Source of the DNA: an uncultured Candidatus Saccharibacteria bacterium
Lineage (GTDB): Bacteria > Patescibacteriota > Saccharimonadia > Saccharimonadales > CAIOMD01
Direction of reading: 5' to 3'
DNA: 36,168 nucleotides
NCBI GenBank assembly: GCA_903859365.1
Contig: CAIOMD010000005.1
Location: 1-36,168 of the forward strand
Shown: one piece after another, positions 1 to 36,168 of the stretch
Layout: each line of letters opens with the position of its first letter
How positions within the stretch are numbered: position 1 is the first letter of the stretch
The notes under the pieces: generated by a model
Database searches by the model: none
The model's input: the letters and a program-made list of their open reading frames with translations, nothing else
Told to the model about the DNA's origin: nothing
Position numbers and translations under genes: made by a program

Positions 1-1
1 A

Positions 2-151
2 CGAAGAGGTAAGAAAGAAAAAGCTATTATTGATTTAGATAAACTCGAAGACTTATTGGCAGCTTCCGATCCTGCTTATCTCAAACTCATAAAAGAAGCT
101 CGGGAAAGCAAGGATTACTTTAGTCATGATGAGGTTTTTGGAGACATATAA
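2..151 (+). CDS. C-terminal part of a Phd/YefM-like antitoxin (partial, runs off window start)
   Basis: An open frame enters from the left edge and ends in TAA at 149-151; it is too short for the ORF track. The 49 visible residues include IDLDKLEDLLAASDP and end SKDYFSHDEVFGDI. This resembles the C-terminal arm of prevent-host-death antitoxins, where the toxin-binding helix is followed by a short acidic tail containing a (S/T)-H-(D/E)-E-V motif. The stop overlaps the start of the following Nudix gene (TAATG), so the two are translationally coupled. No toxin of the usual RelE or PIN type follows. The family call rests on the tail only; the DNA-binding N-terminus lies outside the window. Confidence 0.55.
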   Translation, partial: RRGKKEKAIIDLDKLEDLLAASDPAYLKLIKEARESKDYFSHDEVFGDI

Positions 152-636
152 TGGCTTCTATGCAGTGGCACGCAACTAGCAACAGTACTCTACCCAGCCT
201 GACCATAAGGCAAGTTTACTGTTGGATATTTGATGCCAAAAACAGAATAGTGGTAGTTTCAAAAGATGGAACTAATTGGCAACTACCTGGCGGAAAGCCA
301 GAACAAGGTGAATCATTAGAAACGGCGCTCATTCGCGAAGTATACGAAGAAACGGGAGTTCCTTTAGGCAAAATAGAGTTTAATCCGAAGTTGTTTGGAT
401 ACTACATTGTGACTAACGATCCAAGTTACAATGATGAAAAATATATCCAGCTTAGATATCACATTCGAATAAATAAGGTGCTAAAAAAACTTGCCCCTGG
501 GCGTAGTAATGACTTTGAAGAAATTAAACAGGTTAAAAGTGTGAGTGTTGATGAGCTTACAAAAATCATACCCTGGATAAATAATTCGGGCGAATTTCAA
601 GAATTAGTAAGAATGGGTATTTTATATGAGTCTTAA
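151..636 (+). CDS. Nudix hydrolase
   Basis: A 161-aa protein with one complete Nudix box at about residues 47-70: GGKPEQGES, then REVYEETGV, matching GX5EX7REUXEEXGU with all metal-binding glutamates present. The family hydrolyses nucleoside diphosphates linked to another group; the substrate cannot be read from the sequence. The predicted fold starts near residue 18 (TIRQVYCWIFD), so the first residues are a tail and the second Met (residue 4) is a possible alternative start. The chosen ATG overlaps the stop of the upstream antitoxin-like gene, which favours it by coupling. The C-terminal third is lysine-rich and carries no further domain that I recognise. It ends convergently with the next gene. 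Confidence 0.9.
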   Translation: MASMQWHATSNSTLPSLTIRQVYCWIFDAKNRIVVVSKDGTNWQLPGGKPEQGESLETALIREVYEETGVPLGKIEFNPKLFGYYIVTNDPSYNDEKYIQLRYHIRINKVLKKLAPGRSNDFEEIKQVKSVSVDELTKIIPWINNSGEFQELVRMGILYES

Positions 637-678
637 AACTATATCTATGTCTATGTAAACTCTCAACGAGGCCACCAG

Positions 679-1344
679 TTAAGCATTACGCTTGTTGATG
701 GGTGGGTCTAGGTTTATGCTGTCAAATTTAGCGATGTTAAGATGCATCGCCACCCCCTTCAACCACTCATCAAGATTGACCATGTTGAAGAAAAAAATTA
801 CGTTATCCACCTTCATCAGATACATGCGATCAAAGACGTTATCAAAATCCTTTTCAAGCGGTTTGGACAGTCTTTTAAGAAATCGGACATAGCTCGCTTC
901 GGGATCTGCAAATACCTTAAGCGAGTTGGTCTCGTCGGGATCAAGCCAGTACTTGGCGGAGGCGTAAGTACCCTCGGCTTCGTTAGCAATTCCGAATATT
1001 GTCCTTTTTACCTGATTGGTGTCGCCAACATAGTATGCCTTTGCAAACTCCACCACGTAAGGTACTAGGAAAGATTGGATTTTACTGGCATTCTCTCTTC
1101 CAAATTGATCATCGGCATTCCTATTCGTCAGGTGCAAATAAAGTGCAAGAAATTCTGAGTATACTCCTATCATCATTCTACTTGCCTTCTCTTTATCTTT
1201 CTTAAAAAGAGGTTTCAAGTCATCTGATATGTTGTCAACTCCTTGCATGGCAAAAACGTGCAACATTCGTGCATAACCCTCCTCTGGGCTCTGTCGATAG
1301 GTCTCTACGAGTTCTGTCCAAAGTTTTTCTGTGATGATAGACAT
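679..1344 (-). CDS. Hypothetical soluble protein, 221 aa
   Basis: I do not recognise this family. The protein looks mostly alpha-helical and soluble, with no signal peptide or membrane segment. It has regular acidic and aromatic helices (KLWTELVETYRQSPEEGYARM; later FFFNMVNLDEWLKG). Its codons appear richer in G and C than those of most neighbours. The ATG at 1344 is preceded on the minus strand by GGAGTAAGGG, a plausible ribosome site, and a TATTAT -10-like hexamer lies further upstream, between this gene and the tRNA-Gln terminator. It is convergent with the Nudix gene. The plus-strand ORFs listed across it are shadows: they have no ribosome sites and show poor composition. Confidence 0.75.
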   Translation of the reverse strand: MSIITEKLWTELVETYRQSPEEGYARMLHVFAMQGVDNISDDLKPLFKKDKEKASRMMIGVYSEFLALYLHLTNRNADDQFGRENASKIQSFLVPYVVEFAKAYYVGDTNQVKRTIFGIANEAEGTYASAKYWLDPDETNSLKVFADPEASYVRFLKRLSKPLEKDFDNVFDRMYLMKVDNVIFFFNMVNLDEWLKGVAMHLNIAKFDSINLDPPINKRNA

Positions 1345-1440
1345 GCTATTCCCTTACTCCAGGTTCAAAAGTTTATACAAAATAATACCCAGCCATAGCC
1401 GCAACTTACCAGCAGGTTAGAACCGAGCCCCAACGGATAC

Positions 1441-1460
1441 AAAAAGCCGCATTAGCGGCC
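1441..1460 (-). terminator. Rho-independent terminator of tRNA-Gln
   Basis: On the minus strand GCCGC-TAAT-GCGGC is followed by TTTTT. The hairpin lies 13 bases past the CCA end of tRNA-Gln, so it should end that transcript. Confidence 0.85.
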
Positions 1461-1472
1461 GTTCGTACTAAC

Positions 1473-1547
1473 TGGCTGGGGATGAGGGATTCGAACCCCC
1501 GAATGCCAGTACCAAAAACTGGTGCCTTACCGCTTGGCCAATCCCCA
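1473..1547 (-). tRNA. tRNA-Gln (anticodon UUG)
   Basis: The reverse complement folds as a cloverleaf. The acceptor is TGGGGAT paired with ATCCCCA, and the D-arm contains GCCAAGCGGTAAGGC. The anticodon stem CCAGT/ACTGG closes the loop TTTTGGT, which reads anticodon TTG. The T-arm is GGGGG-TTCGAAT-CCCTC. The discriminator is G and the 3' CCA is encoded in the DNA. A rho-independent terminator follows. Confidence 0.97.
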
Positions 1548-1656
1548 TTAATCAGCCTTGGAATTATACCTGTTATCTGTTAAATATCCAATACCACAAA
1601 TCGTAGAATTACAATATTTATATTCTACTATTTTTGTATTACATTAGTAGTAACAA

Positions 1657-2220
1657 ATGAGTATACGTAGCTATCAAAGAAATGTAGACCGAAAAGTTAC
1701 AGGACCACAGCTACCAGTATGCTTTCCTGCTGCCATTGAACAAGTATCCCCCCATAATTCATATCGACCCAACGTCTACCGAAATTACAGAGAATTTGTA
1801 AATTATTTGGATAGCCTAACTCTTGAAGAACTAAAGAAAAAAGAGGTACTGGAAGAGTACGAAACAGTAATAGAGGATTTAGTAAGACCCCTCGGTGGTC
1901 TTGCTCTAGAGGACCTCGTCATGAAAAGAATTACTACACCGCTCGGACTATTCAGAGCGTTCAATAGTCTTGTGGCTGAAGATTATCGGATAATTGTCGA
2001 TATCAAATACGGCAATACCAATCAAGCGAGAAGTGTTCACAGTGTCGGAGTCATCCCAGTTCAGGATGATCTTGTCACCCTCGTGAGCACACACATTCCG
2101 AAACGCCTACAAGGAATAATCCCACTTTCAAAATTAGCGAATCATCTGGCAATTTCGACTGAGAGTCCAACGAAAGGTCACCCACTCGGAACTGCTAATC
2201 TTATTGGCATTCCCAACTAA
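1657..2220 (+). CDS. Hypothetical protein, possible papain/C39-like peptidase fold
   Basis: A 187-aa soluble protein that I cannot assign with confidence. Near the N-terminus, QLPVCFPAAIE has a Gln four residues before a Cys that opens a likely helix. Near residue 128, SVHSVGVIPVQDDLVTLVS looks like a His followed by two beta strands. That order (Gln, Cys-helix, His-strand) is the layout of papain-like and C39-like peptidases. The usual Asp-Pro after the second strand is replaced by T-H-I-P, so the triad is incomplete or different. The middle is a charged helical insert (LTLEELKKKEVLEEYETVIEDL). It lies 27 bases ahead of the helicase gene on the same strand and may be cotranscribed. The fold assignment is inference. 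Confidence 0.7.
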   Translation: MSIRSYQRNVDRKVTGPQLPVCFPAAIEQVSPHNSYRPNVYRNYREFVNYLDSLTLEELKKKEVLEEYETVIEDLVRPLGGLALEDLVMKRITTPLGLFRAFNSLVAEDYRIIVDIKYGNTNQARSVHSVGVIPVQDDLVTLVSTHIPKRLQGIIPLSKLANHLAISTESPTKGHPLGTANLIGIPN

Positions 2221-2247
2221 GACCCATCACTGTTATAGTAAAGACTA

Positions 2248-5200
2248 ATGGATTTCGAAACTAATTACAGAAAGCTTTCTCCTGAACAGAAAAGGGCAGT
2301 CGATACGATAGATGGACCCGTATTGGTTATTGCAGGACCCGGTACCGGAAAGACACAACTACTAGCGCTTCGAGCGGCAAATATTCTTAAGAAAACTGAT
2401 ACTGCACCACAAAATATACTTTGCCTAACCTATACGGAAGTTGGGGCACGCAATATGCGATCACGACTTGCTCAATTTATTGATAAAGCAGCATACGATA
2501 TCCAAATCAGTACCTATCATGGTTTTGGAAGTGAAATTATTCGAAACTATTCAGAATACTTCACCGAATTTGATGATGAGCAACCGGTAGACAAAATTGG
2601 TCAAAATGTCATCATGCATGAAATATATAAAGAACTTCCAGCGACAAATATTTTATGGAAATCACGAGTGTACCTAAAAGATGCCCTGAGTTTTATTAGC
2701 GAGTCAAAAAGGGCAAGACTGCTACCAGATGATCTACGAAAAATTGCCAACGATAACGACGCCTTTATTCAAAATACAAAAGAAAAAGTAGCAGAAATTT
2801 TATCGAGTGTTCAAAAGATGACCCCATCAGTAATCCCAAATTTTTCTCTGCTCGACGATTATCTTACCAAGATTTCCACTAACTCTACCACCTACAAATC
2901 AATAGCCCCAATAAGTCATTTGGCTACCGTTGATTTAAATGATGCAATTCCTCAAGCACTCGAAACCGGCAAGACCCCAGCGCTCACTGCCTGGAAAAAT
3001 AAATGGCTAACCAAAGACAGTGAAGACAAGTGGATCTTTGCTGGTAAAAGAGAGAATCGGAAAATAAGGGCAGGGGCTGATATCTACGACATGTATTTAA
3101 CGAAGCTTTCTGAAAAAAAACTATTTGATTTTGATGACATGATTTTAAGGGCAATTCGCGCAATTAAAGAACATGACGAATTACGGTTTACCCTTCAAGA
3201 AAAATATCAATACATCATGCTCGATGAGTTTCAAGATACAAACCTTTCACAACTCGAACTAATAGAACTATTGACTAATAATCCAGTTAATGAAGGTCGG
3301 CCAGATATTCTTGCTGTAGGAGATGACGATCAGGCAATCTATAGTTTTCAGGGCGCAAATCTTGGCAACATGCTTTCATTTCACGCCATGTATCGAGACG
3401 TGACAACCATTACCCTAAAAGATAACTGGCGCTCGCACGAAGATATTTTAAGCATTTCGGAGAATATTTCCTCACAAATTGAAGAGAGATTACATAAGGG
3501 TCTCGGCTTCTCAGACAAAAAGCTTCAAGCAATGAATAAAAATATTCCTAAAAAATCGAGAGTCGAACGACATAATTTTAAGAGTGACATTGCTCAATTC
3601 TCCTGGGTCGCACAGCAGATAAAAAATGAGATAAAGGGCGGACTTAAACCCAGTGAAATTGCTATCATTGCTCCAAAACATAAATACCTAGAACCGCTTG
3701 TTCCATATCTCAAATCGTTAAACATTCCGGTACGGTATGATAAGCGTGAAAATGTATTTGACGATAGTCACATTCAGTCACTCATCACAATGGTGCAGTT
3801 AGTAATTGCACTTAGAGATAATAAGACCGCGGAAGCAAATTCACTGTGGCCTGCAGTGCTAAGTGCACAAGAATGGAAGATACCTACAAGTAGGATTTGG
3901 AAATTATCTTGGGCGGCAAATAAAAATTATTTCGAGAATGGCGAGAACAACTGGCAAGCTCTTATGCTGGATGATGAGCAATTTAAATTAATAGCACTGT
4001 TTTTTGCTCAGCTAGCGAGCGCATCTCGCACTCTAACACTCGAATTAATACTAGATTATTTAACTGGAGTCACCCCACTAGTACTTAATGAAATAGAAAC
4101 ACCTGAATATACATCTCCTTATTTTGAATACTATTTTGGTAAAGAAAGTAGGGAGGAGAATCCGGTAGGATTCATGCAGCTACTTTCAAATTTAACGGTA
4201 CTACGTCAACATCTTAGAAGTTACAAGAAAACAGAAGCTTCACCTTTAACGATTGATGACTTTATCGAATTTGTTAAAGCATATGCTGATGCAGAAGAAA
4301 AACTACTAAATACCAATCCATATCATTCGAGCGACGATGCAGTGCAGCTATTAACTGCATACGGCGCGAAAGGATTAGAATTTGGCGCTGTATTCACTCT
4401 AGCAACCGTTGATGAAGTGTGGGGAATGAAAGCTCGCTCAAACAGTAATAAAATATCATTACCTATTAATTTAAAAATAATACGTCAAGCGGGGCTTTCC
4501 AAAGACGAAAGAAAGCGGCTATTTTTTGTGGCACTCACTAGGGCGAAACACATGCTCATTATGACTAGTTATGACCAAGATTTTTCAGGTAAAGTAACAA
4601 CACCCCTAGAGTTTCTCGCAGAATCTCAACTCGATGATTCGCAATCAAGTCCTTATTTACCAAGTAGCCAAAAACAAGTAATGCAATCCGATTCTGAAGC
4701 ACTTACTATTGATCAAATTGAAACCTATTGGCATGCGAAACATCTAAAAGCTCTGAGCGACGAAACATTAAATGAGCTCATAAAACCACAACTTGAAACG
4801 TTTCAATTGAGTGCAACGCATCTTAATTCATTTACCGATCTAGAGTATGGAGGACCAGAATCTTTCTATTTAAATACAATACTTCGCTTCCCGAAATCAC
4901 CTAGTGTCAGTGGGCAATACGGAAGCGCAATGCATGAAACACTAGAATCGCTCCATAATATATTGCGAAAAGAAGGTGAAATTCCTGATCTTGATAGAAC
5001 AATTGAAATTTTTGAGAAAAAATTAAAATCGCAAAGATTACTCCCGGGTGATTTTAGTCAACAATTTTCACGCGGCAAAAGAGCACTTGAACATTTCTTA
5101 CCTTGGTGGTGGCATAACTTCAATCCATCGAATGAAGCCGAAATCAATCTAAAGAACGAGGGATCATTTGTCGGAGAAGCTCACCTAAGCGGTAAGCTTG

Positions 5201-5598
5201 ATCAATTAGTAATCAATCACGACGACCACGAAATAGGGGTGGTAGATTACAAAACTGGTACCCCAATTGAAAGATGGGATACATCTTTGAAGGTTCATAA
5301 ATACAAACAACAACTACTTTTTTATAAACTACTTCTAGAATCCTCTCACTCATATGAAAAATTTACTGTCACCAGTGGTAGATTGGTGTTTGTAGAACCT
5401 GATGATGATGATCAAATGCATGAGCTTACGCTGCAGTATGATGATAAAGATATTATTCGTACAAAAAATCTCATCCAAGCAGTATGGAATTGCATCATGA
5501 AACTCGATATACCATCAACCGAACATTTCGAGAAAGATGCTAAGGGAACTGTAGCATTTGAAAATTGGCTCATAGAGAACTACTTACCGAAAGAGTAG
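2248..5598 (+). CDS. UvrD/PcrA-type superfamily 1 helicase fused to a RecB/PD-(D/E)XK nuclease
   Basis: An 1116-aa ATP-dependent DNA helicase-nuclease. The helicase part shows the Walker A motif GPGTGKT at about residue 30, motif Ia region LCLTYTEVGARNM, Walker B DEFQDT near 326, motif III GDDDQAIYSFQGA, motif IV/V DNWRSH and TAYGAKGLEF, and motif VI VALTRAKH near 762. The last 300 residues form a RecB-family nuclease: GSAMHETLE near 890, GKLDQLV and VVDYKTG near 1000, giving the H, D and D-x-K residues. The family acts in double-strand break end processing, like AddA, AddB and AdnB. The cysteines that hold an iron-sulfur cluster in AddB and Cas4 nucleases are absent here. A TATAGT hexamer ends 8 bases before the ATG. 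Confidence 0.93.
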   Translation: MDFETNYRKLSPEQKRAVDTIDGPVLVIAGPGTGKTQLLALRAANILKKTDTAPQNILCLTYTEVGARNMRSRLAQFIDKAAYDIQISTYHGFGSEIIRNYSEYFTEFDDEQPVDKIGQNVIMHEIYKELPATNILWKSRVYLKDALSFISESKRARLLPDDLRKIANDNDAFIQNTKEKVAEILSSVQKMTPSVIPNFSLLDDYLTKISTNSTTYKSIAPISHLATVDLNDAIPQALETGKTPALTAWKNKWLTKDSEDKWIFAGKRENRKIRAGADIYDMYLTKLSEKKLFDFDDMILRAIRAIKEHDELRFTLQEKYQYIMLDEFQDTNLSQLELIELLTNNPVNEGRPDILAVGDDDQAIYSFQGANLGNMLSFHAMYRDVTTITLKDNWRSHEDILSISENISSQIEERLHKGLGFSDKKLQAMNKNIPKKSRVERHNFKSDIAQFSWVAQQIKNEIKGGLKPSEIAIIAPKHKYLEPLVPYLKSLNIPVRYDKRENVFDDSHIQSLITMVQLVIALRDNKTAEANSLWPAVLSAQEWKIPTSRIWKLSWAANKNYFENGENNWQALMLDDEQFKLIALFFAQLASASRTLTLELILDYLTGVTPLVLNEIETPEYTSPYFEYYFGKESREENPVGFMQLLSNLTVLRQHLRSYKKTEASPLTIDDFIEFVKAYADAEEKLLNTNPYHSSDDAVQLLTAYGAKGLEFGAVFTLATVDEVWGMKARSNSNKISLPINLKIIRQAGLSKDERKRLFFVALTRAKHMLIMTSYDQDFSGKVTTPLEFLAESQLDDSQSSPYLPSSQKQVMQSDSEALTIDQIETYWHAKHLKALSDETLNELIKPQLETFQLSATHLNSFTDLEYGGPESFYLNTILRFPKSPSVSGQYGSAMHETLESLHNILRKEGEIPDLDRTIEIFEKKLKSQRLLPGDFSQQFSRGKRALEHFLPWWWHNFNPSNEAEINLKNEGSFVGEAHLSGKLDQLVINHDDHEIGVVDYKTGTPIERWDTSLKVHKYKQQLLFYKLLLESSHSYEKFTVTSGRLVFVEPDDDDQMHELTLQYDDKDIIRTKNLIQAVWNCIMKLDIPSTEHFEKDAKGTVAFENWLIENYLPKE

Positions 5599-5601
5599 AC
5601 A

Positions 5602-5630
5602 TTGCTTTTTTATAATACTTATGGTATTAT
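5602..5630 (+). promoter_or_regulatory. Promoter of the 112-aa membrane protein gene
   Basis: TTGCTT, a 17-base spacer, then TATTAT, followed by ATATTTGTAGT. It closely matches the promoter at 6128-6156 in hexamers, spacer length and the start-site region, and lies directly after the helicase stop codon. Confidence 0.75.
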
Positions 5631-5669
5631 ATATTTGTAGTGTACCCGTTCGAGTGAAAGGAACTCCTC

Positions 5670-6008
5670 TTGTTATCCGCTACAATTTACAATCCATCGT
5701 TTCAAGTTTTCTCGCTTTATGAAAGCTGTGCTATCCTGCTGACGTCTATGCTTAGCTTAGTCCTGGTGATCAAGAGACACTACATTGCTTCTGTATTTAT
5801 TGCGTTCTTTGGGATGCTTTACTTCATGATCGAAATGGTAATAGGTATTGTGACATTTGTTGTTCATAGAAACCTTACCCTCCTGACTACTCCAAGCAAT
5901 GCTTACGCAATCAACATGTCACTTTCATTGCTCCTTTTGATATCTACCGGAATCATTTACATCAAACACTTTCTGCAACTGCATTTAGATGACATTGATC
6001 GAACATGA
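5670..6008 (+). CDS. Small three-helix membrane protein A
   Basis: A 112-aa protein of unknown function. It starts at TTG, chosen because AAAGGAACTCC supplies a ribosome site about 8 bases upstream and no in-frame ATG suits. Three hydrophobic segments lie at about residues 13-35, 40-66 and 80-103. A basic turn (IKRHY) separates the first two, and a polar acidic tail (LHLDDIDRT) closes the protein. The topology (helix, basic turn, helix, about 20-residue loop, helix) is the same as in the next gene, although sequence identity is low. Both genes share promoter type and 3' RNA hairpins, so they look like a pair of related cassettes. It ends with TGA. Confidence 0.75.
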   Translation: MLSATIYNPSFQVFSLYESCAILLTSMLSLVLVIKRHYIASVFIAFFGMLYFMIEMVIGIVTFVVHRNLTLLTTPSNAYAINMSLSLLLLISTGIIYIKHFLQLHLDDIDRT

Positions 6009-6042
6009 ATCCCAAGGTTATCAAAACTTGACACATGGCCAA

Positions 6043-6087
6043 AGCCCGCGTGGCACTTGAGATTTCATACTCGAGTGCCCGCGGGCT
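6043..6087 (+). ncRNA. Bulged GC-rich RNA hairpin downstream of membrane protein A
   Basis: AGCCCGCG-T-GGCACTTGAG pairs with CTCGAGTGCC-CGCGGGCT across an 8-base loop. It forms 18 pairs, with one unpaired T after the first 8 pairs and one G-T wobble. The sequence CGTGGC...GCCCG around the bulge recurs in the hairpin at 6593-6650. It lies 34 bases after the stop codon and 5 bases before a separate terminator, so termination alone does not explain it. It may be a 3' UTR element or a small RNA; the function is unknown. Confidence 0.6.
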
Positions 6088-6092
6088 CATCA

Positions 6093-6114
6093 CCTCCTAA
6101 TAGGAGGCTTTTTT
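6093..6114 (+). terminator. Rho-independent terminator
   Basis: CCTCC-TAATA-GGAGG followed by CTTTTTT. It ends the transcript from the promoter at 5602-5630. The stem itself buries an AGGAGG sequence. Confidence 0.85.
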
Positions 6115-6127
6115 ATATATAAAATAC

Positions 6128-6156
6128 TTGCATTTTTAGCATAAACGTGTTATTAT
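6128..6156 (+). promoter_or_regulatory. Promoter of the 129-aa membrane protein gene
   Basis: TTGCAT, a 17-base spacer, then TATTAT, followed by ATTTTTGTAGT. It is nearly the same as the promoter at 5602-5630. The predicted start is near 6163, giving a leader of about 30 bases with a strong Shine-Dalgarno sequence. Confidence 0.8.
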
Positions 6157-6195
6157 ATTTTTGTAGTATTCTTCTAGGCCTTTAAGGAGGCAATC

Positions 6196-6585
6196 ATGTC
6201 AGTAGCTACACTTCACAACTCGGCATCCGCGACAGGGTTCATGAACACTTGGGTGATCGTAAGCTTGCTTTTTGCAGTAAGCGTCTCATTCCTCGCGTTC
6301 ATCTGGCAGCGCCGTGTTATTCAGGCGCTCGTTTCGGCTTCGATTTTCATGTTCCTCGTGAACGTAGCAATTGGCGGTGTCGCCAACTGGGACGTCGCAA
6401 AGCACGGAAATCATGGCTGGAGCTCGCTGCCTGGATGGGTATTTAATGCCCCAATCCTCGCGGGATTATTCCTTCTGAGTTCAGCAACTACCTTTGCTCT
6501 TTTGGAGCACTGGGGATTGCAAATCTGGCGTCGTCACGACAACCTGGACAAACTCAAGAAGGATGATCTTAAGAAGATCAGCTGA
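6196..6585 (+). CDS. Small three-helix membrane protein B
   Basis: A 129-aa protein of unknown function. AAGGAGG lies about 6 bases before the ATG, the best ribosome site in the window. Hydrophobic segments lie at about residues 17-38, 43-64 and 84-104. A basic WQRR turn separates the first two, and a His/Trp/Gly-rich loop (AKHGNHGWSSLPGW) precedes the third. The tail is charged (WRRHDNLDKLKKDDLKK). Codons are visibly richer in G and C than those of its neighbours and favour C in the third position. This fits very high expression or a different origin. Topology, promoter and downstream RNA hairpin match the preceding membrane protein gene. The product is probably abundant in the membrane. Confidence 0.85.
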   Translation: MSVATLHNSASATGFMNTWVIVSLLFAVSVSFLAFIWQRRVIQALVSASIFMFLVNVAIGGVANWDVAKHGNHGWSSLPGWVFNAPILAGLFLLSSATTFALLEHWGLQIWRRHDNLDKLKKDDLKKIS

Positions 6586-6592
6586 GTTGACT

Positions 6593-6650
6593 CCCTCGTG
6601 GCTTAGTGTTGGGCGGATCGCAAGGTCTGCCCAACACAAAAGCCCGAGGG
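6593..6650 (+). ncRNA. Long RNA hairpin with GCAA tetraloop downstream of membrane protein B
   Basis: CCCTCG-T-GGCTT pairs with AAGCC-CGAGGG as an outer stem that bulges one T. A small A-rich internal loop leads to a 14-pair inner stem, GTGTTGGGCGGATC with GGTCTGCCCAACAC, capped by GCAA, a GNRA tetraloop. Compared with the hairpin at 6043-6087, the outer stem changes G-C to T-A at the fourth pair, which keeps the pairing. It starts only 7 bases after the stop codon, and a separate terminator follows. The function is unknown. Confidence 0.6.
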
Positions 6651-6666
6651 ATTTTCAATTGAATTA

Positions 6667-6692
6667 AAAAAGCCCTCCGAATGAGGGCTTTT
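6667..6692. terminator. Bidirectional rho-independent terminator
   Basis: AAAAGCCCTC-CGAAT-GAGGGCTTTT is symmetric, with T-runs on both strands. It serves membrane protein B from the left and the aquaporin gene from the right. Confidence 0.9.
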
Positions 6693-6710
6693 CTTTAAAG
6701 CTTTAACTTC

Positions 6711-7427
6711 TTATTTTCGAGAAGTCTTCTTTTTTGCAGGAGCTGCTTTTTTCTTTGCAGGAGCTGCTTTTACTGCAGGAGCTTTCGCTGTTGCTGAAGC
6801 CATGCGAGTGAGTGGACTCGTTGAAGGATCAAGAACATATACGTACACTAATGCACCTACACCAAAACCAAGTACTGGGCCGAGGAAATAGTTCCAGTCA
6901 AAAGATCGGACTCCAAGTGCTACAGCTGGGTTGATAAGCCCATTTGAACCTAAGCCTGCTACAAGTATACCTAGGAATAACGCAGCACCAATAGTAAGTG
7001 ATGCCTTCATTCCACCAGCTTTTTGTACTACAACAGCTACGAATCCAAGGCTAAATACTAGCGCACCAATGAATTCTGCGAGGAATACTTGCATGTGGAA
7101 TGGAGTAGTCGTATTTGTAAGATTATGACCTACAAAATATTCATACAGTCTCATTGCACCATATGCTGCAACAGCTTGCGCTGCTAGATAACCGATTGCT
7201 CGGAATACTGTTAATTTACGAATCGCAAACAAACCAAGCGTTACAGCTGGATTAAAATTTGCACCTGATAATTTACCGAAAGCACCGGTAAATGTTGCAA
7301 CAGCAACACCTGCACCAATTGCAGTAAAGAACGGCAATTGATACCTTGATACATTTAGCACTACTAAGACAAGTACAAATGTACCAACTGCCTCAGCCAA
7401 CAGCGCTGCTACTTGACGCTGATTCAT
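6711..7427 (-). CDS. Aquaporin/MIP-family channel with basic C-terminal tail
   Basis: A 238-aa channel for water or small neutral solutes. The start chosen is the internal ATG at 7427, because GGAGGG lies 8 bases upstream; the longer ORF start at 7481 has no such site. Six membrane segments form two MIP halves, each beginning A-E-x-x-G (AEAVGTFVLV and AEFIGALVFS). Half-loops carry NFNPAVTLG and GLINPAVALG. The second NPA box of typical aquaporins reads NPAR; here the filter Arg is replaced by Val. The C-terminal 30 residues are Ala/Pro/Lys repeats (AAPAKKKAAPAKKKTSRK), encoded by short direct repeats and resembling histone H1 tails. The gene shares its terminator with membrane protein B. Confidence 0.92.
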   Translation of the reverse strand: MNQRQVAALLAEAVGTFVLVLVVLNVSRYQLPFFTAIGAGVAVATFTGAFGKLSGANFNPAVTLGLFAIRKLTVFRAIGYLAAQAVAAYGAMRLYEYFVGHNLTNTTTPFHMQVFLAEFIGALVFSLGFVAVVVQKAGGMKASLTIGAALFLGILVAGLGSNGLINPAVALGVRSFDWNYFLGPVLGFGVGALVYVYVLDPSTSPLTRMASATAKAPAVKAAPAKKKAAPAKKKTSRK

Positions 7428-7586
7428 ATTAGGAACCCTCCTTAAGTTAATCTTATGTTTTAACGATAAGAGTAAACACATAAAAAATCAATAGCATATT
7501 TTAACAAACAGATATAAATGGTGGGTAATATCATTAAAAAAATAGTCACAGGAAAACTAAATAATGCTGGCATATTATACATGTAG

Positions 7587-7595
7587 TGTTATACT
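7587..7595 (+). promoter_or_regulatory. Extended -10 promoter for the gene at 7641
   Basis: TG, one base, then TATACT, with no good -35 at the normal distance. It would give a leader of about 40 bases containing GGAAGGAA. Confidence 0.45.
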
Positions 7596-7640
7596 AGTAA
7601 ATGTAAACGCTATATGTGGAATAAAGTATGGAAGGAACGT

Positions 7641-8162
7641 ATGAGTACAAGTTTCGAAAACTACAACATTAAAACTACGGATCCAATCGAAAAAAATAGT
7701 TTACCTCCAATTTTACTTTTGGTCACAAGCCCAGATGAAATTTTTCAAGAAATGGAATTCAAAAACTCAGACAATTTCGTAAATGGTGCGGAAATTTTCA
7801 TAAAGGTACTCGAAAAAAGTGGCATGTTATCTGACGAACAAGATAGAAATGAAATACGGCACTATATTCACACTTCACAAGAAGAGTACAATTCTTTATT
7901 CATGAAAAAGATTCAAGGACAAGGACAAAAAACCGATATAGATAAAATTATGCACCTTTACGATCTTACTGATGATGCAGTTGCAGAAGACACATTGCTT
8001 AGTTATGGTGAGCAATTCAGAAAAGCTGCTAATACTTCCGCGAAACAAGAACAAGCGCTCTCTTTCGAAAGACTTATTCGCTATATGTTTCTGAAGGAAA
8101 ACGGTAATCTGTCCGATTTAGAAGATTTAACTTTGAAAAACCATAGCGACGAACTACTATAA
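7641..8162 (+). CDS. Hypothetical soluble protein upstream of CobO-like gene
   Basis: A 173-aa protein that I do not recognise. The ATG at 7641 is preferred over the ORF-track start at 7614, because GGAAGGAA lies just upstream of it. The protein is acidic and helical, without membrane segments. Its central part (KSGMLSDEQDRNEIRHYIHTS) and its end (LENLTLKN-like leucine helix near the stop) offer no catalytic motif. It stops 5 bases before the CobO-like gene, so the two probably form one operon, although the second gene also seems to have its own promoter inside this one. Confidence 0.75.
   Translation: MSTSFENYNIKTTDPIEKNSLPPILLLVTSPDEIFQEMEFKNSDNFVNGAEIFIKVLEKSGMLSDEQDRNEIRHYIHTSQEEYNSLFMKKIQGQGQKTDIDKIMHLYDLTDDAVAEDTLLSYGEQFRKAANTSAKQEQALSFERLIRYMFLKENGNLSDLEDLTLKNHSDELL
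8133..8160 (+). promoter_or_regulatory. Internal leaderless-type promoter for the CobO-like gene
   Basis: TTGAAA, a 16-base spacer and TACTAT lie inside the 3' end of the upstream gene. The hexamer ends 7 bases before the ATG at 8168, which places the likely transcript start at the start codon. Confidence 0.55.
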
Positions 8163-8167
8163 AACTA

Positions 8168-8737
8168 ATGGCATTCGAAGATTTTACTACTAAAGAAAGT
8201 GTCGTACTCGTTTATACAGGAGAAGGCAAAGGCAAAACCAGTGCAAGCCTTGGGCTTATGGTACGTGCGCTTGGAGCTGATTGGAAAGTTGCATATGTTC
8301 AGTTTATTAAACACTGGAAGGTCAACGAACATAAGTTTATTGAAAAGATACAGGATACCTTCGACGATAATCTTTTCTTCTACAAGGGAGGAGCGGGCTT
8401 TTACAAAGCTGGTGAATTAAGTGCAAAAGGAATAAGTGACGATGAGCATCGCTTAATGGCCCAAAAAACTTTTGAAATTGCCTACGAAGCAGCTAAAAGC
8501 GGAAAATACGATTTAGTAATTTGTGATGAGATAAATAATGCTGTGGCGGATGGGCTGGTTGACAAAAAACAACTTAAAAATTTTATTAAAAATAGAAACG
8601 CTAAAACAAGTATTTGTCTGACTGGACGAAATTTTCCAGAAGACCTTCTGAGTGAAGTGGATATTGCCACTAACATGACAAAAATAAAACATCACTTTGA
8701 TAATAAATTCCTCGCGAATAGTGGTATCGATTTTTAA
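8168..8737 (+). CDS. CobO/BtuR-type cob(I)alamin adenosyltransferase-like P-loop protein
   Basis: A 189-aa protein of the CobA/CobO/BtuR family, which transfers adenosyl from ATP to cobalamin or precursors. Visible family features are the P-loop GEGKGKTSAS at about residues 18-27, VAYVQFIKHWK after the first helix, the Walker B-like VICDEINNAVADGLV near 117, CLTGRNFP, then the tail MTKIKHHFD and SGIDF. Length is close to E. coli BtuR. The region that is usually GFTW reads GAGFYKAGE, so part of the substrate pocket has diverged. No other cobalamin gene is present in the window, so it may serve salvage or a different substrate. Confidence 0.87.
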   Translation: MAFEDFTTKESVVLVYTGEGKGKTSASLGLMVRALGADWKVAYVQFIKHWKVNEHKFIEKIQDTFDDNLFFYKGGAGFYKAGELSAKGISDDEHRLMAQKTFEIAYEAAKSGKYDLVICDEINNAVADGLVDKKQLKNFIKNRNAKTSICLTGRNFPEDLLSEVDIATNMTKIKHHFDNKFLANSGIDF

Positions 8738-8819
8738 TCGTTGTTAATTTAGCACTTTTATATTCTTTCTCTTCATACTAGTCTAGTTAACATTGGCTAT
8801 AAAAAAGATAGAGGGGAAA

Positions 8820-9053
8820 ATGGAAAAAGGAATACAAAATACCTTGCCTGGTATGGAAGACTATGCGACTCGAATTTCAGCATATACATGGGAGATGCGT
8901 GAAGCAATCAATGAGTTGAGCTATGAAGAGAGACTAGAACTAGTAGATCAGTTGCACGACAGACATATCAGAGGAGAAATCACTGAAGAAGCTTTCGAAG
9001 ACGGGATAATAGTGATGCTGCCTGAGATTAATTTCTCAGAAATTAATCAGTAA
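8820..9053 (+). CDS. Small acidic hypothetical protein, 77 aa
   Basis: I do not recognise this protein. The ATG at 8820 is chosen over the TTG at 8793 because AGAGGGG directly precedes it. The sequence is strongly acidic and helical (AYTWEMREAINELSYEERLEL; EITEEAFEDGII), without membrane segments or cysteines. It could be a small regulatory or antitoxin-sized protein, but there is no partner gene. Its last 11 bases overlap the convergent rsmG gene. Confidence 0.65.
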   Translation: MEKGIQNTLPGMEDYATRISAYTWEMREAINELSYEERLELVDQLHDRHIRGEITEEAFEDGIIVMLPEINFSEINQ

Positions 9054-9663
9054 TTAAATAGAGTGCTTTTTCTTCGAAATAGGGAACCTTAGTGAATTCA
9101 TTAAGGTTCCATTTTTTTATAATAACCTTTTTTGGTATTTCTCCGCTTACATCTCCGCCTTTTAAATACAAAAGACCATTAGTAATTTCATTACTATTAA
9201 TTTTTGAAATATTTTTTTGCACCCAGCTCCACGCAACGTCAAGTTTGGTAACTGCTCTTGAGACCACAAAATCAAACGTATCTGTTATATCTTCAGCCCG
9301 TGCATGAATAGTGATAACATTTTCGAGTCCTATTTCGTCTGCGATACTTTGAGCAACAATTAATTTCTTATTTATTGAGTCTACAAGCACAAATTTGGTT
9401 TCAGGAAAAAGAATTGCCAAAGGAATTCCCGGAAAGCCACCTCCAGTGCCAAGATCCATGATTTTCGTTCCCGGCAAAAAAGAAATTACTTTCGAAATAA
9501 GCATACTATGCAGCACATGATGAGAATAAAAATTATCCATGTCTTTTCGTGAAATGATATTAATCTTTTGATTCCAATCCTTATATAAAGGTTCTAGGGC
9601 TTTCAGTTTAGTAATCTGATCATTAGAAAGATTATCAAAATTTTTTAAAATAAATTCTTCCAT
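9043..9663 (-). CDS. rsmG: 16S rRNA (guanine527-N7)-methyltransferase RsmG/GidB
   Basis: A 206-aa SAM-dependent methyltransferase that modifies G527 of 16S rRNA. The family signature KIMDLGTGGGFPGIP lies at about residues 67-81 and forms the SAM-binding loop. It is followed by FVLVDSINKKL with the acidic ribose-binding end of strand 2. Further on, ITIHARAEDI and FDFVVSRAV match the conserved GidB strand 4 region. The length is normal. It lies 3 bases after the GT2 gene and is probably cotranscribed with it. It overlaps the convergent 77-aa gene by 11 bases. Confidence 0.95.
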   Translation of the reverse strand: MEEFILKNFDNLSNDQITKLKALEPLYKDWNQKINIISRKDMDNFYSHHVLHSMLISKVISFLPGTKIMDLGTGGGFPGIPLAILFPETKFVLVDSINKKLIVAQSIADEIGLENVITIHARAEDITDTFDFVVSRAVTKLDVAWSWVQKNISKINSNEITNGLLYLKGGDVSGEIPKKVIIKKWNLNEFTKVPYFEEKALYLITD

Positions 9664-9666
9664 AAA

Positions 9667-10386
9667 TTAGACCACCAGACTTCCTCTTTTTTGATGATGA
9701 TCACGTGTTTTAATCATTTTTCTGTGATATTCTGCAACCTTTAATAAATTAATAAACCGCATTCCATGGATATACACCTTGAGGTATTGATCGTATTTAA
9801 TCTTTCCTCTTCGCTCATGAATTAGTATTGAAATATCTACGTCATCGTGAACAATTCTCTCGTCTTTGCAGGTTTCATTTTTTATTAGATCCCACATGGG
9901 TTTTCTTATAGCCATATTTGATCCCCATAGTAGCTGGAATCCCATCAATTTCTTTCCTAGTAAAAAATAATATTTACTAAAGAACAGTCCTGGGTACATA
10001 TCTTTGAAGGCTATTTCGTATACTCCCCCCGGACCAGTCAGGGCACTCAGTGAAGCGTCTTCAACAAAATTTTTGTTAACCCGCTCAACCCAGGTCTTTG
10101 AGACTACGGTGTCAGCATCAATTCGAGCAATAATATCGCCAGTTGCACTATCAAATCCTCTATGATGGGCAGCAATAATACCTTGTTTTTTTTCTTTAAG
10201 CATTTTGACAAAAGGATACTTCTTAATTATTTCAACCGTTTTGTCTGTCGAGTTATTGTCCACTACAATAATTTCATGTGGAGGCATTGTTTGTTTAGCT
10301 AATGCCTGGAGGCAAGAATCTAATACCGATTCTTCATTAAATGCTGGAATTATAATGCTAATCTTAAGCTTTTTATTTGATACCAT
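9667..10386 (-). CDS. Family 2 glycosyltransferase
   Basis: A 239-aa GT-A fold glycosyltransferase. ISIIIPAFNEE opens the nucleotide-binding domain; EIIVVDNNSTDKT follows, and IARIDADTVVSKTW holds the metal-binding D-x-D. LWGSNMAIRKPMWD and DDVDIS (the acidic acceptor/base region) follow. The C-terminus has no clear membrane helix. The sugar donor and acceptor are unknown; a role in surface glycans or glycolipids is inferred. The ATG at 10386 is preferred to the GTG at 10410 because the family begins KISIIIP a few residues later. The gene is divergent from a membrane-anchored glycosidase-like gene, so the two may act on the same polymer. Confidence 0.92.
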   Translation of the reverse strand: MVSNKKLKISIIIPAFNEESVLDSCLQALAKQTMPPHEIIVVDNNSTDKTVEIIKKYPFVKMLKEKKQGIIAAHHRGFDSATGDIIARIDADTVVSKTWVERVNKNFVEDASLSALTGPGGVYEIAFKDMYPGLFFSKYYFLLGKKLMGFQLLWGSNMAIRKPMWDLIKNETCKDERIVHDDVDISILIHERRGKIKYDQYLKVYIHGMRFINLLKVAEYHRKMIKTRDHHQKRGSLVV

Positions 10387-10389
10387 ATA

Positions 10390-10404
10390 TATACTGACAG
10401 TATA
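10390..10404. promoter_or_regulatory. Palindromic divergent promoter/operator
   Basis: TATACTG-A-CAGTATA is a perfect 7-bp inverted repeat with a one-base centre. It reads TATACT, a -10 hexamer, on both strands. It lies in the 29-base gap between the divergent GT2 and glycosidase-like genes. Confidence 0.45.
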
Positions 10405-10415
10405 CGACACTCACT

Positions 10416-11543
10416 ATGAAAAATAATAAAACAACTGTAACAGGAAAAAATTTACCCAAGTACTACTTGAGAGAACTCAAGATTTGGTGGAAATCATTGA
10501 AAAAATTTCAACGCTTTTTCATCATTGTCATAGTATTCTTATTCATGTTCTGCGCCCAAGCATATGGATTGGCGTATTGGTATCAACAAAAACATAAAAA
10601 CGAACCGATACATCTCGGTGTTACCTTTATAGCTGATTATGCGACAAGCCTGGGCATTGATCCTCATAGAACAATGCTTGCCCTCAGAGATGACTTGGGA
10701 TTTCGTAGATTTAGACTCGTAAGCTATTGGGAGGATATAGAAAAAGCACCTGGCAAATATGATTTCTCTGAGCTTGATTGGGAGATGCAACAGGTCGATG
10801 CCGTACATGGATCTGTAACGCTATCAATTGGTTTAAGACAACCCCGTTGGCCTGAATGTCATATCCCAAACTGGGCATCAAATGAACAAACATCTGTTTG
10901 GTATCCTCAGCTTAAAAATTTTATGACAGCGGTAGTTAACAGATATAAGAACAATCCTGCACTAGTGAGTTATCAACTGGAAAATGAATATTATCTAAGT
11001 GCTTTTGCAAATTGCCCTGACTCAACGAAGGATCGAATTATCGATGAGTTTAAACTCGTTAAAACTCTCGATGCAAAAACACCAATTATCATCAGCTTAT
11101 CGAATAATTATCTTGGTATACCTATTAGCCAGCCTCGACCAGATCAATATGGAGTCTCTGTTTATAAATTGGTGTACGACAAAACTATAACCCACAACTA
11201 TTTCGAATATCCATTTCCAGATTGGTATTACACTTGGAGGGCAGCGCTAACTGAAATAGTGACCGGTAAAAGCAGCATGCTTCATGAACTACAGGCAGAG
11301 CCTTGGCCACCAACTGGAATACTAAACTCTTCCCAAGACGAATTAAGCAAATCAATGAATGCCCCTCTTTTACAAAAAAGAATTCAATACGGTAAAGATA
11401 CTGGTTTTAAAGATATTGATCTTTGGGGTGGCGAATATTGGTATTATGAAAAAACTAAATTCAATGATCCATCGCTTTGGAATGTAGTCAAAAAATCTAT
11501 TCAGCAAACGAATCAAGACAACGTAGCCAAGCATTTGCAATAG
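10416..11543 (+). CDS. Membrane-anchored TIM-barrel glycoside hydrolase-like protein
   Basis: A 375-aa protein. A basic cytoplasmic start is followed by one membrane helix at about residues 34-53 (FFIIVIVFLFMFCAQAYGL), then an outward-facing domain. That domain has the clan GH-A pattern: FRRFRLVSYWEDIEKAPGKY early in the barrel (as in GH42 and GH5), YQLENEYY with a likely acid/base Glu near 191 after strand 4, and HELQAEPW with a likely nucleophile Glu near 295 after strand 7. GGEYWYY follows at the barrel end. The substrate is unknown; a role in trimming surface or host glycans is inferred. The gene is divergent from a GT2 glycosyltransferase. Its last part overlaps the upstream extension of the smpB ORF. 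Confidence 0.8.
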   Translation: MKNNKTTVTGKNLPKYYLRELKIWWKSLKKFQRFFIIVIVFLFMFCAQAYGLAYWYQQKHKNEPIHLGVTFIADYATSLGIDPHRTMLALRDDLGFRRFRLVSYWEDIEKAPGKYDFSELDWEMQQVDAVHGSVTLSIGLRQPRWPECHIPNWASNEQTSVWYPQLKNFMTAVVNRYKNNPALVSYQLENEYYLSAFANCPDSTKDRIIDEFKLVKTLDAKTPIIISLSNNYLGIPISQPRPDQYGVSVYKLVYDKTITHNYFEYPFPDWYYTWRAALTEIVTGKSSMLHELQAEPWPPTGILNSSQDELSKSMNAPLLQKRIQYGKDTGFKDIDLWGGEYWYYEKTKFNDPSLWNVVKKSIQQTNQDNVAKHLQ

Positions 11544-11563
11544 CGCTAAATCTACCCCTGTTG

Positions 11564-11569
11564 TACAAT
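11564..11569 (+). promoter_or_regulatory. -10 element close to smpB start
   Basis: TACAAT ends 6 bases before the smpB ATG, with no Shine-Dalgarno sequence in between. This is the layout of a leaderless transcript. No convincing -35 is present. Confidence 0.45.
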
Positions 11570-11575
11570 AAAACC

Positions 11576-12043
11576 ATGGCAAATAAAAAAGTAGCTCCAA
11601 AATCGCAGGTAGTGAACAAACAAGCAAAACGAGATTACGAAATAATAAAAACGTTTATGGCAGGTCTTGTTCTCACGGGTGCAGAAGTAAAAAGCCTTCG
11701 TCATGGACACGGGCAACTTCGAGGCGCTTTTGTTACTTTAAAAGATGGTGAAATTTGGCTCCTTAACGGCATGATAAACCCAACAAATGCAAATAAAACA
11801 GTGCTCAATGAAGAAATGCAGATTCGATCAAGGAAACTCCTCTTAAAAAAGAAAGAGATTAACGAGCTTGCAACTGCAAAGGAACAAAGCTTATCTATCA
11901 TTCCACTCAAAATTCTGACTAATGGGCGATTTATTAAAATTGAAATCGCTATTGCTAAAGGCTTAAAAAAATTCGACAAAAGACAAAAAATTAAAAAAAG
12001 AGACACCGACAGAGACAACGCGAGAACTTTAGCAAGAAAATAG
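11576..12043 (+). CDS. smpB: SsrA-binding protein SmpB
   Basis: A 155-aa OB-fold protein that carries tmRNA to stalled ribosomes. Family features are NKQAKRDYEIIKTFMAGLVLTGAEVKSLRHG at the start, with the conserved LTGxEVKSLR, then RGAFVTLKDGEIWLLN, RSRKLLLKKKEI, and the basic tail KKFDKRQKIKKRDTDRD that enters the ribosomal A site. The ORF track begins 99 bases too early; the ATG at 11576 gives the family's normal length and avoids overlap with the glycosidase-like gene. It heads a plus-strand run of repair genes. The tmRNA gene (ssrA) itself is not in the window. Confidence 0.96.
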   Translation: MANKKVAPKSQVVNKQAKRDYEIIKTFMAGLVLTGAEVKSLRHGHGQLRGAFVTLKDGEIWLLNGMINPTNANKTVLNEEMQIRSRKLLLKKKEINELATAKEQSLSIIPLKILTNGRFIKIEIAIAKGLKKFDKRQKIKKRDTDRDNARTLARK

Positions 12044-12070
12044 TTTAATTCTCGAGTACACTATAAGAGT

Positions 12071-12868
12071 ATGAATATTTTTAGCTGGAACGTGAATGGA
12101 TTACGTGCTGTATTAAACAAAGGAGCGTTGCAAGGATTTATAAATGAATACAATCCAGATATTCTTTGTTTGCAGGAAATAAAAGCCAACGAAGATCAAG
12201 TAGACGTAAAATTAGAAGGCTATTTTATGTATTGGAATTCCGCTAAGAAAAAGGGATACAGCGGAACAGCCATTCTTTCTAAAATTAAACCAATTGCTAT
12301 ATTGAAGGGATTTCCTGATAGTATTTTAAATAAATTTGATTTTGAAAATGATGGGTATGGAAATCCAAATGGTGAAGGCCGCGTACTTGTTGCTGAGTAT
12401 GAAGAATTCTTTATTGCAACAGTTTATACTCCCAACACAAAGCCTGACTTAAGCCGACTTACGCTTCGGCATAAACACTGGGACCCAGCATTTCTGGAAT
12501 ACATGAAACAATTAGAAAAAAAGAAGCCAGTCCTTTTTTCTGGTGATTTAAATGTTGCCCATACCGAAGATGACTTAGAAAATCCAAAAGCTAACGTAGG
12601 AAAACACGGTTTTACCAATGAAGAACGGGAGGGTTTTGACAACATCCTTTCAGCAGGTTTTATTGATAGCTTTAGAAAATTTACTCCTACCGGAAACGGC
12701 CATTATTCATGGTGGAGCCATTTTGCAAATGCACGTGCTAGAAATATTGGATGGAGAATTGATTATTGGCTTGTTAGTAACAGTCTCAAAGATAAAATTG
12801 AAGAGGCAAAAATATACCCAAATGTTATGGGTAGTGATCATTGCCCAGTAAGTGTAAGGATTAAATAA
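12071..12868 (+). CDS. xth: Exodeoxyribonuclease III / AP endonuclease
   Basis: A 265-aa member of the ExoIII/APE1 family, which cuts DNA at abasic sites and removes blocked 3' ends in base-excision repair. Conserved blocks in order are IFSWNVNGLRAVLNKG, ILCLQEIKA (metal-binding Glu), YSGTAILSK, GEGRVLVAEY, YTPN, FSGDLNVAHTEDDL (Asp and Asn of the active site), then GWRIDYWLVS and the C-terminal GSDHCPV with the catalytic Asp-His. Full length. TACACT ends 8 bases before the ATG. It ends 2 bases before an MTH1-like Nudix gene, so prevention and repair of oxidative base damage are linked. Confidence 0.96.
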   Translation: MNIFSWNVNGLRAVLNKGALQGFINEYNPDILCLQEIKANEDQVDVKLEGYFMYWNSAKKKGYSGTAILSKIKPIAILKGFPDSILNKFDFENDGYGNPNGEGRVLVAEYEEFFIATVYTPNTKPDLSRLTLRHKHWDPAFLEYMKQLEKKKPVLFSGDLNVAHTEDDLENPKANVGKHGFTNEEREGFDNILSAGFIDSFRKFTPTGNGHYSWWSHFANARARNIGWRIDYWLVSNSLKDKIEEAKIYPNVMGSDHCPVSVRIK

Positions 12869-12870
12869 TC

Positions 12871-13350
12871 ATGAGTGATATACGACGCACACTATTGTTT
12901 TTGCATGAGGGTGATAATATTCTTCTTGCTATGAAAAAGAGAGGGTTTGGTGCAAATCGTTGGAATGGCGTTGGAGGAAAATTAGAAGCAGGCGAAACGA
13001 TAGAACAAGCTCTTATAAGAGAAACGCAAGAAGAAATATTTGTGACTCCAATTGATTACGAAAAGGTCGCTGAATTAGATTTTTATGGAAAAGATCCTGA
13101 AACTAATGAGCCATGGCAAATGTTTGTTTATGCCTATCTATGTACAAAGTGGGAGGGCGAACCTACTGAAAGTGAAGAAATGAAACCTGAATGGTATAAA
13201 AAAAATTCAATTCCGTATGATGATATGTGGCAGGATGATGAACATTGGCTTCCCCAAGTACTCGAAGGCAAAAAAATACAGGCAACCTTTCATTTCGATG
13301 AAAAAGACGATCTCAAATCTCATGACATCAAAGAGGTTGTGCAGTGGTAA
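12871..13350 (+). CDS. MTH1/NUDT1-like oxidised purine nucleotide diphosphatase (Nudix)
   Basis: A 159-aa Nudix protein. Besides the Nudix box (GGKLEAGETIEQALIRETQEE), it matches animal MTH1 outside the box: MKKRGFGANRWNGVGGK holds the Asn of the base pocket, and DDMWQDDEHWLPQVLEG holds the W-x-D-D pair that reads 8-oxo or 2-hydroxy purines. EMKPEWY also fits. It probably removes oxidised purine triphosphates. One deviation: the glycine of EExGU is Phe (QEEIFV). It lies 2 bases after the AP endonuclease gene and overlaps the HAD gene by 7 bases, so it is in an operon. The substrate call rests on recalled MTH1 sequence, not on a search. Confidence 0.9.
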   Translation: MSDIRRTLLFLHEGDNILLAMKKRGFGANRWNGVGGKLEAGETIEQALIRETQEEIFVTPIDYEKVAELDFYGKDPETNEPWQMFVYAYLCTKWEGEPTESEEMKPEWYKKNSIPYDDMWQDDEHWLPQVLEGKKIQATFHFDEKDDLKSHDIKEVVQW

Positions 13351-14072
13351 AGAAACCTATTGCCATTTTTGACATTGATGGCACATTCTTCAGATGGCAA
13401 CTATTCCACGAACTAGTTTTTCAGCTCAAAAATATGGGCTGTTTCAATGAAAAAATATCAAAAAAACTTGATGAAACTTTTTTAAATTGGCAGGCACTAA
13501 AAGCAACGTGGTCAGAATATGAAAATCAGGTGGTTGCAGCCATCGAAGACTCGATAACATCGATTAATCCAAAACAAGTGGAAGAAGCTGCACAGAAAAT
13601 AATAGATAAATCTGGTCATGAAGTCTACGCCTTCACAGCACAACTAGCCCAAAAATTAAAAGATGAGGGTTATTTCCTCCTGGCAATTACTGGATCGCAA
13701 CAAGAAGTTGCTGAACTTTTTGCAAAAAAGCATGGATTCGATGACTGCATTGGTCTTATACATGAAAGAAAAGAAGATTTCTATACAGGTAAATATGAGC
13801 GATTTATTGTAGACAATAAATTGGCACTAGCTAAAGACTATATAGAAAAACATAATCTGTCTTTAGAGAGAAGTTATGCAATAGGCGACAGTGCTTCAGA
13901 TATAGATGTATTGCATCTTGTTACTCATCCCATAGCTTTTAATCCTAGTAAAGAACTACTCGATGAAGCTCAGAAAAATGGATGGCCGATTGTTATTGAA
14001 AGAAAGAACATAATGTACCGCCTAGAAACGAGTCAAAATGGATACAAATTGGCAGAAACAAGAATACTCTAA
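13344..14072 (+). CDS. HAD-superfamily phosphatase (HAD-IB, SerB-like)
   Basis: A 242-aa HAD hydrolase. Motif I is FDIDGTFF, with nucleophile Asp near residue 10 and acid Asp near 12. Motif II is LAITGSQQEV near 120, and motif III/IV is AIGDSASDIDVL near 182. A helical cap lies between motif I and II, as in phosphoserine-phosphatase-like HAD-IB enzymes. The tail AFNPSKELLDEAQKNGWPIV is typical of the subfamily. The substrate cannot be read. It starts at GTG inside the end of the MTH1-like gene and ends inside the next gene, with a 35-base overlap, so translation is coupled on both sides. Confidence 0.9.
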   Translation: MVKKPIAIFDIDGTFFRWQLFHELVFQLKNMGCFNEKISKKLDETFLNWQALKATWSEYENQVVAAIEDSITSINPKQVEEAAQKIIDKSGHEVYAFTAQLAQKLKDEGYFLLAITGSQQEVAELFAKKHGFDDCIGLIHERKEDFYTGKYERFIVDNKLALAKDYIEKHNLSLERSYAIGDSASDIDVLHLVTHPIAFNPSKELLDEAQKNGWPIVIERKNIMYRLETSQNGYKLAETRIL

Positions 14073-14841
14073 ACCACTATTCGATTCTTTGATTTGGGCA
14101 AAACCTGAGCAGAAAGATTTTGCAGGCAGGCTCCTGATTATTGGCGGCAATGCACACGCAATAAATGCACCCAATGAAGCATATGTGAGCGCATTAAAAG
14201 CTGGAATTGGCTATGCTAAAGTGTTACTTCCGCGGCAAACAAAGAAATTTTTTGGAAATAATATTCCTCTAGACGTCGAATTACTAGCTGACACACCAAG
14301 CGGGAGCTTCAGTACGAAAGCATTCGAAGATGTCCTAGGATTTAGTGCTTGGTCTGATGGCCTTTTTTTTGCAGGTGATATAGGCAGAAACAGCGAAACC
14401 GCAATAATGATAGAATCTATAGCAGATAATGTTTCAGGCATCCAGATTTACACTCGTGATTCACTAGAATATTTTTCTACACATCCAGAAAATATTTTTA
14501 GGCGAGATGAGACACTCCTTGTTCTAAGTCTTTCTCAATTACAAAAGATGCTTATAGTACTAAGGGAAAAAACACCCATTACGTTTGATATGGGTATCGT
14601 AAAACTTTCGCAACTTCTGTCTGAACTAACCCTCAAATACAATGCGACCCTCATGACGCAGTATGGGAACGCTATACTTGTGGCACAGGGCGGAAAAGGA
14701 ATAATAACCTCGCTGCCCGTAATTCCGCAAAGATGGCGACTCAAATCTGCTACAGCTGCTGCCGTTTGGTGGATTCAAAATCCTAAAAAACCGCTCGAAG
14801 CGATTGCAACGGCGATTACGCAAGTAGATTGGAAAAATTAA
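14038..14841 (+). CDS. Divergent NAD(P)H-hydrate dehydratase (NnrD)-like protein
   Basis: A 267-aa protein with a ribokinase-like fold. GRLLIIGGNAHAINAPNEAYVSALKAGIGYAKVLLP matches the opening of NnrD/YjeF C-terminal domains, which repair hydrated NAD(P)H. Later parts fit only loosely: DGLFFAGDIGRN for the G-x-G segment, PITFDMG for the strand that usually holds Asp, and MTQYGNAILVAQGGKG. The anion-hole and catalytic motif G-(S/T)-G-D near the end is missing; the region reads KSATAAAVWWI. The protein may have lost or changed its activity. Overlap with the HAD gene places it in the same operon as the repair genes. Confidence 0.7.
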   Translation: MDTNWQKQEYSKPLFDSLIWAKPEQKDFAGRLLIIGGNAHAINAPNEAYVSALKAGIGYAKVLLPRQTKKFFGNNIPLDVELLADTPSGSFSTKAFEDVLGFSAWSDGLFFAGDIGRNSETAIMIESIADNVSGIQIYTRDSLEYFSTHPENIFRRDETLLVLSLSQLQKMLIVLREKTPITFDMGIVKLSQLLSELTLKYNATLMTQYGNAILVAQGGKGIITSLPVIPQRWRLKSATAAAVWWIQNPKKPLEAIATAITQVDWKN

Positions 14842-14852
14842 TATATCTTTGT

Positions 14853-14939
14853 TGGTACCGCGAGCCGGACTTGAACCGGCACGAGCATAAGCTCACAAGA
14901 TTTTGAGTCTGGCGTGTCTACCAATTCCACCATCGCGGC
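14853..14939 (-). tRNA. tRNA-Leu (anticodon CAA)
   Basis: The reverse complement folds as a type II tRNA. The acceptor is GCCGCGA with TCGCGGT (G1-U72 wobble), the D-arm contains GGTGGAATTGGTAGAC, and the anticodon loop CTCAAAA gives CAA. A long variable arm GAGC-TTAT-GCTC is followed by T-arm GCCGG-TTCAAGT-CCGGC, discriminator A and encoded CCA. The anticodon stem CCAGA/TCTTG carries one C-T mismatch at its second pair. Confidence 0.95.
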
Positions 14940-15033
14940 ACAAACAAGAATACATTAAGCTTTAAAGTGCTACATAAAAGCAGGGGTAATTGTACTATAA
15001 TTATAGCGGTAACTAAAAGTAATACATACATAT

Positions 15034-16209
15034 ATGCCCAATAAAATAAATGAACTACCGCTTCCTGATGGAAATAACAGTGGCCAAACAAGCCAATCTG
15101 AGGCGGTTAATTATGTACGCGAAAAATTATCTAATTTTTATCCAGATGAGCCCAACGTACAGGACGAAGCACAAGAAATTACTATGCTCGGTGCTAAATC
15201 TGACCACCAAGTCTTTATTAATAATTTACTCAACTCCGGTAAAAATTTAGCCCAAATTCAGACGGAATGGCACCTGTATTATCAGGATTTGAGTGATGAA
15301 CAAAAACATACCATCTGGCAAGAATATTACGATAACCATGCAGAACTTACGAAGCAAAAAAATACAGGCCAGCACCGCAATAATGGAGTTAGCCGCAAGA
15401 GTCTTTCGGAACATCAAAGTCAAGCATATTACACAGAGATTCAGGAAGCACCAAAGAAACATTCTATTTCTGGCAAAGGCATTCTAAAGAAACGCCACCG
15501 CCTGCAATCACTATTCTTTGGGCTTGGTTTTGGTGCACTTATAATTTTTATATTTCTATTTGGTTTTTTTAATGAACGTTTCATAGCTCCCTTTATTTCA
15601 CCTAGCAAAAATGTCGCACTAGCACCCCTCATTCTAGACCCGACAGGCAACAACAATGTAGGCCCAGAAAATATTTTAATTGTTCCAAAAATTAATGTCG
15701 TAGCTCCAGTTATATACGACGTTCCAAGCATCAGTCCCAATGATATGCTATTGGCACTCAATAACGGAGTCGTCCATTACCCCCAATCGTCACTCCCAGG
15801 GCAAAATGGAAATGTCGTTATTGTTGGTCATTCATCAAATAACTATTTTAATGATGGTAAATACAAATTTGCGTTTGTTCTACTAGATCAACTAGATGTA
15901 GGGGACACATTCATGATTAACTACAATTCAAAACAATACGTCTATCAAGTGTATAGTCGAAAAATAGTTGACCCCACCGACATAGCTGTACTTGGTACAG
16001 CGGATCGTCCCAGCACTGCAACGCTCATTACTTGCAATCCGGTAGGAACGTCTCTGCATCGACTCGTGCTTCTGGCAAACCAAATTAGTCCTGCGCCCGC
16101 TTCAAATTCTCCTGCACCATCATCTCCCACCTCCAGCTTACAGCCGACTATTATCCCAGGAAATTCCGAAAGCCTCTGGCAGCGTTTTATACATTGGCTA
16201 ACGAGCTAA
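15034..16209 (+). CDS. Membrane-anchored sortase-family transpeptidase
   Basis: A 391-aa protein. The first 150 residues are a polar, probably cytoplasmic extension. One membrane helix lies at about 158-180, then an outward sortase domain, then a Pro/Ser-rich tail (SPAPASNSPAPSSPTSS). Catalytic residues are visible: His266 in VVIVGHSSN, Cys334 in ATLITCNP and Arg343 in LHRLVL. LIVPKINVVAPVI near 216 is the usual first strand. Sortases join surface proteins to the envelope or to each other. The long cytoplasmic N-terminus is unusual. No LPxTG substrate was noticed in the window. It converges with the PEGA gene with one base between stops. Confidence 0.93.
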   Translation: MPNKINELPLPDGNNSGQTSQSEAVNYVREKLSNFYPDEPNVQDEAQEITMLGAKSDHQVFINNLLNSGKNLAQIQTEWHLYYQDLSDEQKHTIWQEYYDNHAELTKQKNTGQHRNNGVSRKSLSEHQSQAYYTEIQEAPKKHSISGKGILKKRHRLQSLFFGLGFGALIIFIFLFGFFNERFIAPFISPSKNVALAPLILDPTGNNNVGPENILIVPKINVVAPVIYDVPSISPNDMLLALNNGVVHYPQSSLPGQNGNVVIVGHSSNNYFNDGKYKFAFVLLDQLDVGDTFMINYNSKQYVYQVYSRKIVDPTDIAVLGTADRPSTATLITCNPVGTSLHRLVLLANQISPAPASNSPAPSSPTSSLQPTIIPGNSESLWQRFIHWLTS

Positions 16210-16210
16210 A

Positions 16211-17686
16211 TTAAAGAACGAGTTTACCGGCTTGCAACACAAACTTAGCGTTTGGCTGATAGATGATGGTATAAATCTGGTTTACGGCAGGGTTAAAATA
16301 GGCCTGAAACGCATCATCACTTTTAGTTAAATTAACAAGGTTTAAGCCATCGAATTCGAAAACATGCTCAACACCTCCACTTACAACAGAAAGATGGCTA
16401 GTATCCATCCATTTCGCTTCAAGGGACGTAGTAAGGGGCAGGTTTAAGGTAAAGCGGTAAACATGATCAAGCTCTGCATCAAAAACAACAAAATTAGTGC
16501 CTGACTGCATACTTATATAGCGAGAACTTTTTGAAAAAGAAGAAAAACTTGGATTAGTAAGTTGTAGTGCTAGCTGGGCGCTAATTGGTTGGGTGTTATC
16601 TGGAGAGACGTTATTGAGCGGATTATTATATATAAATATTTTATTTTGAACGGCTGAAGATACTACGTAATACCATGTGCCAGCATATTGCGATAAATCT
16701 AGAAGATAATGAGTGCTAGGATCAGCCGTTATGGGTTGAAGCTTGAAATGATCTTTTTGATTACTAAGAATACCTACCTGAGAAACTCCTTTTGTATCTG
16801 GAGCAGAAACATAAAGAATTAAACTATCCCCATACGACTTGAAGGCCACAATATTGGAAAGGAGAGGAGTCCCTTGAATTGAAGTTGAGTTTGCCAATTT
16901 AAGTGTTCCAGCGGCAGCATCAAAAACGAGAAATTGATTAAATTTTTTATTAAATAATGTCAGATTTGCGCTAGCTGATAGGGAAAGTGAAGTGCTTACA
17001 TTCGTAGAATTTGATACATCGTTCTTATCAATCATTAAATATTCTTTCTTACCGGACGGGAGTGTTTGCAAGAGTAAAAAGTGGTTATTGTCGTCTGCCC
17101 AACCAACGACACTAAAAGCTCCTATATTCAATGCTTCACTTTGCAAGATGGATTGCGGTACGGTGATTGTTTTGGCAGCATTTCCGGGATTAGTAGTATC
17201 AAAAACCGTAAAGTCAGGTTTCTGAGAGTTGGGCTGTATCACCAACCATTGTCCATTTAGAGATTGACTCACTAATCCGGGTGCTGCTTCGAAATTAGTA
17301 ACGTTTGAAGTAGGGATATTTTTAGGAAATAGTCGTATATAGTCATAATAGCTGACCGTGCCACCCACTACATTAATCGTTTTATTCCAATCAATGTAGT
17401 TTGTCTTTTGAACGGAAGCGTTATATGTTCCGCCTAATAAATTAAATTTGGTGTCAGTTTGACTGTTTTGGAGGGGACCATTAAGATAGATTTTTGCTCC
17501 GCTCGGACTTGAACTAAAAAAAACGAGGCCACTCTGGTTCACCCCTTTATTAGGGTCATAGCCATAGCCTTCAGCAACAAAAATTAAAACTAGCGCAGCA
17601 AGTCCTATAAGTATCGCCATCAATCCATAGCCTACAAATAGTTGAGTTGTTTTTTTTCTTTTTTCTTTAGGAGTTAAAAATTCCAT
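16211..17686 (-). CDS. Membrane-anchored PEGA-domain protein with beta-rich extracellular region
   Basis: A 491-aa protein. A short basic start (TPKEKRKKTTQ) is followed by a membrane helix at about residues 18-38, then a PEGA domain at about 50-115: FFSSSPSGAKIYLNG, LLGGTYNASVQKTNYIDW and IRLFPKNI. PEGA domains are small surface beta domains found on envelope proteins. The remaining 370 residues form repeated beta strands with turns such as GWADDNNHFLLL and DGLNLVNLTKSD, suggesting a beta-propeller. The function is unknown; a structural or adhesive role at the surface is inferred. It is divergent from the 377-aa surface protein and next to the sortase. Confidence 0.85.
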   Translation of the reverse strand: MEFLTPKEKRKKTTQLFVGYGLMAILIGLAALVLIFVAEGYGYDPNKGVNQSGLVFFSSSPSGAKIYLNGPLQNSQTDTKFNLLGGTYNASVQKTNYIDWNKTINVVGGTVSYYDYIRLFPKNIPTSNVTNFEAAPGLVSQSLNGQWLVIQPNSQKPDFTVFDTTNPGNAAKTITVPQSILQSEALNIGAFSVVGWADDNNHFLLLQTLPSGKKEYLMIDKNDVSNSTNVSTSLSLSASANLTLFNKKFNQFLVFDAAAGTLKLANSTSIQGTPLLSNIVAFKSYGDSLILYVSAPDTKGVSQVGILSNQKDHFKLQPITADPSTHYLLDLSQYAGTWYYVVSSAVQNKIFIYNNPLNNVSPDNTQPISAQLALQLTNPSFSSFSKSSRYISMQSGTNFVVFDAELDHVYRFTLNLPLTTSLEAKWMDTSHLSVVSGGVEHVFEFDGLNLVNLTKSDDAFQAYFNPAVNQIYTIIYQPNAKFVLQAGKLVL

Positions 17687-17750
17687 ATGAACATACGCTA
17701 TTTTGTCACGTTATTACTATTTTTTCCACTTTATTTAGTTAATTAAATAC

Positions 17751-17780
17751 TTGCGCCCACGATAGCCTAAAGCGTAATAT
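17751..17780 (+). promoter_or_regulatory. Promoter of the 377-aa membrane protein gene
   Basis: TTGCGC, an 18-base spacer, then TAATAT. The 10-base palindrome TTACTAGTAA begins at the end of the -10 element and covers the likely start site, so it may be an operator. Confidence 0.5.
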
Positions 17781-17823
17781 TACTAGTAAGTAATCGCAAA
17801 CTTAAGCAAGCAAAGAAGTATAT

Positions 17824-18957
17824 TTGAAAACATTTATTGAAATTAATGGCCAAAAGATTGACCCCACAACTGGCAACGTTATCGGGGTAGAAAAAATGGT
17901 CAAAAATAATAGTACTCTGAAAGTGATTGATGGCTTTGTTCGAAAAAAACCTGTAACTCCTCAAAGCGTACTAATTAAAAATCAAGCACTGGCAGCGAAA
18001 AATACACTACAGTCACAAACAACTACTACAAAACCTAGGTTATCACAGCCGATTGAAACAAAAGTACACCACTCAAAAACACAGCAATCAAAAACTTTAA
18101 TTAGAAGTTTTGTATCCAAGCCCAGTAAGACTCCGCCTCAAATAAATACCACAAAATCACTCGCTAGTAGTTCTGTTGAAAAGAGTGCTTCCGGGCGTGG
18201 CTTATTACTCAGAAGAGTTCCTGATAATAGAATAAGTAGAGCGAGCGCCACCGAAAAAAACACTGAAGTATCTCGTTTTCCTAAAATGTTCCAGTTAAAT
18301 GCGAACCCAATAAACGCACAACTTTCAGTTAAGGCACAGCCTGAACAAAATGATCCCCCTGCAGCACCTCCAACATTAATTAAACCCAAACTTGGACAAG
18401 AAAATAACCGAAGAGAAGTATTTAATCACCCTGCTAGTAACGTTTTATCTAAAAAGAACCAAAAGAGAAATAACTTTAAAAATTTCATCAGTCTTTTCAA
18501 AGTAAAACCTAAAATTGTTATAGGCTTTACCGCAACAATTGCATTGATCGCTGGTGCTGGTTATTTTGCGTATATTAAAGTACCGGCAGTTGACCTAAGA
18601 GTGGTGAATGCAAAATCTGGCTTTACTGCAACTATCCCAAGTATCACTCCTGCTGGTTTTAACTTCAAAGGACCGATGCAATTCAGCAACGGAGCTGTTG
18701 TACAGAACTTTAATAGCGTTAATCACAAGGCATTCTCTATCGTACAAAGATCATCATCCCTTACAAGTGAATCCTTATTATCTAAGTACATAACCTCATC
18801 AAATTTTAAATATCAGACATATTCTGAAAAAGGACTTAACGTTTATATATACAATGCTGGGGACGCAATGTGGGTCAATAACGGTATATGGTATAGCGTT
18901 ATAAATAATGGAAATCTCACTTCTGATGATATTCTAGCGCTGGCTGGAAGTATGTAA
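17824..18957 (+). CDS. Membrane-anchored protein with long disordered cytoplasmic region
   Basis: A 377-aa protein of unknown function. The start is TTG at 17824; no earlier ATG is in frame, and the next one would remove the well-formed opening KTFIEINGQKIDPTTGNVIG. Residues 45-230 are low-complexity, rich in Lys, Ser, Thr, Gln and Pro, and probably disordered. A membrane helix lies at about 236-255 (VIGFTATIALIAGAGYFAYI). The outward domain of about 120 residues ends with NVYIYNAGDAMWVNNGIWYSV and SDDILALAGSM. That ending resembles MucB/RseB- or DUF4367-type domains, where a similar strand pair precedes a final helix. Such domains often sense envelope state; that role is inference. Confidence 0.8.
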   Translation: MKTFIEINGQKIDPTTGNVIGVEKMVKNNSTLKVIDGFVRKKPVTPQSVLIKNQALAAKNTLQSQTTTTKPRLSQPIETKVHHSKTQQSKTLIRSFVSKPSKTPPQINTTKSLASSSVEKSASGRGLLLRRVPDNRISRASATEKNTEVSRFPKMFQLNANPINAQLSVKAQPEQNDPPAAPPTLIKPKLGQENNRREVFNHPASNVLSKKNQKRNNFKNFISLFKVKPKIVIGFTATIALIAGAGYFAYIKVPAVDLRVVNAKSGFTATIPSITPAGFNFKGPMQFSNGAVVQNFNSVNHKAFSIVQRSSSLTSESLLSKYITSSNFKYQTYSEKGLNVYIYNAGDAMWVNNGIWYSVINNGNLTSDDILALAGSM

Positions 18958-18958
18958 C

Positions 18959-18988
18959 TTGTCTCGACATCTGTTGTTATGCGATACT
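18959..18988 (+). promoter_or_regulatory. Leaderless-type promoter of gltX
   Basis: TTGTCT, an 18-base spacer and GATACT. The hexamer ends 7 bases before the gltX ATG; a TACTAT alternative shifted by two ends 5 bases before it. There is no Shine-Dalgarno sequence. Confidence 0.55.
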
Positions 18989-18995
18989 ATCTGAG

Positions 18996-20435
18996 ATGAA
19001 CAAAATAATCCGAACTCGATTTGCACCAAGCCCAACAGGTTTTTTACATGTTGGAGGGGTGCGTACAGCACTTTTTGCATGGCTCATCGCAAAACAAAAC
19101 AACGGCCAATTCATTTTAAGAATTGAAGATACCGACAAAGTACGTGAAGTAGCCGGCTCGGAACAGCACATTATTGATTCTTTGCATTTTATTGGAATTA
19201 AATGGGATGAAGGACCAGACATTGGAGGCCAGTACGGACCCTATAGACAAAGTGATAAACTGACAATTTACAAAGAGTGGGCACAGAAGCTTGTAGATAA
19301 AGGAAGGGCATACCCAGACCCATATACACAAGAAGAACTTAATCGACTTCGGGAGCAAGCTAAAATAGAAAAAAGACCATTTCTGTTCAGAGAACACCGA
19401 CCAGAAACATTTGCAAAATGGGATGGAAGTTCAACCCTACGATTCAAATCAGATCCAAAACCGTATGTTTGGTATGACGCTGTTATGGGTGAGCTTTCAA
19501 ATGGTGAAGAAGTTATTGATGATTTTATCATTATGAAAAATGATGGATATCCAACTTATAATTTTGCTCATATTATCGATGATCATCTTATGGAAATTAC
19601 CCATGTCCTCCGAAGTCAAGAATTTATTTCATCTACTCCAAAATTTCTTAATCTTTACGAAGCGCTAGAGTTTGAACGACCAATACTGGGGACACTTCCA
19701 TTTGTTATGGGCCCAGATGGAAAAAAGAAATTAAGCAAACGTGATGGTGCAAAAGACATACTCGATTACAAAAAAGAAGGGTATTCTTCCGAGGCCTTGC
19801 TTAACTTTCTCGCTACGCTCGGATGGAATGATGGAACTACACAAGAAATATTTTCAGAAAAAGAATTAATTGAAAAATTTTCAATCGAAAGAGTAAGCCG
19901 GTCAGGTGCAAAATTTGATGAGCAACGGCTTCTTTGGCTCAATGGCCATTACATCAGAGAAATGAATATAGACACCCTTTATGCCAATGCTAAAGATTAT
20001 TTTCCTAAAGAAGCATCCGCCTACGATGATGCATACAAAAAAAATGTCCTTACTATTATTCAAGAAAGATTAAAGTTCTATAGCGAACTACCATCTCTAA
20101 CTAACTTCTTCTTCGCTGAACCAGAACCCGATTTAACACTCATACAAAATAATAAGCAACTCTCAAAGGTAGAGCCAGAAACGTTGGTATCACTACTTGA
20201 AGTGGCCCTGAAAGGCCTTGACGGTATTTCTTTCGAAACTGAAAAATTAAGTGAAACACTTAACGGGCTACTCGAAAAAACAAGACAGAAACCTGCAATT
20301 CTTTTTAGTTTGATTCGAATTGTGACTACTTGGGCTCCTTCAAGCCCTGGGCTAGTTGAAAGCCTGGCAGTACTCGGAAAAGAAACTACGCTTAGTCGCA
20401 TGAAAAATGCATTGAACTTATTAAGTAAAAATTAA
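18996..20435 (+). CDS. gltX: Glutamyl-tRNA synthetase
   Basis: A 479-aa class I aminoacyl-tRNA synthetase that charges tRNA with glutamate. The start TRFAPSPTGFLHVGGVRTALF contains the HIGH-type motif (HVGG). FILRIEDTDKVREV and YPTYNFAHIIDDHLMEITHVLR are typical of the GlxRS catalytic core, and KKLSKRDGA near 245 is the KMSKS-type loop. The C-terminal helical anticodon-binding domain is complete. The bacterial Asp/Glu discriminating features cannot be judged, so non-discriminating activity on tRNA-Gln is possible. It is monocistronic or leads into the DUF3048 gene 49 bases downstream. Confidence 0.97.
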   Translation: MNKIIRTRFAPSPTGFLHVGGVRTALFAWLIAKQNNGQFILRIEDTDKVREVAGSEQHIIDSLHFIGIKWDEGPDIGGQYGPYRQSDKLTIYKEWAQKLVDKGRAYPDPYTQEELNRLREQAKIEKRPFLFREHRPETFAKWDGSSTLRFKSDPKPYVWYDAVMGELSNGEEVIDDFIIMKNDGYPTYNFAHIIDDHLMEITHVLRSQEFISSTPKFLNLYEALEFERPILGTLPFVMGPDGKKKLSKRDGAKDILDYKKEGYSSEALLNFLATLGWNDGTTQEIFSEKELIEKFSIERVSRSGAKFDEQRLLWLNGHYIREMNIDTLYANAKDYFPKEASAYDDAYKKNVLTIIQERLKFYSELPSLTNFFFAEPEPDLTLIQNNKQLSKVEPETLVSLLEVALKGLDGISFETEKLSETLNGLLEKTRQKPAILFSLIRIVTTWAPSSPGLVESLAVLGKETTLSRMKNALNLLSKN

Positions 20436-20484
20436 AGACCAGTCAATCAACTACGTTACAATAGAATGAATGAGGGTTTTTTAG

Positions 20485-21606
20485 ATGAAAAAAATGAGAT
20501 CATCACATCTGGGGCTATTAACACTTGCCTCACGTTTTTTTGATACATTACAACGAAAAATCCTCAAACATAAAGTGTATGCAGTAATCAGCACCGCTAT
20601 TTTTCTTGGAGCGGTTTTTGGAGTGCTACTTACTTTCAATAGAGATACTAATCCAAAAGGGACTGTAGCAAAATCACAAATTAATCAAGCAGACCCAAGC
20701 CAGAGTGCCCAAAGTGGGCTTTTTGTTTCACCCTTGACGGGTCAAACGCTCGCAGATAAGTCACTCGTGGATCATCAGGTGACAGCAGTAATGATTGATA
20801 ATTCTCTTCCGGCGCGCCCTCAATCAGGGTTATCGCAAGCTGGAATAATTTTTGAAGCCCTTACTGAAGGCGGCATTACTCGTTTTTTGGCACTCTATCA
20901 AGAATCAGCTCCAAACATTGTGGGGCCAATCCGAAGTGCTCGTCCGTATTTCCTTGATTATGCATTACCATTTGACGCTAGTATCGCTCATGTAGGAGGG
21001 AGCCCACAGGCTTTAATTGATATAAAAGCACTGGGGATGAAAGATATCGATCAAACAAATAACGAATCAGCATATCAACGTGTAGCGAATAAATCTGCCC
21101 CGAGTAATGTATTTAGTACATTTTCAAATCTAGACGCCCTCAATACAAAACAACGGTATCTAAAATCAAACTTCATAGGATTCAAGCATAAAACTGACGT
21201 TGCCCAAACTCCAACTGCAGGAACAATAGATTTTCTCATATCATCACAATTCTATAACTCAGAATTTAAATATAACAGCTCAACCAATTCATATCTCAGG
21301 TTTCAGGGAGGAGTTAAGCAAATAGACGCGCTGAATGGGCAGCAATTATCTCCTAAAGTCGTGATTGCCTTATTCGTTAGTCAGGCCTACAATCCCGATG
21401 GACTACACACAAGCTACAACACAACTGGTCAAGGAAAAATGTACGTGTTCCAGGATGGTATCATGTCTCCAGGTAATTGGAAGAAAACAGATAGGAAAAA
21501 TCAGTTAGAATTCACCGATCAATATGGCATGCCAATGAATATCAACGCTGGACAAACCTGGGTAACACTTATTTCGAATGATGGAGATGTTACTTTTAAA
21601 CCATAG
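20485..21606 (+). CDS. DUF3048-family membrane-anchored protein (copy 1)
   Basis: A 373-aa protein. The start ATG follows GAGGG by 7 bases and an in-frame stop lies just upstream. One membrane helix lies at about residues 34-53, with the rest outside the cell. The DUF3048 core begins at TAVMIDNSLPARPQSGLSQ and continues with IIFEALTEGGITRFLALYQ, GPIRSARPYFLDYA and IAHVGGSPQAL. The second DUF3048 domain holds YNSSTNSYLRFQGG, then VTLISNDGDVTF at the end. The family includes the B. subtilis lipoprotein YerB, and its function is not established. A close paralog sits at 28289-29446. A 42-aa membrane peptide follows after two bases. Confidence 0.92.
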   Translation: MKKMRSSHLGLLTLASRFFDTLQRKILKHKVYAVISTAIFLGAVFGVLLTFNRDTNPKGTVAKSQINQADPSQSAQSGLFVSPLTGQTLADKSLVDHQVTAVMIDNSLPARPQSGLSQAGIIFEALTEGGITRFLALYQESAPNIVGPIRSARPYFLDYALPFDASIAHVGGSPQALIDIKALGMKDIDQTNNESAYQRVANKSAPSNVFSTFSNLDALNTKQRYLKSNFIGFKHKTDVAQTPTAGTIDFLISSQFYNSEFKYNSSTNSYLRFQGGVKQIDALNGQQLSPKVVIALFVSQAYNPDGLHTSYNTTGQGKMYVFQDGIMSPGNWKKTDRKNQLEFTDQYGMPMNINAGQTWVTLISNDGDVTFKP

Positions 21607-21608
21607 CT

Positions 21609-21737
21609 ATGAGAAAAAAACGAACTCGATTAGAATACGAAGCACTAAATAGGAAGCTATTATCAGCAATTGTTACCCTTACTGCCACCTTTATAATAAC
21701 CGGGTTACTCCTTTACTTTTTTTTGGGACGAAAATAA
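21609..21737 (+). CDS. 42-aa single-helix membrane peptide
   Basis: This gene is too short for the ORF track. ATG lies two bases after the DUF3048 stop (TAGCTATG) and is probably translated by coupling. The protein starts strongly basic (MRKKRTRLEYE), then has one membrane helix at about residues 18-39 (LSAIVTLTATFIITGLLLYF) and ends GRK. The composition is clearly that of a real inner-membrane peptide, N-in. It may be a partner of the DUF3048 protein. The other DUF3048 copy has no such peptide next to it. Confidence 0.6.
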   Translation: MRKKRTRLEYEALNRKLLSAIVTLTATFIITGLLLYFFLGRK

Positions 21738-22050
21738 AGAATTGTTGTATTTAAAGCACTAGCATTATGTTCATAGAGTTGTACAATAAAAAGAGTCATG
21801 TGGGTACTAGTTTAATTACTTTTCTACTTACAGGCGTATCAAAAAAGTTTTATCTTTTTTCAAAATTTCGATATACACACTAGCCACGAGCGAAGCGTCA
21901 CTGTCGGATCAATTCAATACTGTTATCTCAACATACGATGTGATTAATGACGGAGAAATCACCCCGGTTGAATAGCACAAAATCCTTTACCGTTACTAGC
22001 AATAAATTTGTCTAGGCTCTTCTAACCATCTTAATTAAGGAAATTGAATT
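21738..22050 (+). other. 313-base stretch without an intact gene
   Basis: This holds a TACAAT hexamer ahead of an ATG that stops after five codons, a possible broken gene (next entry), an A6/T6 inverted repeat near 21841-21860, and the Shine-Dalgarno sequence AAGGA of the 88-aa gene at its end. No RNA gene was recognised on either strand. Confidence 0.5.
21798..21975 (+). pseudogene. Possible frameshifted small gene with EF-hand-like end
   Basis: ATG at 21798 reads MWVLV and stops. One frame over, 54 codons stay open from 21811 to TAG at 21973, ending in DVINDGEITPVE. That end fits an EF-hand or dockerin calcium loop at positions 1, 5, 6, 8 and 12. The open frame has no start codon of its own. 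A single indel after the fifth codon would explain both parts. A chance open frame is also possible. Confidence 0.3.
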
Positions 22051-22317
22051 ATGAAAAAAGCAGTTTTGATAGAAAAAGATATTGATTTAAAAGAAGTATA
22101 TTTCGGCAACATCCAAAAACAAATACGAACGTATCCCAAAAAAATTGAATGCGAAGGCACGACCTACACATTCAATGACGGACTTCAGTTATTAGTGCGG
22201 CAAGGTAAAGAGTTAATAAGAATTTTCGATATGACCGATGGACATGCTCATTACCGTCTCAGAAACGATGTTACCGAACAAAGATGGAGATTAATGTCCA
22301 TTACGATGAATGCATAG
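22051..22317 (+). CDS. Hypothetical protein, 88 aa
   Basis: A small basic soluble protein that I do not recognise. AAGGA lies about 10 bases before the ATG. The sequence alternates short strands and turns (KKIECEGTTYTFNDGLQLLV; LIRIFDMTDGHAHYRL; QRWRLMSITM) and is probably a small beta domain. There is one Cys. It stands alone, with a long leader upstream and an 11-pair hairpin downstream. Confidence 0.7.
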   Translation: MKKAVLIEKDIDLKEVYFGNIQKQIRTYPKKIECEGTTYTFNDGLQLLVRQGKELIRIFDMTDGHAHYRLRNDVTEQRWRLMSITMNA

Positions 22318-22367
22318 TCTAACTTCTAGTTACTAAAAAGAACGATGCCAATGTATGCGTGGTTAAC

Positions 22368-22393
22368 TAGTGGGGTTTTCACAAATCCCACTA
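22368..22393. other. 11-pair hairpin between the 88-aa gene and the oxidoreductase gene
   Basis: TAGTGGGGTTT-TCAC-AAATCCCACTA forms a continuous 11-pair stem with one G-T wobble and a four-base loop. The plus-strand T-run after it is only TTT, so as a terminator it would be weak. It lies 20 bases before the oxidoreductase ATG and just upstream of a TAGGAT hexamer. An operator role is also possible. Confidence 0.5.
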
Positions 22394-22413
22394 TTTAGTG
22401 TAGGATAGAGGTC

Positions 22414-23166
22414 ATGAGTATAACCAACCTTGCATTACCTCATAAAATTAAATTCGTAAAAAAAGAATCCATAGCACCGAATGTCTATAGTTTCCATTTT
22501 CTTCCCAAAGAGAAGTTAAAATGGAAAGCGGGACAACATGGTATTTTTGAAATACAAGAAAAAGGCAGCAAGACACTTCGTTGGCCTTTTTGGATTTCAT
22601 CTTCACCTTCTGAAGGTGAGATTGTTGTAACAACAAAACATAAAACAGACGAAACCATAGCCTTCAAACAAAGACTTATGGCGCTCAAGGCAGGTGATAC
22701 GTTAAAATTTAGAGGACCGATTGGCACTCTTCACATACCTAAGAATCCAAAAAAACATTATGCGCTTCTTGCTACGGGAATTGGAATTGCTCCTTTTAGA
22801 TCTATTCTAAAACAAATCAATGACACGAACAGCGACGCTCATGTAACGCTTTTTTTCTTAGGAAACAAAGAATTACATTATTTCAAAGAAGAGCTAAGTG
22901 CGATAGCTTCTAAAAATAAGAATATATCAATTGAATATATATATAAGCCTGACCGTATAACTGGCCAAACGATTCAAGAGGCCTTAGGAGATAAAATTTT
23001 TGAGACAATCTATCTACTTTCTGGATCATCACAGATAGTAAGAAATTACCAAAGAACCCTTCGAGGTCTAGGAATTCCTCGTCGAAACATACGAATCGAT
23101 ATATTAGTAGGAATAGATGCGCTGCGTCAACGAGTGAAAAATTTTATAGATACCACTAAAGATTAG
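22414..23166 (+). CDS. Ferredoxin-NADP reductase-like flavin oxidoreductase
   Basis: A 250-aa protein of the FNR superfamily with an N-terminal FAD barrel and a C-terminal NAD(P)-binding domain. RWPFWISSSP at about residue 56 corresponds to the FAD-binding RxYS/T motif, and FRGPIGTLHIP is the second flavin loop. ALLATGIGIAPFRSILKQI at about 119 is the pyridine nucleotide loop. VTLFFLGNKELHYFKEEL and YLLSGSSQIVRNYQRTL match the usual strand order. The electron partner is unknown. The final residues (DILVGIDALRQRVKNF) differ from classical FNR. It is followed after 11 bases by a zincin gene, then msrA, suggesting a redox/stress group. Confidence 0.88.
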   Translation: MSITNLALPHKIKFVKKESIAPNVYSFHFLPKEKLKWKAGQHGIFEIQEKGSKTLRWPFWISSSPSEGEIVVTTKHKTDETIAFKQRLMALKAGDTLKFRGPIGTLHIPKNPKKHYALLATGIGIAPFRSILKQINDTNSDAHVTLFFLGNKELHYFKEELSAIASKNKNISIEYIYKPDRITGQTIQEALGDKIFETIYLLSGSSQIVRNYQRTLRGLGIPRRNIRIDILVGIDALRQRVKNFIDTTKD

Positions 23167-23177
23167 CGAGAAATAGT

Positions 23178-23555
23178 ATGCTCATTATTGATGAGAAGGA
23201 ATTCGAACAATTGGCGAGTGCGGCCATTGATTCATTACCCGATGAAGTGATTAAAAACATGAAGAACGTAGCCATCGTAGTTGAGGATGAGCCGTCCGAA
23301 GTACAAAGAAAGAAATTTCATTTAAACGCTCATACAACACTTTTTGGGCTTTACGAAGGCATCCCACTTATAAAAAGATCTGCAAACTATAGTCTCGTTG
23401 CTCCAGATAAAATAACAATCTTCAGAAATCCACTCGTGATGAGTGCTGCCACCCTTGATGATCTGAAAAATAAAATAAAACGAACCGTCTGGCATGAGAT
23501 AGCCCATCACTATGGTCTAGACCACGATAGAATTAATGAGCTTGAAAAAAAATGA
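23178..23555 (+). CDS. Zincin-like metallopeptidase (DUF1025/MMP1 family)
   Basis: A 125-aa protein. Near the C-terminus, TVWHEIAHHYGLDHDRINEL holds HExxH followed by a third zinc ligand, the pattern of the minimal zincin family of Thermus protein TTHA0227. TTLFGLYEGIPL and PDKITIFRNPL earlier are the conserved family strands. It is cytoplasmic, with no signal. The substrates of the family are unknown. The ATG is 11 bases after the oxidoreductase stop. The msrA promoter lies inside its last codons. Confidence 0.92.
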   Translation: MLIIDEKEFEQLASAAIDSLPDEVIKNMKNVAIVVEDEPSEVQRKKFHLNAHTTLFGLYEGIPLIKRSANYSLVAPDKITIFRNPLVMSAATLDDLKNKIKRTVWHEIAHHYGLDHDRINELEKK

Positions 23556-23572
23556 AGAAATAGCGCTATACT
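23542..23572 (+). promoter_or_regulatory. Leaderless-type promoter of msrA
   Basis: TTGAAA, a 19-base spacer and TATACT, the latter ending 6 bases before the msrA ATG. No Shine-Dalgarno sequence is present. It lies over the stop codon of the zincin gene. Confidence 0.6.
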
Positions 23573-23578
23573 ATAGAC

Positions 23579-24115
23579 ATGGAAACAATAATTATTGGCG
23601 GAGGATGCTTTTGGTGTCTTGAGGCAGTTTTTAGAGGCGTTAAGGGCGTAGATAATGTCGAAAACGGATATAGTGGTGGAACGACCATTAATCCCGATTA
23701 TGAGGCAGTATGTACGGGAGAGACTGGTCATGCAGAAGTCATAAAGATAACGTTTAATCCGAAAGAAATCGATTTACAAACAATACTTACAATCTTTTTT
23801 GGCATTCATGATCCAACAACACTGAATCGCCAAGGGCCAGATCGTGGAACACAGTATCGATCCATCATCCTTTACGGAGACGATAAACAAAAAGAAATAG
23901 CGGAACATTCAAAACTTGAGGCACAGCGCTTTTGGGAGGATCCGATTGTTACTGAAATAGTACCACTAAAGGAATATTTTAAAGCAGAAGACTACCACCA
24001 AAATTATTTCGAAACACATCCTGAGATGTCTTATTGCCAAATAATTATTAATCCAAAACTAAAACATTTTAAAGAAACCTTTAAGCAATTCTTAAAGGAA
24101 GAGTATGCAGCATAA
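23579..24115 (+). CDS. msrA: Peptide-methionine (S)-S-oxide reductase MsrA
   Basis: A 178-aa enzyme that reduces S-methionine sulfoxide in proteins. GGGCFWCLEAVF at residues 7-18 holds the catalytic Cys10 and the conserved Glu. VENGYSGG, FFGIHDPTTLNRQGPDRGTQYRS (Asp and Tyr of the active site) and YFETHPEMSYCQIIINPKL follow. Full length, cytoplasmic. No msrB domain is fused or adjacent. The final 11 bases overlap the NAD(P)-binding protein gene, so the two are coupled. Confidence 0.97.
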   Translation: METIIIGGGCFWCLEAVFRGVKGVDNVENGYSGGTTINPDYEAVCTGETGHAEVIKITFNPKEIDLQTILTIFFGIHDPTTLNRQGPDRGTQYRSIILYGDDKQKEIAEHSKLEAQRFWEDPIVTEIVPLKEYFKAEDYHQNYFETHPEMSYCQIIINPKLKHFKETFKQFLKEEYAA

Positions 24116-24752
24116 AATTATTATCTTTGGAGGGCAGGGTAGAACAGGCAGAGAGGTGGCCGAGTTGGCTGCAAAACATGGTCACCATGTAACAATTTTT
24201 GCACGTCATAATAACCACCTTTTTCCTGAAACACTTGGAATCCACTATGTCATTGGAGATGCAAGAAATAAATCTGACATAGCTCGTGCGCTAACAGATT
24301 TTGATGTAGTCATTAACATTACTGCTCCAGGCCTTTTTGATAAAAAAAATTACGATATTAGCCCTGTTGCTACCAACAATATTCTCGATGTAATGATGAA
24401 GAAGGGTATTAAGCGCTACATGTCTCAATCTGGTGCCTGGGCAACAAGTGATCTTAGCGATGCCAGTAAACTCATGCAACTTGGTTTTAAAATTTTTTGG
24501 CCGCTTAGAGAAATATATAAATTTAAAAAAATAGAAGACACTATCGTAAAAAATAGTACTGCTGAGTGGACGATATTTAGAGCAGGTCTTTTAACAAATA
24601 GAAAGCTAAAGCCCGTAAAACTATATGAAAATGGATACAAGTGTAAATTTTGGGAAATTCCTTCAATTTCACGAAAAAGTGTTGCTCAAGCCTATTTAGA
24701 CAACATTGACAACCAAGATTTATTTAAGAAATTTCCTGTAATTATTAATTAG
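24105..24752 (+). CDS. NAD(P)-binding Rossmann-fold protein (atypical SDR, NmrA/BLVRB-like)
   Basis: A 215-aa protein. KIIIFGGQGRTGREVAELAAKHGHHVTIFARH is a classical dinucleotide-binding start with G-x-x-G-x-x-G. YVIGDARNKSDIARAL and VVINITAPGLFDKK follow, and GIKRYMSQSGAWATS stands where atypical SDRs have their active-site strand. TAEWTIFRAGLLTN is typical of the NmrA/biliverdin-reductase-B group. The catalytic YxxxK is not evident. It may reduce a small molecule or sense redox state. It is coupled to msrA by overlap and overlaps the convergent triple-YbjQ gene by 4 bases. Confidence 0.88.
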   Translation: MQHKIIIFGGQGRTGREVAELAAKHGHHVTIFARHNNHLFPETLGIHYVIGDARNKSDIARALTDFDVVINITAPGLFDKKNYDISPVATNNILDVMMKKGIKRYMSQSGAWATSDLSDASKLMQLGFKIFWPLREIYKFKKIEDTIVKNSTAEWTIFRAGLLTNRKLKPVKLYENGYKCKFWEIPSISRKSVAQAYLDNIDNQDLFKKFPVIIN

Positions 24753-25936
24753 ATACTTTGGCCGGACAAATTAACTCCAAAAGCACGCTCAGCTGAGTTA
24801 ACAAACGTATCCTTATCGACAATAATTGCTTGGACAGGTAATTGCTCGGAACGAGTGTCGAGACCTTGAACTTTCTTTACGGCAGTACCAATTGCCAAGA
24901 ACTCTATAAGACCATTACCAAGATTGTATATATACGTTTTGATACCAAGAACATCATCAGCACCAATTTCTACAGCTTGCTGTTGCAGCTTTTTAAGGGA
25001 TTCTTCACGTGCTCCATAAATCATTTGGGTTAATTCCTTAATTTCACCTTTTACTAAATTCTTTAGCCCAGCCATAAGACCTCCGACTACACCCAATGAA
25101 TACACTGAAGTCCCGAGAACAAGTTGCATAGGCATATACCCCATCTTTGTTAGATTCCATGTTTCTTCAGCCGTTAAATCGCTCGTTGTAACATCAATAC
25201 CCGTTATCGATCCGCCCGCGCTTGGATGTTGCGCAGCTGTACCAACCATCACCATTTCTTGTACACCTGATAAACCAAAAGGAAGAATTTCGGTTCTAAT
25301 GCCTACTACCGTATTCGCTCCAACACTTTTTGCTTCATCTACAATTCTTTGTAAGGCGAGCTTTCTGGTGTCATTAAAAATACCGCTATATTGTGATACT
25401 TCTCCTCGAGCAAGTGACTTAAATCCACCCAATATTCCTTTGCCAATACCAATCGAATAGGCAACGTTGCCAAATACAAAAGAAATTGGAGTATAGCCGG
25501 CATCAACAGCACAATAAAGTTCTTGCCCGTCAAAAGAAGAAGTGAATGGCTTGAGCTGGAGACCTTGTCCAGGTTGTAAGGCTGAACCGACTGATAAGAA
25601 TTCAATATTCTGAGAGGGCTGAAACACTAACTCGCTCGTCAGTCCGCTAACACCAAAACCATTTGTGGCCCCAACTTCATCGATCAGTCTTTGAAAGGCA
25701 AGTTTTCTCCCTTGAAGAATAATTTCAGTAATAGATTTAATCTCTCCACCTACTACAGTGCGTATAGAAGATTTAAGCCCCCCTATTACACCGAGTGAAT
25801 AGACACTATTACCTATAACTAAATTATCCGGCTCAAGTCCAATCAATTTTAGGCAGTACATCTCATTAGCGTTTAAGCCTGAAAAGACTGAGCCTTTTGT
25901 TTTTTGTGCTTCTTGTGGTTGTGATTGATTTTCCAT
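24749..25936 (-). CDS. Protein with three tandem YbjQ (UPF0145/DUF74) domains
   Basis: A 395-aa protein made of three repeats of about 110 residues at roughly 22-130, 145-255 and 265-370. Each repeat has a first strand with G-(N/T)-x-(A/V)-Y-S-(L/I)-G, then GGxxSxxxxxxGE, R-K/E-xA/S-xxxL/I, GA/GAxxVxGI and a closing xxxxMVGTA-like strand. Single YbjQ proteins are about 105 residues and form rings of five; three in one chain is unusual. The function of YbjQ is unsettled (once called heavy-metal-binding). No signal peptide or membrane segment is seen. The gene has a clear leaderless-type promoter. Confidence 0.9.
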   Translation of the reverse strand: MENQSQPQEAQKTKGSVFSGLNANEMYCLKLIGLEPDNLVIGNSVYSLGVIGGLKSSIRTVVGGEIKSITEIILQGRKLAFQRLIDEVGATNGFGVSGLTSELVFQPSQNIEFLSVGSALQPGQGLQLKPFTSSFDGQELYCAVDAGYTPISFVFGNVAYSIGIGKGILGGFKSLARGEVSQYSGIFNDTRKLALQRIVDEAKSVGANTVVGIRTEILPFGLSGVQEMVMVGTAAQHPSAGGSITGIDVTTSDLTAEETWNLTKMGYMPMQLVLGTSVYSLGVVGGLMAGLKNLVKGEIKELTQMIYGAREESLKKLQQQAVEIGADDVLGIKTYIYNLGNGLIEFLAIGTAVKKVQGLDTRSEQLPVQAIIVDKDTFVNSAERAFGVNLSGQSI

Positions 25937-25943
25937 GCTTAAA

Positions 25944-25972
25944 AGTGTAATGGAAAATACTTGTGGTTACAA
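25944..25972 (-). promoter_or_regulatory. Leaderless-type promoter of the triple-YbjQ gene
   Basis: On the minus strand TTGTAA, a 17-base spacer and TACACT, then 7 bases to the ATG. The transcript start should fall on the start codon. It fits exactly between this gene and the stop of the BI-1 gene. Confidence 0.7.
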
Positions 25973-26710
25973 TTAATTTCGTATTTTAGATAAGAGGCGA
26001 AGTATTTCAAGATAGAGCCACACAATAGTTACCATGAGTGCAAAGGCTCCGTACCATTCAAATACTTTAGGAGCTTTATTGTTGGCGGCGGTTTCAACAA
26101 GATTAAAATCCAAGAAAAGATTGAGCGCTGCCACAAAGATAACGACTAAACTAAAGATAATAGCGAATGGGCCAGTATTATAGATAAGTGGCATTTGAAA
26201 ATGGAAAAGACTTAAAATTATAGTTAAAAGATAATAGAGAAAAATACCTCCCGTAGCAATGAGAACAATTGACTGAAATTTTTGTGTTATCTTAATAATT
26301 CTTGTGCTGTAAAGAAAGAGTGCTGAGAAAAATATTACTCCAGTAAGCGCCACTGCCTGGATTATAATATTATTGTACTGTTCACTATACATCTTAGAAA
26401 CTGTGCCAAGCAGAACTCCTTCTGCTATTGCATAAAGCGGTGCCGTGATAGGAGTAGATTTAGGAAAAAAACTTGCGATAAGCCCCAAACCTAATGCGGA
26501 TACAATTGAAATGATGAGCAAGGGAGCTATCGATGTGCTTCCGACATTAACAGCTCTCCAGCTGAATGCTCCAGCAACAGTAAGCAAAATTAGTAGGAAA
26601 ATAGTTCTTGCAATAGTACCTGGTACCGTAGCATGTTCAACGCTATCGACACTCATGACTCGCTGAAGTACTTTTTTACTTAAAGCAGGGTTACCACTTT
26701 GTTCTTGCAT
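25973..26710 (-). CDS. Bax inhibitor-1/YccA-family membrane protein
   Basis: A 245-aa protein with seven hydrophobic segments from about residue 32 to 240. The cytoplasmic start (GNPALSKKVLQRVM) and the end (TIVWLYLEILRLLSKIRN) match the actinobacterial BI-1/YccA subgroup. Related bacterial proteins (YetJ) act as pH-dependent calcium leak channels, so a role in ion balance is possible. The ATG follows GATGAGGAG by 6-7 bases. It has its own promoter and is not coupled to the next gene. Confidence 0.92.
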   Translation of the reverse strand: MQEQSGNPALSKKVLQRVMSVDSVEHATVPGTIARTIFLLILLTVAGAFSWRAVNVGSTSIAPLLIISIVSALGLGLIASFFPKSTPITAPLYAIAEGVLLGTVSKMYSEQYNNIIIQAVALTGVIFFSALFLYSTRIIKITQKFQSIVLIATGGIFLYYLLTIILSLFHFQMPLIYNTGPFAIIFSLVVIFVAALNLFLDFNLVETAANNKAPKVFEWYGAFALMVTIVWLYLEILRLLSKIRN

Positions 26711-26734
26711 ACAAACTCCTCATCTTATGTTTAT

Positions 26735-26763
26735 ATAATACCTATTTTTGATAAGCATAACAA
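26735..26763 (-). promoter_or_regulatory. Promoter of the BI-1 gene
   Basis: On the minus strand TTGTTA, a 17-base spacer and TATTAT, followed by a leader of about 18 bases with a GAGGAG ribosome site. Confidence 0.75.
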
Positions 26764-26778
26764 GGAGCGCATTTAGTT

Positions 26779-27330
26779 TTATGAAGCAAAATGCATCGTA
26801 ACATAGCTGCACTGATTGGTTGGATCTAAAGATTCAGAAACACCCATGACAGTATAGTCACCAATAATATTTGCATAATGAGTAGGGCTCGCTATAAATG
26901 CTTGCATTACTTCGCTGTCAGAATTGAAACATCTCGCAAGATTTTCCCCTACGTGTACTGCGCCAGGAAACTGGTTCCAGATAAAATCAGAAAAACGAAT
27001 TTGATTTGGCGATACATGATCCCAGTAATTATTATTGATCATATCTATATTCTTATTATTCGCACTTTGATTGAGCCGATCATCGATCATCAATGGCTTG
27101 AGATGATGGGCAATTCTTATACGATTAACTGCTTGAATGTAGTAAGTTTCTGCACTGGATCGAGTAACAATTGGGATGGCAGATGCTGCACTCGCAACTT
27201 CACTTTGAATAGGGAAACTAAAGGTAAAAATAAAACTTATGAAAATTACAAACGCTAGAGCGAATCGAAGATGGGTAAACTGACTGATTAGCCGGGCAGG
27301 CTTTCTAAAAATAGAGGTTAATCTCAACAT
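26779..27330 (-). CDS. Secreted or membrane-anchored CAP-domain (SCP/PR-1-like) protein
   Basis: A 183-aa protein. The start at 27330 gives a normal signal sequence: a basic n-region, the core FALAFVIFISFIFTFSF and a possible cleavage site near ASAAS. The ORF-track start overlaps the EamA gene and is unlikely; ATG at 27366 is a second option. The CAP domain spans about residues 75-180: AVNRIRIAHHLKPL, YWDHVSPN with the first cavity His, HVGENLARCF with the second His and Glu, and ASPTHYANII. CAP proteins are extracellular and bind lipids or partners. Two cysteines remain in the mature part, one in the ENLARC motif and one near the C-terminus. Confidence 0.88.
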   Translation of the reverse strand: MLRLTSIFRKPARLISQFTHLRFALAFVIFISFIFTFSFPIQSEVASAASAIPIVTRSSAETYYIQAVNRIRIAHHLKPLMIDDRLNQSANNKNIDMINNNYWDHVSPNQIRFSDFIWNQFPGAVHVGENLARCFNSDSEVMQAFIASPTHYANIIGDYTVMGVSESLDPTNQCSYVTMHFAS

Positions 27331-27382
27331 AAAAAAACACCAAATAATATAAATATATTTTAACATATTTGTAATTGTTTGT

Positions 27383-28279
27383 CTATAAGCCGTCAGGTTG
27401 TTCGCGCTCAAAGAATGAAATGACGTACGCTGTGGCAAGGATAATTATGGCTCCTAGTAATTGCATAAAATTTGCAGATTCATTATAGAAAAGAAATCCT
27501 ATAATTAGTGCAAAAACTCCTTCGAGAAGTAATACATTTCCAGCCACATAACCCTTCAAATTACTAAAAATGTAGTTAAGTAGATAGAGGTTCACAACAT
27601 TGAGTATCGAAGATAATACCAGCCCAACTACCGCCAGTGTAGTGAAATGGTTAGGAATAAATTTTCCTTTCGTAAGTAGAATTGCTACTAAGGGAGCAAT
27701 CCAGGCGAAACATAGCAATAATGTGGTGTTCTGAAAATTTGTCATTTTAGCTTTGTGATACCGAACCATAAGATAGGAAATGTCGAATGCAACCATTGAA
27801 AGAAGAGCAGTTATAATTCCTGCGCTGAGATGAAGGCTCTTTACGTCTATTTTGCATAGAAGACCGAGCCCAATTATTGATAAGAGAATAAAAGGGAGCG
27901 CTTTGATATCAATTCTCTCGCGAAACATGATCCAGCCAAATATACCTACTATTGGCAGAGAAGAGCTAAATGATACAATCCCAAGCGTCGTATGATTCAC
28001 AGCAAAAGTGAATAACATAATTCCAGCACCGAAATAAAGAATGGATCGGACAACATAAATCATCCAATCGTAGCCTGAAAGTGATTGTAGGGTTTTTTTG
28101 TCTAGTGATTTGCCAAATAGTACCCAAGCAATTACTAGCGCAATAATCATTCGCCAAAAAACCTGCTGGGAAAGAGTAAAGGATTCATTCATAAAACGAG
28201 CCCATACTCCCATAAGTACAAAAAGCAAAGCTTGCACTACCGCCAGTAGAATTGCTATTTTTTTATTTTTTTTACTCAT
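27383..28279 (-). CDS. EamA/DMT-superfamily transporter
   Basis: A 298-aa protein with ten hydrophobic segments arranged as two EamA halves. The first half opens with AILLAVVQALLFVLMGVWARF and contains FWRMIIAL; the second begins at ALLSMVAFDISYLMVRY and ends with the family's LEGVFALIIGFLFYNESANFMQLLGAIIILA. This end, with the (E/N)-E/S-x-x-x-x-x-x-x-G-x-x-x-I pattern, is typical. DMT exporters move amino acids, nucleotide sugars or other metabolites; the substrate is unknown. It starts 9 bases after the DUF3048 stop and is probably in the MMPL-DUF3048 operon. Confidence 0.92.
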   Translation of the reverse strand: MSKKNKKIAILLAVVQALLFVLMGVWARFMNESFTLSQQVFWRMIIALVIAWVLFGKSLDKKTLQSLSGYDWMIYVVRSILYFGAGIMLFTFAVNHTTLGIVSFSSSLPIVGIFGWIMFRERIDIKALPFILLSIIGLGLLCKIDVKSLHLSAGIITALLSMVAFDISYLMVRYHKAKMTNFQNTTLLLCFAWIAPLVAILLTKGKFIPNHFTTLAVVGLVLSSILNVVNLYLLNYIFSNLKGYVAGNVLLLEGVFALIIGFLFYNESANFMQLLGAIIILATAYVISFFEREQPDGL

Positions 28280-28288
28280 CTTGATTTA

Positions 28289-29446
28289 TTAGTTAGTGTA
28301 GCTCACTGATCCTGCGTCACTTACTGCCGTAATCCAGGTTTGACCAGCATTAAGCTTCAAAACATTGCCAGAACTATCAGAAAAACTAAGTTGTGATGTG
28401 TTTGCTTTTTTAGTCCACGTTCCAAGCGTTATATTACCATCTTGGAACACGAAAGCCTGACCTGAGCCAACGGTTGTATAGTCGGAATAATAGGCGTTTG
28501 AGGCGTCTAACGCACCTTGACTTAGGGGGACTACAATACCTATAACAACCTTGGGGGCGATTTGTTTCTGAATACCATTTTGATCAACTACCATATGGGG
28601 AGCCCCTGCTTGACTGCGTAGATATGAATTTGTACTTGGAGCATAGTCAAAATGCGCATCATAATCAGATCCGGACAAAGCAAAATCTATCTTGCTAACC
28701 TTTGGCGTTGAAGAAGGAGCATCTACTTTTCTCGGGAAGCCGTTGAAGTTACTTGAAGTGAAACCCTTTGATTGCTCGAGAGTAGTTAATTGCGGGAAAC
28801 CCGTATAGACATTATGAGGAGCATAACGAGAAGTAATTCGTTGGTAAGCGCTGTCATTATAAAACTCGTCCATGTCTTTCACGCCCCATGTTTGAATATC
28901 TTGCAGACCCTCTGAGCTCCCACCTACGTGAGCATAGGCTGCATCGAATCCAAGGGCCCATGAAATATAATAGGGTCGCGCACTTCTAACAGGACCAATG
29001 TAGGCTGGAAGAGAATCCTGATAAAGTGCCATAAACCGGGTGATACCCCCTTCAGCCACCGCTTCAAAAACGACAGAAGCTTGGTCAAGACCAGATTGTG
29101 GTCGAGCATCAGTACTATTTTCGACCATAATTGCAGTCACCGGCCGTAAATTAACAGAAGGTTTTACTGGAAGACCTGAAAGAGTTGATGGCACAAGAAG
29201 GTTAACTGCTTTGAGTTTTGGAACACCAACATCTATAGATTTTTGTTGATGTAAAAAATAGAAACCTATTCCTGTAAATGCAAGAAGAGCAATAACTAAA
29301 AAAACTATCACTCTTTTTTTCGTTAATCTTATCTTAAATTTATTTTTACTGGGAAGTTTTTCGGTTTTAACCTCCTGATGCAAATGCGCATTAAGTAGAG
29401 CATCTGGGTGTTTACGAAACTTTCGATTGCCTCGTTTTTTTTTCAT
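28289..29446 (-). CDS. DUF3048-family membrane-anchored protein (copy 2)
   Basis: A 385-aa paralog of the protein at 20485-21606. A basic tail of about 45 residues is followed by a membrane helix at 48-66 (VIVFLVIALLAFTGIGFYF) and the outward DUF3048 region. TAIMVENSTDARPQSGLDQ, EAVAEGGITRFMALYQ, GPVRSARPYYISWA and HVGGSSEGL align closely with copy 1. YAPSTNSYLRSQAG and WITAVSDAG lie near the end. AAGGAT inside the last MMPL codons serves as ribosome site, and the start lies 4 bases after the MMPL stop. Pairing with MMPL suggests envelope work on the same substrate. Confidence 0.92.
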   Translation of the reverse strand: MKKKRGNRKFRKHPDALLNAHLHQEVKTEKLPSKNKFKIRLTKKRVIVFLVIALLAFTGIGFYFLHQQKSIDVGVPKLKAVNLLVPSTLSGLPVKPSVNLRPVTAIMVENSTDARPQSGLDQASVVFEAVAEGGITRFMALYQDSLPAYIGPVRSARPYYISWALGFDAAYAHVGGSSEGLQDIQTWGVKDMDEFYNDSAYQRITSRYAPHNVYTGFPQLTTLEQSKGFTSSNFNGFPRKVDAPSSTPKVSKIDFALSGSDYDAHFDYAPSTNSYLRSQAGAPHMVVDQNGIQKQIAPKVVIGIVVPLSQGALDASNAYYSDYTTVGSGQAFVFQDGNITLGTWTKKANTSQLSFSDSSGNVLKLNAGQTWITAVSDAGSVSYTN

Positions 29447-29450
29447 AGTA

Positions 29451-31529
29451 TTAATCCTTACCTGATTTCCATAGTCTTGAAGGCCACCATATTTTTTTAC
29501 CTATTTCTTCAGCAAGACCAGGAACAAGAAGAGATCTTACTATAACAGTGTCAATAAGAACGCCTGCCGCAACTATAAAAGCAAGTTGTACGAGGAAGAG
29601 AATTGGCACGACAGAAAGTGAGGCAAAAGTAGCCGCAAGCACAACACCAGCGCTTGTAATAACACCCCCTGTAACACTAAGCCCCTTAAATATTCCCTCA
29701 TGCGTACCTCGAGAAATTGATTCCTCTCTTACGCGAGTCATCAGAAATATATTGTAGTCAACTCCAAGCGCGACTAGGAAAATAAATCCGAATAAAGGAA
29801 CAGATGGATCGGAACCAGGGAAATGAAAAACGTGATTAAAAACAAGAGCAGATAGACCCAGTGTTGCCGCAAATGAAAGGATGACGGTAGCAATCAAAAG
29901 AATTGGAGCGGTAAGTGCACGAAGCAAAAGAGCCAAAATAATAAAGATTACGAGCAGCACAATTGGGATGATTTTCTTAAGATCATTCCTTGCAGTATTC
30001 TGCGTATCGAGTGCAATTGCAGTTGAGCCTCCAACTAATGTTTGGGGGCTTTGTTTTTCGAAAGTCTTACGAAGGGAGGAGATCGTATTATTTGCAATTT
30101 GCGAATCTGCTTGACTGGTGAGGGTAGCACTTATAAGTGCTTCACCATTTTTAACAAGAGGGTTGGTGGTGCCGGGAACCGTTGTAACTACAGGGGAGAC
30201 AAGCCCAGGATAGCTACTTAGAATGGAAACTACGTGATCAATTTCACCAACTGGAGTGATTATGATCACTGGGCTACCAGATCCTCCTGGATAATGCTGC
30301 ACGAGGACCTTCTCTCCGTCTGCAGCCTGGCTTTTGCCTAGAATTTGTGATGATTGGCTTGTGCCGCTTGCTTTAAACTGAGGAAGTCCAATAGCTAGTA
30401 CTGCGAGTAGGACAAAACAGCTGACCCACACAAGCCTCGGCTTGTTTTCAAGAAAGGATGCAATGTTTTCCCAGAAAGTTCTCTTATTATTCTGCTTTTT
30501 TTCGATACGTGGTTGCATCGGCCAAAATGCTTTTCTTCCGAATAAAACTAATAAGGCCGGCAATAACGACATGACACTTAAGAATGCGAATACTATTCCG
30601 ATTGCTCCAACGGGCCCCAATCCTTTATTTGAATTTAAATCAGAGAATAATAGACACACCAGTGCTAAGCTTACCGTGGCTGCAGAAGCTGCAATTGGCT
30701 CTATAACTGCTTTCAAAGTTACCCTCATGGCATCCCATTTTGAATCCATCTTATGCAAAGATTCTTTATACCTTGCAATCATTAAAAGGGAGTAGTCTGT
30801 AGCTGCTCCAATGACAAGAATGGAAAGAATTCCTTGGCTTTGACCATTAAGCTTGATGACGTTATGTAGCGCCATTTCGTAGACAAAAAATATTGCTCCA
30901 GTTAATGCAAACATAGCGGCACCCAGAACAATAAAAGGAAGGACAATCGATCTATATACTAAGAGGAGAATCACAAATACTACACCTACTGCAACATAAA
31001 GCAAAATACCATTGATGCCACTGAATGCTCCAAATAAATCAGCTAATATACCACCAGGGCCAGTCACATAATGATTCAATCCCTTGGTGTTACTGCTATT
31101 AACAGCAGTTTGAATATTTTTAACAACCTGAGGGGCTTCTGTATTTGCCTTAACTTGTACTAAAAATTCAGCCGCTTGGCCATCGCTTGATGGAATGGGA
31201 CCGACAACTGACCCAGGAGTATTTAGAACCCCATTAATTTTTTTTATAGTAGCTGTTAGTGGAAAGATAGTACTTAATTGAGTAGCTGTTATTTTTGAAT
31301 GGTCAGGCGTACTAAAAAGTATTATTGCGGGAATTGTTGTAGAACTATAGAAGGAAAGTTGTTTGTTTGCAACTTTTGTTGAATCTGCGCTTTGTGGCAA
31401 AAAAGAGGACTGATCGTTAGATTCAACATTAGTTATTTTCGCAAATGTTTGGCCACCTATACTCGATATTCCAAGCCACACAAATATTACAAAAAACGGC
31501 AGTAAGAGCCTTAATCTATTATTTTTCAT
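29451..31529 (-). CDS. MMPL/RND-family transporter
   Basis: A 692-aa integral membrane exporter of the type that moves lipids or glycolipids in Actinobacteria. The ATG at 31529 is preferred to the TTG at 31535, because AGGAGGGG lies 8 bases before the ATG. The layout is: a first helix at 8-27, a large outside loop to about 165, five helices (starting GILLYVAVGVVFVILLLVYRS), a central cytoplasmic segment, then the same pattern repeated. Proton-relay-type motifs are ATDYSLLMIARYKE in helix 4 and GVDYNIFLMTRVREE in helix 10. It heads a probable operon with DUF3048 and EamA genes. Confidence 0.94.
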   Translation of the reverse strand: MKNNRLRLLLPFFVIFVWLGISSIGGQTFAKITNVESNDQSSFLPQSADSTKVANKQLSFYSSTTIPAIILFSTPDHSKITATQLSTIFPLTATIKKINGVLNTPGSVVGPIPSSDGQAAEFLVQVKANTEAPQVVKNIQTAVNSSNTKGLNHYVTGPGGILADLFGAFSGINGILLYVAVGVVFVILLLVYRSIVLPFIVLGAAMFALTGAIFFVYEMALHNVIKLNGQSQGILSILVIGAATDYSLLMIARYKESLHKMDSKWDAMRVTLKAVIEPIAASAATVSLALVCLLFSDLNSNKGLGPVGAIGIVFAFLSVMSLLPALLVLFGRKAFWPMQPRIEKKQNNKRTFWENIASFLENKPRLVWVSCFVLLAVLAIGLPQFKASGTSQSSQILGKSQAADGEKVLVQHYPGGSGSPVIIITPVGEIDHVVSILSSYPGLVSPVVTTVPGTTNPLVKNGEALISATLTSQADSQIANNTISSLRKTFEKQSPQTLVGGSTAIALDTQNTARNDLKKIIPIVLLVIFIILALLLRALTAPILLIATVILSFAATLGLSALVFNHVFHFPGSDPSVPLFGFIFLVALGVDYNIFLMTRVREESISRGTHEGIFKGLSVTGGVITSAGVVLAATFASLSVVPILFLVQLAFIVAAGVLIDTVIVRSLLVPGLAEEIGKKIWWPSRLWKSGKD

Positions 31530-31580
31530 TCCCAAAACCCCTCCTAAGAACTATTAATTACCTTAATTGTACAGTAAATC

Positions 31581-32528
31581 TTAGGAATTCGTAGGGGGGT
31601 TATCGAAAATATCGAACAGCTTTTCAGTACGGTAATCAAGCGATTCAGTCACTTCAGGGTAATATGAAATGCCCGACATTTCAGAATACAATTCTTTCAT
31701 AATTTCGCTTGCAACATACAATTCATCTGGATTTTTTTCTAAATCAGGAGTGACATGAATTCTAACATTTTTTCCAAGTGCATATTTATTCACCCCTTCA
31801 TACCTATTGTTAGAGTTCTTGATAGCTAATTTATATGCCGGATCGTCGAGTCCCACGTTGTCACAAAATACATTTATGTCTGAAGATCTGTCAACGGTTG
31901 TACCATGTCGATTTGCTCTATCATATTCAACAGTGGCTGGAAGTGCAAAATAGGTGTCGCTACCTATATCATAAACAGCTGCGCGATTTGTTAGACCCAG
32001 AACTGAAATTTCTCCTAACAGCCCTATTAAATTAGTTCTCTTTTTATAACTGTCTGTATTGATATTATGGTCTAAGATTTCCCCTAAAACTTCATATCCT
32101 ATATTTACTGTTTTTTGATATGCTGATTCAGCGGCGTCAGGAGTTGGAAAAGTTTTTTCCGAATTCATGAAGGCAAAAATTGGTAAATAACCGAGAAATA
32201 ATCGTGCTCTATAAAGATCCGATTTTTTAGATTTTGCTTCATGTCTTTGGTCAAAGGCAATTTCAGCTTCTTTAAACTGATAAGCTGCCTCCCCCAAGAT
32301 TTCAATAGATTCATCACTTGATTCAGCTCTAGTTGATTTCTCAATTAACAACTGTCCAGCAAATAGTCTACCTGATGTCCCCATGTAAGATAATTTTTTT
32401 ATTGCGAAATCTCGACTCATCTCATGCTTTTGATATGAATGAAGAACATTATGAGGACCACCTCTACTCGAAGTAGTATTATTTTTTTTATAAACTTTTT
32501 CAGAAATTCGTGCTTTTCTAGAGGACAT
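31581..32528 (-). CDS. Hypothetical soluble protein, 315 aa
   Basis: I do not recognise this protein. A basic, Ser-rich start (SSRKARISEKVYKKNN) leads to a long helical region at about 50-170 that looks like helical-hairpin repeats (LGEAAYQFKEAEIAFDQRHEA; YQKTVNIGYEVLGEILDH). The last 100 residues are mixed (RIHVTPDLEKNPDELYVASEIM). No signal or membrane segment is seen. A strong promoter lies about 90 bases upstream. The gene is followed by the MMPL operon, which has its own ribosome site and a TACAAT hexamer in the gap. Confidence 0.75.
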   Translation of the reverse strand: MSSRKARISEKVYKKNNTTSSRGGPHNVLHSYQKHEMSRDFAIKKLSYMGTSGRLFAGQLLIEKSTRAESSDESIEILGEAAYQFKEAEIAFDQRHEAKSKKSDLYRARLFLGYLPIFAFMNSEKTFPTPDAAESAYQKTVNIGYEVLGEILDHNINTDSYKKRTNLIGLLGEISVLGLTNRAAVYDIGSDTYFALPATVEYDRANRHGTTVDRSSDINVFCDNVGLDDPAYKLAIKNSNNRYEGVNKYALGKNVRIHVTPDLEKNPDELYVASEIMKELYSEMSGISYYPEVTESLDYRTEKLFDIFDNPPTNS

Positions 32529-32615
32529 ACGGGATTACTAGTATCTTGATATTTAAATTTATAGTTATTAAGAATCTGATTAATGAAAACACTGTTTAGA
32601 TTATTTAATGTGTTT

Positions 32616-32643
32616 ATTATATTCCTAACGCGCTATATTTCAA
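32616..32643 (-). promoter_or_regulatory. Promoter of the 315-aa gene
   Basis: On the minus strand TTGAAA, a 16-base spacer, then consensus TATAAT. It would give an untranslated leader of about 80 bases. The 181-base gap from 32529 to 32709 holds nothing else that I can name. Confidence 0.7.
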
Positions 32644-32709
32644 ATTTGATCGTTAAGGTTATAAGGCTGCCTGTAAAGCCGTGGGCATATTAGGGTCGTT
32701 ATTTTAACC

Positions 32710-33351
32710 TCAACTAGTTTCATCTTCAGGAAATTGTTGGGAAAGCGCAAACTCAATATCTTCTGGAGTTTGAGATAGATAGGTGCTTTGCCAATAGCCT
32801 TCCTCGGAAGTAATGATTTCCAAATAGAGAGACCTTACAGTTTCGAGTAACTCTATAACTGCTACGAGCTCAATCGCGTCTTTATCAATTCGTGATTCTT
32901 CATTCATATCAAATCCGCGAAAAATAGCTGCGTCTTCTTCGCTATCAGCATGCGGAAGTCTGAATATAATTTGGTCACAAACATTTTTATCTGGCGGAGA
33001 ATAGGTGGGAGGTGCATCCTTATTTTCAATATGAATTGCGATATAACCTGGCCATGTATAGGCATGAAGTTTACCGAATTTATCTTCAATAAAGGGCCGA
33101 TTACTAATATTAAGTCTTTGGCCATCATTTATTTCTACGTAGGTTGTTTCATGAAGGATTGCTTCATCATCAAATTCTGAATAGTCGTCATATTCTTCTT
33201 CGGGAGCTGCATCTGGGATTTCTTCAATAGCAACATCAATACCTTCAAGCATATACGCTCCTAAAATTTCACGCGCTCTCCAGCAGACTAAATCAGTGGG
33301 GCTATTTTCCAATTTAGGCAAATAACCTTCTTCAAAATTTATATTAGACAT
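32710..33351 (-). CDS. Hypothetical acidic protein, 213 aa
   Basis: An unrecognised, strongly acidic soluble protein. Residues 40-75 are a run of Asp, Glu and Tyr (EEEYDDYSEFDDEAILHE). The middle looks like a beta domain (YVEINDGQRLNI; HAYTWPGYIAIHIEN), and the end is helical (DAIELVAVIELLETVRSLYLEI). Two cysteines lie far apart. No catalytic motif is visible. It lies alone between a promoter-containing gap and the DUF4190-like gene. Confidence 0.75.
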   Translation of the reverse strand: MSNINFEEGYLPKLENSPTDLVCWRAREILGAYMLEGIDVAIEEIPDAAPEEEYDDYSEFDDEAILHETTYVEINDGQRLNISNRPFIEDKFGKLHAYTWPGYIAIHIENKDAPPTYSPPDKNVCDQIIFRLPHADSEEDAAIFRGFDMNEESRIDKDAIELVAVIELLETVRSLYLEIITSEEGYWQSTYLSQTPEDIEFALSQQFPEDETS

Positions 33352-33387
33352 TAGTTAATAGTAACGATGCAGGGATAATATGCAAGC

Positions 33388-33735
33388 TTAAGAACTAAGA
33401 GTGAAGGTTTTGTTAGTAAAAATCAAAAAACAAAAGAGTGCAATTATACTAATTATAAAAAGGAGCGTTAGTACTGTATTTATGATCCAACCGATTCGCG
33501 ATAAAAGGGGATCGTGACCCTCGGCTTTTGCAACGTGAGCACCTACTAGACCGAGCACAATTCCAATGGGAGGAAACCAAAAAATACAAACTATACTAAT
33601 GATGCCTAGAATATCTTCGTTGTAAGATTTTGCTGGTGGGATGTGAGGAGATTTAAAATAAGGTTCAGGCACTTGAGAGGGGAATGAAGAAGGGACAGGC
33701 AGTTTGTGTTCTATAGTTTTTTTAGAGTCTTTCAT
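33388..33735 (-). CDS. DUF4190-like two-helix membrane protein
   Basis: A 115-aa protein. A polar Pro-rich start (VPSSFPSQVPEPYF) is followed by NEDILGIISIVCIFWFPPIGIVLGLVGAHVAKAEGHDPLLSRIGWIINTV, with a glycine/proline-rich helix, a short charged loop and a second helix at about 83-107. This is the DUF4190 layout found in many Actinobacteria and Saccharibacteria. The function is unknown. It probably shares a transcript with the S51 peptidase gene, whose stop is 18 bases upstream. Confidence 0.8.
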   Translation of the reverse strand: MKDSKKTIEHKLPVPSSFPSQVPEPYFKSPHIPPAKSYNEDILGIISIVCIFWFPPIGIVLGLVGAHVAKAEGHDPLLSRIGWIINTVLTLLFIISIIALFCFLIFTNKTFTLSS

Positions 33736-33753
33736 TCATTTTAGAATATCATA

Positions 33754-34533
33754 CTACACAATCAGAGTCCTGTTTGTCCCATCTACAATAAGAGCTTGGC
33801 CATCATTAAGTACGATTGATTTTCTCACATTTCTATTAGCATGAATGTACTGATTTATGGAAACTAAATTTGAATTACTCATGTTTAATGCACGAGTTGC
33901 GATAGCTCCAAGAAATGGCACTACCGAACTTTTATTATGTCCTTCGGCATGAATAATAATATCAGCATCAATAAGTCCAAGAGCATCATAAGAGCCGGAA
34001 CTTGGTTTAATATCAGCAGGCTCTATGAGAGCAGGGAAAAGTGAGGCGCCTGCAACAATACTGCCTGCACTTTCCCCTATATAAAGCACTTCATTATTAT
34101 GCACCTTGGCTTTTATTACATCCTTGTGGACCACAAGTCCTTGGGACTGCAAAAAAGTATTTCCTCCAGGAGCAAAAAATACATCGTTTCTTTCGATGGC
34201 AGCTTCAACACCTTCTATTGAAGAGCTCGATAATTGTATCTTCTCAACATTTAATGGTTTGCCAAAAACAAATTCCAGCCAAATTCGGCTCCACGTTCGC
34301 GAACCAACTGATTCAGTACGATGCATGAATCTGTCGGCAAATGAAACATCTGCGTCGGAAGCGAAACTATTCCACTGATCCTGAATCTGAAGTATCCGAG
34401 GACAACGATCACCAATCCTTTCGTGAATGATTTCTCGAATTGCATCTGTAATATCTTGAGTGGAAGGTCCGGCAGACGTGAGAATCAGATGCCCATTGTT
34501 TTTTTCTTCCGCTAGGAGATACTCCATATTCAT
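33754..34533 (-). CDS. Peptidase S51-family protein (dipeptidase E/cyanophycinase-like)
   Basis: A 259-aa protein with a class-I glutamine-amidotransferase-like fold. LILTSAGPSTQD near residue 16 opens the core. FFAPGGNTFLQSQGL near 119 is the oxyanion and substrate loop, and YIGESAGSIVAGASLF near 151 is the nucleophile elbow with Ser155. ADIIIHAEGHNKSSV near 190 supplies the likely His. The family cleaves Asp-X dipeptides or cyanophycin-like polymers. Cytoplasmic, with no signal. A second in-frame ATG two codons later is an equally good start. Confidence 0.88.
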   Translation of the reverse strand: MNMEYLLAEEKNNGHLILTSAGPSTQDITDAIREIIHERIGDRCPRILQIQDQWNSFASDADVSFADRFMHRTESVGSRTWSRIWLEFVFGKPLNVEKIQLSSSSIEGVEAAIERNDVFFAPGGNTFLQSQGLVVHKDVIKAKVHNNEVLYIGESAGSIVAGASLFPALIEPADIKPSSGSYDALGLIDADIIIHAEGHNKSSVVPFLGAIATRALNMSNSNLVSINQYIHANRNVRKSIVLNDGQALIVDGTNRTLIV

Positions 34534-34585
34534 ATTTTGAATATACGTTATCTCTTGAATGACTTTTTTTCAAGTAAGAAGTGTT

Positions 34586-36168
34586 TTAGTGCTTCTTTAT
34601 CTTTGCTTTTGCAAGCAAATGTATGAGTTGGTTATTTGCTCCGGGGACCAATGAAAGAACAGAATTCTGATCTGAATTAGGAGGAGTAACCAGCGAATCA
34701 TATTGGTCTGCAATACCTAAAATAGCAAGAGCTTGTTTGAGGGTAATTGTTTTAGTTGGAGCAGTAATATTTAACGGCGTATTTATAAATTGAACGTTGC
34801 CATTGAGGGAAGCGGTAAAATTGTTGGTGCTATCTTGGGAATCCGTTGAGGTATCGGTAACATTAAACTCTAGAGCGTTTTGCTTTGTTTTGATTGTAAG
34901 TTGAGCGCCAATCTTATCAGTTATCGAATCACTAACATTTTGCGAATTGATAAAGAAAGGGAACGAATCAAAGTTTTTAAAATTCAAGCCAGCTTCTATG
35001 TAATTTGTAGTGGGATTCGCAGGATCTGACTTACGTATTTTATAGATTGTTCTTGTTCCTGTATCAACCCAGATATCCACATTATCGCTATCTTTTATAT
35101 TTTTCGCTGAAGAGACGAGGCTATCATACCCAATAAAGTCATTGATAGTTTGTCCACTACCCATAGCCTTAATGTATGTACCAAGCGCATCTTTATCAAG
35201 GGAGTCTCGGATTGCAGTGATATAGCTTTGGACGTTCTGACTATTGAAGCCAACTAAATAATGATAGGTCTTATGACCGTCAACATTTTCAAAACCTATT
35301 TTCTTTTCAATTTTAGTAACAGAATATTTTGAATTTGTTGTGAAGACATATTTAGAATTCACTGTGCCAAAATCTTTAGCAGCTCCATAAAGCTCAGATT
35401 GAGTAAGTGATGGTTTACTTGTGTCAGTTGTATTAATAGGTAATGCATTGGCGAGTGCCCCATCGACTTCTGTATGATTAATTTTAACCCAGTTATTATC
35501 CAAAGCTGAAGTATTGCCGCTGGCACTCGTAAAGCTACTTAATAGATCACCTAATCCTCCGAGTTTCAAATATACATCAGGCGTAGTTTGATTGGGAGCA
35601 ATTATACTTTCTTCCTCTATATCTACATTTCCAAGTCCTAGGCCAGCATTACTGAGATCTATTTTTAATGAGGCTTTTGAATTGAGCTTATCTGATTGAA
35701 AATCTAGAGATCCTGAATAATTCGTATCGCCCGTAGAGATCTTGATGGCGCTAGCAAGCTTGGTACCTTTAAAATTTGATTTAGTAGTGCTATTTAAATA
35801 ACCTACCGTTTTGTCATATGAAACTGCAGTTGTCGATAGTGCGTTACTCCATATTACTGATGGATTCGTCCAATAACCAAAGTAAAAAACCAAACCCCCA
35901 AGGATTAACGTAGCCAATGAAGCTCCAAGAATAATAAACATTTTCTTACTGCTACGTTTGCCAGATTTAGCGGCAGATAAAGGAGTAGCTGGACTTGGAG
36001 GCATTGGTGAATTAAGGGTTTGGTTTACTATTTCTTCTGGTTGATTATTTAGTATTGGTTGTGAATTTACTTTTATTTGCGAGTTATCGCTGCCCATGGA
36101 TAGAGGTTGACCTATTTCTTCTGGTTGATTATTTAGTATTGGTTGTGAATTTACTTTTATTTGCGAGT
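34586..36168 (-). CDS. Membrane-anchored lipoprotein-like protein, 5' end outside window
   Basis: The ORF track starts this gene at ATG 36097 (503 aa), but the frame stays open to the window edge. The upstream codons repeat the same 28-residue unit (SQIKVNSQPILNNQPEEI), and no ribosome site or -10 precedes 36097, so the true start is probably further right. After a Pro/Ser/Lys-rich cytoplasmic part comes a membrane helix at about 53-73 (FIILGASLATLILGGLVFYF, numbered from 36097). A 400-residue outward beta-rich region follows, containing SGSLDFQSDKLNSKASLKI and VDIWVDTGTRTIYKIR. These are features of LolA/LppX/DUF-type lipid-binding folds. That fold is inference; the function is unknown. Confidence 0.75.
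   Translation of the reverse strand, partial: SQIKVNSQPILNNQPEEIGQPLSMGSDNSQIKVNSQPILNNQPEEIVNQTLNSPMPPSPATPLSAAKSGKRSSKKMFIILGASLATLILGGLVFYFGYWTNPSVIWSNALSTTAVSYDKTVGYLNSTTKSNFKGTKLASAIKISTGDTNYSGSLDFQSDKLNSKASLKIDLSNAGLGLGNVDIEEESIIAPNQTTPDVYLKLGGLGDLLSSFTSASGNTSALDNNWVKINHTEVDGALANALPINTTDTSKPSLTQSELYGAAKDFGTVNSKYVFTTNSKYSVTKIEKKIGFENVDGHKTYHYLVGFNSQNVQSYITAIRDSLDKDALGTYIKAMGSGQTINDFIGYDSLVSSAKNIKDSDNVDIWVDTGTRTIYKIRKSDPANPTTNYIEAGLNFKNFDSFPFFINSQNVSDSITDKIGAQLTIKTKQNALEFNVTDTSTDSQDSTNNFTASLNGNVQFINTPLNITAPTKTITLKQALAILGIADQYDSLVTPPNSDQNSVLSLVPGANNQLIHLLAKAKIKKH
36028..36168 (-). repeat. 84-bp in-frame tandem repeat at the window end
   Basis: 57 bases at 36028-36084 recur exactly at 36112-36168, an 84-base period (28 codons) within the coding frame. 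The second copy ends at the last base of the window, so the copy number is unknown. Confidence 0.95.

Follow-up and report, generated by a model that had tools for sequence, protein, structure and literature searches.

Two adjacent small membrane-protein genes with conserved, bulged 3' hairpins in one genus of Saccharibacteria

What are two small genes of matching build doing side by side, and why does each end in a strong hairpin in addition to a terminator? The question is raised by two adjacent plus-strand transcription units (5602-6693) in the window, by which we mean the whole 36,168-nucleotide stretch of DNA analyzed here. Each unit, as read directly, consists of a promoter, a ribosome site, a gene for a three-helix protein (P1 or P2), a 3' hairpin (H1 or H2) and a terminator. 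This doubled layout had been described in an earlier note on the same DNA, and every part was found in its place (Table 1). The 16S gene of the genome contains an exact match to what we take to be the TM7-580F primer site, as fits Saccharibacteria.

Two matched units at a variable junction

The -35 box of each unit matches TTGACA at just three positions, and neither promoter was listed by a consensus scan. We nevertheless call both sites promoters because they are kept, hexamers and spacing alike, in the sister genome, and GTAGT follows the -10 box in all four promoters of the two species. Promoters of this type are not exclusive to the units, and we rejected the promoter as their signature because similar sites are found at other genes. 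The terminator of unit 2 is probably bidirectional, serving the convergent aquaporin gene as well. That of unit 1 begins with ACCTCCT (6092-6098), which is complementary to the AGGAGG (6185-6190) of the unit 2 ribosome site, probably by coincidence.

Table 1. Features of the two units and of the genes on either side (positions in the window)
Feature	Positions	Strand	Evidence
Left neighbor, UvrD-type helicase with PD-(D/E)XK nuclease domain	2248..5598	+	Next to aquaporin gene in many of the order's genomes
Unit 1 promoter: TTGCTT (5602-5607), 17 nt, TATTAT (5625-5630), then probable start region ATATTTGTAGT	5602..5641	+	Read directly; hexamers and 17-nt spacing kept in sister genome
Unit 1 ribosome site, AAAGGA	5657..5662	+	Read directly; kept in sister genome
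P1, 112-aa three-helix membrane protein, TTG start, KRH turn, predicted N-out/C-in	5670..6008	+	88% identical ortholog in sister genome; dN/dS about 0.13
H1, 18-bp 3'-UTR hairpin, bulged T at 6051	6043..6087	+	Folding z-score -7.95 (computed with terminator); 3 pairs altered on both sides in sister genome; bulge kept
Unit 1 intrinsic terminator	6093..6115	+	Kept in sister genome
Unit 2 promoter: TTGCAT (6128-6133), 17 nt, TATTAT (6151-6156), then probable start region ATTTTTGTAGT	6128..6167	+	Read directly; hexamers and 17-nt spacing kept in sister genome
Unit 2 ribosome site, AAGGAGG	6184..6190	+	Read directly; kept in sister genome
P2, 129-aa three-helix membrane protein, ATG start, QRR turn, basic C-terminal tail, predicted N-out/C-in	6196..6585	+	74% identical ortholog in sister genome; dN/dS about 0.16
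H2, 26-bp 3'-UTR hairpin, bulged T at 6599 and small asymmetric internal loop	6592..6651	+	Folding z-score -8.58 (computed with terminator); refolds in sister genome
Unit 2 terminator	about 6668..6693	+	Read directly, and fold
Right neighbor, aquaporin-family (MIP) protein, convergent	6711..7481	-	Profile match and order-wide adjacency

Many genomes of the order have the flanking helicase and aquaporin genes side by side, as a rule with fewer than 300 bp between them. Only a short, empty gap separates the two in two relatives (G002 and G005); a small ORF lies there in G003 and a 666-aa ORF in G004. The two units occupy the place in the present genome and in the only further genome of the genus that was sampled (contig CAIRQE010000031.1, here the sister genome). 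The simplest account is that both units were inserted at this junction in the ancestor of the genus, and we infer insertion rather than loss elsewhere. The junction ORF of G004 (L087, 1987-3987, minus strand) has a hydrophobic, signal-like N terminus and is absent from that place in the other genomes. The aquaporin-family protein of the window ends in a lysine/alanine-rich tail, KAPAVKAAPAKKKAAPAKKKTSRK, and a similar tail is present in G004.

Far from lying in unrelated places without a hairpin, the outcome that the earlier note had named as speaking against its proposal, the units of the sister genome have the same order and the same position, and both bulged hairpins are present, along with conserved leaders, promoters, proteins and terminators. 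Outside the genus, the searches found nothing. A profile of P1 had no relative in 393 genomes of the order, and a profile of P2 found only the sister genome in a collection of one genome per species (85,462 species); single-sequence searches of 61 relatives with the proteins agreed. Phage, plasmid and viral collections yielded no match (the viral scan was run with P2 only). We rejected wider homologs after these searches of order-level genomes, GTDB and viral contigs, phages and plasmids. A covariance model of H1 alone matched just the present genome and the sister genome among 149 genomes. We concluded that the units are limited to one genus, in two genomes. In place of the undescribed wider family that had been suggested for them, we see small membrane-protein genes restricted to one lineage, with hairpins in their 3' UTRs; as matters stand, they are a peculiarity of a single genus and do not form a widespread system.

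Two selected proteins of atypical composition

P1 and P2 each have three hydrophobic segments, with the basic turn lying between helices 1 and 2, and the distribution of charges suggests that both are oriented N-out, C-in. Both proteins are under purifying selection (Table 1), and the start codon of P1 is TTG here and GTG in the sister genome. AF2 models of the two show three helices at low confidence (pLDDT about 61), and a fold search with these low-confidence models gave no PDB match. Neither protein matched Pfam, PHROG, NCBIfam or PADLOC above cut-off. Homology between P1 and P2 could not be demonstrated: hhalign gave an E value of 0.057, and the pairwise score was reached by 59 of 1,000 window shuffles. 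Their common topology and their pairing make it a reasonable guess that they are subunits of one membrane complex. A NuoK-like subunit (NuoK/ND4L family; Oxidored_q2, PF00420) came into question through a similar arginine-containing turn, the three helices, and a weak match of the sister-genome P2 (E 0.052). It was rejected: the best score was 13.7 bits against a curated cut-off of 26.1, hhalign scores lay within those of shuffles, and no member of the family was found in the genome.

The earlier note had also supposed high expression. Both genes are rich in C-ending codons, like EF-Tu and an L7/L12-like ribosomal protein, but in codon adaptation to the ribosomal set they come low, at ranks 545 and 586 of 602, and on this ground we rejected high expression as a deduction from codon usage. 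P2 favors GAG, CAG and GTC/GTG, codons that highly expressed genes avoid, and its GC3 is the third highest of 601 ORFs. Strong expression of the units is doubtful with a codon usage so unlike that of the ribosomal set, and the composition looks more like that of foreign or specially constrained genes than like an adaptation to high expression. Other GC-rich loci exist in the genome. A two-gene block with atypical codon usage (L022, contig C4, 13066-15160) has a 27-bp hairpin upstream and, between its genes, a 14-bp GC-rich hairpin (14034-14068); apart from it and one in the rRNA spacer, a perfect-stem scan showed no further intergenic hairpin as strong. A very GC-rich minus-strand ORF (L019, 15203-15949) has the highest GC3 of the 601 ORFs (0.79), which may point to a recent foreign origin or to a frame called in error.

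The two species are markedly more alike (about 72-91% identity) over the stretch reaching from promoter 1 across the aquaporin gene than at the preceding helicase end (56-76%). P1, P2 and the aquaporin gene show low synonymous divergence; in other neighbors it is saturated or higher. These three genes (5600-7550, aligned with L006) make up a block of higher identity than most neighbors, a pattern that could reflect selection on synonymous sites or later exchange between the species.

H1 and H2 as outlier stems with a conserved bulge

Both hairpins sit shortly past the stop codon, ahead of the separate terminator. The description of each as a stem with one bulged T is exact for H1; H2 has its asymmetric internal loop besides the bulge. 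A long-stem scan of 641 kb (89% of the genome) counted 16 G-C pairs in H2, 13 in H1 and 10 in the next-best stems, so that H1 and H2 are the two strongest GC-rich stems in that sequence. Two outlier stems lying 0.5 kb apart, each just past a stop codon, are not a coincidence of composition. The same 641 kb was also scanned for GGC/GCC stems that carry a one-base bulge on the 5' side together with a paired lower stem. Of the 19 sites found, only H1 and H2 have at least five G-C pairs in the lower stem. Around the bulge, the two share the lower-stem pattern CCCNNG-bulge-GGC over GCC-CNNGGG, and they differ in the loop and the apical stem. Only 7 of 20,000 stems simulated from the base pairs of H2 were as H1-like around the bulge as H2 is, in a comparison whose window was picked after the similarity had been seen. 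Rfam 15 gave no match at gathering score.

In the sister genome, both hairpins refold with the bulge kept, as U in H1 and C in H2 (z-score of that H2, -10.08), so that a one-base bulge is present in all four hairpins. In both species the hairpins fold much more stably than shuffled sequences do. Within that genome, the lower stems of the two hairpins agree at 7 of 10 positions, less than they do here. Compared with it, H1 has, besides the pairs in Table 1, two pairs altered on one side and two broken. In H2, one pair is altered on both sides, another on a single side, and a third is broken; the H2 pairs were counted on a hand-placed structural alignment that leans towards structure. MAFFT misaligned the stems in both the four-hairpin and the H2 alignments. 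Covariation here rests on two sequences, with a weak shuffle control (60/500, for H1). Folding and sliding controls give good support to conservation of the hairpin structure, and covariation statistics give less; with structure kept and base changes on both sides of pairs, the conservation extends beyond GC content. The bulge may have been inherited by accident from a common origin, may keep RNase III from cutting what would otherwise be a long perfect duplex, or may serve as a protein-binding site.

Readings of the hairpins and comparison with known systems

At a probability of roughly 0.55, we read the locus as two autonomous, genus-restricted membrane-protein genes, each with a 3' hairpin that stabilizes its mRNA. 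Transcription of each gene would run between a sigma-70-type promoter and a terminator of its own, and the product would be a small inner-membrane protein with three helices, N-out, C-in. The terminator stem would be trimmed or attacked first; the GC-rich hairpin would then halt 3'-to-5' exonucleases such as PNPase, giving the mRNA a longer life. The pair would have entered the convergent helicase/aquaporin junction in the ancestor of the genus. By analogy, we favor protection of the mRNA 3' end because the position of the hairpins fits, because PNPase (over profile cut-off) and RNase III are both encoded in the genome and because 3' stem-loops stabilize mRNA in other bacteria (PMC4423207; PMC13001229). 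Counting against it, an ordinary terminator alone can protect an mRNA, so that a second stem needs a reason, and a plain exonuclease block has no need of a common bulge and lower stem. Of the protein/RNA system proposed in the earlier note, the joint conservation of the parts is supported; that they form one system, rather than mRNAs with stabilized 3' ends, is an inference.

H1 and H2 might instead be docking sites at which one RNA-binding protein or RNase reads the common bulged stem and co-regulates both mRNAs, as would suit the rarity of equal similarity in the simulations, the lack of another GC-rich occurrence in the 641 kb and the retention of the bulge in four hairpins. We consider this unlikely, given the looser agreement of the lower stems in the sister genome, the C in place of T in its H2 and the H1 model, for which H2 is the next plus-strand match in the window and the sister contig at a nonsignificant E of 0.24; the resemblance would also be accounted for if the two 3' ends had a common ancestor. 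Still less probable is the elaboration in which an unknown RNA-binding protein reads the bulged stem and thereby governs how much is made of each of two subunits in a new membrane complex specific to Saccharibacteria. It is similarly doubtful that each hairpin is a second, upstream terminator insulating the neighbors by tandem termination. The placement ahead of a terminator would fit, as would the convergent aquaporin gene that follows unit 2, but H1 lacks a U-tract (CAUCACC follows) and H2 has only UUUUC; a terminator scan listed neither hairpin, although it also missed the unit 2 terminator, a stem followed by a short T-run. There is a slim chance that hairpin and terminator are released together from the 3' UTR as a small RNA with other mRNAs as its targets: a stable hairpin followed by an intrinsic terminator resembles the 3' end of such RNAs, but there is no Rfam match above threshold, and between the divergent loops and apical stems of H1 and H2 no stretch resembles a common conserved seed.

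Other alternatives concern the genes themselves. That the block is horizontally acquired, phage moron-type cargo, a promoter-gene-terminator cassette from a source of higher GC, is possible, if tentative, and is compatible with mRNA stabilization, which concerns function. It would account for the GC3 of P2, for a codon choice unlike that of highly expressed genes and for a junction that holds different cargo in relatives; against it, the phage, plasmid and viral collections gave no match, and the composition is the same in both species, with most flanking genes synonymously saturated, so that the arrival was not recent. Class I holins have three helices, an N-out/C-in orientation and a charged tail, features that hydropathy and charge also predict for P1 and P2. 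We nevertheless regard holin-like or toxin-like proteins as highly improbable, with no match above cut-off in the four family collections and neither a lysin nor an antisense promoter seen nearby.

Saccharibacteria genomes are very small, so that two membrane proteins as well conserved as these, with transcript ends that have been carefully kept, would be expected to be important for the cell, possibly where it touches its host. The locus also offers an example of structure-conserved 3'-end hairpins in a lineage where RNA decay has been little studied.

Among known systems, type I toxin-antitoxin pairs receive no support: P1 and P2 are larger than the usual toxins, and the opposite strand has no promoter-like site in a scan that overlooks the promoters of the plus strand as well. 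The gene cassettes of integrons, with their attC hairpins, likewise combine a gene with an imperfect hairpin and occur in tandem, but the units have their own promoters and no RYYYAAC/GTTRRRY boxes at the hairpin bases, which read AGCCCGCG and TCCCTCG; GTTGGGC/GCCCAAC is present inside H2, in inverted order relative to attC. With no R boxes at the bases and no match at gathering score, attC and the Rfam families were rejected. Moron-type cassettes are autonomously expressed from their own promoter to their own terminator, are inserted between conserved genes and have atypical composition. The units resemble them in each of these last respects, but they lie at a chromosomal junction and no phage match was found. 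Compared with 3' stabilizing hairpins (the positive retroregulator of cry mRNA, and the 3'-end stem-loops of selective RNA processing and stabilization), the present hairpins differ in standing apart from the terminator, in their conserved one-base bulge and in that stabilization is here predicted only; they resemble them in forming a strong, stable stem-loop between the stop codon and the mRNA 3' end, in a genome that encodes the 3'-to-5' exonuclease PNPase.
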